DNA of 64,000 nucleotides from Clostridium sp. Lineage in GTDB: Bacteria > Bacillota > Clostridia > Clostridiales > Clostridiaceae. Positions 1 to 64,000 of the stretch are shown piece after piece. The stretch spans positions 124,001 to 188,000 of the forward strand of contig NZ_JAGHFX010000058.1 in assembly GCF_017888565.1 (NCBI RefSeq). The letters run 5' to 3'. How positions within the stretch are numbered: position 1 is the first letter of the stretch; each line of letters starts with the position of its first letter. The translations under genes and the position numbers were made by a program. The notes beneath the pieces were generated by a model. That model did not search any database. It saw only the letters and a list, made by a program, of their open reading frames with translations, and was not told where the DNA came from.

Positions 1-846
1 CTTTCAGCGTATGATGCTATAATACATGCATTAGGAACTGCAGGAACAGGTGGCTTTTCTAACATGAATTCAAGTGTTGCTGCCTTTGGTAACCCTGCTG
101 TTGAATGGATAATAACAATATTTATGATATTATTTGGAATTAATTTTGCATTATATTTTCAAGCAATAAGAGGAAATATTAAAAGTTTCTTTAAAAGTGA
201 AGAACTAAAGTATTATTTATTAATGATTTTAGTATCTATTATATTTATAACAATAAATATTTTGGATTTTAATAATGGAAGTTTAAATGAATCAATAAGG
301 CAATCATCATTTCAAGTTGCATCTATAATTACAACAACAGGATATGCAACTGTAGATTTTAATTTGTGGCCAACACTTAGTAAAATTATAATAATGGGGC
401 TTATGATAGCAGGAGCAATGGCAGGTTCTACAGGTGGCGGAGTAAAAACAATAAGAATAGTTATAATGCTAAAAGCTATAAGACGTGGTATAGATAAAAT
501 ATTGCATCCTAAAAGAATACAAAGTGTTAAAGTAGATGGAAAAGTAGTAGATGAAGAAACTATATCTGGAGTACTCTTATTTATAGGAGCTTATATTGTG
601 ATTTCATTAATTGCCATGTTTATTGTTGCATTTGATGGGTTTGATTTAGTTACAACATCAACAGCTGTATTAACTGCCATAAGTAATGTTGGACCAGGAT
701 TTGAAATGGTAGGGCCAACAGGTAACTTTTCAGCATTTTCACCATTAAGTAAAATAATACTATCTTTTTGTATGCTTGCTGGTAGGTTAGAAATATACCC
801 CATGTTAATTATGTTTAGTAAATCAATTTGGAAAAAGACTTATTAA
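1..846 (+). CDS. TrkH/KtrB-type potassium uptake channel subunit, C-terminal part
   Basis: Membrane pore subunit of a Trk/Ktr potassium uptake system, which moves K+ inward together with a cytoplasmic NAD/ATP-binding TrkA/KtrA subunit. The gene is cut by the window edge. The frame is open from base 1 and the first visible residues include TAGTGGFS, one of the four degenerate selectivity-filter loops of the family. A second filter-like loop, TTTGYATVDF, and a third, SNVGPGF, follow, so roughly the last two and a half M1-P-M2 repeats are present (281 codons visible). The C-terminus (KSIWKKTY) is basic and intact. The KtrA/TrkA partner must lie outside the window if it is adjacent. Whether this is TrkH or KtrB cannot be decided from the C-terminal part alone. 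Confidence 0.9.
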   Translation, partial: LSAYDAIIHALGTAGTGGFSNMNSSVAAFGNPAVEWIITIFMILFGINFALYFQAIRGNIKSFFKSEELKYYLLMILVSIIFITINILDFNNGSLNESIRQSSFQVASIITTTGYATVDFNLWPTLSKIIIMGLMIAGAMAGSTGGGVKTIRIVIMLKAIRRGIDKILHPKRIQSVKVDGKVVDEETISGVLLFIGAYIVISLIAMFIVAFDGFDLVTTSTAVLTAISNVGPGFEMVGPTGNFSAFSPLSKIILSFCMLAGRLEIYPMLIMFSKSIWKKTY

Positions 847-867
847 ATAAAATTCGATATAAATTAA

Positions 868-904
868 GGGTATCTAAAGTAATAGCTTTAGATATCCTTT
901 TTTT
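868..904 (+). terminator. Intrinsic terminator after the potassium channel gene
   Basis: A 12-bp stem, GGGTATCTAAAG pairing with CTTTAGATATCC (one G-T pair), encloses a 6-nt loop and is followed by a run of seven T. It lies about 20 nt after the stop codon. Confidence 0.85.
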
Positions 905-1046
905 ATTAATTTAAGTTTAAAAAAGGAGAAGGGAATTTAAAATGTGAACTAGTTTACTGCAAACTGAATAGAATAATATGAAGAATATTCCTTAATATTT
1001 CTATTTAGATTTTTATCAAATGAATAATTGAAATGAGTGGTAAATT

Positions 1047-1481
1047 ATGTTTAACGAGAGAAGAATGTTTTATAAATACATTGGTTCAGGTTCATCACGA
1101 AGAGTATTTGACCTAGGAAATGGATATGTGATGAAAGTGGCAAAAAATTTAGCTGGAATAGCGCAAAATAGGGTGGAATATCAAATTTCGTCAATGGATT
1201 CCTCTGATTTGTTTGCAAAGGTTATGCAGGTCTCTTCAAATTTTAATTATCTAGTAATGCAAAAAGCAGATAAAATAAACAGTATTACTGATATTCTTAA
1301 TTATTTTAATGTTAGAAGTATTGACGAGCTCTTTAGCTTAAGAGAATTTCAGAATATTGTATATAGATATAATTTGTTGAGAAATGATCTATGCAGGATT
1401 AGTAGCTGGGGAATAGTTAAGGGTGAACCAGTCATTATTGATTATGGTTTCACAAGCGAGGTTCGCGAAAGGTATTATTAA
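1047..1481 (+). CDS. Miniature protein-kinase-like protein, 144 aa
   Basis: I cannot assign a family, but the sequence has the layout of a protein-kinase N-lobe and active site with little else. Residues about 11-34 read IGSGSSRRVF, DLGNGYVMKVA, matching a glycine-rich loop and a beta3 lysine (VMK). Near the C-terminus VIIDYGF resembles the DFG metal-binding motif, preceded by RNDL where a catalytic-loop HRD would fall. The protein stops about ten residues after DYG, so the activation segment and C-lobe are absent. Its 144 residues compare with about 250 for a usual kinase domain. The ribosome site is weak (GAGTGG, 7 nt before ATG) and the other nearby ATGs are out of frame or blocked. It stands alone between a potassium channel gene and a convergent prenyltransferase. 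It could be a degenerate pseudokinase or a phage-type kinase-fold protein. Confidence 0.6.
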   Translation: MFNERRMFYKYIGSGSSRRVFDLGNGYVMKVAKNLAGIAQNRVEYQISSMDSSDLFAKVMQVSSNFNYLVMQKADKINSITDILNYFNVRSIDELFSLREFQNIVYRYNLLRNDLCRISSWGIVKGEPVIIDYGFTSEVRERYY

Positions 1482-1492
1482 GGAGTACAGTT

Positions 1493-1562
1493 GAGAGTGT
1501 AAAATAATCGTAAGCAATTATTTTAAGAGTCTATTATATCTGTTTATGAAATTTACACTCTC
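1493..1562. terminator. Nested inverted repeat between convergent genes
   Basis: Outer arms GAGAGTGTAAA (1493-1503) and TTTACACTCTC (1552-1562) are perfectly complementary. An inner hairpin, AAAATAAT/ATTATTTT (1501-1508/1517-1524), shares bases with the outer arm, so the two folds exclude each other. It sits between two convergent genes and probably serves as a bidirectional terminator, although the T-tract is weak. Confidence 0.5.
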
Positions 1563-1611
1563 TTAAATATATAAGTATAATATCAATTAATTATTTTTTA
1601 CTAAATAAACT

Positions 1612-2253
1612 TTAACCACCAAGAGTAATATCTTGTTCATTATACCAACTCAGGGCACTATAGAAATCTTCAGAATTAAAATCAGGCCAATATGTATCTA
1701 TTACGTAAAAATCTGAATAAACAGATTGTACTGGCAAAAATCCGCTAAGGCGTCTTCTTCCCCCCCATCTTATAATAAGGTCAATTCTAGAAATATCTTC
1801 TGAATGAATATAAGGTAAAATATTTTTTTTAGAGGAGTTAGATTCTTTTAATAAATTCAAATCCCATTCCCATCCATAATGAATTAAAAAATTTACTTTG
1901 ATACCTCCATTTCCGAATTTTTGTCTTGTTATAAAAGGAAGCAACTCCTTTGGAAAGACATCAGAATCAGTATTTCCAATTACTAGTATTTCACAATTTT
2001 CTTTTGTTAGAAGCATAACAGAATCAATGCAAGCTTTTATAAATGCATTTTTTTGTTCAGAAGGACGCTTAGTATTATCTATGGTAAAACCATAAAATGT
2101 TACTTCTTTAATATTTTCCTTCTGACAAAGTTTAAATACTTCAAGTCCTGGATTTATTCCATGTGAATATCCTTTATCTTTACTCAAATTATTTGATAGG
2201 GCCCAACGTCTATTTCCATCAGGAATTATTCCGATATGTTCTGGTATTCTCAT
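1612..2253 (-). CDS. Divergent cis-prenyltransferase (UppS family), 213 aa
   Basis: Member of the cis-prenyl (Z-isoprenyl) diphosphate synthase family, which condenses isopentenyl diphosphate onto an allylic primer. Visible motifs are IIPDGNRRWA (catalytic Asp12 in the usual MDGNGRWA position), YGFTIDNTKRP (usual YAFSTENWKRP), and RWGGRRRLSGF followed by YSDFYV and YWPDF. In housekeeping UppS the last block reads RTGGE.RISNF and its Glu (E213 in E. coli) helps hold Mg2+; here that position is Arg. The protein is also short (213 against about 240-250 aa). It is therefore unlikely to be the housekeeping undecaprenyl synthase. A short-chain or irregular prenyl synthase, or a terpene-like product, is plausible inference. 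Start chosen at the ATG with GGAGGAA just upstream. It is a single gene, convergent with the kinase-like gene. Confidence 0.8.
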   Translation of the reverse strand: MRIPEHIGIIPDGNRRWALSNNLSKDKGYSHGINPGLEVFKLCQKENIKEVTFYGFTIDNTKRPSEQKNAFIKACIDSVMLLTKENCEILVIGNTDSDVFPKELLPFITRQKFGNGGIKVNFLIHYGWEWDLNLLKESNSSKKNILPYIHSEDISRIDLIIRWGGRRRLSGFLPVQSVYSDFYVIDTYWPDFNSEDFYSALSWYNEQDITLGG

Positions 2254-2513
2254 ATTTCCTCCATAAAAATTAAAAATAATAATAGTATTTTATCCAGAAT
2301 AATATAAATTAGTCGTAAATATATATATATTAGTAATATTTAAATAATTAATGGTACTTTTTGTTTTTTATTGTAGAAAAAAGCGATATCATTGAGTATA
2401 ATTATTTTATGAAACCCTATGTTAAATTATAGTGCAACTAAAAAGAATCGTAATAAAAAAGGATTACAAATAAATACAGAATGAATAATTTATTTTATGG
2501 TTAGGGGGATGCA

Positions 2514-5396
2514 ATGAGTGGAAAACTGAAAAAAAGAATGTTTTCATTCATAATATTGTTATTTATTATCTTAAATTTTCAAGTTCCTATAAAGGCGAAA
2601 TCAAGTAAAAATATACTAATTTTGAATTCATATAGTGAGGAATTACAGTGGACTAGAGATATTCAAGAAGGTATAGAAAAAACTATAGAAACAGATGATA
2701 ATTTATTATTATATTATGAGTTTATGGACCTAAAAAATAATAGTGGTGATACATATATAAGTATATTAAATGAGCTTTATACTGAGAAATATAAGAATAC
2801 TAAATTTGATATAATTATATGTTCAGATAATGATGCGCTAAATTTTATGATAAACTATGGAGAGGATATTTTTGGAGATGTTCCGGTTGTATTTTGTGGA
2901 ATAAATAATTTTAATGATGAAATACTTCAAGGAAAGCCAAATTACACAGGAGTAGTAGAAGCTGTAGATGTAGAGTCAACAATAGATAGTATATTATTTT
3001 TTCAAAAAGATGTAAAAGATATCATTATTATATCAGATTCTATGACTTCTGGAAAATTTAATGAAGAACTAGCTAGAAAATCGATATCGAAGTATAGCTA
3101 TGATATTAATTTCAAATTTTATAGAGATGTTGATGTATCAGAAATTTTAGACAAGATAAATAATTTAAATAAAGAGACAGCGATTTTAATAATAGGACAA
3201 TTAAAATCGGAAAACGGCAACTATATTCCATATGATGAAATTAATAGATCTCTAAAAGAATTAAATATACCTATATATGTATGTTGGGATTTTTTATTAT
3301 CAGATAATATTATTGGTGGAAAAGTAATAGATGGATATAGTCAAGGAAAAATTGCAGCAGAGATGGCCTTAAATATTTTAAATGGTGAGAATGTGCAAAA
3401 TATACCTATTCAAAGAGAGTCACCTGGCAAATTTATATTTAATTATAATGAGTTAAGTAAATATGATATGTCTATAGACAAACTTCCAAGCAATTATAAT
3501 ATTATTAATAAACCTTTTTCATTTTATAGTACATATAAAATTCAAATATATATAGTTTCTATAATAATTCTGTCTTTAGTAATTCTTATAGTAATATTAG
3601 TTATTAATATAAAAAAGAGAATTATAACAGAAAAAGAATTAAATAGAAATTATGATGAACTAAACGTTGTCTATGAAGAGCTTGCAGCTACAGAAGAGTC
3701 TTTAGAAATGCAATATAATGAGGTGCAAGCTAGTGAGGAAAGATATAAACTTGCTGTTGATGGAGCAAATGATATAATTTGGGAATATGACTTTAAAAAT
3801 AAAGAACATTATTTATCAAATAAATTTGAAGGTTTACTTGGATATACAATTCATAATTCAGAGGATCTAATAGATACATTTAAAAAAATAATATTAAAGG
3901 AAGATTTAGAAAAAGTATTATCATTGTTTGAAGAACATTTAAATAAAAAATCTTCATATTTTAATGTTGAATGTAGAGTAGTTGACATATTTAATAATAT
4001 TAAGTGGGTATTTATAAGAGGTAAAGCATTAATTGATAGTGAAAATAATCCAGTAAAGATTTCAGGATCTATTTCAGATATTACTGAGAGGAAAAAGGCA
4101 GAGGAAAAAATTGAAACTTTAGCCTTTTACGATCAACTAACAGGGTTACCTAATAAGCATATGTTCTTAGATAAAGTTGATGATGAATTATTAAGAGGTT
4201 TAAAAAATCAATATAGCGGTGCAGCATTTTTAATCGATATTGATAATTTTAAAAATATAAACGATATGCTAGGACATGATTATGGAGATGAATTTTTAAA
4301 ATGCATAGCAAAAGAATTTATGAAGGTTTTAGATAATGATGAATTTATATGTAAATTAGATGGAGATGAATTTCTAATATTAAGCCTACATATTAATGAA
4401 AAAGGTAAGGCTGAAGATCTAGCTATTAAAATTCTAGAATTATTTAAGAATCCATTTAAAATTAAAGAAAAAAATATTTTTACAAGTGTAAGTATTGGTA
4501 TAAGTATTTTCCCAAATGATGCTAAAAATAAATCAGAACTTCTTAAAAATTCAGATATAGCTATGTATAAAGCTAAAGAAAATGGTAAAAATAGATACTT
4601 ATTTTATCATGAGAGTATGTCTAAGGATATAGTTAGAAAATCTCAATTAATAGAGGGACTTAGAAGTGCTATTTATAAATCAGAGTTTGAAGTGTTATAT
4701 CAACCTCAAATAAATATGATTGACTCCAAAGTTATAGGGTCAGAAGCTTTATTGAGATGGACAAGCAATACTTTTGGAAATGTTTCACCAATAGAGTTTA
4801 TACCACTTGCGGAGCAAAGTGAATTAATAATATCAATTGGGAAATGGGTTTTATATAATGCGTGTATAAAGAATAAGGAATGGATTGATAAAGGAATCAC
4901 ACCAATGACTATAGCTGTTAATGTTTCAGTTAGCCAGCTTTATCAAAGTGATTTTTTGAATACAATAAAAGATATATTAGATGAAAGTGGATTACCATCA
5001 GAATATTTAGAAATTGAAATAACAGAAAGTATAGTTATGAATAATATAGAAGAAAATTTAAAGGTACTTAATGACATAAAAGACTTAGGGGTTAAAATAG
5101 CATTAGATGATTTTGGAACTGGATATTCATCTCTTAGTTATTTAAGTTTACTTCCAATTGATAAGCTTAAATTAGATAAATCATTTATAGATAATATACA
5201 TATAAATGAAAATGATAGAGTAATAGTTGAATGTATAATAAAGCTTGCACATGAAATGAATATACTTGTTGTTGCAGAAGGTGTGGAAATAAAGGAACAG
5301 TTTGATATTTTATATAAAATGGGCTGTGATAGAATACAAGGATACTATTTTAGTAAACCTATTTCACCAGATGAATTTGAGTTACTTATGAAATGA
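2514..5396 (+). CDS. Membrane sensor with PAS, GGDEF and EAL domains (c-di-GMP turnover), 960 aa
   Basis: Membrane-bound enzyme predicted to make and/or degrade cyclic di-GMP in response to an external ligand. Domains in order: signal-type N-terminus (1-28); extracytoplasmic region about 33-320 resembling ABC-transporter substrate-binding (Peripla_BP/ABC_sub_bind) folds; a transmembrane helix about 343-366; a coiled coil; PAS about 405-530 ending in the usual DIT-ER linker; GGDEF about 536-695; EAL about 715-960. The GGDEF signature is altered to DGDEF (616-620). The EAL domain looks complete: EALLRW (E744), ITES, DDFGTGYSS, LKLDKSF, AEGVE and QGYYFSKP. The phosphodiesterase is therefore probably active, while cyclase activity is uncertain. 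RBS TTAGGGGGAT lies just before ATG. It is a single transcription unit with its own terminator. Confidence 0.92.
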   Translation: MSGKLKKRMFSFIILLFIILNFQVPIKAKSSKNILILNSYSEELQWTRDIQEGIEKTIETDDNLLLYYEFMDLKNNSGDTYISILNELYTEKYKNTKFDIIICSDNDALNFMINYGEDIFGDVPVVFCGINNFNDEILQGKPNYTGVVEAVDVESTIDSILFFQKDVKDIIIISDSMTSGKFNEELARKSISKYSYDINFKFYRDVDVSEILDKINNLNKETAILIIGQLKSENGNYIPYDEINRSLKELNIPIYVCWDFLLSDNIIGGKVIDGYSQGKIAAEMALNILNGENVQNIPIQRESPGKFIFNYNELSKYDMSIDKLPSNYNIINKPFSFYSTYKIQIYIVSIIILSLVILIVILVINIKKRIITEKELNRNYDELNVVYEELAATEESLEMQYNEVQASEERYKLAVDGANDIIWEYDFKNKEHYLSNKFEGLLGYTIHNSEDLIDTFKKIILKEDLEKVLSLFEEHLNKKSSYFNVECRVVDIFNNIKWVFIRGKALIDSENNPVKISGSISDITERKKAEEKIETLAFYDQLTGLPNKHMFLDKVDDELLRGLKNQYSGAAFLIDIDNFKNINDMLGHDYGDEFLKCIAKEFMKVLDNDEFICKLDGDEFLILSLHINEKGKAEDLAIKILELFKNPFKIKEKNIFTSVSIGISIFPNDAKNKSELLKNSDIAMYKAKENGKNRYLFYHESMSKDIVRKSQLIEGLRSAIYKSEFEVLYQPQINMIDSKVIGSEALLRWTSNTFGNVSPIEFIPLAEQSELIISIGKWVLYNACIKNKEWIDKGITPMTIAVNVSVSQLYQSDFLNTIKDILDESGLPSEYLEIEITESIVMNNIEENLKVLNDIKDLGVKIALDDFGTGYSSLSYLSLLPIDKLKLDKSFIDNIHINENDRVIVECIIKLAHEMNILVVAEGVEIKEQFDILYKMGCDRIQGYYFSKPISPDEFELLMK

Positions 5397-5427
5397 AGAG
5401 TATGAAATAATACTCTTCATTTTTTAT
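5392..5427 (+). terminator. Intrinsic terminator of the GGDEF/EAL gene
   Basis: The 11-bp stem AATGAAGAGTA/TACTCTTCATT overlaps the stop codon, has an 8-nt loop and is followed by a T-rich tail. The next 270 bases up to the following gene (5428-5694) hold no ORF and no riboswitch I recognise, only a short hairpin near 5632-5657. Confidence 0.85.
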
Positions 5428-5694
5428 ATTAAAGTAGAAAAAATAACAATATTTAAAAAGTAAGTAATTTATTTAATTTAATAATAAAATAAATTAAAAA
5501 TACAATATGTAAAATATTTACATTGAAGATTAGGTATGATAGACTTTATGTAATGATATTTCGTTTTAAATTTATAATGATGAAATAAAATCTATAAAGG
5601 TTTGTAATAGCATGAAATACTGCAATTAAAACCTGAGATATTAATTTCAGGGGTTAAAATATATTTATAAAATATTTTAATAGGGGGATGTTTT

Positions 5695-8600
5695 ATGAGT
5701 AAAAAAGTAAAAATGAGAATTGCTAGTTTGTTAATTGCTATTTCTATTTTAATTAACTTTATTCCACCACTTAATGCAAAGGCTTTGGGGGACTTTGGTG
5801 TTTCATCACCAATTATATCTAAAGCAATAAATAACTATAATTTAAATTTAGCACCAGGTGTTACTGAAAAAGGTTATACATTTGAAGATAGTACAGGTAA
5901 AAGAATCGAAAGCTTCGTAATAGAAATAGATACTAAAAACAAAAATGTAAGTATAGAAGCTTCGACTCCTAATGATGAAAGTGCTTATGGATTACAACCA
6001 GTAAGAAAGCAAGCAGAAGCACTTTTAGCAAAGGGAGAGAATGTAGTTGCTGGTGTAAATGCTGATTTTTATAATATGGCAACAGGAGAGCCAAATGGTG
6101 TTTTAGTAAAAGATGGGGTAATAATTAAAAATCATCCAGAATCAAGGAAGTTTTTTGGAATATTAAAAGATGGTTCAGCAGTAATTGGAGATTATAATAA
6201 ATTCAATGAAGTAAAAGATAATATTGAAGAAGCTTTAGGCGGAAATGCTTTATTAGTTAAAGAGGGACAAGTTTTTGAAACTCCTCAAACTGGAGCTGAT
6301 AAAGAACCTAGAACGGCAGTTGGTATAAAAGATAATGGAAACGTATTCTTTATAACTGTAGATGGAAGGCAGGAGCCATATTCAGCAGGATTATCAATGA
6401 ATGATTTGGCACAGTTAATGATTTCTATGGGGGCTATTAATGCACTCAATTTAGATGGAGGTGGATCAACTACACATTTATCTAGAATACCTGGGACAGA
6501 TAATTTAGAGGTTAAAAATAGACCATCAGATAACTCAGAAAGAAGTGTTGCTAATTCATGGATGATAATATCTAAGGAGCCTATAACTCATGAATTTAAT
6601 TCAGCATATATTGAACCAAATGAAAAAAGCTTTACACCATATTCGGACATACAGTTTAGTGCAAAAGGAATGGATGCATCTGGATCTTCTGCCAGTTTAC
6701 CAAAAGAAAGTTTAGAGTGGAGTATTTCTGATAATTCTTTTGGTAAAATAGACAGTAGCACTGGACTATTTTCATCTACAGGTAAAGAAGGGCAAGCCAA
6801 AGTATTATTAAAATATAAAGAAAATGTCGTAGGAGAAGCTAATTTTGAAATAGCAAAACCAGATGAGATTTATTTCTATAGTAAAGAGGTAAGCTTAGAT
6901 AAAAATCAAAGTAAAGATTTAGGGTTAAATACTTTATTTAATAAAAGAAATGTTAAATGTAATGAAGAAGATATAATTTGGGAAGTACCAGAAGGCATTG
7001 GAACAGTAGATAAGGATGGAGTTTTACACTCGTCTGATAAAAATTCCTCTGGAGAAATTAAAGTTACTTTAAAAGGGACAAATATATCTGCAAGCATAAA
7101 TGTAACAGTAGGGCAATTACCAATAATATTAGAAGACTTTGAAAATGGATTAGAAAAATGGGGATTTTCTACAGCTAATAGAGGGGAAAGTGGATCTTTA
7201 GCACTTACAACATATCCAGAGGAGCCTACAAGATTTGATGATCATTCTTTAAAGATAAATTATGATTTTACAAATGCACAAATAGGGACTACTCTTGGTG
7301 TATATGCTGGCCCAGGAGAAAATATATTAATTCAAGGAAGTCCAAAATCCATTGGTATGTGGGTTTATGCTACCAAAGAGGCAAATGGATACTGGCTTAG
7401 AATGAATTTAATAGCCGGAGATGGAAAAAGTAAAACCATTGATTTATCAAATCAAAATCCGGGAATTGATTGGGAGGGGTGGAGGTATATAGAGGCTGAA
7501 ATACCTGATACTTTTATAGGACCATTTTCTATACATCCAACTCAAGGAATAAGACTAATGTCATTAAAGTCAGGACTTCCAGGAGAGGGACCTATGACTA
7601 AAGGAAGCATTTATATAGATAATATTAGAGCTGTATATGGAAATAAAGTAGACGATTTATATGCACCTGTAATTGAATCTATCAATATAGCTGATAATGA
7701 TTATAATAGAAATGATGTTAATATTACAGCTAGATTATATGATTATGAAGATGATCAATATAAAACAGGAATTAATTGGGACAGAGTAAGAATATTAGTC
7801 GATGGAATTGATTATACGGGAAAAGAAGGCCATTTTTCTTATGATAAAGATGGGACTGTTTCTTTGTCAGGATACAAGTGGGCTGATGGAACTCATAGAG
7901 TAGAAGTAGTTGCCCAAGATAACTTTGGAAATGAAACTACTAAAACTGAGTATTTTAATATAGATACTAATTCATCAAAGATTACTATTGATTCTATTAA
8001 TAATGAAGCAGTATTAGGAGGATATTTAGATTTAGCTTTAAAGTCTATTTCAGGGAATGAGATAAAAAATTTAAAGACAAAAATAAATATAGATAATGGA
8101 TTTTTAGTAGAAAGTGTAGATTTTTCTAATTTATCTAAAAATGGTATATGGAACTACAATAGCGATTCAGGAGAGCTAGATATATATTGCGAAAATGAAG
8201 GCTTAACAAATGGAGAAAATATATTAGCTAATATAAAAGTTAAAATACCTAATACAGCTAAACTAGACTCAGATGTTAATTTTGAGATTATTAATTCATT
8301 GATGGAGTATATTCTTGAAAAAGAAGATAACTTTATAGCAACTTCATCTTCTAGAATAGGAAAAATACCTGTAGTTAGCGCATATAACATATCTATAGAA
8401 GAAATCTTAGTAGGGAAGCCAGGTGTAATTAAAGTTACTGATGTTCTTGGTAATGCGGTTAAAGATGTAAATGTAATAATGGAAGATGAAGATGGAAATA
8501 AAGTTGATTTAGGAAAGACTAATTCAAAAGGTATACTTGCTAGTGATAAATTGACTAATAAAGTACAAAAGTTTTTTATATATGCTGAAAAGGAAGGATT

Positions 8601-10320
8601 ATCCTCTATAAAAATTAAGACTCAATCTTATGCTCCATTAAAAGATAAGATCCCTTCAAATATACTATTTGGAACTACTGAAGATGCTAAAACACAAAAA
8701 TCAATATCTTGGATGTCTAATCCATTAACATCTGAGGATAAGGCAATAGTCCAATATATAACGAAATCTAAATATAATTCAAAAGGATTATTGAAAAATA
8801 AAATAAATACAAAGAGATTGGAAGGTGAATATACTAATCTTACTTTTAGTGGAAATAGTGATATAAATTTGAATGGGATAGTAAGATCAAACAAGGTAAA
8901 GATAACAGGATTGGAGCCAGGAACAACTTATATGTGTAGGGTTGGTGATGGTGAAAATTGGTCTGAATTTATAGAGTTTACAACACTAGAGGATAAAGAA
9001 AATATGAAATTCATTATTTTAGGTGATACTCAGTCACCATCAGAACAGGGTTTATCAGAGTTAGATAATATACTAAATATAATTGAAAATGAGCATAGTG
9101 ATTCTGATGCTATAATACACCTTGGAGATTTTATAGATGATTCATCATTGTTTAATCAGTGGGATTTTATAACTTCACTTTTTGGAAAGTATAGTAAAGC
9201 TAACTCAATTGACATGATAAATGTTTTAGGAAACCATGAATATATGGGAGATCCGAGTGCAGACAAAGCAAAAAATATATTTAATACTCCTACTAATGGA
9301 ATTAAAGATAATATTGGAGGGGTTTATTCAGTAGATTATAATGATATTCATTTTAGTGTAATTAGCTTTACATCTGACAAAGAGTTACTTAAAAAGGAAT
9401 TAGAATGGTTAGAAGAAGATATAAATAATTCAGATAAGAAGTTAAAAATACTATTAACTCATCAACCTCCATATTATACTAATCCTGATGGAGGAAATGA
9501 ATTGATAAAGGAAATGTTACCACCTGTAGTTGAAGAACTAGGGATAGATTTAGTATTTTCAGGACATGACCATGCTTATGGTAGAACAAAGAGATTAAAA
9601 AATGGAATAGAGGATAAAAGTGGAACAATATATATAGTTGGGGGAACTACTGGACCAAAACATTATGAAGCTGTTAATGATGGAAGTTTTGAAGTGTATA
9701 ATGATGAAAATACAGTTATATACACTACTTTAGAGTTTAATAAGGGTGATATTAGAGTTGTTTCTAAAAAGCCTGATGGAACTATAATAGATGATTTTAA
9801 CTTGGATAAAAGGGCTCCAGAAATAACAATAAATGGAGTAGAAGATAATGGAGTTTATATAGACTCTAAAATTAAAATTGAAGTATCCGTTGATGAAGAA
9901 GCAGAAATAATATCAACATTAAATGGGAGTTCTTATAATGGAGAGGAAATAGCAAAGGCAGGAAAATATGAGTTTGCTGTAGAAGCTACTGATAAATCAG
10001 GAAATAAATCTACTAAAATCATTAGTTTTATTATTAAAGAATCAGATGGAAGTGGTGAAAATGGTTCGGAAAATGGTGAAAGTAATAACGAAAATAATAA
10101 TGGTAATAATGAAAATAATGCTGGTAGTGGCGAGCAGGGAGGTAACAATGAAAATAATAATGGATCTATAAATGAAAATAATTCACTAGGAGAAAACTCG
10201 AAAGGAGAGCTTGTTCAAACTGGAGATTTATATAGCTCTAAGTTGATAATTATTATTTCATTGGCACTAATATTAATTGGAGTCACACTAAACAAAAAGT
10301 ATAAAAAGAATTTAATGTAA
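5695..10320 (+). CDS. Cell-surface phosphodiester glycosidase / metallophosphatase fusion, 1541 aa
   Basis: Secreted multidomain protein. Signal peptide 1-30. Residues about 95-300 form a NAGPA domain (phosphodiester glycosidase; in animals it removes GlcNAc from GlcNAc-phospho-mannose), with GVNADFYNM and LDGGGSTT at 252-259. A Big-like segment follows (about 310-390), then a probable carbohydrate-binding beta-sandwich (about 475-655), further Ig-like or cohesin-like modules, a purple-acid-phosphatase N-domain (about 1000-1095), and a calcineurin-like phosphatase core. All metal ligands of that core are visible: GDTQ (D1111), HLGDF (D1145), GNHE (N1180, H1181), THQPP (H1256), GHDH (H1291, H1293). 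A Gly/Asn/Glu-rich spacer leads to LVQTGD at 1506, a hydrophobic helix and a basic tail, that is, a cell-wall sorting signal with Val instead of Pro in LPxTG. RBS AGGGGGATG. Inference: one chain could uncap and then dephosphorylate phosphoglycans. Confidence 0.88.
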   Translation: MSKKVKMRIASLLIAISILINFIPPLNAKALGDFGVSSPIISKAINNYNLNLAPGVTEKGYTFEDSTGKRIESFVIEIDTKNKNVSIEASTPNDESAYGLQPVRKQAEALLAKGENVVAGVNADFYNMATGEPNGVLVKDGVIIKNHPESRKFFGILKDGSAVIGDYNKFNEVKDNIEEALGGNALLVKEGQVFETPQTGADKEPRTAVGIKDNGNVFFITVDGRQEPYSAGLSMNDLAQLMISMGAINALNLDGGGSTTHLSRIPGTDNLEVKNRPSDNSERSVANSWMIISKEPITHEFNSAYIEPNEKSFTPYSDIQFSAKGMDASGSSASLPKESLEWSISDNSFGKIDSSTGLFSSTGKEGQAKVLLKYKENVVGEANFEIAKPDEIYFYSKEVSLDKNQSKDLGLNTLFNKRNVKCNEEDIIWEVPEGIGTVDKDGVLHSSDKNSSGEIKVTLKGTNISASINVTVGQLPIILEDFENGLEKWGFSTANRGESGSLALTTYPEEPTRFDDHSLKINYDFTNAQIGTTLGVYAGPGENILIQGSPKSIGMWVYATKEANGYWLRMNLIAGDGKSKTIDLSNQNPGIDWEGWRYIEAEIPDTFIGPFSIHPTQGIRLMSLKSGLPGEGPMTKGSIYIDNIRAVYGNKVDDLYAPVIESINIADNDYNRNDVNITARLYDYEDDQYKTGINWDRVRILVDGIDYTGKEGHFSYDKDGTVSLSGYKWADGTHRVEVVAQDNFGNETTKTEYFNIDTNSSKITIDSINNEAVLGGYLDLALKSISGNEIKNLKTKINIDNGFLVESVDFSNLSKNGIWNYNSDSGELDIYCENEGLTNGENILANIKVKIPNTAKLDSDVNFEIINSLMEYILEKEDNFIATSSSRIGKIPVVSAYNISIEEILVGKPGVIKVTDVLGNAVKDVNVIMEDEDGNKVDLGKTNSKGILASDKLTNKVQKFFIYAEKEGLSSIKIKTQSYAPLKDKIPSNILFGTTEDAKTQKSISWMSNPLTSEDKAIVQYITKSKYNSKGLLKNKINTKRLEGEYTNLTFSGNSDINLNGIVRSNKVKITGLEPGTTYMCRVGDGENWSEFIEFTTLEDKENMKFIILGDTQSPSEQGLSELDNILNIIENEHSDSDAIIHLGDFIDDSSLFNQWDFITSLFGKYSKANSIDMINVLGNHEYMGDPSADKAKNIFNTPTNGIKDNIGGVYSVDYNDIHFSVISFTSDKELLKKELEWLEEDINNSDKKLKILLTHQPPYYTNPDGGNELIKEMLPPVVEELGIDLVFSGHDHAYGRTKRLKNGIEDKSGTIYIVGGTTGPKHYEAVNDGSFEVYNDENTVIYTTLEFNKGDIRVVSKKPDGTIIDDFNLDKRAPEITINGVEDNGVYIDSKIKIEVSVDEEAEIISTLNGSSYNGEEIAKAGKYEFAVEATDKSGNKSTKIISFIIKESDGSGENGSENGESNNENNNGNNENNAGSGEQGGNNENNNGSINENNSLGENSKGELVQTGDLYSSKLIIIISLALILIGVTLNKKYKKNLM

Positions 10321-10366
10321 AAAGAATACCTCTAATCTTTTAATATAAGGTTAGAGGTATTCTTTT
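10321..10366. terminator. Strong bidirectional terminator
   Basis: Arms of about 19 nt (10321-10339 and 10347-10366), built on AGAATACCTCTAA and TTAGAGGTATTCT, pair almost perfectly. A-rich and T-rich flanks on both sides let it stop the surface-protein gene and the relic reading the other way. Confidence 0.9.
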
Positions 10367-10417
10367 AGAGAAAGCAAATTTATTTAAATTACTTTGAAAT
10401 AATTATTACATCAGATA

Positions 10418-10759
10418 TTATTTGAACTTTTCTGGAAATTGCTTGATTATTCCATAAGAAAGTATATCTGCAAACATAATCATATGATCCTCTCCTTTAT
10501 CAAATGCATCAATATCTGCTTTCCAATCTTTTTTTAGTCTAGCATTGACTGCTTCTAGAATCAAATCTAAATGAATATATAACATACTCTTTAAAATTTT
10601 GTTTGAGTATTTAGGATTAGCAGAACTTAAGAAGTCGTCTATTTGGTTTGTATTTTGATAACATAACTTATTATATTTTTCAAAATTATTCTTTTTACAA
10701 CTTTGAGCTGAATCAAGAACTTGCTTACAAGTTTTATATTTGAAAACTACAGTATAAGG
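10418..10759 (-). pseudogene. 3' fragment of an unrecognised gene
   Basis: A frame of 113 codons, open on the minus strand and ending in TAA at 10420-10418, has no plausible start: an in-frame stop lies immediately upstream (10762-10760) and there is no ribosome site. The translation looks like real protein, with segments such as ILKSMLYIHLDLILEAV, ARLKKDWKADIDAFDKGED and SYGIIKQFPEKFK. Amino-acid usage is normal and the C-terminus appears complete. I read it as the remaining C-terminal part of a gene whose 5' end is lost. The family is not recognised with certainty. Confidence 0.55.
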
Positions 10760-10988
10760 TTAAAAAAATTAATATAGATAGATTTATATTATAATGGAAA
10801 ATAGTAATAAATATGTATATAAAAATTAATTTTATAAGAACAAATAAGTATAGTAATTGTAAATATAATGTGAGTATGATAGTATAAAAATATATAAGAA
10901 TTTCCTTATATATTTTTTTAGAAAGAACAATATTTTAATTAATATATTGTACAAACTTAAATATTTAACTAATGGAGGAAATGAATTA

Positions 10989-11330
10989 ATGCTAAGTTTA
11001 CCAAATTGCCCAAAATGTAATTCAGAATATACTTATGAAGATGGAAGTCTTTTAATGTGTCCAGAATGTGCACATGAATGGACTTTAGACTCAGCAAATA
11101 ATGAGAATGAAGATGAAAAAGTAGTAAAAGATGCAAATGGAAATGTTTTAAATGATGGAGACTCTGTTACTATAATAAAAGATTTAAAGGTAAAAGGAAG
11201 CTCATCAGCATTAAAACAAGGTACAAAAGTAAAAAATATACGTTTAGTTGATGGAGATCATAACATTGACTGTAAAATTGACGGATTTGGTGCTATGAAG
11301 TTAAAGTCAGAATTTGTTAAAAAGATTTAA
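10989..11330 (+). CDS. PhnA/YjdM-family zinc-ribbon protein, 113 aa
   Basis: Small soluble protein of the PhnA (YjdM) family. The name comes from proximity to phosphonate genes in E. coli, but the biochemical role of most members is unsettled. The N-terminus carries a zinc ribbon, [15 protein letters not shown] followed by MCPECAHEW (two CxxC pairs). The C-terminal half has the family SH3-like core: [15 protein letters not shown], then [15 protein letters not shown]. Length matches the family. An upstream TTG at 10947 is in frame, but the ATG at 10989 sits 10 nt after GGAGG and gives the family-typical N-terminus, so I use it. A hairpin with a T-run (about 10887-10919) precedes the gene. No phosphonate genes are near. 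Confidence 0.88.
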
Positions 11331-11337
11331 TAAAGTA

Positions 11338-11366
11338 TTGACAGAAAATAAAATTAGATATATTAT
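11338..11366 (+). promoter_or_regulatory. Sigma-A promoter of the brnQ T-box leader
   Basis: TTGACA (11338-11343), a 17-nt spacer and TATTAT (11361-11366). It lies immediately after the phnA-like stop codon, about 60 nt before the T-box stem I. Confidence 0.8.
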
Positions 11367-11424
11367 ATTAACAAATATATGGAAATAAAAATTCTATGAA
11401 GAGAAAAAGTAAGTTATTATTTTG

Positions 11425-11667
11425 TTCAACAGAGAGTTGGTGTGTGCTGAAAGCCAATGTTCAAAAATTAGCTGAAAATCATCTCTGAGAAGCAATGCTG
11501 AACTTTAGTAGGTATTGCCGGAGTCTTTCACCGTTAAAAGATAGGCGTATTGTTAGATACGTAGCTAAGTGCTATAAAAGGTTTATTATATTTATAAACT
11601 AATTTTATAGAATTAGGGTGGTAACGCGGATATTTCCGTCCCTTGTTTTTCAAGGGACGGTTTTTTT
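11425..11667 (+). promoter_or_regulatory. T-box riboswitch, isoleucine-type specifier
   Basis: Transcription-attenuating leader that binds uncharged tRNA. Stem I closes through CAGAGA (11430-11435) with TCTCTG. The codon just before the closing strand, in GAAAATCATCTCTG, is ATC (11478-11480), reading tRNA-Ile. Stem II is GCAAT...ATTGC with the conserved AGTAGG, and a small CGG/CCG stem III follows. The antiterminator T-box sequence AGGGTGGTAACGCGG is at 11615-11629. Its TGGT pairs with the ACCA end of a tRNA having discriminator A. The terminator is CCGTCCCTTG/CAAGGGACGG plus seven T (11636-11667). An Ile specifier fits the downstream BrnQ. The specifier is assigned by pattern, not by a covariance model. 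Confidence 0.92.
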
Positions 11668-11692
11668 ATTTCCTAAAAAGAGGGGGCTTTTT

Positions 11693-11740
11693 ATGGATAT
11701 CGAAGGTGAGATTATTAAATTAAAGTATAAAGACAGTTAA
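11693..11740 (+). CDS. Possible 15-residue leader peptide between T-box and brnQ
   Basis: ATG preceded by AGGGGG at good spacing opens MDIEGEIIKLKYKDS and stops 17 nt before the brnQ ATG. Three of 15 codons are Ile. It may be translated and couple to brnQ, or be chance. No homologue is known to me. Confidence 0.35.
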   Translation: MDIEGEIIKLKYKDS

Positions 11741-11757
11741 TTAGGGGGAACATTAAT

Positions 11758-13104
11758 ATGAAAAATTTATCAAAAAGAGATTTATTATTTATAGGACTTA
11801 TGCTTTTTTCTTTATTTTTTGGGGCAGGAAATTTAATTTTTCCTCCGTTTATGGCTCAGGCAGCTGGGGAAAAAACTTGGATAGCTATGAGTGCATTTTT
11901 TATAACAGCAGTGGGATTTCCAGTATTAGGAGTGATAGCAGTAGCAAAATCTGGAGGATTGACTAATTTAGCAAAGAGAGTAAATCCAGTATTTGCAAGC
12001 ATATTTACTGTTTTAATATATTTATCAATTGGACCAGGACTTGGAATTCCAAGGGCAGGTAGTCTACCTTTTGAAATGGCAGTAGCGCCATATTTACCAG
12101 AAAGTATATCAATTAATATATCTTTATTTATATACACATTTTTATTTTTTACAGTTGCATATTGGCTTTCACTATCACCAAATAAATTAGTAGATCGTAT
12201 GGGGAAGGTATTAACTCCTACTTTATTACTTCTAATTTTAATTATGATAGTTGGATCACTAATAAAGCCGTTAGGTGGATATGGCGCTGCAACAAATGGT
12301 TATGAAATATCACCATTTTTTAAAGGATTTTTAGATGGGTATCTAACTATGGATACAATAGCAGCTTTAAATTTTGGAATAGTGATTGCTCTAGCAATAA
12401 AATCTAAAGGTATAAATGATGAAAAAACTGTAGTTTCTTTATCTATAAGGGCTGGATTAATTGCAGGGGGACTATTAGCAGTTATTTATGCATTACTTGC
12501 ACACCTAGGAGCAGCAAGTGGAGGAAGATTTGGATTAACTGAAAATGGAGCGCAAACATTAACAAATGTAACTAATTATATATTTGGGAAACCAGGTGCA
12601 ATATTACTTGCTTTAATATTTACTCTTGCTTGCTTAACAACGTGTGTTGGACTAATTACTTCATGTAGTCAATATTTTTCTACATTAACTAATAAAATAT
12701 CATATAAAAATTGGGTTAGAATATTAACTGTATCTAGTATGCTTCTGGCTAATATGGGATTAACAAAAATTCTTAGTATATCAGTACCTGTATTAAATGC
12801 AATTTATCCAATAGCTATAATGCTTATAGTACTTTCAATGTTAGATTTTATATTTAAAGAAGATCATTTAATTTATAGTTTAACAATTTTATTTACAGGA
12901 ATTGTTAGTATAATCGATGCATTGGGACAAGTTGGGATTAAAATAGGGTTTATTACAAAGTCTATTACTTTTTTACCTCTTTATAATGAAGGATTAGCAT
13001 GGATAACTCCAGCTATAGCAGGAATTGTTATAGGGTTATGTGTTAAATTTGTTAAAGAATTTTTAAAAGAAAATAAAATTTTTTCAGAAAAAATAAGTGA
13101 TTAG
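11758..13104 (+). CDS. brnQ: Branched-chain amino acid transporter BrnQ (LIVCS family), 448 aa
   Basis: Sodium- or proton-coupled symporter taking up leucine, isoleucine and valine. It has about twelve hydrophobic helices and the family N-terminal block GLMLFSLFFGAGNLIFPP. GIPRAGS follows near residue 95 and a cysteine-containing helix, ACLTTCVGLITSCSQYF, near 295. Length is typical for the family. RBS TTAGGGGGAA precedes the ATG. Expression is governed by the upstream T-box, so it should rise when tRNA-Ile is uncharged. A GGAGCTT/AAGTTCC hairpin with T-run follows. Confidence 0.95.
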   Translation: MKNLSKRDLLFIGLMLFSLFFGAGNLIFPPFMAQAAGEKTWIAMSAFFITAVGFPVLGVIAVAKSGGLTNLAKRVNPVFASIFTVLIYLSIGPGLGIPRAGSLPFEMAVAPYLPESISINISLFIYTFLFFTVAYWLSLSPNKLVDRMGKVLTPTLLLLILIMIVGSLIKPLGGYGAATNGYEISPFFKGFLDGYLTMDTIAALNFGIVIALAIKSKGINDEKTVVSLSIRAGLIAGGLLAVIYALLAHLGAASGGRFGLTENGAQTLTNVTNYIFGKPGAILLALIFTLACLTTCVGLITSCSQYFSTLTNKISYKNWVRILTVSSMLLANMGLTKILSISVPVLNAIYPIAIMLIVLSMLDFIFKEDHLIYSLTILFTGIVSIIDALGQVGIKIGFITKSITFLPLYNEGLAWITPAIAGIVIGLCVKFVKEFLKENKIFSEKISD

Positions 13105-13155
13105 TATTGTTTATAAAAAATGAATTGCATGCAATTAAAAAAATATAAAAAATAG

Positions 13156-13182
13156 AAAAGGAGCTTTATAAGTTCCTTTTTT
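13156..13182 (+). terminator. Intrinsic terminator of brnQ
   Basis: GGAGCTT/AAGTTCC stem (one G-T pair) with flanking A-run and six T. Confidence 0.75.
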
Positions 13183-13269
13183 GGTATAACAACCTCATAT
13201 TTAATAAAGTATAAACTAATATATATTGAACATCATATTAATGTAGTTTAATTTATAGGAGGTATTAAA

Positions 13270-13524
13270 ATGAAAAATAATCCTGATGATAGAAGTAATA
13301 ATGTGGCAAGAATACAGCAAAATATCGATAACGTTTTAGAAAATATTAATTTAGCTAATGAAATGATTGACAAAACAGATGATCCCAAAACAGTTGAGAC
13401 TTTAGAAGAAAGAAATGAAAAGAGAGAAAGAGATTTAAAAGGACTTCGTAAGGAAATAAAAGATGAAGCAATAGCAAATGAAATTAAATCAGAATTGTTA
13501 TCAAATGAAAATTCCTACAAATAA
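13270..13524 (+). CDS. tlp: Small acid-soluble spore protein Tlp, 84 aa
   Basis: Small, very hydrophilic, helical protein of the Tlp family of spore core proteins, made late in the forespore in Bacillus and Clostridium. The family N-terminal signature PDDRSNNV is present, followed by the IQQNIDNVLENINLANEMI helix and a charged region with EERNEKRERDLKGLRKEIKDE. Length matches B. subtilis Tlp (83 aa). RBS GGAGGT lies 7 nt before the ATG. It supports a spore-forming host. A SigG promoter is expected but I could not pick one confidently. Confidence 0.9.
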   Translation: MKNNPDDRSNNVARIQQNIDNVLENINLANEMIDKTDDPKTVETLEERNEKRERDLKGLRKEIKDEAIANEIKSELLSNENSYK

Positions 13525-13573
13525 CCATTTTATATTTATAAGAATTTAATTTAGAACATCTATAAAAAATTTC

Positions 13574-13660
13574 AAAAGCCATACAAAAATGAAATATAAA
13601 TTTTACTTAATGTTAATACTTAAGGTAAAATTTAATGTTTAATTTTTTAGTATGGCTTTT
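13574..13660 (+). terminator. Long interrupted hairpin after tlp
   Basis: The outer stem is AAAAGCCATAC/GTATGGCTTTT (13574-13584/13650-13660), the middle stem TAAATTTTAC/GTAAAATTTA, and an inner CTTAA/TTAAG. The whole 87 nt can fold into a single arm. The T-tract is only GTTGTATTTT. It probably terminates tlp, though it is unusually long for that. Confidence 0.6.
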
Positions 13661-13813
13661 GTTGTATTTTTATATGTTTTATTGGTTTGGAGTAAAAGCA
13701 TTTTAAGCATATTAGTACAACTAATACAGTACAAATATCAATGATAAATAGGGTATGTTCATATATAATAAGACTATACAGTAAATTAAAATCTGTGTGG
13801 GAGGAATAAAAAT

Positions 13814-14413
13814 ATGGAAAAGAATAAAATTATAATTAGAAAAGGAACAAATCAAGATGTTGATGCAATAGCTAATCTGATTTATTGTACAGAAGTACAT
13901 CCTGATTATGTTTGAGGGGGAGAATCTAAGCAGGAGAGTTTAGATAATTTAAAAACATTAATAAAAACAAAAGGATCAAGGTATAGTACTGAATATATAA
14001 CAGTAGCAGTAGCAGATGGTAAAGTATTAGGTGCAATGATATTAATACCTTATGATGAACTAGATAGATTAAGTATAAAAACTGACTTTAAGCAAATTAG
14101 AAAAATGGATGGCTTTAGTGAAAAGTTTTATTATTTAATTACAAGAGTTAAATACATGCTATTTAGAGAATGTAGAAGAGGAAATTTATATATAGCCAAT
14201 ATTGCTACTGACGAGAAAGCAAGAGGGTTTGGAATAGGTAAAAAACTAATGAAATATGCAGAGCAAGTTGCTAAAAAAGAAAAGTATGAAGGTATATCAT
14301 TACTTGCAAAAGATGAAAAAGTGAGTAAATTCTATGAAAAATTAGATTACGATAAAGTATTTGATAAAGTACTTTTAGGTGAAAGAATAATAAAAATGGC
14401 GAAATGCTTTTAA
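13814..14413 (+). pseudogene. GNAT-family acetyltransferase interrupted by an in-frame TGA
   Basis: GCN5-related N-acetyltransferase of about 199 residues. The start at 13814 has a good GGAGG site and gives IIIRKGTNQDVDAIANLI, a typical GNAT beta1-alpha1. The frame is interrupted only at codon 34 (TGA, 13913-13915, in the context HPDYV-stop-GGES), then stays open through NIATDEKARGFGIGKKLMKYAEQ, the acetyl-CoA pyrophosphate loop, and FYEKLDY to a normal end. A single TGG to TGA change (Trp34) explains it. An internal restart at the ATG 14036 would lose the first quarter of the fold. The substrate is unknown. Without the stop this would be an ordinary intact gene. Confidence 0.85.
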
Positions 14414-14422
14414 TATATAGAT

Positions 14423-14456
14423 AAAGTTCCTTAGAGTTTCTCTAGGGAACTTTTTT
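14423..14456 (+). terminator. Intrinsic terminator after the GNAT gene
   Basis: AAGTTCCTTAGAG/CTCTAGGGAACTT stem with four-base loop and six T. Confidence 0.85.
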
Positions 14457-14793
14457 ACTATTAAGAAATATAAAATATTAATTAGAGTAATATCTACTAG
14501 TGGGATGTACAGATAGATTGTACACCTTTTAAATTTATTTTATTATAAACATAATATACATTAGGTGAATTAAAAGATTTAGAAAAAGGAACAGTATGAG
14601 AGGATGATTTAATAAATAGTGTATATATAGATAATGTTAAATTTTCAGTATTACAACGATAAAATACAATTATTTTAAGAGTCAAGAATATAACAATTGA
14701 TATTCCTGATTCTTATTTTTATGGTAAAATCAAAATAAGAGTAAAGTTAGTGAAGATTTAGAAAAATCATATTTAAGAAATGGAGAATGAAAA
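14457..14793. other. Gene-free stretch with a possible coding relic
   Basis: No intact ORF. A short plus-strand piece (about 14559-14660) translates as TLGELKDLEKGT, stop, EDDLINSVYIDNVKFSVLQR, which looks protein-like but is unassignable. A terminator-like imperfect hairpin followed by TTATTTTT lies at 14677-14720. Confidence 0.3.
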
Positions 14794-15213
14794 ATGAATT
14801 ATAGAGTATTTGGTGAAAGAATTATTTTAAGATTAGAAAAAGGTGAAGAAGTTATTGAATCTATTAAAAAAGTTTGTGAAGAACAAAAAATAATAGCTGG
14901 TTCAATATCAGGATTAGGAGCTACTAATCATGTAGTTGTAGGCTTATTTAAGCCAAATGAAAAGAAGTATTATTCAACTACTCATGAAGATGATTTTGAA
15001 ATCGCAAATATTACTGGAAATATTTCGATAATGAATGAGGAAGTATATCTACATATACATGGAACATTTGCTAATTTAAAAGGAAAATGTATAGGTGGAC
15101 ATTTAAATAAAGCTATAATCAGTGCAACGGCAGAAATAATAATAGATAGAGTAAATGGAGCTATAGGAAGAAAGTATGATGAAAATATAGGATTAAATCT
15201 TATAGAATTTTAA
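14794..15213 (+). CDS. PPC (DUF296) domain protein, 139 aa
   Basis: Single-domain bacterial PPC/DUF296 protein. In plants the same fold accompanies AT-hook DNA-binding proteins; bacterial free-standing versions form trimers and their role is largely unknown. The family core is visible: IIAGSISGLGATNHVVVGLF, then NISIMNEEVYLHIHGTF, then GGHLNKAIISATAEIII. The histidines of LHIHG and GGHL are the usual metal-binding set. RBS GGAG is 9 nt upstream. It stands alone. I see no evidence that it regulates the next gene. Confidence 0.85.
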   Translation: MNYRVFGERIILRLEKGEEVIESIKKVCEEQKIIAGSISGLGATNHVVVGLFKPNEKKYYSTTHEDDFEIANITGNISIMNEEVYLHIHGTFANLKGKCIGGHLNKAIISATAEIIIDRVNGAIGRKYDENIGLNLIEF

Positions 15214-15303
15214 CTATAATAGATTATTTTAAATATTAGACTAGACAAATTTAAAAATCAAATGATAAATGAATTAGTAACTAAACTAAAGGGAGAATTC
15301 TTG

Positions 15304-16113
15304 ATGGGGACATTATTAAATAGATTATTAATTATTTTAAATGATGGAAAAGAAAGTTCGACTTATTATCATATAGCTAATATATTACTTTGTAATTATG
15401 ATTCTATACAAAATATGACTATATCAGAAGTAGCAGATTTATGCTTTGTATCAAAATCTACAATTTCAAAATTTACAAGGCATATAGGATTTGATGATTT
15501 TCTTGAACTTAAGGCAGCAGCATCATATAGAAGTAATAAGTCTTCTAATTATTTAAACTATAATGATAATATAATTGGGTTTATGGAAAGTCATACAAAT
15601 GAAGAATATATAGATACAATTATTCATGATTTAGAAATTATTAAATCAAATCTAGATATGAATAAAATTGAGGAATTAGCTAAGGATTTAATTAAATATG
15701 ATAAAGTAGCGGCTTTTGGACTTTTATATTCTGAATCAGCAGCTATGGATTTTCAAACTAAGCTTGCATACAATGGAAAATATATTATTTCTCATATGCA
15801 TGATATTAAACAAGATGAATTTATAAAAAATGCTAAAGAAGATACATTAATTATAATATTCACTAATTCTGGTGATTATATAAAGAAGTATCAAATGATG
15901 CAGGGAAATATAAATAAAAATGTATTTAAGCAGACAAAAGCTAAAATAGTAGTAATAACTGCAAATAAGAATATGGAAAATCATCCTTATGTAGACTTGT
16001 GTATAGACTTTCAGCATAGTTCTGAAGTTCAAACACATGCTATATTGTATCAAGTTATTACAGATTTTATAACCTTTAAGTATAAAAAGTTAAAGGAAAG
16101 CATTAATATATAA
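15304..16113 (+). CDS. RpiR/MurR-family transcriptional regulator, 269 aa
   Basis: Sugar-phosphate-responsive regulator. The N-terminal HTH (about 15-75) contains MTISEVADLCFVSKSTISKFTRHIGF. The C-terminal SIS sugar-isomerase domain (about 110-255) contains YDKVAAFGLLYSESAAMDFQTKL and EDTLIIIFTNSGDY. The ATG at 15304 follows AAGGGAGAA at normal spacing. The in-frame ATG 14 codons earlier has no ribosome site, so I use 15304. The gene lies directly upstream of the PTS and GH1 genes in the same direction and probably controls them, with a phosphorylated sugar as effector. A terminator separates it from the PTS gene, so the two are separate transcripts. Confidence 0.88.
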   Translation: MGTLLNRLLIILNDGKESSTYYHIANILLCNYDSIQNMTISEVADLCFVSKSTISKFTRHIGFDDFLELKAAASYRSNKSSNYLNYNDNIIGFMESHTNEEYIDTIIHDLEIIKSNLDMNKIEELAKDLIKYDKVAAFGLLYSESAAMDFQTKLAYNGKYIISHMHDIKQDEFIKNAKEDTLIIIFTNSGDYIKKYQMMQGNINKNVFKQTKAKIVVITANKNMENHPYVDLCIDFQHSSEVQTHAILYQVITDFITFKYKKLKESINI

Positions 16114-16118
16114 ACTTT

Positions 16119-16158
16119 AGCATGGGTAATTTATTAATTATACCATGCTTTTTTTTAT
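16119..16158 (+). terminator. Intrinsic terminator of the rpiR-type gene
   Basis: AGCATGGGTAATT pairs with AATTATACCATGCT around a short loop, followed by eight T. Confidence 0.88.
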
Positions 16159-16177
16159 TTTTCTAAAGTTTCCAAAA

Positions 16178-21023
<4,846 letters not shown>

Positions 21024-21049
21024 TTTAAATAAGGAATACAAAAAGCAAG

Positions 21050-21084
21050 GCATCGTAGCTAAAAAAGTTACGATGTCTTTTTTT
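21050..21084 (+). terminator. Terminator of the beta-glucoside operon
   Basis: GCATCGTAGCT pairs with AGTTACGATGT (G-T pairs allowed), followed by seven T. The stretch 21085-21315 holds nothing I recognise. Confidence 0.85.
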
Positions 21085-21315
21085 GATTAGTTTTTACTGA
21101 TATTATACTATTTATAATCACTCCAATAATTATAAGAAATAAACCTATTTAGGTATAATACCATTTAAAATAATTAAATCAGAAAGAATATTAAAATAAC
21201 TTCTTATGATTGAGTAAATTATTATAGCTACAATTAATTGATTCAGTATCTTTTAAAATATAAATATTATAATTATTCCACAAAATATAAATTTATGTAT
21301 TGTTGGAAAAACACA

Positions 21316-21344
21316 TTGACTTTATTTTAACAAGAGTGTATTAT
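21316..21344 (+). promoter_or_regulatory. Sigma-A promoter of the flavodoxin gene
   Basis: TTGACT (21316-21321), 17-nt spacer, TATTAT (21339-21344). Confidence 0.8.
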
Positions 21345-21355
21345 AAAAATATAAT

Positions 21356-21374
21356 AGTAATGATAATCATTCTC
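21356..21374 (+). promoter_or_regulatory. Fur box at the flavodoxin start site
   Basis: AGTAATGATAATCATTCTC matches the 19-bp Fur consensus GATAATGATAATCATTATC at 16 of 19 positions and lies just after the -10. Fur with iron would block transcription, so the gene should switch on when iron is scarce. Confidence 0.85.
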
Positions 21375-21400
21375 AAATAATGAAGAAAGAGGGAAGATAT

Positions 21401-21820
21401 ATGAAAATTATTTATTGGAGTGGTACAGGAAATACTGAAGCAATGGCAAAATTAATTTTAGAAGGAGTTAAAGAGTCTGGAGCAATAGGAGAACTAATAA
21501 ACATATCAACAACTGATGCGGATTCAATAGCAGATGAAGAAGTAGTTATTTTAGGTTGCCCTTCTATGGGAGATGAAGAATTAGAAGAAGGCGAATTCTT
21601 ACCATTTTTAGAATTAATAGAGAATGACTTAAGAGATAAAAAAGTAGCGCTATTTGGCTCATATGGATGGGGATCTGGTGAGTGGATGGAGAAGTTTGAA
21701 GAAAAGATTAAAGATTTAGGAGCTACTTTGCCATTAGAGTCTTTAATTGTTAATTATACGCCAGAAGGTGAAGATGAAGATAGATGCAGAGAGTATGGGA
21801 AAAAAATAGCTGCATTATAA
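21401..21820 (+). CDS. Flavodoxin, 139 aa
   Basis: Small FMN electron carrier that can replace ferredoxin under iron limitation. The phosphate-binding loop WSGTGNTEAMAKLI is at the N-terminus, and the isoalloxazine-side loops (VILGCPSMGDEELEE; FGSYGWGSGEWMEKF) are in place. Length is typical of short-chain flavodoxins. The ATG at 21401 follows GAGGGA; the in-frame ATG seven codons earlier lies before that site and is not used. The upstream Fur box supports an iron-starvation role. It is a single-gene unit with its own terminator. Confidence 0.95.
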   Translation: MKIIYWSGTGNTEAMAKLILEGVKESGAIGELINISTTDADSIADEEVVILGCPSMGDEELEEGEFLPFLELIENDLRDKKVALFGSYGWGSGEWMEKFEEKIKDLGATLPLESLIVNYTPEGEDEDRCREYGKKIAAL

Positions 21821-21913
21821 TATAAAATAAATATTTAAAGATAATTGTATATATTTAAAATTAATATATAAACATTTTTCTCATTAATAAAATAAATTGT
21901 TTAATAACCCCTA

Positions 21914-21955
21914 AAATAAAGAATCCTAATTATATTTGGATTCTTTATTTTTTAT
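21914..21955 (+). terminator. Intrinsic terminator of the flavodoxin gene
   Basis: AAATAAAGAATCC/GGATTCTTTATTT perfect 13-bp stem and T-run. Confidence 0.9.
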
Positions 21956-22075
21956 TAAATTAAAAATTTTGCTATGTAAATATATTTAAAATATTGGAAT
22001 ATAAATTTTCAAAAATTCACTTGAAAATATAGGACAAGAGTTTGAACAAAACTACAATAAATGAAAAAAGTTCCA

Positions 22076-22112
22076 TGAAATCGTTGACTGAATGTTTTAT
22101 TTTATATATAAT
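22076..22112 (+). promoter_or_regulatory. Promoter of the first GH84 gene with overlapping cre box
   Basis: -35 TTGACT (22084-22089), 17-nt spacer, -10 TATAAT (22107-22112). The -35 is part of TGAAATCGTTGACT (22076-22089), a cre box with only the last base off consensus. CcpA would compete directly with RNA polymerase. Confidence 0.82.
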
Positions 22113-22143
22113 GTAAAAGTAAGTTAAAATATGTTAAATTTTA

Positions 22144-22209
22144 GCGTGTAATCTAATTTAATTTAGAGCATTAGCTGGGAAGGGTAAGTGTACCTTTTCC
22201 AGTTTTTTT
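22144..22209 (+). promoter_or_regulatory. Conserved leader RNA element plus terminator (attenuator) of GH84 gene 1
   Basis: GCGTGTAATCTAATT and TTTAGAGCATTAGCTG (22144-22177) recur, at the same distance from the -10, before the second GH84 gene. They run straight into a 14-bp terminator stem, AGCTGGGAAGGGTA/TACCTTTTCCAGTT, with a 4-nt loop and a T-run (22173-22209), about 100 nt before the start codon. CTAAT and ATTAG inside the element can pair and would compete with the base of the terminator. It matches no riboswitch class I know. Confidence 0.7.
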
Positions 22210-22309
22210 ATTGTTAATATTGATAATTTAATAGGATTAACAATTATTTAATTGCTTAATATATATTAAATTACATTATTATATATTTTAAATTAAGGGG
22301 GATCAGATA

Positions 22310-25300
22310 GTGAGACTAAAAAGCAAAAAATTAAAAAGGCTAATAGCAAAGACTATGATGGTAATTATGTTATTTACATTATTACCCAATGTATTTACAT
22401 TAAAGGCTAAAGCTTTAGACGGAAATGAGGCAAAAAGTGAAGGGTATGAGATATATCCAATTCCTCAAAGTATTGAATATGGTGATGGTAATATAAATTT
22501 TCAAAATAAGGCAAATGTTATATTTGAAGATGGAATTGATGATGCAACTAAAAATAGGTTGTTTGAAGTATTGAATATTAAAGGTATTTCATACGAAGTA
22601 GGTACTGAAATAAAAAGTGATCAAACAAATTTTTTAGTAGGAATAAATAATTCTAAAGGTATTGTAGATAATTATTTTAATAATAAAAATTTAGGTGATG
22701 ATGCTCATTTTGAGAAAATAGATTCTCATATAGTGTCAGTAGATGATAATGTAATTGCAGTATTAGGTAAAGATACTGACTCAGCATTTTATGGGCTTAC
22801 ATCATTAAAATTAATATTTAAACAAATAGAAGGAAATGAAATAAGAGAATTATTAATTAAAGATTATTCAGATGGACATTGGAGAGGGTTTATAGAAGGA
22901 TATTATGGTATTCCTTGGAGTAATGAAAATCGTATGGATTTAATGAAGTTTGGTGGAGACTTTAAGATGAATGCATATATTTTTGCTCCGAAAGACGATG
23001 AATATCATAGCCTTAAATGGAGAGAGCCATATCCAGCAGAGAAGCTAGAAGAACTTAGACAATTAGCCGAGGTTGGAGCAAAAACAAAAAATAAATTTAT
23101 ATGGACAATTCACCCATTCTTAAAGGATGGAATGAAGTTCGATACTGATGAGAACTATCAAAGTGATTTATCAAAGATTATTGCAAAGTTTGAACAATTA
23201 TACAGTATAGGTGTTCGTCAATTTGGAGTACTTGCTGATGATGCTGAAGGAGAAGCAAAAGATCAAGTAAGACTTATGAATGATCTAGAACAATGGAGAT
23301 TATCAAAAGGTGATGTATATAGTTTCATTTTTGTTCCTAAGGTATATACAAAAGAGTCAGCAGGTGGAGATGTTAATAATGAATATTTAAGAACAATTTC
23401 TGGAATGCCTGAAAGTACTGAAATATTATGGACAGGTGATACTATACTTGGATATGTAAAGCAAGATAGCTTCGATTTCTTTAAAGAAGCAGTAGGAAGA
23501 GAACCTTTCATGTGGTTAAACTGGCCTGTAAATGATATTAATAATAGTCGTTTACTAATGGGTAAAGGTGAAATGTTAGATAAGGATGTTACAAACTTTA
23601 GAGGAATTGTAACTAATCCAATGCAAGAGGCACAAGCTTCAAAGGTATCTTTATTTGCAATTGCAGACTATGGTTGGAATCATGCAAGTTTTGATATGGA
23701 CAAGAGTTGGGAAGATTCATTTAAATATATTGAACCAGATGCAACTGAAGAATTGCACACATTTGCAAAACATATGAGTGATCCTGCTCCAACTTGGCAT
23801 GGATTAACATTAGAGGAATCAGAAGAATTAAGACCAATAATTCAAGATTTTACAAAGAAGTTATTTAGAAAAGAATCAATAGTAGAAGATAGTAAGATTG
23901 TTTTAGCAGAATATCAAGAGATTTTAGATGCAACTAATAACTTTGCACAAAAATCTAAAAATGAATTGATGAAAAATGAAATAAAGGCATGGGTTGACTC
24001 TCTAAGAGATTTATCTGAATCAACAATTGCATACGTTAATGCAGCACTTGCTTTAGAAGAAGGTAACTATGAAGAAGCTGTTAAGTATTATAGCTTAGGT
24101 GAAAGTGAATATACTTCTTCAAGAAGTTATAGAGTTCAAGGAATTAATGGACAAATTAGACCAGAACCAGGTAGTAGACACTTATTACCATTTGCGAAGG
24201 ATTTATCAAGAATAATTAGTGAAAAAATGGCTCAAGTAGTTAATCCAGATAGTAACAAGCTAACATTATTCCCTTATACCAATATGGGATACAACTTATA
24301 TTGGGGACATGTTCAAAATATAGTTGATGGAGACAATGCTAGATTATCAACTATGTGGATTCGTAGAGCTGCTAATGAAGATGACTATGTTGCTTTAGAA
24401 TTAAACGAAGTAACAGAGGTTAACAGCATTACATTTGAACAAGGTGAGCCAGGTGCTGGAGATAAATTTAACTTTGTTAAATTCCAATCTTCAATGGATG
24501 GAGAAAATTGGACCGATATAGATGGTGTTGCATATGGACCAGAAAAAGAAAAAATAGTTGTAGAAAACCTTAAAGTAAAAGCTAAATATGTAAGAGTTGT
24601 TCCAACAGGAGAAATCAAAAGTAACTGGATATCAGTTCGTGAATTCTCAATTAATAAAGAAGATGAGAGCAATTTATTTAGAGATGTTTATACAAATATA
24701 GAAGCTTTATCTAACAATAAAGTTAATATATTACCAGAAACAGCTATACTTGAAAATATAAATGATATTACATTAGCAGAAAATGAATATGTTGGTATTA
24801 AGTTAAACAAAATAAAAGAATTAAAAAATATTGTTGCTGAATACTCAAATAAAGATAATTTAACTTTAGAAACATCAATCAATGGGATTGAATGGACAGC
24901 TGTAGAAGACTTAAGTTCTAGTGTAAATGCACGTTATATTCGTATTATTAATAAAGGTAAAGAGTCAGTTAAAACTAATATTACAAAGTTAGAAATAGAA
25001 AATACAACTAATGATGTAACATTTGATGTTAGACCTGCAGCAGAAGCTAAGTTTGAACCAACTAATTTAATAGATGGCAAATTAAACACAGCATTTAAAC
25101 CTAATGTAAATGCGCCTAAAACAGGTCATTTAACATATTATATTTCTGATAACACAGAAATCAAGAAATTTACTGTATTACAAGATCCAACTACATTATC
25201 AAATGCAGCAGTATCTATAAGAACTGAAAATGGATGGAATAATATAGGGGAACTAAGTAAGAGTGTTAATGTATTTAATACATCACAATTCCAAAATGTA

Positions 25301-25840
25301 TTTGAAATAAAAATAGAATGGGATGGAATGGCTCCAACTCTAAATGAAATTGGAGTTTCAACAGTTGAAGAAAGTGTGAGTGTTAACAGAGAAGCATTGA
25401 TAGAAGCAATAGAAAAAGCAGAAAGTATGCTGAACTCAGATAAATACACTGAAGAATCAATAGCTAACCTAAAAGAAGTGCTAAATGCAGCAAAAGAAGT
25501 TATGATAAATGAAGATGCTACTCAAGAAGATATAGATAGAGCAGTAGAAGATTTAAACAAAGCAATATCTTCTTTAGTTGAAAAACCATCAGTTCCAGGT
25601 GAAGAAGAAAATCCTGGAGAGGATGGAAAACCAGGTGAAGATAATTCAGATAATGATAGTAATCAAGGGGAAGGTAGTAAACCACTTCCTCCAACAGATG
25701 ACGAAAATAGTAGTTCAGGAAAAGGTGATGGAAATTTACCTAATACAGGAGGAACATCACCAGTTATGGTTCTAGCAATTGGAGGAATTATTTTAATAGC
25801 TGGAGTAATAACATTGAGAAAAAAAGCTACAAATAATTAG
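22310..25840 (+). CDS. Cell-wall-anchored GH84 N-acetylhexosaminidase (NagH-like), 1176 aa
   Basis: Secreted family 84 glycosidase, the group of clostridial mu-toxin/hyaluronidases and NagJ-type beta-N-acetylglucosaminidases, acting on GlcNAc-containing host glycans by substrate-assisted catalysis. Signal peptide 1-36. N-terminal GH20b-like domain about 45-180. GH84 core about 190-480 with RGFIEGYYGIPW and the catalytic Asp pair in GVLADDAEG (about 307-309). A helical linker follows, a CBM32/F5-8C-type domain about 660-785, one or two weaker sandwich domains, a FIVAR-type helical module about 1025-1095, a charged spacer, and LPNTG at about 1142 followed by a membrane helix and RKKATNN. The start is GTG with AAGGGGGA seven nt upstream; no ATG gives a better signal peptide. 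Substrate specificity is not readable. It shares its promoter and leader type with the next gene. Confidence 0.92.
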   Translation: MRLKSKKLKRLIAKTMMVIMLFTLLPNVFTLKAKALDGNEAKSEGYEIYPIPQSIEYGDGNINFQNKANVIFEDGIDDATKNRLFEVLNIKGISYEVGTEIKSDQTNFLVGINNSKGIVDNYFNNKNLGDDAHFEKIDSHIVSVDDNVIAVLGKDTDSAFYGLTSLKLIFKQIEGNEIRELLIKDYSDGHWRGFIEGYYGIPWSNENRMDLMKFGGDFKMNAYIFAPKDDEYHSLKWREPYPAEKLEELRQLAEVGAKTKNKFIWTIHPFLKDGMKFDTDENYQSDLSKIIAKFEQLYSIGVRQFGVLADDAEGEAKDQVRLMNDLEQWRLSKGDVYSFIFVPKVYTKESAGGDVNNEYLRTISGMPESTEILWTGDTILGYVKQDSFDFFKEAVGREPFMWLNWPVNDINNSRLLMGKGEMLDKDVTNFRGIVTNPMQEAQASKVSLFAIADYGWNHASFDMDKSWEDSFKYIEPDATEELHTFAKHMSDPAPTWHGLTLEESEELRPIIQDFTKKLFRKESIVEDSKIVLAEYQEILDATNNFAQKSKNELMKNEIKAWVDSLRDLSESTIAYVNAALALEEGNYEEAVKYYSLGESEYTSSRSYRVQGINGQIRPEPGSRHLLPFAKDLSRIISEKMAQVVNPDSNKLTLFPYTNMGYNLYWGHVQNIVDGDNARLSTMWIRRAANEDDYVALELNEVTEVNSITFEQGEPGAGDKFNFVKFQSSMDGENWTDIDGVAYGPEKEKIVVENLKVKAKYVRVVPTGEIKSNWISVREFSINKEDESNLFRDVYTNIEALSNNKVNILPETAILENINDITLAENEYVGIKLNKIKELKNIVAEYSNKDNLTLETSINGIEWTAVEDLSSSVNARYIRIINKGKESVKTNITKLEIENTTNDVTFDVRPAAEAKFEPTNLIDGKLNTAFKPNVNAPKTGHLTYYISDNTEIKKFTVLQDPTTLSNAAVSIRTENGWNNIGELSKSVNVFNTSQFQNVFEIKIEWDGMAPTLNEIGVSTVEESVSVNREALIEAIEKAESMLNSDKYTEESIANLKEVLNAAKEVMINEDATQEDIDRAVEDLNKAISSLVEKPSVPGEEENPGEDGKPGEDNSDNDSNQGEGSKPLPPTDDENSSSGKGDGNLPNTGGTSPVMVLAIGGIILIAGVITLRKKATNN

Positions 25841-25890
25841 ATAAAACTTTTTTTAATGAAGTCTGTTTAATTAAGAAAAAATAATTTTTT

Positions 25891-25934
25891 AGAAAAGAGT
25901 AATAACAACTTTTATGGTTATTACTCTTTTTTCT
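25891..25934 (+). terminator. Terminator after GH84 gene 1
   Basis: AAAAGAGTAATAAC/GGTTATTACTCTTTT stem with nine-base loop and T-run. Each GH84 gene is thus its own unit. Confidence 0.9.
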
Positions 25935-26024
25935 TTATAATGATATATTACATTATTTCACTATTATAATGAGCTTATAATATTATTAGCATAGATAAAT
26001 TAACATAATTATGAAAAAAATACA

Positions 26025-26061
26025 TGAAAGCGTTGACAAGTTGGATGAATGTATATATACT
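26025..26061 (+). promoter_or_regulatory. Promoter of the second GH84 gene with overlapping cre box
   Basis: -35 TTGACA (26033-26038), 17-nt spacer, -10 TATACT (26056-26061). TGAAAGCGTTGACA (26025-26038) is a full cre match that contains the -35. Confidence 0.85.
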
Positions 26062-26092
26062 GTAAATGAAAGTTAAATTATGTTTATTTTTG

Positions 26093-26200
26093 GCGTGTAA
26101 TCTAATTAAGTTTAGAGCATTAGCTGTGATAAAAATGTTTTGTTTATAATTATTATTTTGGTTGTAAATAAAATATCTTTTTATTGCAGCTTTTATTATT
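26093..26200 (+). promoter_or_regulatory. Conserved leader RNA element plus long hairpin of GH84 gene 2
   Basis: The same GCGTGTAATCTAATT and TTTAGAGCATTAGCTG element (26093-26126) starts 31 nt after the -10, exactly as in gene 1. It again runs into a 14-bp stem, here AGCTGTGATAAAAA/TTTTTATTGCAGCT (26122-26135/26178-26191). The 42-nt loop can itself pair (TTTTGTTTATAA with TTGTAAATAAAA), and TTTATTATTTT follows. The terminator function is weaker than in gene 1 but the arrangement is the same. Confidence 0.65.
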
Positions 26201-26245
26201 TTAATATAAAAATTTATAACAAAATACAAATGAAAGAGGGATAAA

Positions 26246-29200
26246 ATGTTAAAAGCAAAATTAAATTCTATTCTAGCAAAGGTAGTTGTAGCATCATTTA
26301 TATTTACAACAACTCCAACAACAGTTTTTGCAGATATGCTTAACGATCAAGGTAAGCAAATAGTTAAATTAAAAGTTGAAGCACCAAGGGTAAGCCCAAC
26401 ACCACAATTACTAGAATCATCAGGAGAAGGAGTAGTTTTATCTAATAAAGTAAACATAATTGGACAAGATAAGGCAGACAAAGATGCTGTAAGAGAACTA
26501 ATGGAATTTTTAAAAAAGTTAGGTCTTGAAGTAAATAATGAGTTTAGTGATGAATCAACAACGATAATAATCGGTGAAGATGATGATAACATAGAGGAAA
26601 TGAATAAATTCTTATCTGAAATTAATAAAGAAGGTGCAGAGTCCATTTCAGTTAATGAAGGATATGTACTTGCTGCAAACCCAAATAAAAATGGGGCTAT
26701 GACAATAGCTATAGAAGGTACTGATGAAGTTGGTACTTACTATGGAGTTAAAACTTTAAAGGAATTAGTGCTTAAAGAAAACAATCAAAATGTTATGCCT
26801 GAGGTTTATGTAAATGATTACCCAACTCAACATGTAAGAGCTATAGTTGAAGGGTTCTATGGAAATCCTTGGACACATCAAGATAGATTAGATCAATTTA
26901 GGTTTTATGGAGACAATAAATTAAATATGTATATATATGCTCCAAAGGATGATCCATATCATAGAGATAAATGGAGAGATCCATATCCACAAGAAGAAAT
27001 GGCAAGAATGCAAGAACTTATTAATACAGCTGCTGAAAATAAAGTTGATTTTGTATTTGCAATTTCTCCAGGTAAGGATATAGACATAAATTCAGAAGCA
27101 GATTATCAGGCACTTGTTGATAAGTGTGAGTCATTATATAACATGGGAGTTAGAAGTTTTTCTATCCTTTGGGATGATATATTTACAGATGATGGAGCAG
27201 GACAAGCTGCTATAATGAATAGATTTAATAAAGAATTTGTTAAGGCAAAAGGTGATGTTAAGCCGTTAATAACAGTTCCAACTCAATATTGGGGAACTTC
27301 AATGTTCACTGATGGACAAGTTAAACCTTATACAAAAGGATTTGCAGAAAATCTAGATACTGATATTGAAGTTATGTGGACTGGCGAAAATGTTATGTCT
27401 GAAACAGTAACTTTAGATGATGCAGAAAAAGTAAATAATTTATACAATAGAAAAATGCTTTTATGGTGGAATTATCCTGTTAGTGACTATAGAGTTGATA
27501 AGTTAGCTTTAGGACCAATATATAATTTAGGAAATGATTTAGATAGTAAAATTGGTGGATTTATTATGAATCCAATGGAGTTTGCAGAAGCATCAAAAAT
27601 AACTCTTCATACAGGGGCTGATTATGCTTGGAACACTGCAGCTTATAACCATGATAAAGCTTGGGATAATGCAATTTCAGATTTAGTTGGAGAAGAATTA
27701 AAAGAAAGCTTTAAAAAGTTTGCTGATCATAGTACAAGACTTGATACTGGTAGAGAAGATGCGCCAGAAATGAGGGCTATAATGGATTCTTTCTGGAATA
27801 AGGTTGATAATAAACAAATTCCAGCTACAGAACTTGAGAGTTTAAAATCAGGATTTGAAGCAATAAAATCAGCAGTATCAGAAACTCAATCTAAGTTATA
27901 TGCTGAAATGCTTGAAGAAGTAGCTCCACAACTTGAAAAACTTACTAATTATGCAGATGCAGCCTCTACAGCAGCAGATATGGTCATAGCAATGTTAAAA
28001 GGTGATAGTAAGCTATGGTGGGAATTAAAATCAAAGCTTTCTTTACAAATTGAAGTATTAGATGCATCAAAGGCAATAATATCTGAAAAGGTATTAGATG
28101 ACTTTATTAAACAAGCTAATATAAAGACAGACAATATGTATTTTGATGGTGTATTAAAGGAAGAAGTGAAAGCTTATAATTATCAAGCAACAACATCTGA
28201 TAATCTTTCACCACTAAAGTTTGATGAATGGTATAATGCTAAATCACCTTACGAACTTTCAAATATGTTTGATGGTAAACTAGATACTGCTTATAGATCA
28301 TCAGGAAATATTAAATCTGGAGATGAAGTAATAGTAGATTTAGGACAAGAAGAATATATTGAAAATATTTATATATTAATGGGAAGAACTTCAGAAGATA
28401 ATATGATTATGAATGGAAATCTTCAAATATCTAATGATGGAGTTGAATGGAAAACTGTAGTTGAAGGAAATACATTTAGAGAAGTATTTGAAGATGAAAT
28501 TAATGAGAAGGCTAGATATATTAAATATGTAGCAACAGAAGATCAAGAAAATCAATTATTCATAAGAGAGTTTATGGTAAATAAGAATACTAATAGCGGA
28601 GTTAAATCTAGCGTAGATACTAAGCTTTCTTATAGAAAGAGTATAGCTGATAAAAATGAAATCAATTCAGTTGTTGCAGAGGAAAAAGTTAAGTTAAAAA
28701 CTGGAGATACAGTTGAATTAGAGCTTCCAGAATTTAAGTTTATTACTGGAGTTAATGTAAATGGCAATGTAAATGGTAATGTTGAATATACAATAAATGG
28801 AATTGATTGGATTAAGCTAGGAGATAGTGAAACAATAAAATTAGATAAAGCACAAGTTGTAAAAGCAGTTAGATTTGTGGCAAATGAAAATAAAACAGTA
28901 AAGAATTTTAGCATGGATGTAGTGATTGAAGGAAGAGGAAGTCAATCAATTGAAACAAATAGAAAGGGTAGCGGAAATTATACAGATTTAAATGCTATTG
29001 TTGATGGAGACTTAGATTCAAGCTTTATTTCATCAGGTGCATTAAAAATTGGGGACTATTTCACTTTAGATTTAGGAGAAGTAACTAATGTAAGAAATAT
29101 TCAAATTATTGGGGATAGATCATTTGGTGGAGATAGAATCCGTGATGGTAAAGTTGAATATTCATTAGATGGAACAAATTGGACAGAAATATATACTGGT

Positions 29201-30133
29201 GGGATTTCTGAGCAATTTAGAATGCATGATTTAGATTTCAATGCTAAATATGTAAGAGTTACTGCAACAAAGGGTACTGATTCATGGGTTAGAATGTCTG
29301 ATTTCTCAGTTAATTCACCAGAAGCAGAGGTTATATTTGAATCAACTGCTAAACCATCTGACGATAATCATAGATTACCTAATTTAATGGATAACAATAT
29401 TCAAACTTCATATATACCATCTAGAGATCTTGCTAGTGGAGATAAGTTAGTTTACAACATATTTGATGGTGCTTTAGTAAATAAAGTTGAAATATTCCAA
29501 AGTGAAAAAACTATATCTAATGCTAAAGTTATTGCTAGAACATCAGATGATAGAAGAATAGAGCTTGGAACATTAGACAAAGGTTACAATATGTTTAATA
29601 TGGAAAAGGCAGAAGAAGTTATATCGATAACTCTAGAATTCCAAGAAGGATCTGGAAGGCCAGAAATATATGAAATAGTAACTGAAAACTTTAGTTTAGA
29701 AGCTATAAAAGAAGTTGCAAAAGCTAATTTAGCAAAGGCAAAAGAGTTATTAACAAACACTGAAGGTAAATCAAATGAAGTTATAGAAGCTTTAAAGGTA
29801 GCAGTAACTGAAGTTGAAACATTATTAATAGATGGTGGATCTAGAGAAGAAATATTCTTATCAAATAAAAAACTTGAATCTGCAATAAAAGATTTTACAG
29901 ATTATACTGAAGAATCTAAGCCAAATGAAAAACCAGAAGTTAAACCAGAAGAAAAGCCAGAAGAAAAGCCAGAAAATGGTGGTGGAGATACATCAAATGG
30001 TACAGAAGAGGATAAAAATAATAAACCAGGCAAGCTTCCTCAAACAGGTGGGCCATCAGGATTATCAACAATGCTTTTAGGAATTACATCACTACTTGGT
30101 GGAGTAGCAGTTTATAAAAGAAGAAGAAAATAA
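26246..30133 (+). CDS. Cell-wall-anchored GH84 hyaluronidase/hexosaminidase (NagH/NagJ-like), 1295 aa
   Basis: Second secreted GH84 enzyme. Signal peptide 1-30 (cleavage probably after VFA). N-terminal domain about 45-190, GH84 core about 195-490 with RAIVEGFYGNPWTHQDR and the catalytic pair in ILWDDIF (about 310-311). Helical region about 500-640. At least two CBM32/F5-8C-type domains lie at about 650-782 and about 905-1025, each with DGDLDSSF- or DGKLDTAY-type calcium/ligand loops. A third sandwich is at about 1030-1140, then a helical module, a Pro/Glu/Lys-rich wall spacer with PEEKPEEKPE, and LPQTGG near 1264 with a membrane helix and YKRRRK. RBS AAAGAGGG. It is more canonical than its upstream paralogue in active site and CBM content. 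Target: N-acetylglucosaminyl bonds of host mucin, glycoproteins or hyaluronan (family knowledge). Confidence 0.93.
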   Translation: MLKAKLNSILAKVVVASFIFTTTPTTVFADMLNDQGKQIVKLKVEAPRVSPTPQLLESSGEGVVLSNKVNIIGQDKADKDAVRELMEFLKKLGLEVNNEFSDESTTIIIGEDDDNIEEMNKFLSEINKEGAESISVNEGYVLAANPNKNGAMTIAIEGTDEVGTYYGVKTLKELVLKENNQNVMPEVYVNDYPTQHVRAIVEGFYGNPWTHQDRLDQFRFYGDNKLNMYIYAPKDDPYHRDKWRDPYPQEEMARMQELINTAAENKVDFVFAISPGKDIDINSEADYQALVDKCESLYNMGVRSFSILWDDIFTDDGAGQAAIMNRFNKEFVKAKGDVKPLITVPTQYWGTSMFTDGQVKPYTKGFAENLDTDIEVMWTGENVMSETVTLDDAEKVNNLYNRKMLLWWNYPVSDYRVDKLALGPIYNLGNDLDSKIGGFIMNPMEFAEASKITLHTGADYAWNTAAYNHDKAWDNAISDLVGEELKESFKKFADHSTRLDTGREDAPEMRAIMDSFWNKVDNKQIPATELESLKSGFEAIKSAVSETQSKLYAEMLEEVAPQLEKLTNYADAASTAADMVIAMLKGDSKLWWELKSKLSLQIEVLDASKAIISEKVLDDFIKQANIKTDNMYFDGVLKEEVKAYNYQATTSDNLSPLKFDEWYNAKSPYELSNMFDGKLDTAYRSSGNIKSGDEVIVDLGQEEYIENIYILMGRTSEDNMIMNGNLQISNDGVEWKTVVEGNTFREVFEDEINEKARYIKYVATEDQENQLFIREFMVNKNTNSGVKSSVDTKLSYRKSIADKNEINSVVAEEKVKLKTGDTVELELPEFKFITGVNVNGNVNGNVEYTINGIDWIKLGDSETIKLDKAQVVKAVRFVANENKTVKNFSMDVVIEGRGSQSIETNRKGSGNYTDLNAIVDGDLDSSFISSGALKIGDYFTLDLGEVTNVRNIQIIGDRSFGGDRIRDGKVEYSLDGTNWTEIYTGGISEQFRMHDLDFNAKYVRVTATKGTDSWVRMSDFSVNSPEAEVIFESTAKPSDDNHRLPNLMDNNIQTSYIPSRDLASGDKLVYNIFDGALVNKVEIFQSEKTISNAKVIARTSDDRRIELGTLDKGYNMFNMEKAEEVISITLEFQEGSGRPEIYEIVTENFSLEAIKEVAKANLAKAKELLTNTEGKSNEVIEALKVAVTEVETLLIDGGSREEIFLSNKKLESAIKDFTDYTEESKPNEKPEVKPEEKPEEKPENGGGDTSNGTEEDKNNKPGKLPQTGGPSGLSTMLLGITSLLGGVAVYKRRRK

Positions 30134-30170
30134 AAATTTATAAATTAAATAAGAATATAATCTGATATAT

Positions 30171-30216
30171 AAAAAGCTATTATTACATTGCTTCACTTTG
30201 TAATAATAGCTTTTTT
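30171..30216. terminator. Bidirectional terminator overlapping the nucleotidase 3' end
   Basis: AAAAAGCTATTATTACA pairs with TGTAATAATAGCTTTTT. It serves GH84 gene 2 on the plus strand and contains the last codons of the convergent nucleotidase gene. Confidence 0.85.
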
Positions 30217-30761
30217 ACTATTGTATATATTTCTAACCAGTTATTTACTCTTATTATATTTTTATTAATAGGATCTTTATTATAATTAGTATTAATAAGT
30301 AAAACTTTAAAGCCTGCATTTGAAAGATCTATTGCATTTGAATAATTATCTTCAATAAAAATATTGCAGTTTAATTCTCTAGCTTTATCTACTTTATAAT
30401 GACTACCTAAAAGATACAGATTATCATAGTAAATTGAGTTTTTTCTCAGATATCCGTGAGTTAGTAATGCAAGATTTTTTTCTCTTGCAGTTACAAAATA
30501 AATATTACTATATAAACTAAGTTCATTTATTACATATCTTACATGCTCTCTTATTTTTTGTTTGGAATGAAGTTCATACTTATATTTTTCATAAAATTCT
30601 AAATAACGTTCTTCACTTATACCTAAAATCTTAGAAATAGAGTATTCTGTGACTTCATTTTCTTTAATATTTGTTTTAAAGTATCTGTTACAAGGTTCAA
30701 GCCAATAGTATGCATCAGTTATAGTTCCATCTATATCAATACATATATTAAATTTTTTCAT
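30183..30761 (-). CDS. HAD-family 5' nucleotidase-like phosphatase, 192 aa
   Basis: Soluble haloacid-dehalogenase-fold phosphatase of the NT5C/5'(3')-deoxyribonucleotidase-like type. Motif I is CIDIDGTITD (D9 and D11), motif II FVTARE, and the late acidic motif CNIFIEDNYSNA. The insert between motifs I and II (YWLEPCNRYF...) is the cap that binds the nucleotide in this group. RBS AAGAAGGTGAG is correctly spaced before the ATG. Its nearness to phosphopentomutase may reflect nucleoside salvage, but the two are on opposite strands. The substrate is not proven by sequence. Confidence 0.82.
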   Translation of the reverse strand: MKKFNICIDIDGTITDAYYWLEPCNRYFKTNIKENEVTEYSISKILGISEERYLEFYEKYKYELHSKQKIREHVRYVINELSLYSNIYFVTAREKNLALLTHGYLRKNSIYYDNLYLLGSHYKVDKARELNCNIFIEDNYSNAIDLSNAGFKVLLINTNYNKDPINKNIIRVNNWLEIYTIVKKLLLQSEAM

Positions 30762-30898
30762 TTTCTCACCTTCTTTATAATTATATTTATATAATACTAC
30801 TTAAAAGTTAATAAGGAATTAAAAATATGTTAAATTATCAAATAAGTTAAAATAATGTTATATAGTACTTTGATAGTATAATTTATAAATGAATATTT

Positions 30899-31633
30899 TT
30901 ATTTAGAAGTATGAATTTTAATTGATGTATTCAATAATGGTAAATAGTGTTTATTAAATAGAATAGGATATTCATTGTTTTTATATATAGATTCCTCAAT
31001 TAAATAATATTGTTTTTCAGAGGAAATGGAATGTCTTTTAGTTGCAAATTTTCCTGATGATGAAAATTTAATATCTATAGAGCTATGGCTACAATTATTG
31101 TAAATATCGTCTTCAATAAACTTAAGTAGGCTATTAGTATTATTTAAATCTATATCAAAGGCAGAGATAGTTTCAATAGGAACAATTGTATAAGTATATG
31201 CAAGGGCATTTCCATTACTCATATACCACCTATCAATATTCACTGCAGCAACAGTCTTTTTACCTAAGACCTCTATAAAATAATCAGATGGAGGTTCTAT
31301 ATGAAAATCCATTTCTACATGATCTATTTTAGCTTCTAATGATTTATATATAATATGTCCTAATTTTTCAAGTCCAATCTTTTTATTTTTTTGATTTCTT
31401 ACTATGAAGTTACCTTTTCCACGAATATTTTTTATTAAACCATCATCTTGTAATAATGATAAGGCTTGACGTAAAGTTGTTCTACTTACTCCTAGTTCCT
31501 TAGCTAAATCAGGTTCTGAAGGAAGTCTATAATTATCTGGAAGGTCTTCTTCCTTTATCATTTTAAATAATGTGTTATATACTTCAACATATCTTAAAGT
31601 TTTAGATTTTTTCATAATATCAGTATTAAGCAT
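30899..31633 (-). CDS. GntR-family (HutC/UTRA) transcriptional regulator, 244 aa
   Basis: Winged-helix regulator. DNA-binding domain 10-80 with DNYRLPSEPDLAKELGVSRTT, LRQALSLLQDDGLI and RGKGNFIV; UTRA ligand domain about 95-240. The ATG at 31633 follows AGAGAGG; the in-frame ATG ten codons upstream lies before that site and I reject it. The gene is divergent from phosphopentomutase. Direct repeats of ACAAGTT occur just upstream of this gene and again downstream of the deoB promoter, which suggests it represses both itself and deoB. The effector is probably a nucleoside or pentose phosphate (inference). Confidence 0.87.
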   Translation of the reverse strand: MLNTDIMKKSKTLRYVEVYNTLFKMIKEEDLPDNYRLPSEPDLAKELGVSRTTLRQALSLLQDDGLIKNIRGKGNFIVRNQKNKKIGLEKLGHIIYKSLEAKIDHVEMDFHIEPPSDYFIEVLGKKTVAAVNIDRWYMSNGNALAYTYTIVPIETISAFDIDLNNTNSLLKFIEDDIYNNCSHSSIDIKFSSSGKFATKRHSISSEKQYYLIEESIYKNNEYPILFNKHYLPLLNTSIKIHTSK

Positions 31634-31659
31634 AATAAAACCTCTCTCTATAAAAATAA

Positions 31660-31679
31660 ACAAGTTAAATACAAGTTTA
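31660..31679 (+). promoter_or_regulatory. Putative GntR operator, copy 1
   Basis: ACAAGTTAAATACAAGTTTA: two ACAAGTT heptamers 11 bp apart (one helical turn), between the regulator start and its predicted promoter. It is identical at 19 of 20 bases to the copy at 31804-31823. Confidence 0.65.
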
Positions 31680-31752
31680 TATTAGTTATTATAATATAAT
31701 TATAGAATAAATTATCAAATTTTTCTAATAAAATATCAATAAAATACAACAG

Positions 31753-31790
31753 TGAAAACGTTGACCGATACAAATGGATTGTAGTATTAT
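31753..31790 (+). promoter_or_regulatory. Promoter of deoB with overlapping cre box
   Basis: -35 TTGACC (31761-31766), 18-nt spacer, -10 TATTAT (31785-31790). TGAAAACGTTGACC (31753-31766) is a cre box with the last base off consensus, placed over the -35 exactly as at the two GH84 promoters. Confidence 0.72.
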
Positions 31791-31803
31791 AAATATATAA
31801 TAG

Positions 31804-31823
31804 ACAAGTTAAAGACAAGTTTA
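31804..31823 (+). promoter_or_regulatory. Putative GntR operator, copy 2
   Basis: ACAAGTTAAAGACAAGTTTA lies about +7 to +27 relative to the predicted deoB start site, same orientation and spacing as copy 1. Confidence 0.65.
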
Positions 31824-31956
31824 GTGATGTATTATGAATTTAAATATGCTATAATTTAACTAATTAAGTTTAAGATTAATTAATTGAATTATAACAAATA
31901 ATATATAATATATTATTTATAGTCTTAAATAAAGAAGCTTGGAAAGGAGTAATAAC

Positions 31957-33147
31957 ATGAAGAAATATAAAAGAATTTTTACTATTGTAATAGATTCATT
32001 AGGTGTTGGAGAAATGGAGGATGCAAAAGAATACGGAGATGTAAATGTTGATACTCTTGGTCATATTGCAGAATCAGTAGAGTCTTTTAAAGTGCCTAAT
32101 CTTGAAAAAATGGGAATTGCAAATTTACGTCCAGTAAAGCATTTAAAAGCTAAAGAAAACCCATTAGGATATCAAATGAAAATGAAAGAAGCTAGTACAG
32201 GTAAGGATACTATGACAGGACACTGGGAAATTGCTGGCTTACACATTACTAAGCCATTCCAAACTTTTACTGATACAGGATTCCCTAAGGAACTACTAGA
32301 TGAGTTGATTAAAAGAACAGGTCATAATATAGTAGGAAACAAAAGTGCTAGTGGAACAGAAATATTAGATGAGTTTGGGGAACATCAAATGAAGACTGGG
32401 GATATGATTGTATATACTTCAGCAGATTCAGTATTACAAATATGTGGACATGAAGAAACATTTGGATTAGAAGAATTATATAGATGCTGTGAAATTGCAA
32501 GAGAAATTACCTTAAAAGATGAATGGAAGGTAGGAAGAATAATTGCAAGGCCATATGTTGGAGAGAGAAAAGGCGAGTTTAAGAGAACAAGCAATAGACA
32601 TGACTATGCATTAAAGCCATATGGCAGAACAGTGTTAAATGAGTTAAAAGATAATAATTATGATGTTATTTCTGTAGGAAAAATAAATGATATATTTGAT
32701 GGTGAAGGAATAACGGAATCACATAAATCAAAAAGCTCAGTTCATGGAATGGAACAAACATTAGAGATAATGGATAAGGATTTTGAAGGTCTATGCTTTG
32801 TAAACCTAGTAGATTTTGATTCATTATGGGGGCACAGAAGAAATCCACAAGGATACGCAGAGGAGTTAGAAAAGTTTGATGTTAGTTTAGGTAAAGTTTT
32901 AGAAAAACTTAAAGAGGATGATTTATTAATTATAACTGCAGACCATGGAAATGATCCAACATATATTGGATCAGACCATACAAGAGAACATGTACCATTC
33001 TTAGCTTATTCACCTTCAATGAAAGGAAATGGAGTATTAGAAACTTGTAATAGTTTTGCAGCAATAGGTGCAACAATAGCTGATAATTTTGATGTTAAAA
33101 TGTCAGAAGGTACTATTGGAGAATCAGTTTTAGGAAAATTAAATTAG
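31957..33147 (+). CDS. deoB: Phosphopentomutase DeoB, 396 aa
   Basis: Converts (deoxy)ribose-1-phosphate to the 5-phosphate, linking nucleoside breakdown to central metabolism. Alkaline-phosphatase-superfamily motifs are complete: [10 protein letters not shown] at the N-terminus, [10 protein letters not shown] with the phospho-accepting Thr, and the second metal cluster [18 protein letters not shown] near the C-terminus. Length is standard. The ATG at 31957, after AAAGGAG, gives [14 protein letters not shown]; the upstream in-frame ATG has no site. Predicted control is by the divergent GntR regulator and CcpA. No nucleoside phosphorylase or deoxyribose aldolase gene is adjacent. Confidence 0.95.
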
Positions 33148-33206
33148 TTTAAATAAAGTTTATAAAATTTTCTTATATAGAAAGTTTTATAATTATTAAA
33201 AAGATT

Positions 33207-33265
33207 AAAAAACAAGGAGCTGTCGCAGAAAGCCATTTAATGTAATGCCACAGCACCTTGTTTTT
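33207..33265. terminator. Bidirectional terminator between deoB and the flavin reductase gene
   Basis: AAAAACAAGGAGCTGTCGC pairs with GCCACAGCACCTTGTTTTT with two mismatches. A-run and T-run flank both sides. Confidence 0.85.
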
Positions 33266-33266
33266 A

Positions 33267-33776
33267 TTATTCTCTTATTAAAATTTTTTCTACTTCTGCA
33301 ATATATAAGGTATGATAATCTTTTTCAGGATAACATTGTTTATCAATATCTTTGTCTATAAAGCATTGAGGTTTTAGTTCTTGAGCGTATAACTTTTTAC
33401 AGATAATTGTAAGCTTTGCTTCTTCGAAAGCTGGAGTATTATCAACATAGGCAACTGTTAAATTAGTTTTAGAAAGCTTATCTTCATCCCTTCCAGAAAC
33501 TGTTCCCAAGTAGCTTAGATCCTTTTTGTAACTTTTATCAAAGAATGTAAGGGAAAATGTAGAAGATGCATCTACAAATTCTTTCGTAAACCTTTGAGGT
33601 CTTAGAACTATAGAAACTACATTTTTCCCCCACATAATACCCAAACTACCCCATGAAGCAGTCATTGTATTAATTTTATTTTCTTTCTCAGCTGTAACAA
33701 GCATCCAGTCATGACCAATTAATTTAAATGCACTTTCATTTAAATCTTCAGGTTTAATTTCTCTAAAATTACTCAC
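33267..33776 (-). CDS. Flavin reductase-like (flavoredoxin-type) FMN protein, 169 aa
   Basis: FMN-binding split-barrel protein of the flavin_reduct family. Features seen: MLVTAEKENKINTMTASWGS (the FMN-phosphate-binding strand-turn), VSIVLRPQRFTKEFVD, FSLTFFDKSYKKDL and GTVSGRDEDK. It is probably an electron-transfer or flavin-reducing protein, partner unknown. The start is GTG with GGGGGAA seven nt upstream; there is no nearby in-frame ATG. Length is typical. Confidence 0.85.
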   Translation of the reverse strand: MSNFREIKPEDLNESAFKLIGHDWMLVTAEKENKINTMTASWGSLGIMWGKNVVSIVLRPQRFTKEFVDASSTFSLTFFDKSYKKDLSYLGTVSGRDEDKLSKTNLTVAYVDNTPAFEEAKLTIICKKLYAQELKPQCFIDKDIDKQCYPEKDYHTLYIAEVEKILIRE

Positions 33777-33957
33777 AATATGTTCCCCCGTAATTAACTT
33801 ATTAAAAATATATTATATAAATTATTATACATATATACTCAGAAATTGTATGCTATATAAATTTAAAAATTATTTATAAAGTAGGATTATCTAGTAAGTT
33901 TATTTTTATGTAACAGGATGTTTGCAAGAAAAGATTGAAGCTTTGATATTAAATGTA

Positions 33958-33990
33958 AATCAAAAGGAGAGTAATATCTAACCTTACTCT
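33958..33990 (-). terminator. Terminator of the dihydrouridine synthase gene
   Basis: On the minus strand GAGAGTAAGG pairs with ATTACTCTC, followed by CTTTTGATTT. Confidence 0.55.
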
Positions 33991-34009
33991 CGCTTTATAA
34001 TAAAATTAT

Positions 34010-35056
34010 TTAATTATTTTCCCATAATATATTTTGAGGCATCACTTCAAGAATAGTATTAAGTATCTCTATAATATTTTCCCTTTTTACATTAGAAGAT
34101 GATAATAATTGCTTATACTTCTTACTTCCTTTTTGACTCTGAAACAAACTTTGAAGTGGGGCAATTAAAGAATGAATACTATTAGCATTTTCAAGTTCTT
34201 CTATAATATATGGAATATAAGACTTTATAATTTCTCCTCTTGAAATAGTTTCTATATTTTTATTATTTTCATAAAGTTTATGGAAGTTAGCTAAAAGATA
34301 ACAATCTTCATATGAAGCTCTTCCTATCATTACACCATCTACTTTTGTAAGAGCATCTTTAATTGAATCTAATGTTTTAAAACCACCATTGATTTCTATA
34401 TTTAAATGATTAAATTCTCTTTTTAATTTATATACCATATCATAATTAAGTGGAGGAATTTCTCTATTATCTTTTGGACTTAAGCCTTTTAATATAGCAG
34501 AGCGTGCATGAATTGTGTATCTATCAGGCTTAGCTTTAGATACAGAATCTAAAAATTCTAATAAATCTTCATAGCCATCCATTATAATTTTGCTTTTTTC
34601 ATCCTCTATAACACCAGTTCCATCTATTCCTATTCTATGCTTTATTGTAACAGGTTTGTCTGTTGCTTCTTTCATAGCACATAAGATTTCATAAACCAAT
34701 TCTTTAGAAGACATTAGAGCTGCCCCCATTAAGTTACCAGATACTCTATCAGATGGACAGCCACAATTTAAATTAACTTCGGTATAGTTATAATCATTGG
34801 CCAATTTAACAGCCTTATAAGCATCTTCAGGGTTAGATGCTGCAATTTGTAGAGCAACATCACCTTCCTCTTTCCTAAAGTAAAGAATTTTATCTCTATC
34901 ACCGTTGATTATTGCTTGGGCTGTAACCATTTCTGTATAAAGTAAAGCATCTTTAGTTAAAAGCCTTGAAAAATATCTAAAATGCCTATGGGATTTGTCT
35001 ACCATAGGGGCAATACTAATCTTCGAAGTTTTTATATTTGAAATATATTTTTCCAT
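34010..35056 (-). CDS. dus: tRNA-dihydrouridine synthase (DusA-like), 348 aa
   Basis: FMN/NADPH enzyme reducing uridine to dihydrouridine in the tRNA D-loop. TIM-barrel motifs: ISIAPMVDKSHRHFR at the N-terminus, LLYTEMVTAQAI, LQIAASNPEDAYKA, NLNCGCPSDRVSGNLMGAAL with the catalytic Cys, and KHRIGIDG. The phosphate-binding end is INGGF followed by GVMIGRASYED. The MVDKSHRHFR wording is typical of the DusA branch. The longest frame starts 25 codons earlier, but two adjacent ATGs (35059, 35056) follow AAAGGAAA. I use 35056, whose spacing is better, and it gives a normal-length protein. Confidence 0.92.
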   Translation of the reverse strand: MEKYISNIKTSKISIAPMVDKSHRHFRYFSRLLTKDALLYTEMVTAQAIINGDRDKILYFRKEEGDVALQIAASNPEDAYKAVKLANDYNYTEVNLNCGCPSDRVSGNLMGAALMSSKELVYEILCAMKEATDKPVTIKHRIGIDGTGVIEDEKSKIIMDGYEDLLEFLDSVSKAKPDRYTIHARSAILKGLSPKDNREIPPLNYDMVYKLKREFNHLNIEINGGFKTLDSIKDALTKVDGVMIGRASYEDCYLLANFHKLYENNKNIETISRGEIIKSYIPYIIEELENANSIHSLIAPLQSLFQSQKGSKKYKQLLSSSNVKRENIIEILNTILEVMPQNILWENN

Positions 35057-35364
35057 CATTCGTTTCCTTTCGTAGTTATTTATAAATTGAGAATTAGCCT
35101 TAATGATATGCATCAAATTGTAGTTTCTCATTATAATAAAATCTCCAATTTAATACATATCATTAATGAGGATAATTCTTCATTTGATAATTTTAAGTGG
35201 CAAAATATAAGTTATCGTAGCCTTTATATTCGCAATTTATAAAAAGTATTCACAAGTTATTTTTTATTATTATAGCATATAGAGTTAATAAAATAGTAAT
35301 GTAATAAAAGTAAAATATGATAAAATAGTAATTGGAATTAATATGGGAATGGTTGGTGATAGTG

Positions 35365-36189
35365 ATGGTAATAACTACATTAGTTGAAAATACTTCAGTA
35401 TCGAAAGAGTTTAAATGTAAACATGGATTATCTTTATACATTAAAACAAATAAGCATAATATATTATTTGATTTAGGTTCTGATGGATTGTTTATTGAAA
35501 ATGCTATTAAACTTAATATTGATATATCAGAGGTTGATATTCTTATTATATCTCATGGGCATAAGGATCATGGAGGAGCATTAAAGTTATTTTTGAAACA
35601 CAATAATAAAGCAAAAATATATATTCATAAAGATGCTTTTAATAAGCATTATACTTCAGTTTTAGGAGGACTTAAATTTTACGTGGGTCTAGATGATAGA
35701 CTTCAATTTAATGAAAGAATTATATTTACTGAAGATATATTTGAAGTTGATGAAGAGATATGTCTTTTTTCAAATGTCCCAAAGAAATATGAGACATCAA
35801 ATTTAAATGACTCATTATTTATTAAAATTGATGGCAAATATTATAAAGATGACTTTACTCATGAGCAAAGCCTATTGATAAGAGAAAATGATAAATGTAT
35901 ATTAATTGGTGGATGTGCTCATAATGGAATAGTTAATATAGTAGAAAGGGCTGAAGAACTGATATCTGGTGAATTAGCAGCTGTTATTAGTGGGTTTCAT
36001 TTATTTAATCCGGTAAATAAAAAAAGTGAAAGTTTAGAATTTATAAGTAATATAGCTGAAAATTTAAGTAATAAGAATACTGATTTTTATACTTGTCGTT
36101 GTACAGGAAATAAAGCATTTAATATTTTGAAAGAAAACCTTAAAAATAAAATTACATACTTATCTACAGGACAAGTTGTAAATATTTAA
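35365..36189 (+). CDS. MBL-fold metal-dependent hydrolase, 274 aa
   Basis: Metallo-beta-lactamase-fold protein of the group related to archaeal RFA-P synthase/MptE-like hydrolases. The metal motif is SHGHKDHGGALKLF (HxHxDH). Further ligands are in ILIGGCAHNGIVNIVE and GFHL, and CRCTG lies near the end. The function within this large group is unassigned. The N-terminus is uncertain: in-frame TTG and GTG codons extend upstream from ATG 35365 to a TTG at 35332, and the ribosome site is poor. MVITTLVENTS is the family-typical beginning, so I use 35365. Confidence 0.8.
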   Translation: MVITTLVENTSVSKEFKCKHGLSLYIKTNKHNILFDLGSDGLFIENAIKLNIDISEVDILIISHGHKDHGGALKLFLKHNNKAKIYIHKDAFNKHYTSVLGGLKFYVGLDDRLQFNERIIFTEDIFEVDEEICLFSNVPKKYETSNLNDSLFIKIDGKYYKDDFTHEQSLLIRENDKCILIGGCAHNGIVNIVERAEELISGELAAVISGFHLFNPVNKKSESLEFISNIAENLSNKNTDFYTCRCTGNKAFNILKENLKNKITYLSTGQVVNI

Positions 36190-36190
36190 T

Positions 36191-36223
36191 AAAAAATCGT
36201 ACCGGCAGATGGTACGATTTTTA
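36191..36223. terminator. Bidirectional terminator
   Basis: AAAAATCGTACC/GGTACGATTTTT around a 7-nt loop, between two convergent genes. Confidence 0.9.
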
Positions 36224-36224
36224 T

Positions 36225-36503
36225 TTATTTCTTATAAGAATCAAATAATAGCATAGTTACAAATATAGCTAGTAATACTCCTCTAGCGATATTAAAGCCT
36301 ATTACTCCTAAAGTTAAAAAGTCTATTAGAACGTAACCAACTATGTAAATAGCACAGCAGATGATTGTCCAAATTATTTTACCTTTAGTTGTTTTTGCAG
36401 CTTTAAATGGAATCTTTCCAGTACTTATTAAATATTTTGATGAATAATTTAAAATTATACTAGCTATAATAAATGATAATACAAGCGTTAATATATTAGC
36501 CAA
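36225..36503 (-). CDS. Small membrane protein, unknown function, 92 aa
   Basis: Three hydrophobic helices (LTLVLSFIIASIILNY; KIIWTIICCAIYIVGYVLIDF; VIGFNIARGVLLAIFVTMLLF) and a short basic tail. I do not recognise a named family. The start is taken as TTG at 36503, because AAAGGAG lies exactly seven nt before it and the product begins at the first helix. The longer ATG-initiated version (to 36554) would run through that ribosome site. Single gene. Confidence 0.65.
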   Translation of the reverse strand: MANILTLVLSFIIASIILNYSSKYLISTGKIPFKAAKTTKGKIIWTIICCAIYIVGYVLIDFLTLGVIGFNIARGVLLAIFVTMLLFDSYKK

Positions 36504-36554
36504 ATCTTTTTCTCCTTTCAAATTTATAGTAATATTATAACATTTATTATACAA

Positions 36555-36974
36555 ATTAAGTGTAACTTTATTTTAAATTTATAAGAATTAGTTTTTTAGT
36601 TTTAAGAACATTTCGTATTGTCTAATAAAGTTTTGAAATCCTTCTTAAGATATCAACTATACTTTTACTATTTATATAAGTTTATCATGAAAATAAGGGA
36701 TAATATATAAAATAAAAATTTACATTAACAATTGACAAAAAAGTAACAATAAAATACACTTAAAGTAATATATGGATAAAATATGAAGTTTTTCTGGCAC
36801 TAGGCTTTTATCGATTACATACTAAAAGTTATAATAAATTATAAATTAATTCATATAGATACCAAAAAATAAAATAACATAAGAGATATAGTTTAAAAAA
36901 TAACAAAGTATTATGGTTATAAAGTAAATCATTTAATTTAAAATAAAAATAATTATATTTGGGAGGTATTATAT
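36555..36974. other. Intergenic stretch before the SDR gene
   Basis: No ORF. The one recognisable element is a promoter: TTGACA (36732-36737), 17-nt spacer, TACACT (36755-36760), pointing to the SDR gene and implying a 5' leader of about 200 nt in which I see no known riboswitch. Confidence 0.5.
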
Positions 36975-37733
36975 ATGAAACTTAGTGGTAAAGTTGCTGT
37001 GGTTACAGGTGCAAGTTCAGGGATGGGAAGGTCTATTGCTCTTCTTTATGCAAAGGAAGGAGCTTCTGTTGTTGTAGTTGCTAGAAGAAAAGAAAAATTG
37101 GATGAAATAGTTGAGATATCAAAGGATTACGATGGTACGATAATAGCTATGCAAGGTGATGTTTCAAGAAAAGAAGATAATGAAAAGATGATAGATCTTG
37201 CTGTTGAGAAGTTTGGAAAAATTGATATTTTAGTTAATAATGCAGGTATAATGGATGAAATGATGCCAGTTGGGGAAGTTGAAGATGAATTATGGGAAAG
37301 TGTAATGAATGTTAATTTAAATGGTCCATTTTATGCTTGTAGAAAGGCAGTAAATTTAATGATGCAGCAAGGTGGTGGAAATATAATTAATGTTGGATCT
37401 ATAGGTGGTTTAAATGGTTGTAGAGCTGGAGTTTCATATACAGCTTCTAAATATGCGTTATTAGGATTAACTAAAAATATTGGATTTATGTATGCTGATA
37501 AAGGGATAAGATGTAATGTTATTTGCCCTGGAGGCGTAGATTCAGAAATTGGAGTAGGGATAAGTCATCCTAGTCAATTTGGATTTTCAAGAGTTAAACT
37601 TGGCATGGAAAGTGTGCCTAGATCAGGATCTCCAGAAGAAATTGCAACAATAGCTTTATTCCTTGCAAGTGATGATTCTAGTTTGATTAATGGAGCAGAG
37701 ATAGTTGCAGATGCAGGGTGGACAGCATTTTAA
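36975..37733 (+). CDS. SDR-family NAD(P)-dependent oxidoreductase, 252 aa
   Basis: Classical short-chain dehydrogenase. Cofactor loop TGASSGMGRSIA (12-23), VARRKEK after beta2 (suggests NADP preference), NNAG, catalytic Ser in VGSIGG and YTASK (Tyr/Lys). The C-terminal NGAEIVADAGWTAF end is typical of 3-oxoacyl-ACP-reductase-like and glucose-dehydrogenase-like SDRs. The substrate cannot be fixed; steroid, sugar or ketoacyl substrates are all possible in clostridia. RBS GGGAGGT. Single gene. Confidence 0.88.
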   Translation: MKLSGKVAVVTGASSGMGRSIALLYAKEGASVVVVARRKEKLDEIVEISKDYDGTIIAMQGDVSRKEDNEKMIDLAVEKFGKIDILVNNAGIMDEMMPVGEVEDELWESVMNVNLNGPFYACRKAVNLMMQQGGGNIINVGSIGGLNGCRAGVSYTASKYALLGLTKNIGFMYADKGIRCNVICPGGVDSEIGVGISHPSQFGFSRVKLGMESVPRSGSPEEIATIALFLASDDSSLINGAEIVADAGWTAF

Positions 37734-37780
37734 AAAAGGTTTAAATAAATTATAAAAACTGTAGTTCATGAAAATTCTGA

Positions 37781-37794
37781 TGAAATCGTTAACG
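37781..37794 (+). promoter_or_regulatory. cre-like box upstream of the GH1 relic
   Basis: TGAAATCGTTAACG agrees with the cre consensus except its last base. It lies about 115 nt before the GH1 remnant and is probably what is left of that operon's control region. Confidence 0.5.
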
Positions 37795-37909
37795 GAGGGA
37801 TGAGCATATCTTGTAATGCAAATATACTAAATCGGATAGTGTTTTTTAGTATAAGCTAAACTTGTTTGCATAGAAATTTTCACTTTAAGGTTGATTTTAT
37901 TTTGCATGT

Positions 37910-38020
37910 GAGTGGGGATGGCAAATTGATTAACTTGGACATACAACTTGAGAATGTATTGACTTAGTGAGTGTAGAAACTGGTGAAATGAAAAAGTATT
38001 ATGGATTTATTTGTAAATAA
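37910..38020 (+). pseudogene. Remnant of a GH1 6-phospho-beta-glucosidase gene
   Basis: Two pieces of a GH1 enzyme survive in one frame: EWGWQID (compare [13 protein letters not shown] in the intact copy near 20.6 kb), then stops and a large internal deletion, then CIDLVSVETGEMKKYYGFICK and a stop. The second piece matches [17 protein letters not shown] of the intact GH1 near 19.4 kb. About four fifths of the gene is missing. This is decay, not a sequencing slip. Confidence 0.8.
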
Positions 38021-38230
38021 GTTTCAATAAATTTATATCTTAATTGTACAATGGCTATATCAAATCTGATTTGATATAGCCTATTAAAGTTTACAAAAAA
38101 TAAATAGCTAAATAGTAAAAATATTTATGCTAGTAACTAATAGTAAAATTTGATATTCTAGAAAGAGAAAGTTAGATAACCTAAAATATTATAAAATAAG
38201 TAAAATATATAAATTAAATTGGAGTGTGTT

Positions 38231-40252
38231 ATGAAAAAGTTAAGTCATGGTTGTACGTTAGATTGCTTTGATTGTTGTAAGTTTAATATTTATGTTGATA
38301 AAAATGAAATAGTAAAAATCCAGGGAGATAAAGATCATCCTTATACTAAAGGATTTATATGTAAGAAGGGATTAGCACATTTAGATAGGTTAAAGCATAA
38401 GGACAGAATATATTCACCAATGATAAAGATAAATGGGGAATGGAAGGAAATATCCTTTAATGAAGCTTTAAATATTATGGCTGAAAAGCTTGAGTATTAT
38501 AAAAGTAAATATTCATCAAAGTCTTTATTGTATTATGAACAATATGGAAATGGTGCATTACTTAAAAGTATGGGAGATTTATTTTTTAATTTTTATGGCG
38601 GAGTTAGTAAATCTAAAGGTGGACCTTGTTGGAGTGCTGGAATTAAAGCACAAACATATAATTTTGGAGATGTGAAAAGTCATTCTTTGGATGATATGAT
38701 AAATAGTAAAACAATATTTATATGGGGAAAAAATCCTGCTTTTACTACTATACATACAATGCAAAGTATAAAGAAAGCTAAAAGTAATGGAAGCAAGATA
38801 GTAGTAATTGATCCAATATATACAAAGACTGCAGAAATGTCAGATAAATACGTGAGAATCAAACCTAATGGCGATGGAGCTCTTGCACTTGCAATGGGTA
38901 AAATAATAATTGAAAAAAATTTATATGATATAAACTACATAAAAAGCTATGTTAATGGATTTGAATATTATAAAAATTATGTGGAAAGCTTAAATCTTGA
39001 AGATCTAATAGAAATTTGCGGTGTAAGTAAAAAAGAGATAGAAGAATTAGTTATGTTATATACAAATAAATATTCTACTATATTGCTTGGATATGGTATG
39101 CAAAAATACAAAAATGGTGGAAATACTATAAGCCTAGTAGATATTTTAGGGGCTATTACAGGTCAAATTGGATTTAGTGGCGGTGGTATTAATTATGCTA
39201 ATAAAGTTTATCCAAAGGTAATTAATTCTGATCCTTACAATAGTGAGGAAAATTGTGAAAATAGATTTTTTTATGTAAGTCATATGGCGGATTTTATAAA
39301 TAATTCATTAAATGGAAAAGATTTTTATGATGATAACAAAATTTATTTGAAAGATACAGAATTAGATGAAGAAGCTCAAAAATATAATATACCAATAAAA
39401 ATGGCTGTAATAACGAAAAGCAATTTATTAAATCAATTAGCACATTTAAATAATTTAAAGGATGCATTTTCAAAAGTAGAATTTAAAGTATGTTTTGATA
39501 TGTTTATGACTGATACAGCTAAAGAATGTGATTTGTTTATTCCAACTACAAGCACATTAGAAAGTGAAGATTTAATATATAGTTCTATGACAAGTCCATA
39601 TATAATTTATAATGAAAGAGCAGTTGAACCTAAAAATGAATTAATGGATGAATATGAATTTTTTAAAGAACTTGCAAAAAGAGTTAAATTAAATAATTAT
39701 CCATATGTTAATAAGCAAGAATATTTATCAAAAGTTATAGAACCATTAAAGAAGTTTAATGACAAAGTAGATATTGAGTATTTAAAAAATAACTATTTTA
39801 CAATCCATAAACCTATAGCTTGGGAGAATAAACAATTTAAAACAGATTCAGGAAAGTTTGAAATATTCTTTAATGAAAATTTATATTTAGAAAATGATAA
39901 TAAGAAAGATAATAAATTAAGTTTTAAACTGCTTACTAATCATAGTAGAGATACTTTATCAAGCCAACATATGATGGACGAAGATGGAATATCTATTGCT
40001 TATATAAATGAAAGTATGGCTAGGAATTTATCTTTTAATGAAGAAAAAATAGTTACTTTAAGAAATCGTAATGGAGAAATAAGAGTAAAGCTAAAAGTTA
40101 ATAATATAGTAGCAGATTATGTGATTTTAATGTATGTTGGATGGTGGACAAAACATGGGAATCCTAATTATTTAACAGACTCAGGAATATCAGATATAGG
40201 TGGACAAGTAACTTATAATGAAACAGAAGTAGAAATAGATTTTGTTGTATAA
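38231..40252 (+). CDS. Molybdopterin-dependent oxidoreductase, 673 aa
   Basis: Member of the DMSO-reductase (MopB) superfamily. The N-terminal cluster motif is C8-x3-C12-x3-C16-x27-C44 (GCTLDCFDCC ... GFICKKG), binding one [4Fe-4S]. The likely metal-ligand Cys is C133 in GGPCWSAGIKAQ. MGD-binding regions follow (FIWGKNPAFT; VVIDPIYTKTA; LLGYGMQ) and a C-terminal MGD-binding beta-barrel from about 550 (LLTNHSRDTLSSQHM; LMYVGWWTKHGNPNYL). No signal or Tat sequence, so it is cytoplasmic. No electron-transfer subunit or cofactor-synthesis gene is adjacent. The ATG at 38231 follows GGAG; the earlier in-frame start has no site. Substrate unknown. Confidence 0.9.
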   Translation: MKKLSHGCTLDCFDCCKFNIYVDKNEIVKIQGDKDHPYTKGFICKKGLAHLDRLKHKDRIYSPMIKINGEWKEISFNEALNIMAEKLEYYKSKYSSKSLLYYEQYGNGALLKSMGDLFFNFYGGVSKSKGGPCWSAGIKAQTYNFGDVKSHSLDDMINSKTIFIWGKNPAFTTIHTMQSIKKAKSNGSKIVVIDPIYTKTAEMSDKYVRIKPNGDGALALAMGKIIIEKNLYDINYIKSYVNGFEYYKNYVESLNLEDLIEICGVSKKEIEELVMLYTNKYSTILLGYGMQKYKNGGNTISLVDILGAITGQIGFSGGGINYANKVYPKVINSDPYNSEENCENRFFYVSHMADFINNSLNGKDFYDDNKIYLKDTELDEEAQKYNIPIKMAVITKSNLLNQLAHLNNLKDAFSKVEFKVCFDMFMTDTAKECDLFIPTTSTLESEDLIYSSMTSPYIIYNERAVEPKNELMDEYEFFKELAKRVKLNNYPYVNKQEYLSKVIEPLKKFNDKVDIEYLKNNYFTIHKPIAWENKQFKTDSGKFEIFFNENLYLENDNKKDNKLSFKLLTNHSRDTLSSQHMMDEDGISIAYINESMARNLSFNEEKIVTLRNRNGEIRVKLKVNNIVADYVILMYVGWWTKHGNPNYLTDSGISDIGGQVTYNETEVEIDFVV

Positions 40253-40394
40253 AGAAATGTTTTAAATAAAAATATTATAGATAAATAATAATAGCTAGTT
40301 TGATAAGAGCAATTCTATTATGAATTAGTGAGCTTATTAAGAAACAAGATAAGGATAGACTTATTTTAAACTATAAATTACTTTAATTATTTTA

Positions 40395-40450
40395 TAAAAA
40401 AAGGATGTTAATTTTACTTGTAATTAAGTAAAGTTAATATCCTTTTTTAT
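40395..40450 (+). terminator. Intrinsic terminator of the molybdoenzyme gene
   Basis: AAAAAAGGATGTTAATTTTA pairs imperfectly with TAAAGTTAATATCCTTTTTT. It lies about 140 nt after the stop codon. Nothing else was recognised between 40253 and 40588. Confidence 0.7.
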
Positions 40451-40588
40451 ATTAAAGTATATAAATTTGAACTTCATAAATTCTTCATAAATTCTTTAAT
40501 ATTTATTGCGAATTTTAATTCAAAATATTCAAATTTGATATTTAGAATTTAGTATATAGAAGATGAATTGTAAATGGAGGTAATAAAA

Positions 40589-41323
40589 ATGAAAATATTA
40601 GTTATTGTACCTGCTTATAATGAAGAGAAAAGTATATATAATGTAGTTTCATCTGTTAAATTAAATATTCCATTCGCAGATGTTCTAGTTGTAAATGATG
40701 GTTCTACTGATAATACATATAGTGAGGCGATAAGAGCAGGAGCAAAAATTATCAATTTAACTAATAATTTAGGAATAGGTGGTGCAGTTCAAAGTGGGTA
40801 TATTTATGCATATATCAAAGGATATAATATTGCTGTCCAGTTGGATGGAGATGGACAACATAATCCAAGGGATTTAAAGAATTTAATTAATGAAATAGAA
40901 GAAGGCAATGCAGATATTGTAATAGGATCTAGATTTGTTGAAAGAACTGAATATAAACCGAGTTTTTTTAGAAATGTTGGAATAAAATATTTTTCAAAGT
41001 TAGTTTCAATATTATGTGGGAAAAGCTATTATGATACAACATCTGGTTATAGGATAGTAAATAGAAAAGTAATAAAACTGTTTTTGAATTATTATCCAAA
41101 GGATTATCCAGAGGTTGAAACAATAGTGTATGCATGCAAGAAGGGATTAAATATAAAAGAGGTTAAAGTTGAAATGAATGATAGAGAAGCAGGGAAATCT
41201 TCTATAACTCCTATTAGAGCTATGTACTATATGATTAAAGTAACATTATCAACTATAAAGGTTGTAATTAATTGTTCTTATAGTAATTTTATAAGTCTTA
41301 ATAAGAAAGGAGTCGAAGCATAA
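40589..41323 (+). CDS. GT2 glycosyltransferase (dolichyl/undecaprenyl-phosphate sugar synthase type), 244 aa
   Basis: Transfers a sugar from a nucleotide donor to a polyprenyl phosphate at the inner membrane face (DPM1/ArnC-like branch of GT2). Motifs: VIVPAYNEEKSI, VVNDGSTDNT, NLGIGGAVQSGY, the metal site QLDGDGQHNP, and SGYRIVNRKV. There are no C-terminal transmembrane helices, which is the DPM1-type short form. ATG 40589 follows GGAGG. It heads a six-gene operon (40589-45136). Confidence 0.88.
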   Translation: MKILVIVPAYNEEKSIYNVVSSVKLNIPFADVLVVNDGSTDNTYSEAIRAGAKIINLTNNLGIGGAVQSGYIYAYIKGYNIAVQLDGDGQHNPRDLKNLINEIEEGNADIVIGSRFVERTEYKPSFFRNVGIKYFSKLVSILCGKSYYDTTSGYRIVNRKVIKLFLNYYPKDYPEVETIVYACKKGLNIKEVKVEMNDREAGKSSITPIRAMYYMIKVTLSTIKVVINCSYSNFISLNKKGVEA

Positions 41324-41324
41324 G

Positions 41325-41459
41325 ATGAAAGCATTAATAATTACAATCTTTGTAGTCTATATTCTTTATGAAATCTTTAATGTGAAGAAAAAAGTCATAA
41401 GATTGACACAAGAAAATGCAATTATTTTAGAGCTATTAAAGGAGAAAGTAAATAAATGA
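41325..41459 (+). CDS. 44-residue single-helix membrane protein
   Basis: ATG two nt after the GT2 stop opens a 44-codon frame: an N-terminal hydrophobic helix (ALIITIFVVYILYEIF), a basic turn (NVKKKV), then an amphipathic helix. It ends in TGA overlapping the ATG of the next gene (ATGA), so translation is coupled. AAGGAG lies 14 nt upstream. Its position matches that of DUF2304 small membrane proteins that accompany DPM1-like GT2 enzymes elsewhere, but it is shorter; homology is not established. Confidence 0.65.
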   Translation: MKALIITIFVVYILYEIFNVKKKVIRLTQENAIILELLKEKVNK

Positions 41460-41803
41460 TTTATTTATTAATAATTATAAATATTGCTTTATTGCTTCTG
41501 GGACAAACTATATGGAAACTAGGTACAAAAACAATAAATTTTGAAATAACTTTAAAGGGAATAATAAACTTTATTCTTAATCCATACGTTTTAGGAGGAG
41601 GAATTATATATGTAGTTGCAAGTATAGTATGGATTTATATATTATCAAAAGAGGATTTGAGTAAGGTATATCCGTTACAAAGCCTTTGTTATGTGTTTGG
41701 TACCATTATTGGAGTATTTTTATTTAATGAAAATATGAATGTCCTTAAAATATTTGGATTGGTTCTAATAATTTGTGGAGCAGTTATAATAAGTCTAAGT
41801 TAG
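41456..41803 (+). CDS. EamA/SMR-like small membrane transporter (ArnE/F-type), 115 aa
   Basis: Four transmembrane helices in the small-multidrug-resistance/EamA half-unit layout: LLIIINIALLLLGQTIWKLG, a central ILNPYVLGGGIIYVVASIVWIYILS, then YPLQSLCYVFGTIIGVFLF and ILKIFGLVLIICGAVIIS in outline. In Gram-negatives ArnE/F of this type are thought to flip undecaprenyl-phosphate-aminoarabinose. The neighbours (GT2 before, GT39-like after) make the same flipping role for a lipid-linked sugar the best inference here. It overlaps the previous stop codon by 4 nt. Confidence 0.8.
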   Translation: MIYLLIIINIALLLLGQTIWKLGTKTINFEITLKGIINFILNPYVLGGGIIYVVASIVWIYILSKEDLSKVYPLQSLCYVFGTIIGVFLFNENMNVLKIFGLVLIICGAVIISLS

Positions 41804-41815
41804 GGAGAGAAATAT

Positions 41816-43057
41816 ATGTTTTCAATAAAAAAAGAAGAAAAAAATATAAAAGTAACCCTTATTTTAATAGAGGTAATTTTTGCTTTAATAGCTTTATTTT
41901 ATATATTAAAGTTTGGAGATTCAACACTATTAGGTAGTTTAGAAAAATTTGATAATGATGATGTTAAATATATAAGAAGTGCATGGAACTTAGTGGAAAA
42001 TGGTATGTTATCCTATGAAAATATAAATGAGCCAACTGTATATATTATGCCAGGATTAACTTTTATACTATCAGTTTTTGTTACTTTGTTTGGCAAGTTT
42101 AATGCAATAGTGGCATTTAGAATATTTCAGATATTTATTCAATGTGCTTCCTTATATATAATATTCCTTATAGGAAGAAAATTATTTAATAGTAGGATTG
42201 GGATAATAGCATGTTTAATTAATTCATTATATATAGTAGAATTTTATGTTACGAGTTTAATTCTCATGGAGGTTATTTTTAAGTTCTTGTTACTTTTATT
42301 AGTATATTTAAGCATATATGCAATTGAAAGAAAAAGTGCAAAGTTATATATAATATCAGGAGTAGTATGGAGTATAGCATGTTTATTTAGACCTACAATT
42401 GCAGCATTTCCAGCAGTGATACTATTAGCTTGGATAATAAAAAGAGAGTACAAATTGAAGGATATGATCAAGTATGCTAGTATTGTTTTATTAATATTTT
42501 GCTTAATAATGTCCCCTTGGTGGATAAGGAATTATAAGCAGTTTAATATTTTCATACCTTTTACAGCATCTAGTGGAAATCCATTTCTACAAGGAACATT
42601 TGTAAATTATGATCAAAGTGATGGTTTTGGAGTTCCATATGAGAAAGGTGATAATTATATTGAAAGCAATAAAAATGAAATTAAAGCAGGAATAGAAAGA
42701 TTAAAAGTTTATGGTAGGAAAGATCCCCTTAAATATATATACTGGTACACTCTAGGGAAAACATTTTATTTTTGGAGAGAACCATTTTATTGGAATGGAG
42801 CAATAGGATTTACAGTAGCTCTAATTCAACATTATTTAATTTTAATTTTATCAATAGTGGGAATAGTAATGTGTAAGAAAAAGTTAAAGTGGAGTTTTGA
42901 TATAATAATTATAATAGGAACTATAATATTAATTAATTTTGTTTATCTACCTTATTTTACATTTGAAAGATATTCTTATCCATTAATTTCAATGCTTACA
43001 ATTTTTTTAGGATATACAATTGATAATTGGATAAAAAAGATAAAAATGAAAAATTAA
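41816..43057 (+). CDS. GT39/ArnT-like membrane glycosyltransferase, 413 aa
   Basis: Polytopic GT-C-fold enzyme of the PMT/ArnT type, using lipid-phosphate sugars as donors on the outer face of the membrane. The first helix is followed by an external loop with the acidic pair FDNDDVKYIRSAWNLVENG, the usual catalytic region. About nine to ten more helices follow, with RPTIAAFPAV and the external SPWWIRNYKQF and YWYTLGKTFYFWREPFYW segments. RBS TAGGGAGAG. It is shorter than ArnT and lacks a large soluble C-domain. The acceptor (teichoic acid, lipid or protein) is unknown. Confidence 0.85.
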   Translation: MFSIKKEEKNIKVTLILIEVIFALIALFYILKFGDSTLLGSLEKFDNDDVKYIRSAWNLVENGMLSYENINEPTVYIMPGLTFILSVFVTLFGKFNAIVAFRIFQIFIQCASLYIIFLIGRKLFNSRIGIIACLINSLYIVEFYVTSLILMEVIFKFLLLLLVYLSIYAIERKSAKLYIISGVVWSIACLFRPTIAAFPAVILLAWIIKREYKLKDMIKYASIVLLIFCLIMSPWWIRNYKQFNIFIPFTASSGNPFLQGTFVNYDQSDGFGVPYEKGDNYIESNKNEIKAGIERLKVYGRKDPLKYIYWYTLGKTFYFWREPFYWNGAIGFTVALIQHYLILILSIVGIVMCKKKLKWSFDIIIIIGTIILINFVYLPYFTFERYSYPLISMLTIFLGYTIDNWIKKIKMKN

Positions 43058-43077
43058 TTGAAAGAAGGATGTTTTTG

Positions 43078-43779
43078 ATGGACGATAAAAAAACAATATT
43101 AGTTGTTGATGATGAAAAAGATATTAGAGAAATAATAGAAATTTATTTAATTAACGAAGGATACAATATTGTTTTAGCCAGTGATGGAATAGAAGCCCTA
43201 GAAAAATTAAGGAAAGAAAAAATAGATTTAATAATTTTAGATATAATGATGCCAAAGCTTGATGGTATTAGAACATGTCTTGAAATAAGGAAAGAAAAAA
43301 AGATGCCTATTATAATGCTTTCAGCTAAGAGTGAAGATAGTGATAAAATATTAGGATTAAACATAGGGGCTGATGATTATATTATAAAGCCTTTTAATCC
43401 ACTAGAGCTTGTAGCAAGGGTTAAATCTCAGTTAAGAAGAGTTACTAGTTTTAGTGAAGCCAAAGAAATTAATAATGAAGAAATATATATAGATGGTCTT
43501 AGAATCAATAAAGCAAATAGAGAAGTTTTGGTAGATGATAGAAAGATAAGATTGACGCCTAGAGAATTTGATATATTAGAAGTTTTAGCTATAAATAGAG
43601 GTAGAGTATTAAGTACAGAACAAATATATGAAAAAGTATGGAGTGAGCCATTTTATAACTCTGAAAATACAGTGGCTGTCCATATTAGAAATATAAGAGA
43701 AAAAATTGAGATTAATCCTAAGGAGCCTAAGTATATAAAACTTGTGTGGGGAGTTGGATATAAAATTGAAAAATCATAG
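43078..43779 (+). CDS. OmpR/PhoB-family response regulator, 233 aa
   Basis: Receiver domain 1-120 with the acidic pocket VVDDEKD, phospho-acceptor D55 in LIILDIMMPKLDG, Thr/Ser switch MLSAKSED and Lys in IIKPFNP. The C-terminal winged helix (135-233) ends RNIREKIEINPKEPKYIKLV then WGVGYKIE. Start: ATG 43078 after AGAAGG; longer in-frame starts overlap the previous gene. It lies directly after the glycosyltransferases and before its kinase, so it probably regulates this operon. Confidence 0.93.
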   Translation: MDDKKTILVVDDEKDIREIIEIYLINEGYNIVLASDGIEALEKLRKEKIDLIILDIMMPKLDGIRTCLEIRKEKKMPIIMLSAKSEDSDKILGLNIGADDYIIKPFNPLELVARVKSQLRRVTSFSEAKEINNEEIYIDGLRINKANREVLVDDRKIRLTPREFDILEVLAINRGRVLSTEQIYEKVWSEPFYNSENTVAVHIRNIREKIEINPKEPKYIKLVWGVGYKIEKS

Positions 43780-43789
43780 GATAAAAAAT

Positions 43790-45136
43790 ATGTTTAAAAG
43801 AAGCTTGAAAAAAGAGTTTTTATTATTAAGTCTTATCTCTCTTTTAATTGTTGTAGCTGGAATTATTATGAGCATTAGGATTGAATATGAAAATTCAACT
43901 GTAGGATTAATTAACCTTTTTAATAAAAGTTATATAGATATACAAAGATACGTGAATAAACTTGATGATAATAGTAAGGAATATTTTAATGAAGTATGTG
44001 ATCTAAATAAGGTTAATGCAGCTATTGTAGATGTTCACGGAAATATCTATATGAAATCAAAAAATGTAGATGAAACTATAATTGATGTTAATAAAATTGA
44101 AAAAATATTTCATAATAAATACTCTGATGAAAATATATATCAAAGATATGATATTAGATTAGATAATAAAGATTACAATCTTTTAATATGGAGAGAAAAA
44201 GTTGGAAGTGAAGTATTTATAAAAATAATTTTAGTTATTTCAATAAGCTTTCTGTTAGCAATATTTATAATATACATCTACGCTTTTAGAAAAGCTAAAT
44301 ATATAGGAGAATTAACTAAAGGAATATATGAGTTTTCATCAGGTAATTTAGATTATCTAATATCAGAAAAAGGAAAAGATGAATTAAGATTCTTAGCAAA
44401 GGGTATGAATTTAATGGCTAAAAATTTAAAAAATAGTATAGATTCAGAGAGAAACCAAGAAAGGTTTAAATCAGAATTAATTACAAATGTTTCTCATGAT
44501 TTAAGAACTCCATTAACATCAATAATAGGATATTTACAACTTATTGATAATGAAAAAACTTCAGAAGAAAATAAAAAAAGATATACTAAAAGTGCAATAG
44601 AAAAATCCTATAAGTTAAGGGACTTAATTGGAGATTTATTTGAATATTCTAAGCTTCAATCTAACTCAGTTTCTCTAAATAAAAGTAATGTAAATATAAT
44701 TGAGATAATAGAACAGAGTATAGGCGAATTGTATATTGAGGCAACAGAGAAGAATATAGTATTTATTAAGAGATATGAATATTCAAATATCAATTTGAGC
44801 ATTGATTCTAGTAAAATAGGTAGAGTTTTTCAAAATGTTTTATCAAACTCTGTGAAATACAGTAGAAAAAATAGTAATATTTTAATTAATATTTTTAAAA
44901 AAAATAATAATATCATAATATCTTTTGAAAATGAAATAGAACAAGAATCATTGAAAGATATAGATAAAATTTTCAATAGGTTTTATAGATGTAATGAATC
45001 TAGAAATTCAGAGATTCCTGGTTCTGGACTTGGCTTGGCAATAGCTAAGAATATTATAGATCTTCACAATGGAGAGATTTATGTAGAATGTAATAATAAT
45101 ATATTTAAGCTATATATTAAACTATCCGTTACTTAA
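43790..45136 (+). CDS. Sensor histidine kinase, 448 aa
   Basis: Partner of the response regulator, starting 10 nt after it. Two transmembrane helices (about 15-34 and 142-166) bracket an extracytoplasmic domain of about 105 residues. HAMP about 170-220, HisKA with phospho-acceptor H236 in NVSHDLRTPLTSI, then HATPase_c with the N box NVLSNSVKYS, an altered G1 region (FENEIEQ in place of the usual VxDxGxGI) and GSGLGLAIAKNI. The degenerate G1 box is odd but occurs in clostridial kinases. The ATG at 43790 has a modest AGGA site; upstream in-frame TTG codons are possible but lie within the regulator gene. Confidence 0.9.
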   Translation: MFKRSLKKEFLLLSLISLLIVVAGIIMSIRIEYENSTVGLINLFNKSYIDIQRYVNKLDDNSKEYFNEVCDLNKVNAAIVDVHGNIYMKSKNVDETIIDVNKIEKIFHNKYSDENIYQRYDIRLDNKDYNLLIWREKVGSEVFIKIILVISISFLLAIFIIYIYAFRKAKYIGELTKGIYEFSSGNLDYLISEKGKDELRFLAKGMNLMAKNLKNSIDSERNQERFKSELITNVSHDLRTPLTSIIGYLQLIDNEKTSEENKKRYTKSAIEKSYKLRDLIGDLFEYSKLQSNSVSLNKSNVNIIEIIEQSIGELYIEATEKNIVFIKRYEYSNINLSIDSSKIGRVFQNVLSNSVKYSRKNSNILINIFKKNNNIIISFENEIEQESLKDIDKIFNRFYRCNESRNSEIPGSGLGLAIAKNIIDLHNGEIYVECNNNIFKLYIKLSVT

Positions 45137-45180
45137 AATGAGAGCATTAATGAATTTATATCATTAATGCTCTCATTTAA
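45136..45180 (+). terminator. Hairpin after the sensor kinase gene
   Basis: A perfect 18-bp stem, AAATGAGAGCATTAATGA (45136-45153) with TCATTAATGCTCTCATTT (45161-45178), 7-nt loop. The T-tract is short. Nothing further was recognised in 45181-45425. Confidence 0.8.
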
Positions 45181-45425
45181 CTTTAAAATATTATTAGTAA
45201 TTAATATAAACAAAATAATAAACAAAATTATTAAATAATATATAAAAATTAGAGATAAATTAGTTTAGAAATTTAAGAAAGAGATATTAATTTAAAATCA
45301 ACTATGTTATCACAATAAGGTTATAGAAGATAAATTTGACATTTGCTAAATAAATGTTTAATAATAAATATGAACAGAAGTTTAAAAATAATATAAACAT
45401 AAGAATAATAAATAAGGGGAGACAT

Positions 45426-47138
45426 ATGAAATTTTATAATAACTTAAAGTTATCTACACGGTTGCTAATATATTTTTTTGTTACTATTTTTTCGATGGGG
45501 GTAATTGGAATAATAGGAATAAATAATATGAATAAGATTAATCAGTCAGTAGATTATTTATATGACACTACTATAAAATCAATTCATGCAATTAATAAAA
45601 TAGATAAAAATCAGTTGAATATTTATAAAAATGTAGAGTTAATGAATAATTCAAGTAATAAGGTTGATTTAGATGAATTAGTCAAAGAAATTAAAACTCT
45701 TTCAGAAGAAAATGAAAAGCAAATTGCAATTTATGAATCGACAATAGATGATAATGAAGAAAGAAACATATTTAATAAATTTAAAGAAAATTTAAAGGTA
45801 TATAAAGGGGTTAGGGAAAAATATACAAACTTAATTATTAGTGGTAACAAAAAAGAAGCGGAAATAGAAATTTCAACTATGACAAAAATAAGAGATGATA
45901 TGAGCTATGAGTTAAATAAGTTAATAAATTTAAATGAACAATGGGCAAATGAAGTTAAAGAAGAAAGTGAAAAAACTTTTAATAATTCACTTATATTAAT
46001 TGTTTCTATTATAGTAATATTACTTATATTAATGAGTTTATTTGCTTTTGTAATGCAAAAATCAATAAAGAAATCTTTAAATAAGATAAAAGAATTATCT
46101 AATAGATTATCTAATTATAATTTATCAGACCGAATTATAATAGAATCAAAGGATGAGTTTGGGGAAATAGGAATTAATTTAAATAAGGCGCAAGAAGATA
46201 TTAGTGAATTAATAAAAAATATTATGAGTAGATCTCAAGATATGAGTGCGTCAAGTGAAGAATTATCAGCCACAGTAGAGGAAATTACTGCAAAATTTGA
46301 AAGTATAAATGTTTTAACAAGTGAAGTTAATTCAGGTGTACAAGAAAATAGTGCAACAGCTGAAGAAATATCTGCAGCAGTACAAGAGGTAGACTCAAGT
46401 GTAAATGTATTATCCAATAAAGCAATGGAAGGTAGTAATAATGCAGTTGAGATAAGAAATAGAGCAACGAAAATTGGAAGGGATAGTAAGATAGCAGCTG
46501 AAAACACAAAAGAAGTTTATAGTGAAATGGAAAAAGAAGTTTTGAATGATATAGAAAAGGGAAAAGTTGTTGAAGATATTAAAGTAATGGCAGAAACTAT
46601 TTCAGGAATAGCAGAACAAACAAACCTTTTAGCACTTAATGCTGCTATAGAGGCTGCAAGAGCAGGAGAGCAAGGAAAAGGATTTGCTATAGTTGCAGAA
46701 GAGGTAAGAAAACTAGCAGAACAATCTTCAAAAGCAGTAGGAAATGTTAAAACTACTATAGAAAAAGTGCAAGAAGCTTTTAAAAGCCTATCAGGAAATA
46801 GCAATAAATTATTGAAGTTTATGAATGATAGTATTGTTCCTCAGTTTGAAACTTTTGTAGAAATTGGAGAACAGTATCATGGTGATGGAATATTTGTAAA
46901 TAATATGTCAGAAGAGTTAGCTGCAATGACAGAAGAAATTTTAGCAACAATGAATCAAGTTAGTGAAGCGGTTCAAGGTATGGCAGACATGACTCAAAGA
47001 TCATCGGGAAATTTAGAGGGGATAAATGGAAGTGTTGATGAGTCTACTAAGGCTATGGAACAGATAGCTAATACAGCTAAATCTCAAGCGGAACTTGCAC
47101 AAGATTTAAATGAAATGATTCAAAAGTTTAAAGTGTAA
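45426..47138 (+). CDS. Methyl-accepting chemotaxis protein, 570 aa
   Basis: Transmembrane chemoreceptor. TM1 about 12-31, a four-helix-bundle ligand domain (4HB_MCP type) about 35-185, TM2 about 192-213, HAMP about 214-268, then the cytoplasmic coiled coil. The highly conserved tip is present: [20 protein letters not shown], with [22 protein letters not shown] 45426 follows AAGGGGAG; the 24-codon upstream extension has no ribosome site and would put a polar stretch before TM1. It is a lone gene, as scattered MCP genes often are. Confidence 0.93.
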
Positions 47139-47357
47139 AATTATATTATTATATACTTTAAATTATGTTATAATTAATAAGATATATGCATTGATTTATT
47201 GAATTAAAATGCAGAATTAGTATTTATAAGTGTTTTTGCATATGTTTTAAGATACAGAGAATATATAAGTTTACTTAGATTTTGAGACAAATGACTGAAT
47301 AAGTAAATTTGTATATGTGCTTTTTATTCTAGGAATAGAATTAATATTAATTTTTAT

Positions 47358-47386
47358 AAAAGTGTATCGAAAGGTACGCTTTTTAT
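47358..47386 (+). terminator. Terminator-like hairpin before the MATE gene
   Basis: AAAAGTGTATC and GGTACGCTTTTT pair around a GAAA tetraloop, followed by TTTTTATAA. It lies 34 nt before the next gene, so it could end an upstream transcript or attenuate the MATE gene. The rest of 47139-47419 is featureless. Confidence 0.6.
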
Positions 47387-47419
47387 AATGAATAAAATAG
47401 GATTAGGAGGAGATAAATT

Positions 47420-48790
47420 ATGGTTATATCATATTTTAAAGATTTAGTTGAGGATAAAAAATTTCTAAAGAAAACTGTAGCAATTGGGATTCCTATAGCT
47501 ATACAGGCACTTCTTAATACAACCCTAAATCTTGTTGATACAATGATGATTGGAACATTGGGACAAAGTGCTATTGCAGCAGTTGGACTAGCTAATAAAG
47601 TGTTTTTTGTTTTTACATTATTATTATTTGGTGTTGTTAGTGGTTCTTCAATATTAACTGCTCAATATTGGGGGAAAAGAGATGTGAAAAATATTAGGAG
47701 AGTTCTTGGAATATCTCTTATTATAGGACTTTTAGGTGCTATTATTTTTATGTTAGCAGGACTTTTTATGCCTAAGACAGTTATGAGAATTTTTACTCCA
47801 AGTGAAAATACAATAGCTGTTGGAGCATCTTATTTAATTATAGTAGCTTTAAGTTATCCTTTAACTGCAATAACAAATTGTTATATTTCACTTTTAAGAG
47901 CAACAAATAAGGTTAAGGCACCTGTTTTTATAAGTGTAGTAGCTATTGGAGTTAATGTAATATTAAATTATACATTTATTTTCGGTAATTTTGGGGCACC
48001 AAAACTTGGTGTTCAAGGGGCTGCAATAGCAACTGTTATTGCTAGGTTAGTTGAGTGTTTATCTATTTTAGCTATTGTTTATATAAGTAAAGGACCAGCA
48101 GCAGCTAAGATAAAAGAACTTGTTAACTTTGATAAGGAGTTTATTAAAAAATATTTAATTACAGTATCACCTGTTATAGCTAACGAATTTATGTGGGGAC
48201 TTGGAGTTACTATGTATTCATTAGTTTATGGAAGAATGGGAGATGAAGCCGTTGCTTCAATTACAATAACTCAAAATGTTGAGCAAATATGTGTTGTTAT
48301 ATTCCAAGGATTAAGTTCAGCCACTGCTGTTATTTTAGGAAATGAATTAGGTGCTAATAAGCTAAAGGATGCAGATAAACATGCTAAGAGCTTTTTTGTA
48401 TTACAGTTATTATTAACACTAGTCATGGGATTAGTATGCTTTATGATAAGAACTCCATTAATTAAATTATTCTCTGTTCCAGATAATATAGCATTAGATA
48501 TAACTAAATGTTTAACTGTATTCATATGCTATTTACCATTTAGAATGTTTAATTTAGTTAATATAGTAGGTGTTCTTAGGAGTGGTGGAGACACAAAGGC
48601 ATCTCTACTTTTAGATATTACAGGGGTATGGTGTGTTGGAATACCAATGGCTTTCTTTGGAGGAATTATTTTAGGATTACCTATTTATTATGTTTATGCA
48701 ATGATAACACTTGAAGAGGTTTATAAATTTATATTAGGTTTTAGAAGATATAAGCAAAAGAAATGGCTTAAAAATATAGTTGAAGCGTAA
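47420..48790 (+). CDS. MATE-family multidrug/cation efflux transporter, 456 aa
   Basis: Twelve-helix antiporter with two homologous halves. Signatures: AIGIPIAIQALLNTTLNLVD and MMIGTLGQSAIAAVGLANKV in the N-half, repeated as NEFMWGLGVTMYSLVYGRMG in the C-half. Length is typical and GGAGGAG precedes the ATG. The substrate is unknown. The downstream DUF1275 gene is 70 nt away in the same direction and may be co-transcribed. Confidence 0.92.
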   Translation: MVISYFKDLVEDKKFLKKTVAIGIPIAIQALLNTTLNLVDTMMIGTLGQSAIAAVGLANKVFFVFTLLLFGVVSGSSILTAQYWGKRDVKNIRRVLGISLIIGLLGAIIFMLAGLFMPKTVMRIFTPSENTIAVGASYLIIVALSYPLTAITNCYISLLRATNKVKAPVFISVVAIGVNVILNYTFIFGNFGAPKLGVQGAAIATVIARLVECLSILAIVYISKGPAAAKIKELVNFDKEFIKKYLITVSPVIANEFMWGLGVTMYSLVYGRMGDEAVASITITQNVEQICVVIFQGLSSATAVILGNELGANKLKDADKHAKSFFVLQLLLTLVMGLVCFMIRTPLIKLFSVPDNIALDITKCLTVFICYLPFRMFNLVNIVGVLRSGGDTKASLLLDITGVWCVGIPMAFFGGIILGLPIYYVYAMITLEEVYKFILGFRRYKQKKWLKNIVEA

Positions 48791-48860
48791 ATATTAAAAG
48801 CAGTATTTACTTAAAAATATACTTTAATAGTAATAATGTGAGTATCAAGGGGGCTTTTAG

Positions 48861-49604
48861 TTGGATTTAAAAGAAGTTAAGATAAAAGGTATTATTAGTA
48901 GAGTAAGAGGAATGATACCAAGTCATGAAATAACATCTGAATCACTAAGATTAGGAGTACTACTTGCAATAGTAGGAGGATTCTTAGATGCTTATACATT
49001 TATATGTAGAGGTGGAGTATTTGCTAATGCTGAAACAGGGAATATTGTATTAGTTGCACTTGGAATTACAAATAGAGACTATAGAAGTGTATTTATGGCT
49101 GCACTTCCTATTTTATCATTTGTAATAGGAGTTGTAGTTACAGAAATAATAAGAGAAAAATCAATAAAGAATTATGCAGAATCAGCTAAGGCTGAAAAAT
49201 GTATTTTAGTTATTGAAGCAATTGTACTTTTTATTATTGGATTCATACCAGACAACGTACCACATATATTTGTAACTACAACTATATCTTTTGTTTCATC
49301 AGTGCAAATTTCATCTTTTAGGAGACTAGTTGATTCTCCATATAGTACAACTATGTGCACAGGAAATCTAAGAACGGCTTCACAAGCTGCATATTTAGCA
49401 ATAACTAAAAAAGATGATGCTGCATGTGCAAGATCAATAAGATATATAATAGTAATTGCTTCGTTTTTATTTGGTGCATCTTTAGGTGGAATATTAACTT
49501 TAAAGTTTGGTGTCAAATCAATATGGACATGCTCTATTATATTAACTATTTCAAAAATTATATTTAGTATAGATGAATATAGATTTATTAAAAAGGATAT
49601 ATAG
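48861..49604 (+). CDS. YoaK/DUF1275-family membrane protein, 247 aa
   Basis: Six-helix membrane protein with the DUF1275 signature GGFLDAYTFICRGGVFANAETGN split by the second helix, and later SPYSTTMCTGNLR. The function is unknown in most bacteria. The start is TTG, with AAGGGGG at suitable spacing and no competing ATG. An N-terminal hydrophilic extension of about 30 residues precedes the first helix. Confidence 0.88.
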   Translation: MDLKEVKIKGIISRVRGMIPSHEITSESLRLGVLLAIVGGFLDAYTFICRGGVFANAETGNIVLVALGITNRDYRSVFMAALPILSFVIGVVVTEIIREKSIKNYAESAKAEKCILVIEAIVLFIIGFIPDNVPHIFVTTTISFVSSVQISSFRRLVDSPYSTTMCTGNLRTASQAAYLAITKKDDAACARSIRYIIVIASFLFGASLGGILTLKFGVKSIWTCSIILTISKIIFSIDEYRFIKKDI

Positions 49605-49635
49605 AAATGGAAAGTAATTTCCATATAATTAATTA

Positions 49636-49664
49636 TTGAAATTATATTAATGTTTGTGTATAAT
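49636..49664 (+). promoter_or_regulatory. Promoter of the purine permease transcript
   Basis: TTGAAA (49636-49641), 17-nt spacer, TATAAT (49659-49664); predicted start about 15 nt before the aptamer. Confidence 0.78.
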
Positions 49665-49682
49665 ACGAATATAAATCAAGAA

Positions 49683-49860
49683 ATTCTCGTATATCATCGG
49701 TGATATGGACCGAAAGTTTCTACCTGCTAACCGTAAATAGGCAGACTACGAGGTATTGTATTTGAAAAAGAAATTATTGTAAATAGATTTGTAATATAAA
49801 TTTATGATTTGATTTCTATTTTTAAGACAACACCTCGATTACGAGGTGTTTTTTATTACT
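49683..49860 (+). promoter_or_regulatory. Purine riboswitch, guanine type
   Basis: P1 is CTCGTA with TACGAG (ending near 49753). The core has ATATGG, the GTTTCTACC J2/3, loops ACCGTAAA and TATGG-type kissing positions, and GACTACGAG at the end. The key J3/1 base is C (GACTAC), so the ligand is guanine or hypoxanthine rather than adenine (GATTAT). The terminator AACACCTCG/CGAGGTGTT plus T-run lies at 49829-49856. The P1 3' strand TACGAGGT can pair with ACACCTCG as antiterminator, giving a transcriptional OFF switch. Confidence 0.95.
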
Positions 49861-49881
49861 TAAACAATGGAGGATGAAGTC

Positions 49882-51231
49882 ATGAATAAAGTAAAAGCAA
49901 CAGATGGAATTAATCTAACATATGGAGTTGACGATAACCCATCAATATCAGAGAAGATATTATTTGGAATTCAGCATATATTTGCTGCATTTGGTGGAAT
50001 AATAGTTGTTCCATTAGTTATATCCAGTGCATTAGGATTTGATGCTAAAACAGGAACGACATTAATAAGTGCATCAATACTTGCAGCTGGTCTTGCAACA
50101 ATAATACAAGCAAAGGGTGTAGGCCCAGTAGGTTCAAAAGTAGCCTGCATAATGGGGACAGACTTTACTTTTGTATCACCATCTATTACCGTTGGATCTG
50201 TTTTAGGATTACCAGGAATAATTGGAGCTACAATCCTGGGTGCAGTTTTTGAAGTAGTGCTTAGCTATTTTATAAGGCCATTAATGAAGCTATTTCCACC
50301 ACTAGTTACAGGAACAGTTGTATGTTTAATTGGGTTAACATTATTACCTGTATCAATAGATTGGGCTGCAGGGGGAAGTGGAGCTGCAGATTATGGTAGT
50401 ATAAAAAATATATCAATTTCAATGCTTGTACTTATTGGAACACTATTACTAAATCGTTATGGAAAAGGTATGCTTAGTAGCGCATCAATACTTATAGGAA
50501 TGATTGTTGGATATGTTGTGTGCATTCCACTTGGATTAGTAGATTTTACAGCAGTTAAAGAAGCAAGTTGGATTTCATTTCCTAAGATATTTGAATACGG
50601 AGTTACTTTTGATTTAAAAGCACTTATAGCATTTATTCCAGCATATTTTGTTACTGCAATTGAAACAGTAGGATGTTTAAAGGCAGTAGGGGAAGTTTCA
50701 GAAGTAGATATGACTGACAAGCGTATAGGCGCAGGTGTATTATCAGATGGTATTGGAAGTATGATAGGTGGTGTTGTTGGTACATTACCTAACACTACAT
50801 TTAGTCAAAATGTTGGATTAATCCCTTTAACAAAAGTAGCTAGTCGTTATGTAGCAGTTATGGCAGGTATTATATTAGTTATATTAGGATTTTTACCTAA
50901 ACTTGCAGCAATAGTTAATAGCATTCCTCAGCCTGTTTTAGGAGGAGTTGGAATAGTTATGTTTGGAACTGTTGCAGCAGCAGGAATAAAAACATTAAGT
51001 AAAGTAAAAATAAATGAACGTAATCTTTTAATAATAGCTACATCTATTGGATTAGGACTTGGAGTAACATTTAGACCAGAGTTTATTTCACAATTACCAG
51101 AAGGATTAAAAATGATTTTTGCATCAGGAATATCAACTGGAACAATAACAGCATTAATATTAAATGTAGTTTTAAAAGAAGACAAAGAAGAAATAGAAGT
51201 ATCAGATGAAAGTGATATAGAAGCAGCATAA
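49882..51231 (+). CDS. pbuX: Guanine/xanthine-type purine permease (NCS2/NAT family), 449 aa
   Basis: Nucleobase:cation symporter of the NCS2 family. Fourteen-helix layout with GIQHIFAAFGGIIVVP at the start, the substrate-site helices AIETVGCLKAVGEVS and the NAT signature QNVGLIPLTKVASR. The VASR form of the signature is that of purine (xanthine/guanine/hypoxanthine) rather than uracil carriers, matching the guanine riboswitch. The ATG at 49882 follows GGAGG; the earlier in-frame start precedes that site. The symbol is by function, not proven orthology. Confidence 0.9.
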   Translation: MNKVKATDGINLTYGVDDNPSISEKILFGIQHIFAAFGGIIVVPLVISSALGFDAKTGTTLISASILAAGLATIIQAKGVGPVGSKVACIMGTDFTFVSPSITVGSVLGLPGIIGATILGAVFEVVLSYFIRPLMKLFPPLVTGTVVCLIGLTLLPVSIDWAAGGSGAADYGSIKNISISMLVLIGTLLLNRYGKGMLSSASILIGMIVGYVVCIPLGLVDFTAVKEASWISFPKIFEYGVTFDLKALIAFIPAYFVTAIETVGCLKAVGEVSEVDMTDKRIGAGVLSDGIGSMIGGVVGTLPNTTFSQNVGLIPLTKVASRYVAVMAGIILVILGFLPKLAAIVNSIPQPVLGGVGIVMFGTVAAAGIKTLSKVKINERNLLIIATSIGLGLGVTFRPEFISQLPEGLKMIFASGISTGTITALILNVVLKEDKEEIEVSDESDIEAA

Positions 51232-51245
51232 TATATAAATGAAAT

Positions 51246-51288
51246 AATAAAACCCTCAACAAATGAAATTGTTGGGGGTTTTAATTTA
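51246..51288 (+). terminator. Terminator of the purine permease gene
   Basis: AAAACCCTCAACAA/TTGTTGGGGGTTTT with 6-nt loop. Confidence 0.9.
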
Positions 51289-51291
51289 TAA

Positions 51292-51331
51292 GTGAAAAGT
51301 TAAGAGTGAAAAAGTGAAAAGTTGAAGAGGT
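51292..51331. repeat. Short tandem-like repeat of AGTGAAAAGTT
   Basis: AGTGAAAAGTT occurs twice, flanking a partial copy (AGAGTGAAA), within 40 bases between the permease terminator and the next gene. It is simple-sequence-like and its function is unknown. Confidence 0.6.
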
Positions 51332-51448
51332 TTTGCTATGCAAAGCATAACTATTGTATATTTAAGTATAATCAGTTATTATAATGAAATTTTATTGTAT
51401 CTATTATATAATGAAATTATGTTCAATTTGGATATTTAGGGGGAGAAG

Positions 51449-52351
51449 ATGAAAAATATTAATAAAGCTTTAAAAATTTCTATGGCATTAATAAGCATAT
51501 CTTTAGTAATGACACTTTTAGTATTAAGTAAATTGAAATTAGATAAGCCTGTATTTTTAAAAAATTATAAGGAAGTTGAAATTATGGAAAATGAGGGTGC
51601 CTATTCGATTTCAGGTTTTGATATTGAATTAAAATACATATCAAATAGAGAAGATAAAAGAAAAGTATCATCTGTAATCTTTAAAGAAGCACCAGAATTA
51701 AATTTTTATGCAAGTGAAAATAATTCTATGGGATTAATGCGCTTTTATAATAATGTTAATGATAATGTTGAAAATCATGGTATATATGGGGTTCATACAG
51801 TTTTTTTAAGTTTAAGCTCTCAAAAGTATGATTATGAATTTGATAAAGATCTTGTATTAAGCAATGCAACAGTAACTTTTGATGATGGACTTACTATGGA
51901 GGTTGATTTAGGAAAGATAATATTATATAAGCACGATTCGGATAAATATGATTATGATAAAAAAATATTAAAATGGTATAGTGGACAAAGTTCAAATGAT
52001 GGCATTAGTAAAGGGGGATTCATAGTTAATGATTACATAAAAGTATCACATATTTATTCACCATTATTTGATGATACTAAAGATTTATTTGATTTTAATA
52101 TAGACAAGCTAGGAAATATAGCTAATATGGAGTTAATTTATAATAAAAATGATTATTTATATTTTACTTCACAATTTTATAATATAGATGATATAGAAAG
52201 AAAACTTTATAGTTACGATATAAAGCCTGTTATTTATTTTAAAGATGGAAGTGGAAACGATCATGAACAGAGAATAAATAATTTAACTTATAACCCTTAC
52301 TTTAGGTTTAGTGATATTTATAAATATTTAAGAGTAAAGGGGGAAATATAA
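51449..52351 (+). CDS. Membrane-anchored extracytoplasmic protein, unknown function, 300 aa
   Basis: One N-terminal transmembrane helix (ALKISMALISISLVMTLLVLS cut at about 10-27), then a soluble beta-rich domain outside the cell rich in Asp, Tyr and Lys, with no cysteine pattern or catalytic motif I can name. RBS AGGGGGAG. The stop codon abuts the ATG of the next gene, so the two are an operon and probably work together. No family recognised. Confidence 0.75.
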   Translation: MKNINKALKISMALISISLVMTLLVLSKLKLDKPVFLKNYKEVEIMENEGAYSISGFDIELKYISNREDKRKVSSVIFKEAPELNFYASENNSMGLMRFYNNVNDNVENHGIYGVHTVFLSLSSQKYDYEFDKDLVLSNATVTFDDGLTMEVDLGKIILYKHDSDKYDYDKKILKWYSGQSSNDGISKGGFIVNDYIKVSHIYSPLFDDTKDLFDFNIDKLGNIANMELIYNKNDYLYFTSQFYNIDDIERKLYSYDIKPVIYFKDGSGNDHEQRINNLTYNPYFRFSDIYKYLRVKGEI

Positions 52352-52909
52352 ATGCTTCATGGTTATAAAAAAGTCTTTTGGGGAATGGTTTTTACAGCTT
52401 TTCACTTTAATTTTGGTCCTATTCAGATTTTACCGAACTTTATTGCAATATTGATTATATCCTCTGGAATAAAAGAAATATTGATTGATAATGAAAATGA
52501 CTCACTTAACATGTCACTAAAGTTAAATAATATAAGCGCCTTTGTTTCATTTATTACATTTATATTACCATTTATGGGGATTGAAAACTCATCAAGTAAT
52601 ATAATTTTCAATGCTATATGGTTTAATGTAGGAAGTATCTTAGATATTATAACTATAGTAAAACTTTTAGAAGGAACATCACAAATTTTATCTGATAAAT
52701 ATAATAATGATTTAGGAAAAGAATATCAAAAGAAAGCAATAAAGTATCTTTGGTTATATCCAATTGTAGTAATAGTAAGTAATTTTAACTTTATATTTAT
52801 GTCAGAAATGTTATCACTAGGAATAGCTATATATGCATTAATAATAAAAATATGGATAATGTTATCATTTAAAAATTTATATAAAGATGATTTACAAATT
52901 ATTAAATAA
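52352..52909 (+). CDS. Polytopic membrane protein, unknown function, 185 aa
   Basis: About five hydrophobic helices: a start with GMVFTAFHFNFGPIQILPNF, LIISSGIKEIL, FVSFITFILPFMGI, FNVGSILDIITIVKLLEG and the C-terminal pair. The pattern resembles small clostridial membrane proteins of unassigned role. It starts directly after the stop of the preceding gene, with AAGGGGGAAA inside that gene's end, so it is translationally linked. The pair could be a surface protein and its membrane partner (inference). Confidence 0.75.
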   Translation: MLHGYKKVFWGMVFTAFHFNFGPIQILPNFIAILIISSGIKEILIDNENDSLNMSLKLNNISAFVSFITFILPFMGIENSSSNIIFNAIWFNVGSILDIITIVKLLEGTSQILSDKYNNDLGKEYQKKAIKYLWLYPIVVIVSNFNFIFMSEMLSLGIAIYALIIKIWIMLSFKNLYKDDLQIIK

Positions 52910-52961
52910 ATTTATGAAAATTTACTAATAATACTTTTATAGAAATATGGAGGTGTTATTA

Positions 52962-53246
52962 ATGATTAAAGATATATTAAATGAATTGATACTTAAAAAT
53001 TCAGAAAATCTATCTCAACATAATTTTGAGAGAAATACAGTATTAGGAATGAATAGGGATTTAGATAAATTAAAAATAAATGATGATGTTTCTAATGAAG
53101 ATATAATAGTTGATGAATATTCTTCAAAAATAACTAATGCTTATGTAGAACTTAAGGATGTTGTAGAAAATAAGGACAAATATGAAATTTCAAAAGATGA
53201 TAAAAATAAGGTTGATTTAAATTCATTAACTTTAAATAAAAAATAA
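52962..53246 (+). CDS. Small hydrophilic protein, unknown function, 94 aa
   Basis: Acidic/basic, soluble, mostly helical by composition, no cysteine, no membrane segment. ATG 52962 follows GGAGGTG at good spacing. The C-terminal half (ITNAYVELKDVVENKDKY) is amphipathic. It lies 52 nt after the membrane-protein pair and may be part of the same transcript. No family recognised. Confidence 0.7.
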   Translation: MIKDILNELILKNSENLSQHNFERNTVLGMNRDLDKLKINDDVSNEDIIVDEYSSKITNAYVELKDVVENKDKYEISKDDKNKVDLNSLTLNKK

Positions 53247-53289
53247 TGTATTTAGAATAAAATTTAGATAGGATTCTAAGAAATTATAT

Positions 53290-53346
53290 ACTCTCTTTAT
53301 AGTAGATAGTTTAAATAATAAAAACTAATACTATAGAGGGAGTTTT
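53290..53346 (+). terminator. Intrinsic terminator
   Basis: ACTCTCTTTATAGTA (53290-53304) pairs with TACTATAGAGGGAGT (53329-53343) using two G-T pairs, then TTTTCTT. Confidence 0.75.
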
Positions 53347-53527
53347 CTTGTTGCTTTAGTTTTTTATTTATAGTATATATAAGATTGCTTTGAATGGGAA
53401 TAAGGTAATTGAATAAGTAACTCATATATGTCTAGTTTTCTTGTAAAGTAGAATTTAAAAATATTTTAAGATTAATTTAAGGTAGTAATGATATTATTTA
53501 CTCAATGAAATTGTAGGAGGAAAATTT

Positions 53528-55393
53528 ATGAGTAAAAAACTTATTGCTATATTATCAGTAATTTCTTTATGCATAGGAGTTACTGGATGCACAAATAAAC
53601 AAGCGAATACCAATAAAACTTCCATAAGCAGTGAGAGTATAGAAAATATAAATGCTACTATCACTTTAGGAGATAATATATCTGTAGAAGGAAATGGTGC
53701 AGTTGTAGAAGGAAATAAAATTATAATAAATTCTGCAGGAACTTATAGTATTTCAGGAACCTTAAGTGATGGGCAAATAATAGTAAATGCTGGAGATGAA
53801 GATAATGTAGAACTTATATTAAATAGTGTTAATATAAGTTGCTCTAATAGTTCAGCAATATATGTTAAGAATTCTAAAAATACATATATAATTTTAGCTG
53901 ATGGAACAGAAAATCAAGTAACAGATGGAGAAAATTATGTGTTTGAGGATGAAGCCAATAATGAACCAAATGCTGCAATTTTTAGTAAATCTGACTTGTT
54001 TATTAATGGTACAGGGTCTCTTATAGTAAATGCTAATTATAATAATGGAATAACAAGTAAAGATGATTTAGAAATAGGAGATGCTAATATATCAGTAACT
54101 TCTGTACATGATGGTATTAGAGGGAAAGATTCTATTACAATAGCAAGTGGAAATATAACTATAAATTCACAAGGGGATGGAATGAAATCTAATAACTCAG
54201 AAGATGCAGAAAGAGGATATGTATTAATTCAAGGCGGAACTATTAATATAACATCAGGTGAAGATGGAATACAAGCAGAAACAAATGCTACAATTACTGG
54301 AGGAGATATAACTATTAAATCAGGGGGAGGAAGTGAAAATAGCAGTAAAACTAGTAGTTCATGGGGAGCATGGGGAAATCCTAAAGGCTTTGGAACTCAA
54401 GAAACAACAGTAGTAGAAACTGAAACAGCAAGTGCTAAAGGAATAAAAGCTGTAGTAGGAATCAAAATTGATTCTGGAAATATAAATATTGATTCATCTG
54501 ATGACTCAATACATTCTAATAGTAGTGTAGAAATTAATGGAGGAAGTATTAATGCTTCATCAGGTGATGACGGTATTCATGCAGATTCAGTTATAAATAT
54601 AAAGGGTGGAGATATTAATATAACTAAATCTTATGAAGGGATAGAAGCTGAAACAATAAATATTAATGATGGAAATATAAAAGTAGTTGCAAGTGATGAT
54701 GGTATTAATGCGGCAGGTGGAAATGATGGATCTTCAATGAATGGAAGACCAGGACAAAATAGTTTTGCTTCATCAGGAAATGGAACAATAAATCTTAATG
54801 GTGGAAGAGTAGTTATAGATGCAAGTGGCGATGGTATTGATGCTAATGGATCAATATATATGAAGGCTGGAACTGTTATAGTAAATGGACCTGAAAATAG
54901 CGGAAATGGATCTCTAGATTATGATGGAGAATTCAAAGTTTCAGGTGGAGTTTTAATAGCAGCAGGTGCATCAGGAATGGCTCAGTCAGTAAGTACAACA
55001 TCAACACAAAATTCAGTTAATATATTTACAAGTTTATCAGCAAATACATTAATTCGTATTGAAGACAAAAGTGGAAATGAAGTTATAACATTTGCACCAA
55101 GTAAAAATGCACAATCAGTTGTTATATCTTCACAAAATATTAAAACAAATGAATCTTATAAGATTTATACAGGAGGAGAATCAACTGGAACATCAAGTGA
55201 TGGATTGTATTCAGAAGGATCTTACTCAGGAGGAACTGAATTGGAAAGTTTCACAGCTTCTAGTGCAGTTACAACTGTAGGTCAAGAAACAGGAGGAGTT
55301 GGAGGACCAGGTGGAGGAAGAATGCCAGGTCAAGGTGGTGTTATGAGAGGGCAAGAAGGAATGCAACAAGGAGAAATGCCTGTAATGCCTTAA
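53528..55393 (+). CDS. Beta-helix carbohydrate-binding lipoprotein (Cthe_2159/DUF4353-like), 621 aa
   Basis: Surface lipoprotein with a type II signal (SLCIGVTGC, lipidated Cys near residue 21). Residues about 40-470 are a regular series of strands (NGGSIN-, GGTINI-, SGNITI-type turns with DGI, GDGI and DDGI) typical of a right-handed parallel beta-helix. This layout fits the carbohydrate-binding-domain family of C. thermocellum Cthe_2159, which binds cellulose and acidic polysaccharide. The stacked Asp-Asp-Gly turns suggest calcium sites. The C-terminal tail is Gly/Met/Gln-rich (GGPGGGRMPGQGG). RBS GGAGG. Single gene. Binding versus lyase activity cannot be told from the sequence. Confidence 0.82.
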   Translation: MSKKLIAILSVISLCIGVTGCTNKQANTNKTSISSESIENINATITLGDNISVEGNGAVVEGNKIIINSAGTYSISGTLSDGQIIVNAGDEDNVELILNSVNISCSNSSAIYVKNSKNTYIILADGTENQVTDGENYVFEDEANNEPNAAIFSKSDLFINGTGSLIVNANYNNGITSKDDLEIGDANISVTSVHDGIRGKDSITIASGNITINSQGDGMKSNNSEDAERGYVLIQGGTINITSGEDGIQAETNATITGGDITIKSGGGSENSSKTSSSWGAWGNPKGFGTQETTVVETETASAKGIKAVVGIKIDSGNINIDSSDDSIHSNSSVEINGGSINASSGDDGIHADSVINIKGGDINITKSYEGIEAETININDGNIKVVASDDGINAAGGNDGSSMNGRPGQNSFASSGNGTINLNGGRVVIDASGDGIDANGSIYMKAGTVIVNGPENSGNGSLDYDGEFKVSGGVLIAAGASGMAQSVSTTSTQNSVNIFTSLSANTLIRIEDKSGNEVITFAPSKNAQSVVISSQNIKTNESYKIYTGGESTGTSSDGLYSEGSYSGGTELESFTASSAVTTVGQETGGVGGPGGGRMPGQGGVMRGQEGMQQGEMPVMP

Positions 55394-55413
55394 TAATATA
55401 AAATGTTATTAAA

Positions 55414-55463
55414 GGATGTTATCTATAAGCAATTTAATTGCTTATAGGTAATATCCTTTCATT
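55414..55463 (+). terminator. Terminator of the beta-helix lipoprotein gene
   Basis: AAAGGATGTTATCTATAAGC pairs with GCTTATAGGTAATATCCTTT, one bulge, short loop. Confidence 0.8.
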
Positions 55464-55566
55464 TATGATAATAAAGGAATAGTATAGAGGAAGTAGTTAC
55501 TTAATTAAGAAATATAGTAACTACATAGTATAAATAATTATGAATTTTATTTTATAAAGAATACTA

Positions 55567-55615
55567 TTGACAAAATAAATGATAGAGTATAATATTCTTT
55601 ATATGAACATTGTTC
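55567..55615 (+). promoter_or_regulatory. Promoter with a perfect palindrome (putative operator)
   Basis: TTGACA (55567-55572), 17-nt spacer and TAATAT (55590-55595). Ten bases later comes GAACATTGTTC (55605-55615), a perfect 11-bp palindrome (GAACA-T-TGTTC) where a repressor of TetR type could sit. About 235 nt of leader with no recognised structure follow before the first gene. Confidence 0.6.
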
Positions 55616-55849
55616 AATTTAAAACTCAATATATAAAATATAGTTTAAATATAAAAATAGAAGTTTTTAAAATAAGTTATTAGCTTATTGCAATGGTATG
55701 TTTTTCATAATAAATAGATAAATATATTGTACATAGGATTTTAATACAAATGGCTTCTATGAAAATATATATTAATATTCCCACTTAAAAAAGTGGGAAA
55801 AAATATAACTCAATATGAACAAGATTCATATTATAAAGGAGGAATTTTC

Positions 55850-56275
55850 ATGAAAATAAGAAAGGAAAAGCTATTAATCTTAGCAAGTATAGTATGGCTT
55901 ATTGCAGGGTTCAATATATTACGAATTGGGTTTATAAGTTATGTTAGTTATATCACTTTCTTGAACTTAATTCTTTCAACATTGGTGTTTGTGTTTTTTT
56001 GGTTCATAGTTTTTAATAAACTAGTTACAAAGCATACAAATAGAATTCAAAACTATAAGGAAGAGATGCAGTTTGTTTTGAAATTTTTTGATATAAAATC
56101 ATTTTGTATAATGGCTTTCATGATGACTTTTGGTATTGGGATAAGAGTTTTTAGTCTTGTTCCAGAAGTATTTATTGCTGTTTTCTATTCTGGTTTAGGT
56201 TGTGCATTATTTGGTGCTGGAATTCTATTTGGTTATAACTATTTTAAGCTTGAAAGAAAAATACATAAAGTATAA
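55850..56275 (+). CDS. Four-helix membrane protein, unknown function, 141 aa
   Basis: First gene of a three-gene operon of membrane proteins. Four predicted transmembrane helices, with a basic loop between helices two and three (KLVTKHTNRIQNYKEEM) and GIRVFSLVPEVFIAVFYSG in the third-fourth helix turn. No named family recognised. ATG 55850 follows AAAGGAGG; a 19-codon upstream extension has no site. The likely regulator of the operon is not in the window. Confidence 0.75.
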   Translation: MKIRKEKLLILASIVWLIAGFNILRIGFISYVSYITFLNLILSTLVFVFFWFIVFNKLVTKHTNRIQNYKEEMQFVLKFFDIKSFCIMAFMMTFGIGIRVFSLVPEVFIAVFYSGLGCALFGAGILFGYNYFKLERKIHKV

Positions 56276-56289
56276 GGAGGAAAATTAAA

Positions 56290-56952
56290 ATGCAAGCAAT
56301 TATGGAAACAACATTTGATGTTGTATATTTAATTACAGTAGTTACTTTAGGGATCATAATGATTATGAAAAACAATGGGAAAAAACAATATCTTCTATTT
56401 GGGGTTATGGCAGTAACATTAGGAGTAGGAGACTCATTTCACTTAGTTCCAAGAGCAATTGCATTATGTACTACAGGACTTGAAAATTATACATTTGCAT
56501 TAGGAATTGGTAAATTTATAACTTCAATAACAATGACTATATTTTATATACTACTTTATTATGTATGGCGTTTACGTTACAAAATTGAAGGGAAAAATGG
56601 AATAACATTAGCTATATACTTATTATCAATTACACGTATTATCTTATGTTTATTTCCGCAAAATGGTTGGACAAGCATAAATGCACCTTTAAGCTGGGGA
56701 ATTTATAGAAATATACCTTTTGCTTTGTTAGGAATATTGATAATTATTCTATTTTATAAAAGTGCAAGAGAAAATAATGACAAAAGTTTTCGTTTTATGT
56801 GGTTAACTATTGTATTGAGTTTTGCATTTTATATTCCCGTAGTATTATTTGCGGATACTATTCCATTAGTAGGAATGTTGATGATTCCAAAAACTTGTGC
56901 ATATGTTTGGACTGTATTAATAGGATTTAATAGTATGATTTCAAGGAGGTAG
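56290..56952 (+). CDS. Seven-helix membrane protein, unknown function, 220 aa
   Basis: Second gene of the operon (14-nt gap, AAGGAGG site). About seven hydrophobic helices. The second and third are joined by GDSFHLVPRAIALC, whose His and Pro are the sort of residues conserved in cofactor- or ligand-binding membrane proteins, but no heme motif can be claimed. No family name assigned with confidence. Confidence 0.75.
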   Translation: MQAIMETTFDVVYLITVVTLGIIMIMKNNGKKQYLLFGVMAVTLGVGDSFHLVPRAIALCTTGLENYTFALGIGKFITSITMTIFYILLYYVWRLRYKIEGKNGITLAIYLLSITRIILCLFPQNGWTSINAPLSWGIYRNIPFALLGILIIILFYKSARENNDKSFRFMWLTIVLSFAFYIPVVLFADTIPLVGMLMIPKTCAYVWTVLIGFNSMISRR

Positions 56953-56958
56953 TTTTGT

Positions 56959-57381
56959 ATGAAAAAGATATTAAATATTTCATTTATCTATTTTTTACTA
57001 GCAATGATAGGTGGAGTTTTTTATAGAGAGTTTACGAAAATTATAGGATTCACAGGGCAAACAACATTAGGATATATACATGTACATCTAATGGTACTAG
57101 GTTCAATACTATTTTTAATTATAGCTCTATTTTGTAGAGGTACAGAACTGATATATAACAAAACTTTTAAAAAATTCATGGTTATATATAATATTGGGCT
57201 TCCACTTATGGTATGTATGATGCTAATTAGAGGAATTATACAAGCATTAGAATTGCAAGTAACTAGTTCAATTAATGGAATGATTTCAGGAATTTCAGGA
57301 GTATCTCACATACTTGTAATGATAGCTTTATGGATGCTATTTACATCATTGAAGAAAGTATTAGTTAATGAGGAAAAGTAA
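56959..57381 (+). CDS. DUF2871-like membrane protein, 140 aa
   Basis: Third gene of the operon (6-nt gap, AAGGAGGT site). Four helices with the conserved block GGVFYREFTKIIGFTGQTTL then GYIHVHLMVLG and SGISGVSHILVMIALW, which I recognise as the DUF2871 pattern. Role unknown. The histidines in HVHLMVLG and SHILVM lie within helices and may bind a cofactor or metal (inference). Confidence 0.8.
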   Translation: MKKILNISFIYFLLAMIGGVFYREFTKIIGFTGQTTLGYIHVHLMVLGSILFLIIALFCRGTELIYNKTFKKFMVIYNIGLPLMVCMMLIRGIIQALELQVTSSINGMISGISGVSHILVMIALWMLFTSLKKVLVNEEK

Positions 57382-57450
57382 AAATTATAAATTATAATTA
57401 AAATTGTACAGTTAATAGCAAGTTATAAAATGGTTAAGTTAAGATATTTG

Positions 57451-57482
57451 AGCAGTGAGGGGGAAGCCACTCACTGCTTTTA
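57451..57482 (+). terminator. Terminator of the membrane-protein operon
   Basis: GCAGTGAG(T)GGC-type stem: AGCAGTGAG at 57451 pairs with CTCACTGCT, followed by TTTT. Confidence 0.85.
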
Positions 57483-57612
57483 TGTATAGTTCTAAAATAG
57501 AGGATTAAAATAATTATAATATGAGAAAGTTATTTATTGAAATTATTAATTAACTCAAGTGTCAATACACATTACAGTAATTTAAAAAAGTAAGAGAATC
57601 TTATTTTAAAAT

Positions 57613-57801
57613 TTTTTTGTTTATGGATACCACAGACCACGTATAGAATTTTCTGAAGAAAACTATTTAGACTAAGAGTATTTATTATGGTTTAATAAAT
57701 ATAAAGAGAGGCTAACTTCCACTGTTAAGAGAGGAGTTGAAAGAGTAGAATATAAGTTTATTTGTAGTAAACTCAAAATTATAAATTTTAATTCCTTATA
57801 A
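57613..57801 (+). pseudogene. Coding relic of an unrecognised gene
   Basis: One frame reads FFVYGYHRPRIEFSEENYLD, a TAA (57673-57675), then EYLLWFNKYKERLTSTVKRG and VERVEYKFICSKLKIINFNS to a stop. Composition is that of real protein, there is no start or ribosome site, and the interrupting stop fits a single substitution. Family unknown. Confidence 0.45.
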
Positions 57802-57953
57802 ATGGTTTAAAATCGTAATTTTTTATTTCTTCATGAAAAGATTTCTGATGGAATTTTAAGGGAATTACAAAAGGTAATATGGTATAATATAGGAAATAAG
57901 TTAATATGTGAAAAAGAAAGTAATAGTTACTTTTACTTTAATAGGAGGAACTT

Positions 57954-58436
57954 ATGAAAAAAATTAAAGTTAAAGAAAATTCACTCAAAATTGCAATCAT
58001 ATACCTAATTGTCTTTGTTGTTTCTACTGTAATATTTATTTATGATCCATCTAATAGTGATCCTCTGCTTATTGTGGAAATATTACATCCAGGTTTTGCA
58101 ACAAAACATTTGGTTATTTGTACCATTTTATTTTTGATATTAACTATATCATTTAAAGTAAAAAATAAGGCTTTAAATATATATTTTTTAGTTATGATGA
58201 TTATGTGTATAACAATGTCTATGAGTTCAAAATTTTCGGGTTATCAGTTTGATATAGAAACTCCTTTTATATTGTGGATTACATATCCATTCGGCTATTA
58301 TTTATCATTTTTGATTGAAATAAAAAAAATAACACAATATAGAATTGTAATAATATTATCTTATTTTATTATTTTAAGTATTCTGCATGTAATGTCAACT
58401 AAGTTTATTGATATTATTAAAAATAAACTTAATTGA
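57954..58436 (+). CDS. Membrane protein, unknown function, 160 aa
   Basis: Four to five hydrophobic helices. A short external loop after the first helix contains YDPSNSDPLLIVEILHPGF. No catalytic motif or family recognised. RBS AGGAGG, well spaced. It is an isolated gene between decayed sequences, with its own downstream hairpin. Confidence 0.72.
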   Translation: MKKIKVKENSLKIAIIYLIVFVVSTVIFIYDPSNSDPLLIVEILHPGFATKHLVICTILFLILTISFKVKNKALNIYFLVMMIMCITMSMSSKFSGYQFDIETPFILWITYPFGYYLSFLIEIKKITQYRIVIILSYFIILSILHVMSTKFIDIIKNKLN

Positions 58437-58448
58437 ATTAAGTAGATT

Positions 58449-58486
58449 CAACTCCTTATTACTATAGGAAGTTGAATAGTATTTTA
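58449..58486 (+). terminator. Hairpin after the membrane protein gene
   Basis: ATTCAACTCCT pairs with GGAAGTTGAAT around a 10-nt loop; weak T-tract (AGTATTTTA). Confidence 0.6.
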
Positions 58487-58531
58487 TAGTTTATATTACG
58501 TATAGATTATTATTAAGGTAAATACAACCAT

Positions 58532-59063
58532 TTACGATCTGAAGAAGGTAGGCGGAGGATTTGGATTTGGAGTTAGTGGTGTAATTTTTGATCCTGTTAT
58601 TGCAGTGCAAATAGCACTAGCAAATTCATCTTGTTTATTTTGTAACTTATAAGCATCGTGTTCATTATCAATAAATGCATTTTAAATTAGACAGCTGGCA
58701 TCTTTGCTAATCTTAGAACTGCAAAATCGGCTTCTCTATGGCCCCTATTGTAAGTACCTAGATTGCTTGAAATAGAAGAACAAATATCTGCTGATAACCT
58801 CTTATTTTCAGCTGTGCTATTTGGATAAGTATAGCATTCAGTACCATAAGCACTACCACTTCCATCAAGAGCATTAGCATGGATTGATATGAAAAGGTCA
58901 TCTCCCCAGCTATTAGCCATTTCGGCTCTTTCAGATAATCATACACTAGTGTCAGAGTATCTTGAATGAGAAACCTGAATTCCTTTAAAATATGGAATAC
59001 CAAATAGAATATGTAAAAGACAATAATGATAGTAGCATCAGGGCTAGCGTTATGATCAACCTT
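58532..59063 (-). pseudogene. Broken N-acetylmuramoyl-L-alanine amidase gene (Amidase_3)
   Basis: The minus strand holds an amidase in pieces. From its 5' side: KVDHNASPDAT, a damaged zinc motif where GHNASPD is expected; a gap; then GIQVSHSRYSDTSV, a TGA, LSERAEMANSWGDDLFISIH and ANALDGSGSAYGTECYTYPN, matching the Amidase_3 SxRA and SIHAN motifs. HREADFAVLRLAKMPAV follows, then a frameshift or deletion, and FIDNEHDAYKLQNKQDEFAS with a Pro/Asn-rich linker. At least one stop and two length changes are present. A cell-wall hydrolase of this type would normally act on peptidoglycan in lysis or spore formation. Confidence 0.82.
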
Positions 59064-59211
59064 ACTAAAGAATATAAAAATTATATTAAGAATTAATAGA
59101 AGTACAGCACCTAAAGTACCTATAAATTTTAAGAATCTGATATAAACAACTTTCTAAATAGTAAGTAATATTTAAATATTATTTATTAGGGTATAAAAAG
59201 TAAAAGTTTTA

Positions 59212-59240
59212 TTGACAATATTGATACTCGATATTAAACT
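59212..59240 (+). promoter_or_regulatory. Promoter of the padR-DUF2812 operon
   Basis: TTGACA (59212-59217), 17-nt spacer, TAAACT (59235-59240). The spacer is occupied by the first putative operator. Confidence 0.65.
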
Positions 59241-59292
59241 TGTTATATAAGATAAAAATTTATTTTTTATGTTTTTAATATCGAGTATCGAT
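59219..59292. promoter_or_regulatory. Pair of inverted putative PadR operators
   Basis: ATTGATACTCGATATTAAA (59219-59237) and TTTAATATCGAGTATCGAT (59274-59292) are inverted copies (18 of 19 positions). One lies in the promoter spacer, the other just before the ribosome site of padR. Autoregulation by the PadR protein is the obvious inference. Confidence 0.72.
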
Positions 59293-59310
59293 GTTTGGAG
59301 GCGATTAAAG

Positions 59311-59643
59311 ATGCCAAGAGAACAGTTTCAAAATTTAACTGAACCAATGTATTATATATTAATATCTTTAATAGAAGAAAGATGTGGCGTAGATATAATG
59401 GCATCAGTTGAAGAAATATCAAAGGGAAGAGTTAAGGTTGGACCAGGAACATTATATGCTTTACTTGGTAGATTTGAGAAGGAAGGAATCATTAGAGAAA
59501 CTGAAGTTGTAGGAAGGAAAAGAAGCTACATAATAACGGATAAAGGATTAGAAATATTAAAAGATGAATATAATCGTTTAATCGTGTTAGTTAAAGATGG
59601 GAAATCTTTTTTAGGAGGATATAATAATGGTATTGGGAAATAA
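59311..59643 (+). CDS. PadR-family transcriptional regulator, 110 aa
   Basis: Small winged-helix repressor. The family pattern is clear: NLTEPMYYILISLIEERCGVD then IMASVEEISKGRVKVGPGTL, YALLGRFEKEGII, and RKRSYIITDKGLEILKDEYNRL. Start at ATG 59311, nine nt after GGAGG; the 14-codon upstream extension lies across the second operator and is rejected. It overlaps the next gene by 17 nt, so the two are co-translated. Confidence 0.92.
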   Translation: MPREQFQNLTEPMYYILISLIEERCGVDIMASVEEISKGRVKVGPGTLYALLGRFEKEGIIRETEVVGRKRSYIITDKGLEILKDEYNRLIVLVKDGKSFLGGYNNGIGK

Positions 59644-60928
59644 GAAGTGGGTTATATTTAATTTTTTGCCTTATGAGTATAAGAGTTTAGAAGAATATCT
59701 AGAAAAAATGGCATTAAAGGGATGGATATTAGAGAATATGATGGGTTTATTCCTAAAGTTTAAAAGAAGTAAGCCTAAAAGTTTAAAATATTCAGTTGAT
59801 ATAGTAGATAGTGTATCTTTTTTTGATGGCGAAAATAGTGATAGCTTATTAGAGTATAGGGAGTATTGTAAAGAAGCTGGATGGGAATTTGTTTGCGGAA
59901 GAGAAAAAATACAAGTTTATTGTAGTGAAATAGATCAAGAAAGAATAGATATTCATACAGATGAGGTTGAAAAGTTTAATACTATTCGTAAAGCATCATT
60001 AAAATATGTTAGCTTAAATTTTATAACTTTAGTATTTCTTTTATACTCACAATATATTATAACAATAGGAAGCTCAGATGGACATTTTTTAGCAAGTCCA
60101 TTAAGTTTAGGAAGTCTTTTATTTGTTAGTATTTTCTCAATACATGAGATTATAGGATTAATAACATTTTTAATATTCAATATTAGAGGTAAATTATTAA
60201 TAAGTAAAGGGAAAAAAATATCTTATAATTTTAAAGTTATTGCTTTAATTAAGAGAACCATTTATAAGTTATTATTTATTGTAACTGTTATAGCTTTTAT
60301 ATTTTATGGTATGAAATCTGATTTAGATTTTATTAAGATATGTGTTGCTTTTATCTTATTAATAACTTTATTAAATTATATAGTTAGATTTGTTAAAAAT
60401 AAGAATTATAGAAATAAAAAGACTATAATTTCAAGTGTATATTTATTATTAACATTAGTAATATTTTTTATTATGACAAATATAATTTTTAGAAATATAG
60501 ATACAAGAGATTATAAACTTGATTATGAAATGTTAGAAAAAGTAGCTACTTTAAAACTAGAGGATTTTAATGATATTGGAAAAGATGATTCATTATTTTA
60601 TGTATTAGATAAATCTCCAGTAGCATTACATTTATTTTATAGCTGTGAAGGAGAAAATGATTATTTAAGTTATGATATTTTTGAAAGTAAATATAAATGG
60701 GCAGTGAAATATAACTTTGATAAGACAATACGATTTGCAAATAAAATAGATATAGAATATATAGAAAAAGAAACAAGTTTACCAAATGGCATAAAGGTTT
60801 ATATGAATGAACGTGGACATCAATATATAATTATTTCACCTAATAGGATGATAGAGATATCAACAATTGAAGGAATAAGTGAAGATGAATTAATTAATAT
60901 GGCTTATGAAAAATTATTTAGTAGTTAG
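59627..60928 (+). CDS. DUF2812-domain membrane protein, 433 aa
   Basis: The N-terminal soluble DUF2812 domain (1-115) carries NFLPYEYKSLEEYLEKMALKG then WILENMMG, FKFKRSKPKSLKYSVDI-like strands, and YREYCKEAGWEFVC. About five membrane helices (135-295) and a C-terminal extracytoplasmic domain of about 130 residues follow. The PadR-DUF2812 pairing is common in Firmicutes and is suspected to act in envelope stress or drug response, but the biochemical role is unknown. RBS AGGAGG lies within padR. Confidence 0.88.
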   Translation: MVLGNKKWVIFNFLPYEYKSLEEYLEKMALKGWILENMMGLFLKFKRSKPKSLKYSVDIVDSVSFFDGENSDSLLEYREYCKEAGWEFVCGREKIQVYCSEIDQERIDIHTDEVEKFNTIRKASLKYVSLNFITLVFLLYSQYIITIGSSDGHFLASPLSLGSLLFVSIFSIHEIIGLITFLIFNIRGKLLISKGKKISYNFKVIALIKRTIYKLLFIVTVIAFIFYGMKSDLDFIKICVAFILLITLLNYIVRFVKNKNYRNKKTIISSVYLLLTLVIFFIMTNIIFRNIDTRDYKLDYEMLEKVATLKLEDFNDIGKDDSLFYVLDKSPVALHLFYSCEGENDYLSYDIFESKYKWAVKYNFDKTIRFANKIDIEYIEKETSLPNGIKVYMNERGHQYIIISPNRMIEISTIEGISEDELINMAYEKLFSS

Positions 60929-60962
60929 TAAGGTAAGTAATAAAATATAGAGAAAAGAAGAT

Positions 60963-61043
60963 AAATAAAATATGTGAAATAAGTATATATCAATCCTAGT
61001 ACTTCTTTGTACAGCTATTTAACTTATGAAACATACTTTATTT
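60963..61043. terminator. Imperfect inverted repeat between convergent genes
   Basis: AAATAAAATATGTGAAATAAG pairs with CTTATGAAACATACTTTATTT with few mismatches, allowing termination from both sides. The arms are 20-21 nt with a 40-nt middle. Confidence 0.55.
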
Positions 61044-61063
61044 ATCTTTGCTTTTATAGTGAT

Positions 61064-61753
61064 TTAGTTATAAACTTTTTCTTCAAAACCAGCAAAATTT
61101 AATGAAATGTTTAAATTACCGTTTTTGCATCTTAATTCATCTATGAATTTCTTTTGATTAGCGTCAAGTTTCATATGGATTATATAATGAATTTCAAATA
61201 GTGATCCAAAATCTCTAGTTTTAATAGTTTCAATATGCCATGAATTTGTGTATTTATTAAGGATATCATCAAAAATACCATCATAATTTAAGTCTTCAGG
61301 AATTGTGATTTTAAGCTTAGATGTTTTTGTTTTTGGCATAGCAAACTTTGTTGCATCTAATATTAAGGTTAAAGCACATAGTATTAATGTAAATATAAAA
61401 GCATATCCTATATAACCCATGCCACAAGTTAGACCAACAGCTAAAGTAAAAAATACATAAGTTATATCCTTTGGATCTCCAGGTGCACTTCTAAAACGAA
61501 TAATTGAAAAAGCTCCAGCTAAGCTAAATGCTCTAGCAACATTATTTCCAACTAGAAGTATGATAATTGCAATTATAACAGGTAACATTATAAGAGTTAT
61601 TGTAAATCCTGTTGCATATCCTTCTTTTTTATGTGTCTTCATATATGCAAGGCTTATAATTAAGCCAAGAACAATTGAAGATATTATAATAAATAGTGCG
61701 TTAAATAGTGTGAATGATTCTCCATTCGTTGATGTAATTATAGTTTCTAACAT
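61064..61753 (-). CDS. DUF4956-family membrane protein, 229 aa
   Basis: Four N-terminal transmembrane helices, with the family signature NVARAFSLAGAFSIIRFRSA then PGDPKDITYVFFTLAVGL, and a cytoplasmic C-terminal domain of about 90 residues (KLKITIPEDLNYDGIFDDIL). It follows the VTC gene with a 7-nt overlap, and its ribosome site GGGAGGAA is within that gene. DUF4956 proteins regularly accompany VTC-domain proteins, so a joint role in polyphosphate or envelope phosphate metabolism is likely (inference). Confidence 0.9.
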   Translation of the reverse strand: MLETIITSTNGESFTLFNALFIIISSIVLGLIISLAYMKTHKKEGYATGFTITLIMLPVIIAIIILLVGNNVARAFSLAGAFSIIRFRSAPGDPKDITYVFFTLAVGLTCGMGYIGYAFIFTLILCALTLILDATKFAMPKTKTSKLKITIPEDLNYDGIFDDILNKYTNSWHIETIKTRDFGSLFEIHYIIHMKLDANQKKFIDELRCKNGNLNISLNFAGFEEKVYN

Positions 61754-62493
61754 ACATCTTTCCTCCCTGTATCATAGTTTTTATTTAAACAATATCTCAT
61801 ATATTCATTTCCATATTTAGAAAAGTGAGTATTGTATATCTCTAAATATGAAAGAATTTTAGTAAACCAAACTGGAATAGCACCTAGTATTTTTACTTCC
61901 ATAAGGTAATGTTTTTTATCTAATAGTCTATCACCAAAACTACCAGCTTCAAGGAAGAGGTTATCACGTCTAGTTAGTATATTAGAATCAAAAGTTATTC
62001 TAAAATCATTATCATCCTTAGCAAAGAAAGCTTTCCTACTATAGCTTATATATACTGTTGGATGAACATCATGATTATTTAGATGATATTCTATTTCATT
62101 AAGAACTTGATTATTTAGATAATCAGAAGTCTTAGGTCTTTCCCCTAATTCTAAAAATCTATAAGCTTCATTTAGAGTTAAAGTGGCTCTACGTTTATTT
62201 ACAATTCCATTAATTTTTTTCTTTAACTCAAGAAAAACTTTATCATCTTTACTAGTAGGTATACTGTAACTTCTTAATCTAAGTTTTTCTTTATAGTAAG
62301 GTTTATTAATAGAATGTCTAATTATTTGATTATCATCAGTATCATAATATATATTGTAAATACTGTAGTTCTGTCCAAATTTACAGAATTTATCTGGATC
62401 CATATATTTTGATAAAATCGGAATAAGTGCGTTATATTGATTTTCATTTAATATAAATTTCTTTTCATATCTTTGAAATGATTTTATTGCCAT
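61747..62493 (-). CDS. VTC-domain protein (polyphosphate polymerase-like), 248 aa
   Basis: Triphosphate-tunnel-type fold related to the yeast VTC4 polyphosphate polymerase. The tunnel residues are visible in YEKKFILNENQYNALI, YNIYYDTDDNQII, KEKLRLRSYS, FLELKKKINGIVNKRRA, SYSRKAFFAKDDNDFRITFD and HYLMEVKILGAIPVW (basic residues plus the metal-binding Glu of LMEVK). The start at ATG 62493 follows GGGAGGT; the codons upstream of it precede that site. Whether it synthesises polyphosphate is untested. It is operonic with DUF4956. Confidence 0.88.
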   Translation of the reverse strand: MAIKSFQRYEKKFILNENQYNALIPILSKYMDPDKFCKFGQNYSIYNIYYDTDDNQIIRHSINKPYYKEKLRLRSYSIPTSKDDKVFLELKKKINGIVNKRRATLTLNEAYRFLELGERPKTSDYLNNQVLNEIEYHLNNHDVHPTVYISYSRKAFFAKDDNDFRITFDSNILTRRDNLFLEAGSFGDRLLDKKHYLMEVKILGAIPVWFTKILSYLEIYNTHFSKYGNEYMRYCLNKNYDTGRKDVC

Positions 62494-62656
62494 ATAAATA
62501 CCTCCCATAGAATTGATATCTTATGAGGTAATTATATAAAGCTAACCTTAAAGAAATCTTAAATTAGTAATTACTTTTGTTAGATTAATATATAATTAAA
62601 TATGTGAAAATAATATTAATTATAAAACTGGAAATCTAAATATATATTTAAAGGGG

Positions 62657-63022
62657 TTGATTATAATAAGAGGTAAAAAGGTATATTTAATTTTATTAGC
62701 ATTTCTTATATGTATCGTTTTAGGTTGGATTTTAATTAAAGAAAATGATAATAAAGTAGCTATAAGAGGATTAGTAACAGAAAAAAATCAAGAAGATAAA
62801 AGAGGTCAAATCTTAGTAGAAGGAAAGATTGAAGAAGATACAGAGTTTGATAAAGCAAGTGTTTCAATAAATACAAAGACGAAGATAATAAATCAAAAGA
62901 GTGATGAAAAATTAAAATTATCAGATATTAAAGTAGGAGATAAGGTAGAGGTAATAATAACAGGTCCAGTAAGGGAAAGTTATCCAGTTCAAGTTGATGC
63001 TAAGATTATAAGAATAAAGTAA
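62657..63022 (+). CDS. DUF3221-family (YobA-like) membrane-anchored protein, 121 aa
   Basis: One N-terminal helix (VYLILLAFLICIVLGWILI), then a small OB-like outer domain with the DUF3221 wording: IRGLVTEKN, GQILVEGKIEEDTEFDKASV, IKVGDKVEVIITGPVRESYP. Function unknown. The start is unusual: the only canonical codon is TTG at 62657, directly touching AAGGGG, while a normally spaced start would have to be ATT or ATA (62660-62668). I give the TTG. It is divergent from the VTC gene. Confidence 0.8.
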   Translation: MIIIRGKKVYLILLAFLICIVLGWILIKENDNKVAIRGLVTEKNQEDKRGQILVEGKIEEDTEFDKASVSINTKTKIINQKSDEKLKLSDIKVGDKVEVIITGPVRESYPVQVDAKIIRIK

Positions 63023-63268
63023 ATATAGATATAATCATAAAATTTAAATATAAGCATGTATTAGTTTTTAGTTTTAATAATTTCAGAATTAGTATGTGGT
63101 GTGGTTATAATTTATTTAATCTTAATTAATTTAATAAAATATTTTTTATTATTATAATATGATAGTTAATATATTGTTCAAGTAAAATATGAATTTTTAA
63201 ATATATAATAATAACCCAATATTATTTGAAGATAAGTAAATAATATTACGGAAACGCAGGGGAGAGCA

Positions 63269-63539
63269 GTGAAAAATAAAATTAAAATATATCAAGGAGA
63301 TACATTCACTAGTGAATCATTAAAAGGAAATCCAGCAGTAGTGTGTATTTTAGATGATGATATAAGTGATGAATTAATGAAAAATATTGCCCAGGAAATG
63401 AATTTATCAGAAACAGCATTTGTTAAACCATTAAAAAATTCTAATATAGATGAAGATAAGTTCAGATTTCCCGATAGATAAGCCTTTAGATTTTAATTTA
63501 ACACAAGATATTTTAGATGCAATGGGAATAATAGTTTAA
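63269..63539 (+). pseudogene. Truncated and frameshifted phzF-like gene
   Basis: The GTG start with AGGGGAG begins IKIYQGDTFTSESLKGNPAV then VCILDDDI and NIAQEMNLSETAFV, the N-terminal block of PhzF-family isomerases with the catalytic Glu of SETAF. The frame stops at 63481. The next frame continues PIDKPLDFNLTQDILDAMGI to a stop at 63539, a piece normally further into the same protein. A deletion and a frameshift near the TTTCCC run at about 63469 have destroyed the gene; more than half of the usual 260-300 residues is gone. Confidence 0.82.
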
Positions 63540-63682
63540 TAAACAATCACTTTAAATAATTAATACTTTAAATGCACTTTTTATCATGTCAATTCACATA
63601 TATGTGAATATACTATTGTATCTAATAGAATATTGATGATGTACAAGAAAATAATTCTTTAATTAACAGGAGGATAGAATTA

Positions 63683-64000
63683 ATGAGAACTTTTTATGAT
63701 GAATCTGAACTAGATACAGTTGGTGAAGGAGAATTTGTAAAAATGCATTTAGAGTTGGAAGAGGATCTAAAAAGAGAAATTGGAATATTTGAAGAAAAAG
63801 ACAAAATTGATGAGAAAGAAGAAAAATGCTTAGAAGAATTTTCACATTCAATGTACACTCCACTTGAAGCAAATTGTAAATCTGAAATTCATATTAATCC
63901 ACAAAATAAAATAATATATGTATGTCCTAGAACAGCCCAATATTTTTTAGCAAATTCATCAAAATGTTGTGGTCCAATTAATGTTAAATATATTGGACAT
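63683..64000 (+). CDS. Unknown protein, N-terminal part, runs off the window
   Basis: ATG with AGGAGG nine nt upstream opens a frame of 106 codons that is still open at the last base. It begins MRTFYDESELDTVGEGEF, continues with a very acidic helical stretch (LEEDLKREIGIFEEKDKIDE), then changes to a segment with several cysteines (EANCKSEIH; VCPRTAQYF; SSKCCGPIN). No family recognised. Soluble as far as seen. Confidence 0.7.
   Translation, partial: MRTFYDESELDTVGEGEFVKMHLELEEDLKREIGIFEEKDKIDEKEEKCLEEFSHSMYTPLEANCKSEIHINPQNKIIYVCPRTAQYFLANSSKCCGPINVKYIGH

Follow-up and report, generated by a model that had tools for sequence, protein, structure and literature searches.

Two GH84 genes in the window, as we call the whole 64,000-nucleotide stretch of Clostridium DNA that was analysed, each carry in their leader a predicted hairpin that reads as a GlcT-type RAT. 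Import of GlcNAc would bring about antitermination by GlcT at this hairpin, and CcpA would act at cre-like sites; we put the probability of this reading at roughly 85%. What can be read from the sequence is the predicted hairpin with its compensatory changes, the overlap of this hairpin with the foot of the putative terminator, and its recurrence at nagE, glcT and glycosidase genes. The kind of switch is known and its regulatory setting is new; the element is real, looks functional and is mostly explained.

Leaders of the two GH84 genes

The leaders of the first and second GH84 gene are designated w1 and w2, and all their features lie on the forward strand. The first gene (22310..25840, GTG start) encodes a beta-N-acetylglucosaminidase of 1176 aa with F5/8C and FIVAR domains, the second (26246..30133) one of 1295 aa with F5/8C domains and an LPXTG cell-wall anchor. 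Both proteins were assigned to GH84 by Pfam, and for both the best NCBIfam model was GlcNAcase, scoring under its cut-off. Sigma-70-type promoters were located at 22084..22112 (TTGACT-17-TATAAT) and 26033..26061 (TTGACA-17-TATACT), each with 11 of 12 hexamer matches and a 17-nt spacer. The −35 box is overlapped in both cases by a cre-like site for CcpA, at 22076..22089 with one mismatch and at 26025..26038 with none to the sequence TGWAANCGNTNWCA, which we take to be the cre consensus. Nine such matches were counted in the window against 2.6 expected. These predicted sites suggest that CcpA represses both GH84 promoters.

The positions 22107-22177 of w1 and 26056-26126 of w2 align without gaps and agree at exactly 62 of 71 bases, the figure that an earlier sequence-only reading had estimated by eye. 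The best 71-mer match between Markov-resampled versions of the intergenic pair averaged 41.7, with a maximum of 48 in 200 trials. That the surrounding intergenic DNA differs was also seen, the 71-nt blocks directly 5′ and 3′ of the pair, in the same register, being identical at 41/71 and 30/71 bases. Since the two GH84 proteins share only 25% identity, the likeness of their leaders does not simply reflect recent duplication of the whole gene.

The element starts 31 nt past the −10 box in both leaders, as had been described. The RAT hairpin was delimited at 22143..22176 in w1 and 26092..26125 in w2. A filter-free scan of the window with R2, a covariance model built from 46 distinct copies, returned these two at 48.3 and 48.5 bits respectively, with a runner-up of 13.4 bits. 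Behind the RAT of w1 lies an intrinsic terminator (22173..22211) of 14 pairs and a T-run. The corresponding terminator-like hairpin of w2 (26122..26205) is longer, with 31 pairs and a 2-nt bulge between 26122 and 26191, and its T-rich tail is weaker than that of w1, giving a poor U-tract. The earlier description of a 14-bp stem in both leaders thus holds for w1 and not for w2.

Structure and covariation of the hairpin

In its general form the RAT is a 34-nt hairpin of 11 pairs, with a lower stem R-G-C pairing with G-C-Y, a middle stem GUGU with GCAU and about four pairs in the upper stem; the left and the right side each carry one bulge of two bases. Its core can be written GUGU-N-AC...GGCAU. 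The copy in w1 consists of AGC/GCU, GUGU/GCAU, an AA bulge, UCUAA/UUAGA and a 6-nt loop. The second base of the left bulge is A in all 46 distinct copies, the first mostly A, and both bulges are flanked by strongly conserved letters, although the conservation of the right anchor is partly a selection artefact because the regular expression required it. The length between the anchors ranges from 9 to 18 nt. The 46 copies derive from alignment A3, in which 72 entries were reduced by 12 (11 false ones and L062), by 10 repeats of the same place and by four identical cores.

Pairing was found in 94.6% of 501 cells compared with 89.4% after shuffling, and 35 cells were doubly changed compared with 13.6; none of 500 shuffles reached either value. 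The numbers of pairs with a double change and of further pair types were not above the shuffles, 271 and 140 of 500 of which reached them. When the partner strand was slid by one to three columns, pairing fell to 24–39%. Of the 46 RATs, 25 have C-G and 16 have U-A as their first upper pair, which is broken in the other five; the third upper pair is A-U in 23, G-C in seven, G-U in seven, U-A in five and broken in four, and the outermost lower pair A-U in 23, G-U in 17, G-C in five and broken in one. Nine copies have a broken G-U pair in the middle stem. The compensatory changes, for which a test by covariance model had been proposed, support the predicted RAT pairing. An alternative fold between CTAAT and ATTAG, also proposed earlier, is not conserved, most relatives having stems of the UCAA/UUGA or CCGA type. 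Another hairpin just 5′ of the RAT (GUUAAA/UUUAGC in w1) is present in the minimum-energy folds of both leaders.

Predicted competition between RAT and terminator

The RAT of w1 ends at 22176 and the terminator stem begins at 22173, so that about the last three RAT bases are also part of the terminator foot (AGCU in w1); the foot of the w2 hairpin overlaps the 3′ strand of its RAT likewise. As predicted from sequence, the conserved competition is between the lower stem of the RAT, R-G-C with G-C-Y, and this foot. Unconstrained folding yielded the terminator in w1 (−27.4 kcal/mol), w2 (−34.8 kcal/mol) and the nagE leader of the same genome (−29.9 kcal/mol), and folding with the RAT enforced gave −19.9, −27.5 and −20.7 kcal/mol. 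Enforcing the RAT costs 7.3–9.2 kcal/mol in these three leaders, with loss of the lowest terminator pairs. A bound protein would pay this difference in folding energy, as in the model for the NagY RAT (PMC9981650, in the part available). With the RAT enforced w1 keeps the upper 10 pairs of its terminator and w2 most of its hairpin. Antitermination would therefore rest on the loss of the foot pairs. A run of at least five T was found within 52 nt in 43 of the 46 distinct RATs and is missing in L068, L072 and w2.

Occurrence across genomes

No third copy of the leader with at most three mismatches was found in the window or in its own genome, and at the same stringency the pattern matched only the window pair in 68 genomes of the genus and 206 of the family. 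The exact element pattern had no match in the GTDB contigs, and blastn against plasmid records gave four partial matches. Such letter-pattern searches missed divergent copies because they fixed stem letters that covary. A looser scan of the loci of GH84 relatives returned copies with 6–7 mismatches before GH84 genes in five other genomes, their stems altered yet still pairing.

With another pattern 45 matches were obtained in the GTDB contigs. Ten of these, from other groups and at loci without a PTS, GlcT or GH84 relative, look like chance, nine of them having no T-run behind. Among the remaining 35 a PTS, GlcT or GH84 relative lies in the locus of 33, the exceptions being L115 and L143. Four of these 35 precede GH84 genes, in C. 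gallinarum, C. nigeriense, C. sartagoforme and C. tertium. Five are Paenibacillus loci, in two of which (L107 and L145) GCGTGTTACC...GGGCATGAGCC stands immediately 5′ of a glcT relative.

R1, a covariance model built from seven copies, had matches in 63 of 199 family genomes (E ≤0.05), the weakest of them partly chance; many of its matches of higher E-value were left out of the inspection of loci. R2 had matches in 84 of 200 Clostridiaceae genomes (E ≤0.01) at 124 places, which answers the question, raised by the sequence-only reading, of whether the element occurs beyond the window pair. Sorted by us, in some cases by a visual reading of how the ORF behind them begins, these places comprise 81 at glucose-superfamily PTS genes (permease, EIIA or glcT next), 14 at GH84, five at GH89, three at GH20 and four at GH3 genes, eight at mannose-type PTS genes, one before a PBP4B-like gene, two false ones and six that were unclassified (contig ends, uninspected loci or an apparent insertion sequence). 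The matches L081, L086, L088-L096, L245, L259 and L319 were rejected, being located inside ORFs or lacking a terminator.

The hairpin before the mannose-type PTS genes of eight genomes (L284, L285, L293, L298, L305, L307, L314 and L318) is RAT-like and similar to GCGTGTTACTGATTCGATCAGGCATAAGC. It lies about 170–205 nt 5′ of the start codon with no terminator visible, and is perhaps a RAT acting another way. The EIIA-man/EIIB assignment was made by Pfam for L284 and by the same protein start for the other seven loci.

GlcT, nagE and the identity of the element

The genome to which the window belongs has seven RAT places, at nagE, four of five GH84 genes, one GH89 and one GH20 gene. On contig C77 the RAT precedes an EIIBC gene assigned to nagE by the GlcNAc-specific model TIGR01998 (629.7 bits, cut-off 553.2), with an EIIA gene upstream of the RAT on the opposite strand and glcT beyond it. 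This set of glcT, EIIA, RAT and PTS permease was found again in many relatives. The GlcT protein scored 324.8 bits with NF047357 (cut-off 320) and contains CAT_RBD and two PRD stretches. Among the seven CAT_RBD matches of the genome, we infer from its position that this GlcT is the reader of the RAT.

A score of at least 310 bits with the GlcT model was reached in 10 of 13 GH84-bearing genomes, in six of them above the cut-off of 320. Two of the 13, G006 and G043, have neither GlcT nor a convincing RAT (one-sided Fisher 0.038). In G059 and G005 the order is glcT-RAT-GH89, a GlcT-class gene standing directly 5′ of the RAT. C. gallinarum (G010, an assembly of about 140 contigs) carries a RAT before GH84 and no GlcT-model match above 247 bits, which counts against a strict link between GlcT and RAT; the reader in that species might be a different protein of the BglG family.

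The layout is that of a RAT, a hairpin with asymmetric bulges and a 3′ strand that doubles in part as the 5′ arm of a terminator. The element is termed a GlcT-type RAT because of the glcT and PTS neighbourhood and the lack of an Rfam match at gathering score. On these predicted features it is a RAT of this type, and we infer that it works as one. It is thus of the GlcT/NagY type, a known target of BglG-family antiterminators, whereas the sequence-only reading had known of no RAT with such a consensus. Its picture of a conserved, structured, attenuator-like leader answering a GlcNAc-related signal largely stands, the reader probably being an RNA-binding protein, and the element is not a new riboswitch class.

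The comparison with Rfam that had been suggested gave no family of Rfam 15 at gathering score for the element in the stretches tested, and a riboswitch reading was rejected on that result. With the two window leaders only a microRNA match of 13.7 bits was obtained at E ≤5. A further 24 loci gave two overlaps, both below gathering, with RF02555 in L006 (24.2 of 90 bits) and with RF02430, the Streptococcus sRNA SpF19, in L051. The latter match (1493-1573), the nearest in Rfam, spans RAT and terminator at 34.4 bits, under the gathering score of 60, and neither window leader matched SpF19 at E ≤5. By eye the SpF19 consensus is RAT-like, and this sRNA may be what termination leaves of the leader of a gene under RAT control. 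An ANTAR target, which consists of two hexaloop hairpins in tandem, was rejected in view of the single hairpin of the conserved element and its variable anchor spacing.

Putative glycosidase targets

A search with R2 at E ≤1 in the 13 GH84-bearing genomes of the genus gave 42 places in 12 genomes, 28 of which precede GH84 (17), GH89 (5), GH20 (5) or NagZ-like GH3 (1) genes. RATs thus occur at all three families, GH84, GH20 and GH89, before which it had been advised to look. The other 14 places are 10 PTS permeases, three false matches (L245, L259 and the one in G043) and one beside an apparent insertion sequence. Five matches had E-values from 0.02 to 0.42 and were kept as genuine on account of the secreted glycosidase behind them. 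A clear terminator is present in four (L241, L248, L253 and L261); the fifth, L246, is without one, as is the glycosidase RAT L249, and has perhaps decayed.

The 39 GH84 domains of these genomes correspond to 36 ORFs by our count from the open-frame column. A RAT lies within about 400 nt upstream of 17 of the 36, where about 0.007 would be expected by chance, and the other 19 have none. Five of six GH89 genes are preceded by a RAT. For GH20 there are five RAT loci among 49 matched pieces, which are pieces rather than genes, and most GH20 are without one. Four GH3 genes with a RAT were found family-wide (L249, L273, L283 and L320), all carrying KHFPGHGD..TDSH, presumably the mark of NagZ. The best NCBIfam model for these was beta-N-acetylhexosaminidase, with 181.2, 203.2, 212.9 and 175.3 bits respectively, its cut-off of 207 being passed by L283 only. 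The common theme of the RAT-bearing glycosidases, judged by family assignment, would be membership of families with GlcNAc-releasing members.

Some single loci may be mentioned. L295 (G112:C12:804411) has a RAT before a secreted PBP4B-like protein (NF002968, 475.8 bits), and the NagZ-like GH3 gene of L283 lies in the same genome; recovery of cell-wall sugars under the same switch is possible. At L244 (G059:C12:280905) the RAT and terminator are followed by an opposite-strand ORF, transposase-like by eye, that runs almost as far as the end of the contig; an insertion may have hit what was once a RAT target. The assembly shows a single stop codon inside the RAT-bearing GH84 gene at G059:C66:2882-5473.

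Proposed mechanism and alternative explanations

In the absence of GlcNAc, phosphorylation by the PTS would keep GlcT inactive and transcription would stop at the terminator. Import of GlcNAc by NagE would leave GlcT dephosphorylated, and unphosphorylated GlcT would then clamp the RAT, hinder the terminator and allow transcription of the glycosidase genes. The secreted enzymes would release more GlcNAc, closing a feed-forward loop. When preferred sugars are plentiful, CcpA bound at the cre sites that overlap the −35 boxes would shut both window promoters. The surface enzymes that release GlcNAc are probably co-switched with the GlcNAc importer. More broadly, we consider it likely that in mucin-degrading clostridia one GlcT runs a scattered regulon for GlcNAc harvest by RNA switches, covering the importer and surface enzymes of four unrelated families (GH84, GH89, GH20 and NagZ-like GH3), each gained by way of a RAT-terminator in its leader, with a second glcT beside GH89 in some species.

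It is improbable, though deserving of some weight, that the RAT is read by one or more other BglG-family antiterminators, such as a LicT-like paralogue, in response to another PTS sugar. The number of CAT_RBD proteins in the genome and the RAT of C. gallinarum without a GlcT-scoring protein would fit this explanation, and cross-talk within the BglG family is known. The RAT of the own nagE, however, lies near glcT and a GlcNAc permease, the glycosidase targets belong to families that contain N-acetylglucosaminidases, and the two of 13 genomes without a convincing RAT also lack GlcT. A small-molecule riboswitch, or a ligand-binding leader RNA of a new class, is hardly credible. The Rfam result and the strong conservation near the bulges would suit it, but the neighbourhood of glcT and PTS genes recurs across genera including Paenibacillus, the layout resembles that of described RATs, and the hairpin is small with a variable anchor spacing.

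The window pair might also have arisen merely by a recent copying of promoter and leader, with a terminator that acts constitutively and regulates nothing; we regard this as very unlikely. The counterparts of the window genes in G059, on separate contigs, are 69% (first gene) and 74% (second gene) identical to them. The leaders w1 and w2 (0.80 over 137 aligned bases) are closer to each other than to the leaders of these counterparts (0.75 for w1 and 0.71 for w2), and a cre site within one mismatch is present only in w1, w2 and nagE among nine leaders compared. Against a mere copy, the G059 counterparts keep the RAT with an altered yet paired stem, and the element is found before many unrelated genes. 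Copying may well have occurred, but it leaves the conservation elsewhere unexplained. These values suggest that, on top of the wider conservation, the promoter-RAT cassette was copied or converted locally in the lineage of the window; the suggestion is weak, because in AT-rich, gapped alignments other leader pairs also reach 0.66–0.81.

Relation to known systems

The GlcT-type RAT was described for ptsG of Bacillus subtilis. The Clostridium element shares with the GlcT-type RATs of ptsG/nagE loci, among which are those of Clostridium glcG and nagE, the core, the two small bulges, the 3′ end overlapping the terminator foot, a nearby glcT and a downstream PTS permease. Unlike these, it is also found at a distance from the PTS locus, as a putative switch for single genes that encode surface glycosidases. 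SacY-sacB and LicT-bglS of B. subtilis are known examples of secreted carbohydrate-active enzymes under RAT control; the sacB and bglS RATs concern other sugars and have other letters than the Clostridium case.

In C. acetobutylicum, putative and unverified RATs have been placed in the sucrose operon and upstream of glcG (PMC4706839, in part), and BglG-dependent read-through was demonstrated for the bgl operon (PMC12628678, in part). The RAT of the latter resembles ours in layout and in its GTTAC...GGC core, but its consensus GGATTGTTACTG-N6/7-CAGGCGAGACC has another lower stem and it concerns other sugars (PMC12628678, in part). A comparison by eye with this consensus indicates that our element has the GU-N-AC...GGC core of described RATs (PMC12628678, in part).

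According to the available part of PMC9981650, NagY of Enterococcus faecalis binds the leaders of nagY and hylA, and hylA expression requires nagY; HylA is an LPXTG-anchored polysaccharide lyase 8 with F5/8C and FIVAR domains. Our case would be like that of NagY in joining a GlcNAc PTS antiterminator to RATs at PTS genes, which in E. faecalis stand before nagY-nagE, and at a surface glycan-degrading enzyme, with the overlap at the terminator foot (PMC9981650, in part). The targets differ from hylA, being GH84, GH89, GH20 and GH3 genes in Clostridium, several per genome in some. This suggests that GlcNAc PTS antiterminators are tied to surface glycan-degrading enzymes in Enterococcus as well as in Clostridium, the enzymes being different.

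GH84 and GH89 genes have been described for mucin-degrading C. tertium and its kin, and terms for antitermination are absent from the accessible parts of the two papers (PMC10952124, PMC12641198). No study of a Clostridium GlcT-glycosidase regulon was found in the open-licence literature searched. The present reading names a regulator and a signal, both open to testing, for the surface enzymes by which gut clostridia such as C. tertium and kin may obtain GlcNAc from the mucin and glycosaminoglycans of the host. A small covariance model finds, genome by genome, an RNA switch that Rfam 15 misses at gathering score.

Other regulatory elements in the window

An exact cre-like site at 16229-16242 precedes genes for a PTS EIIBCA and a GH1 protein (16274-19535), and one with a single mismatch (31753-31766) lies between a minus-strand gene for a GntR-family regulator and the gene whose start is at 31939. 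A T-box leader (11387-11646) lies 5′ of the gene at 11758, which encodes a branched-chain amino-acid transporter, and a purine riboswitch (49667-49768) precedes the gene at 49867.
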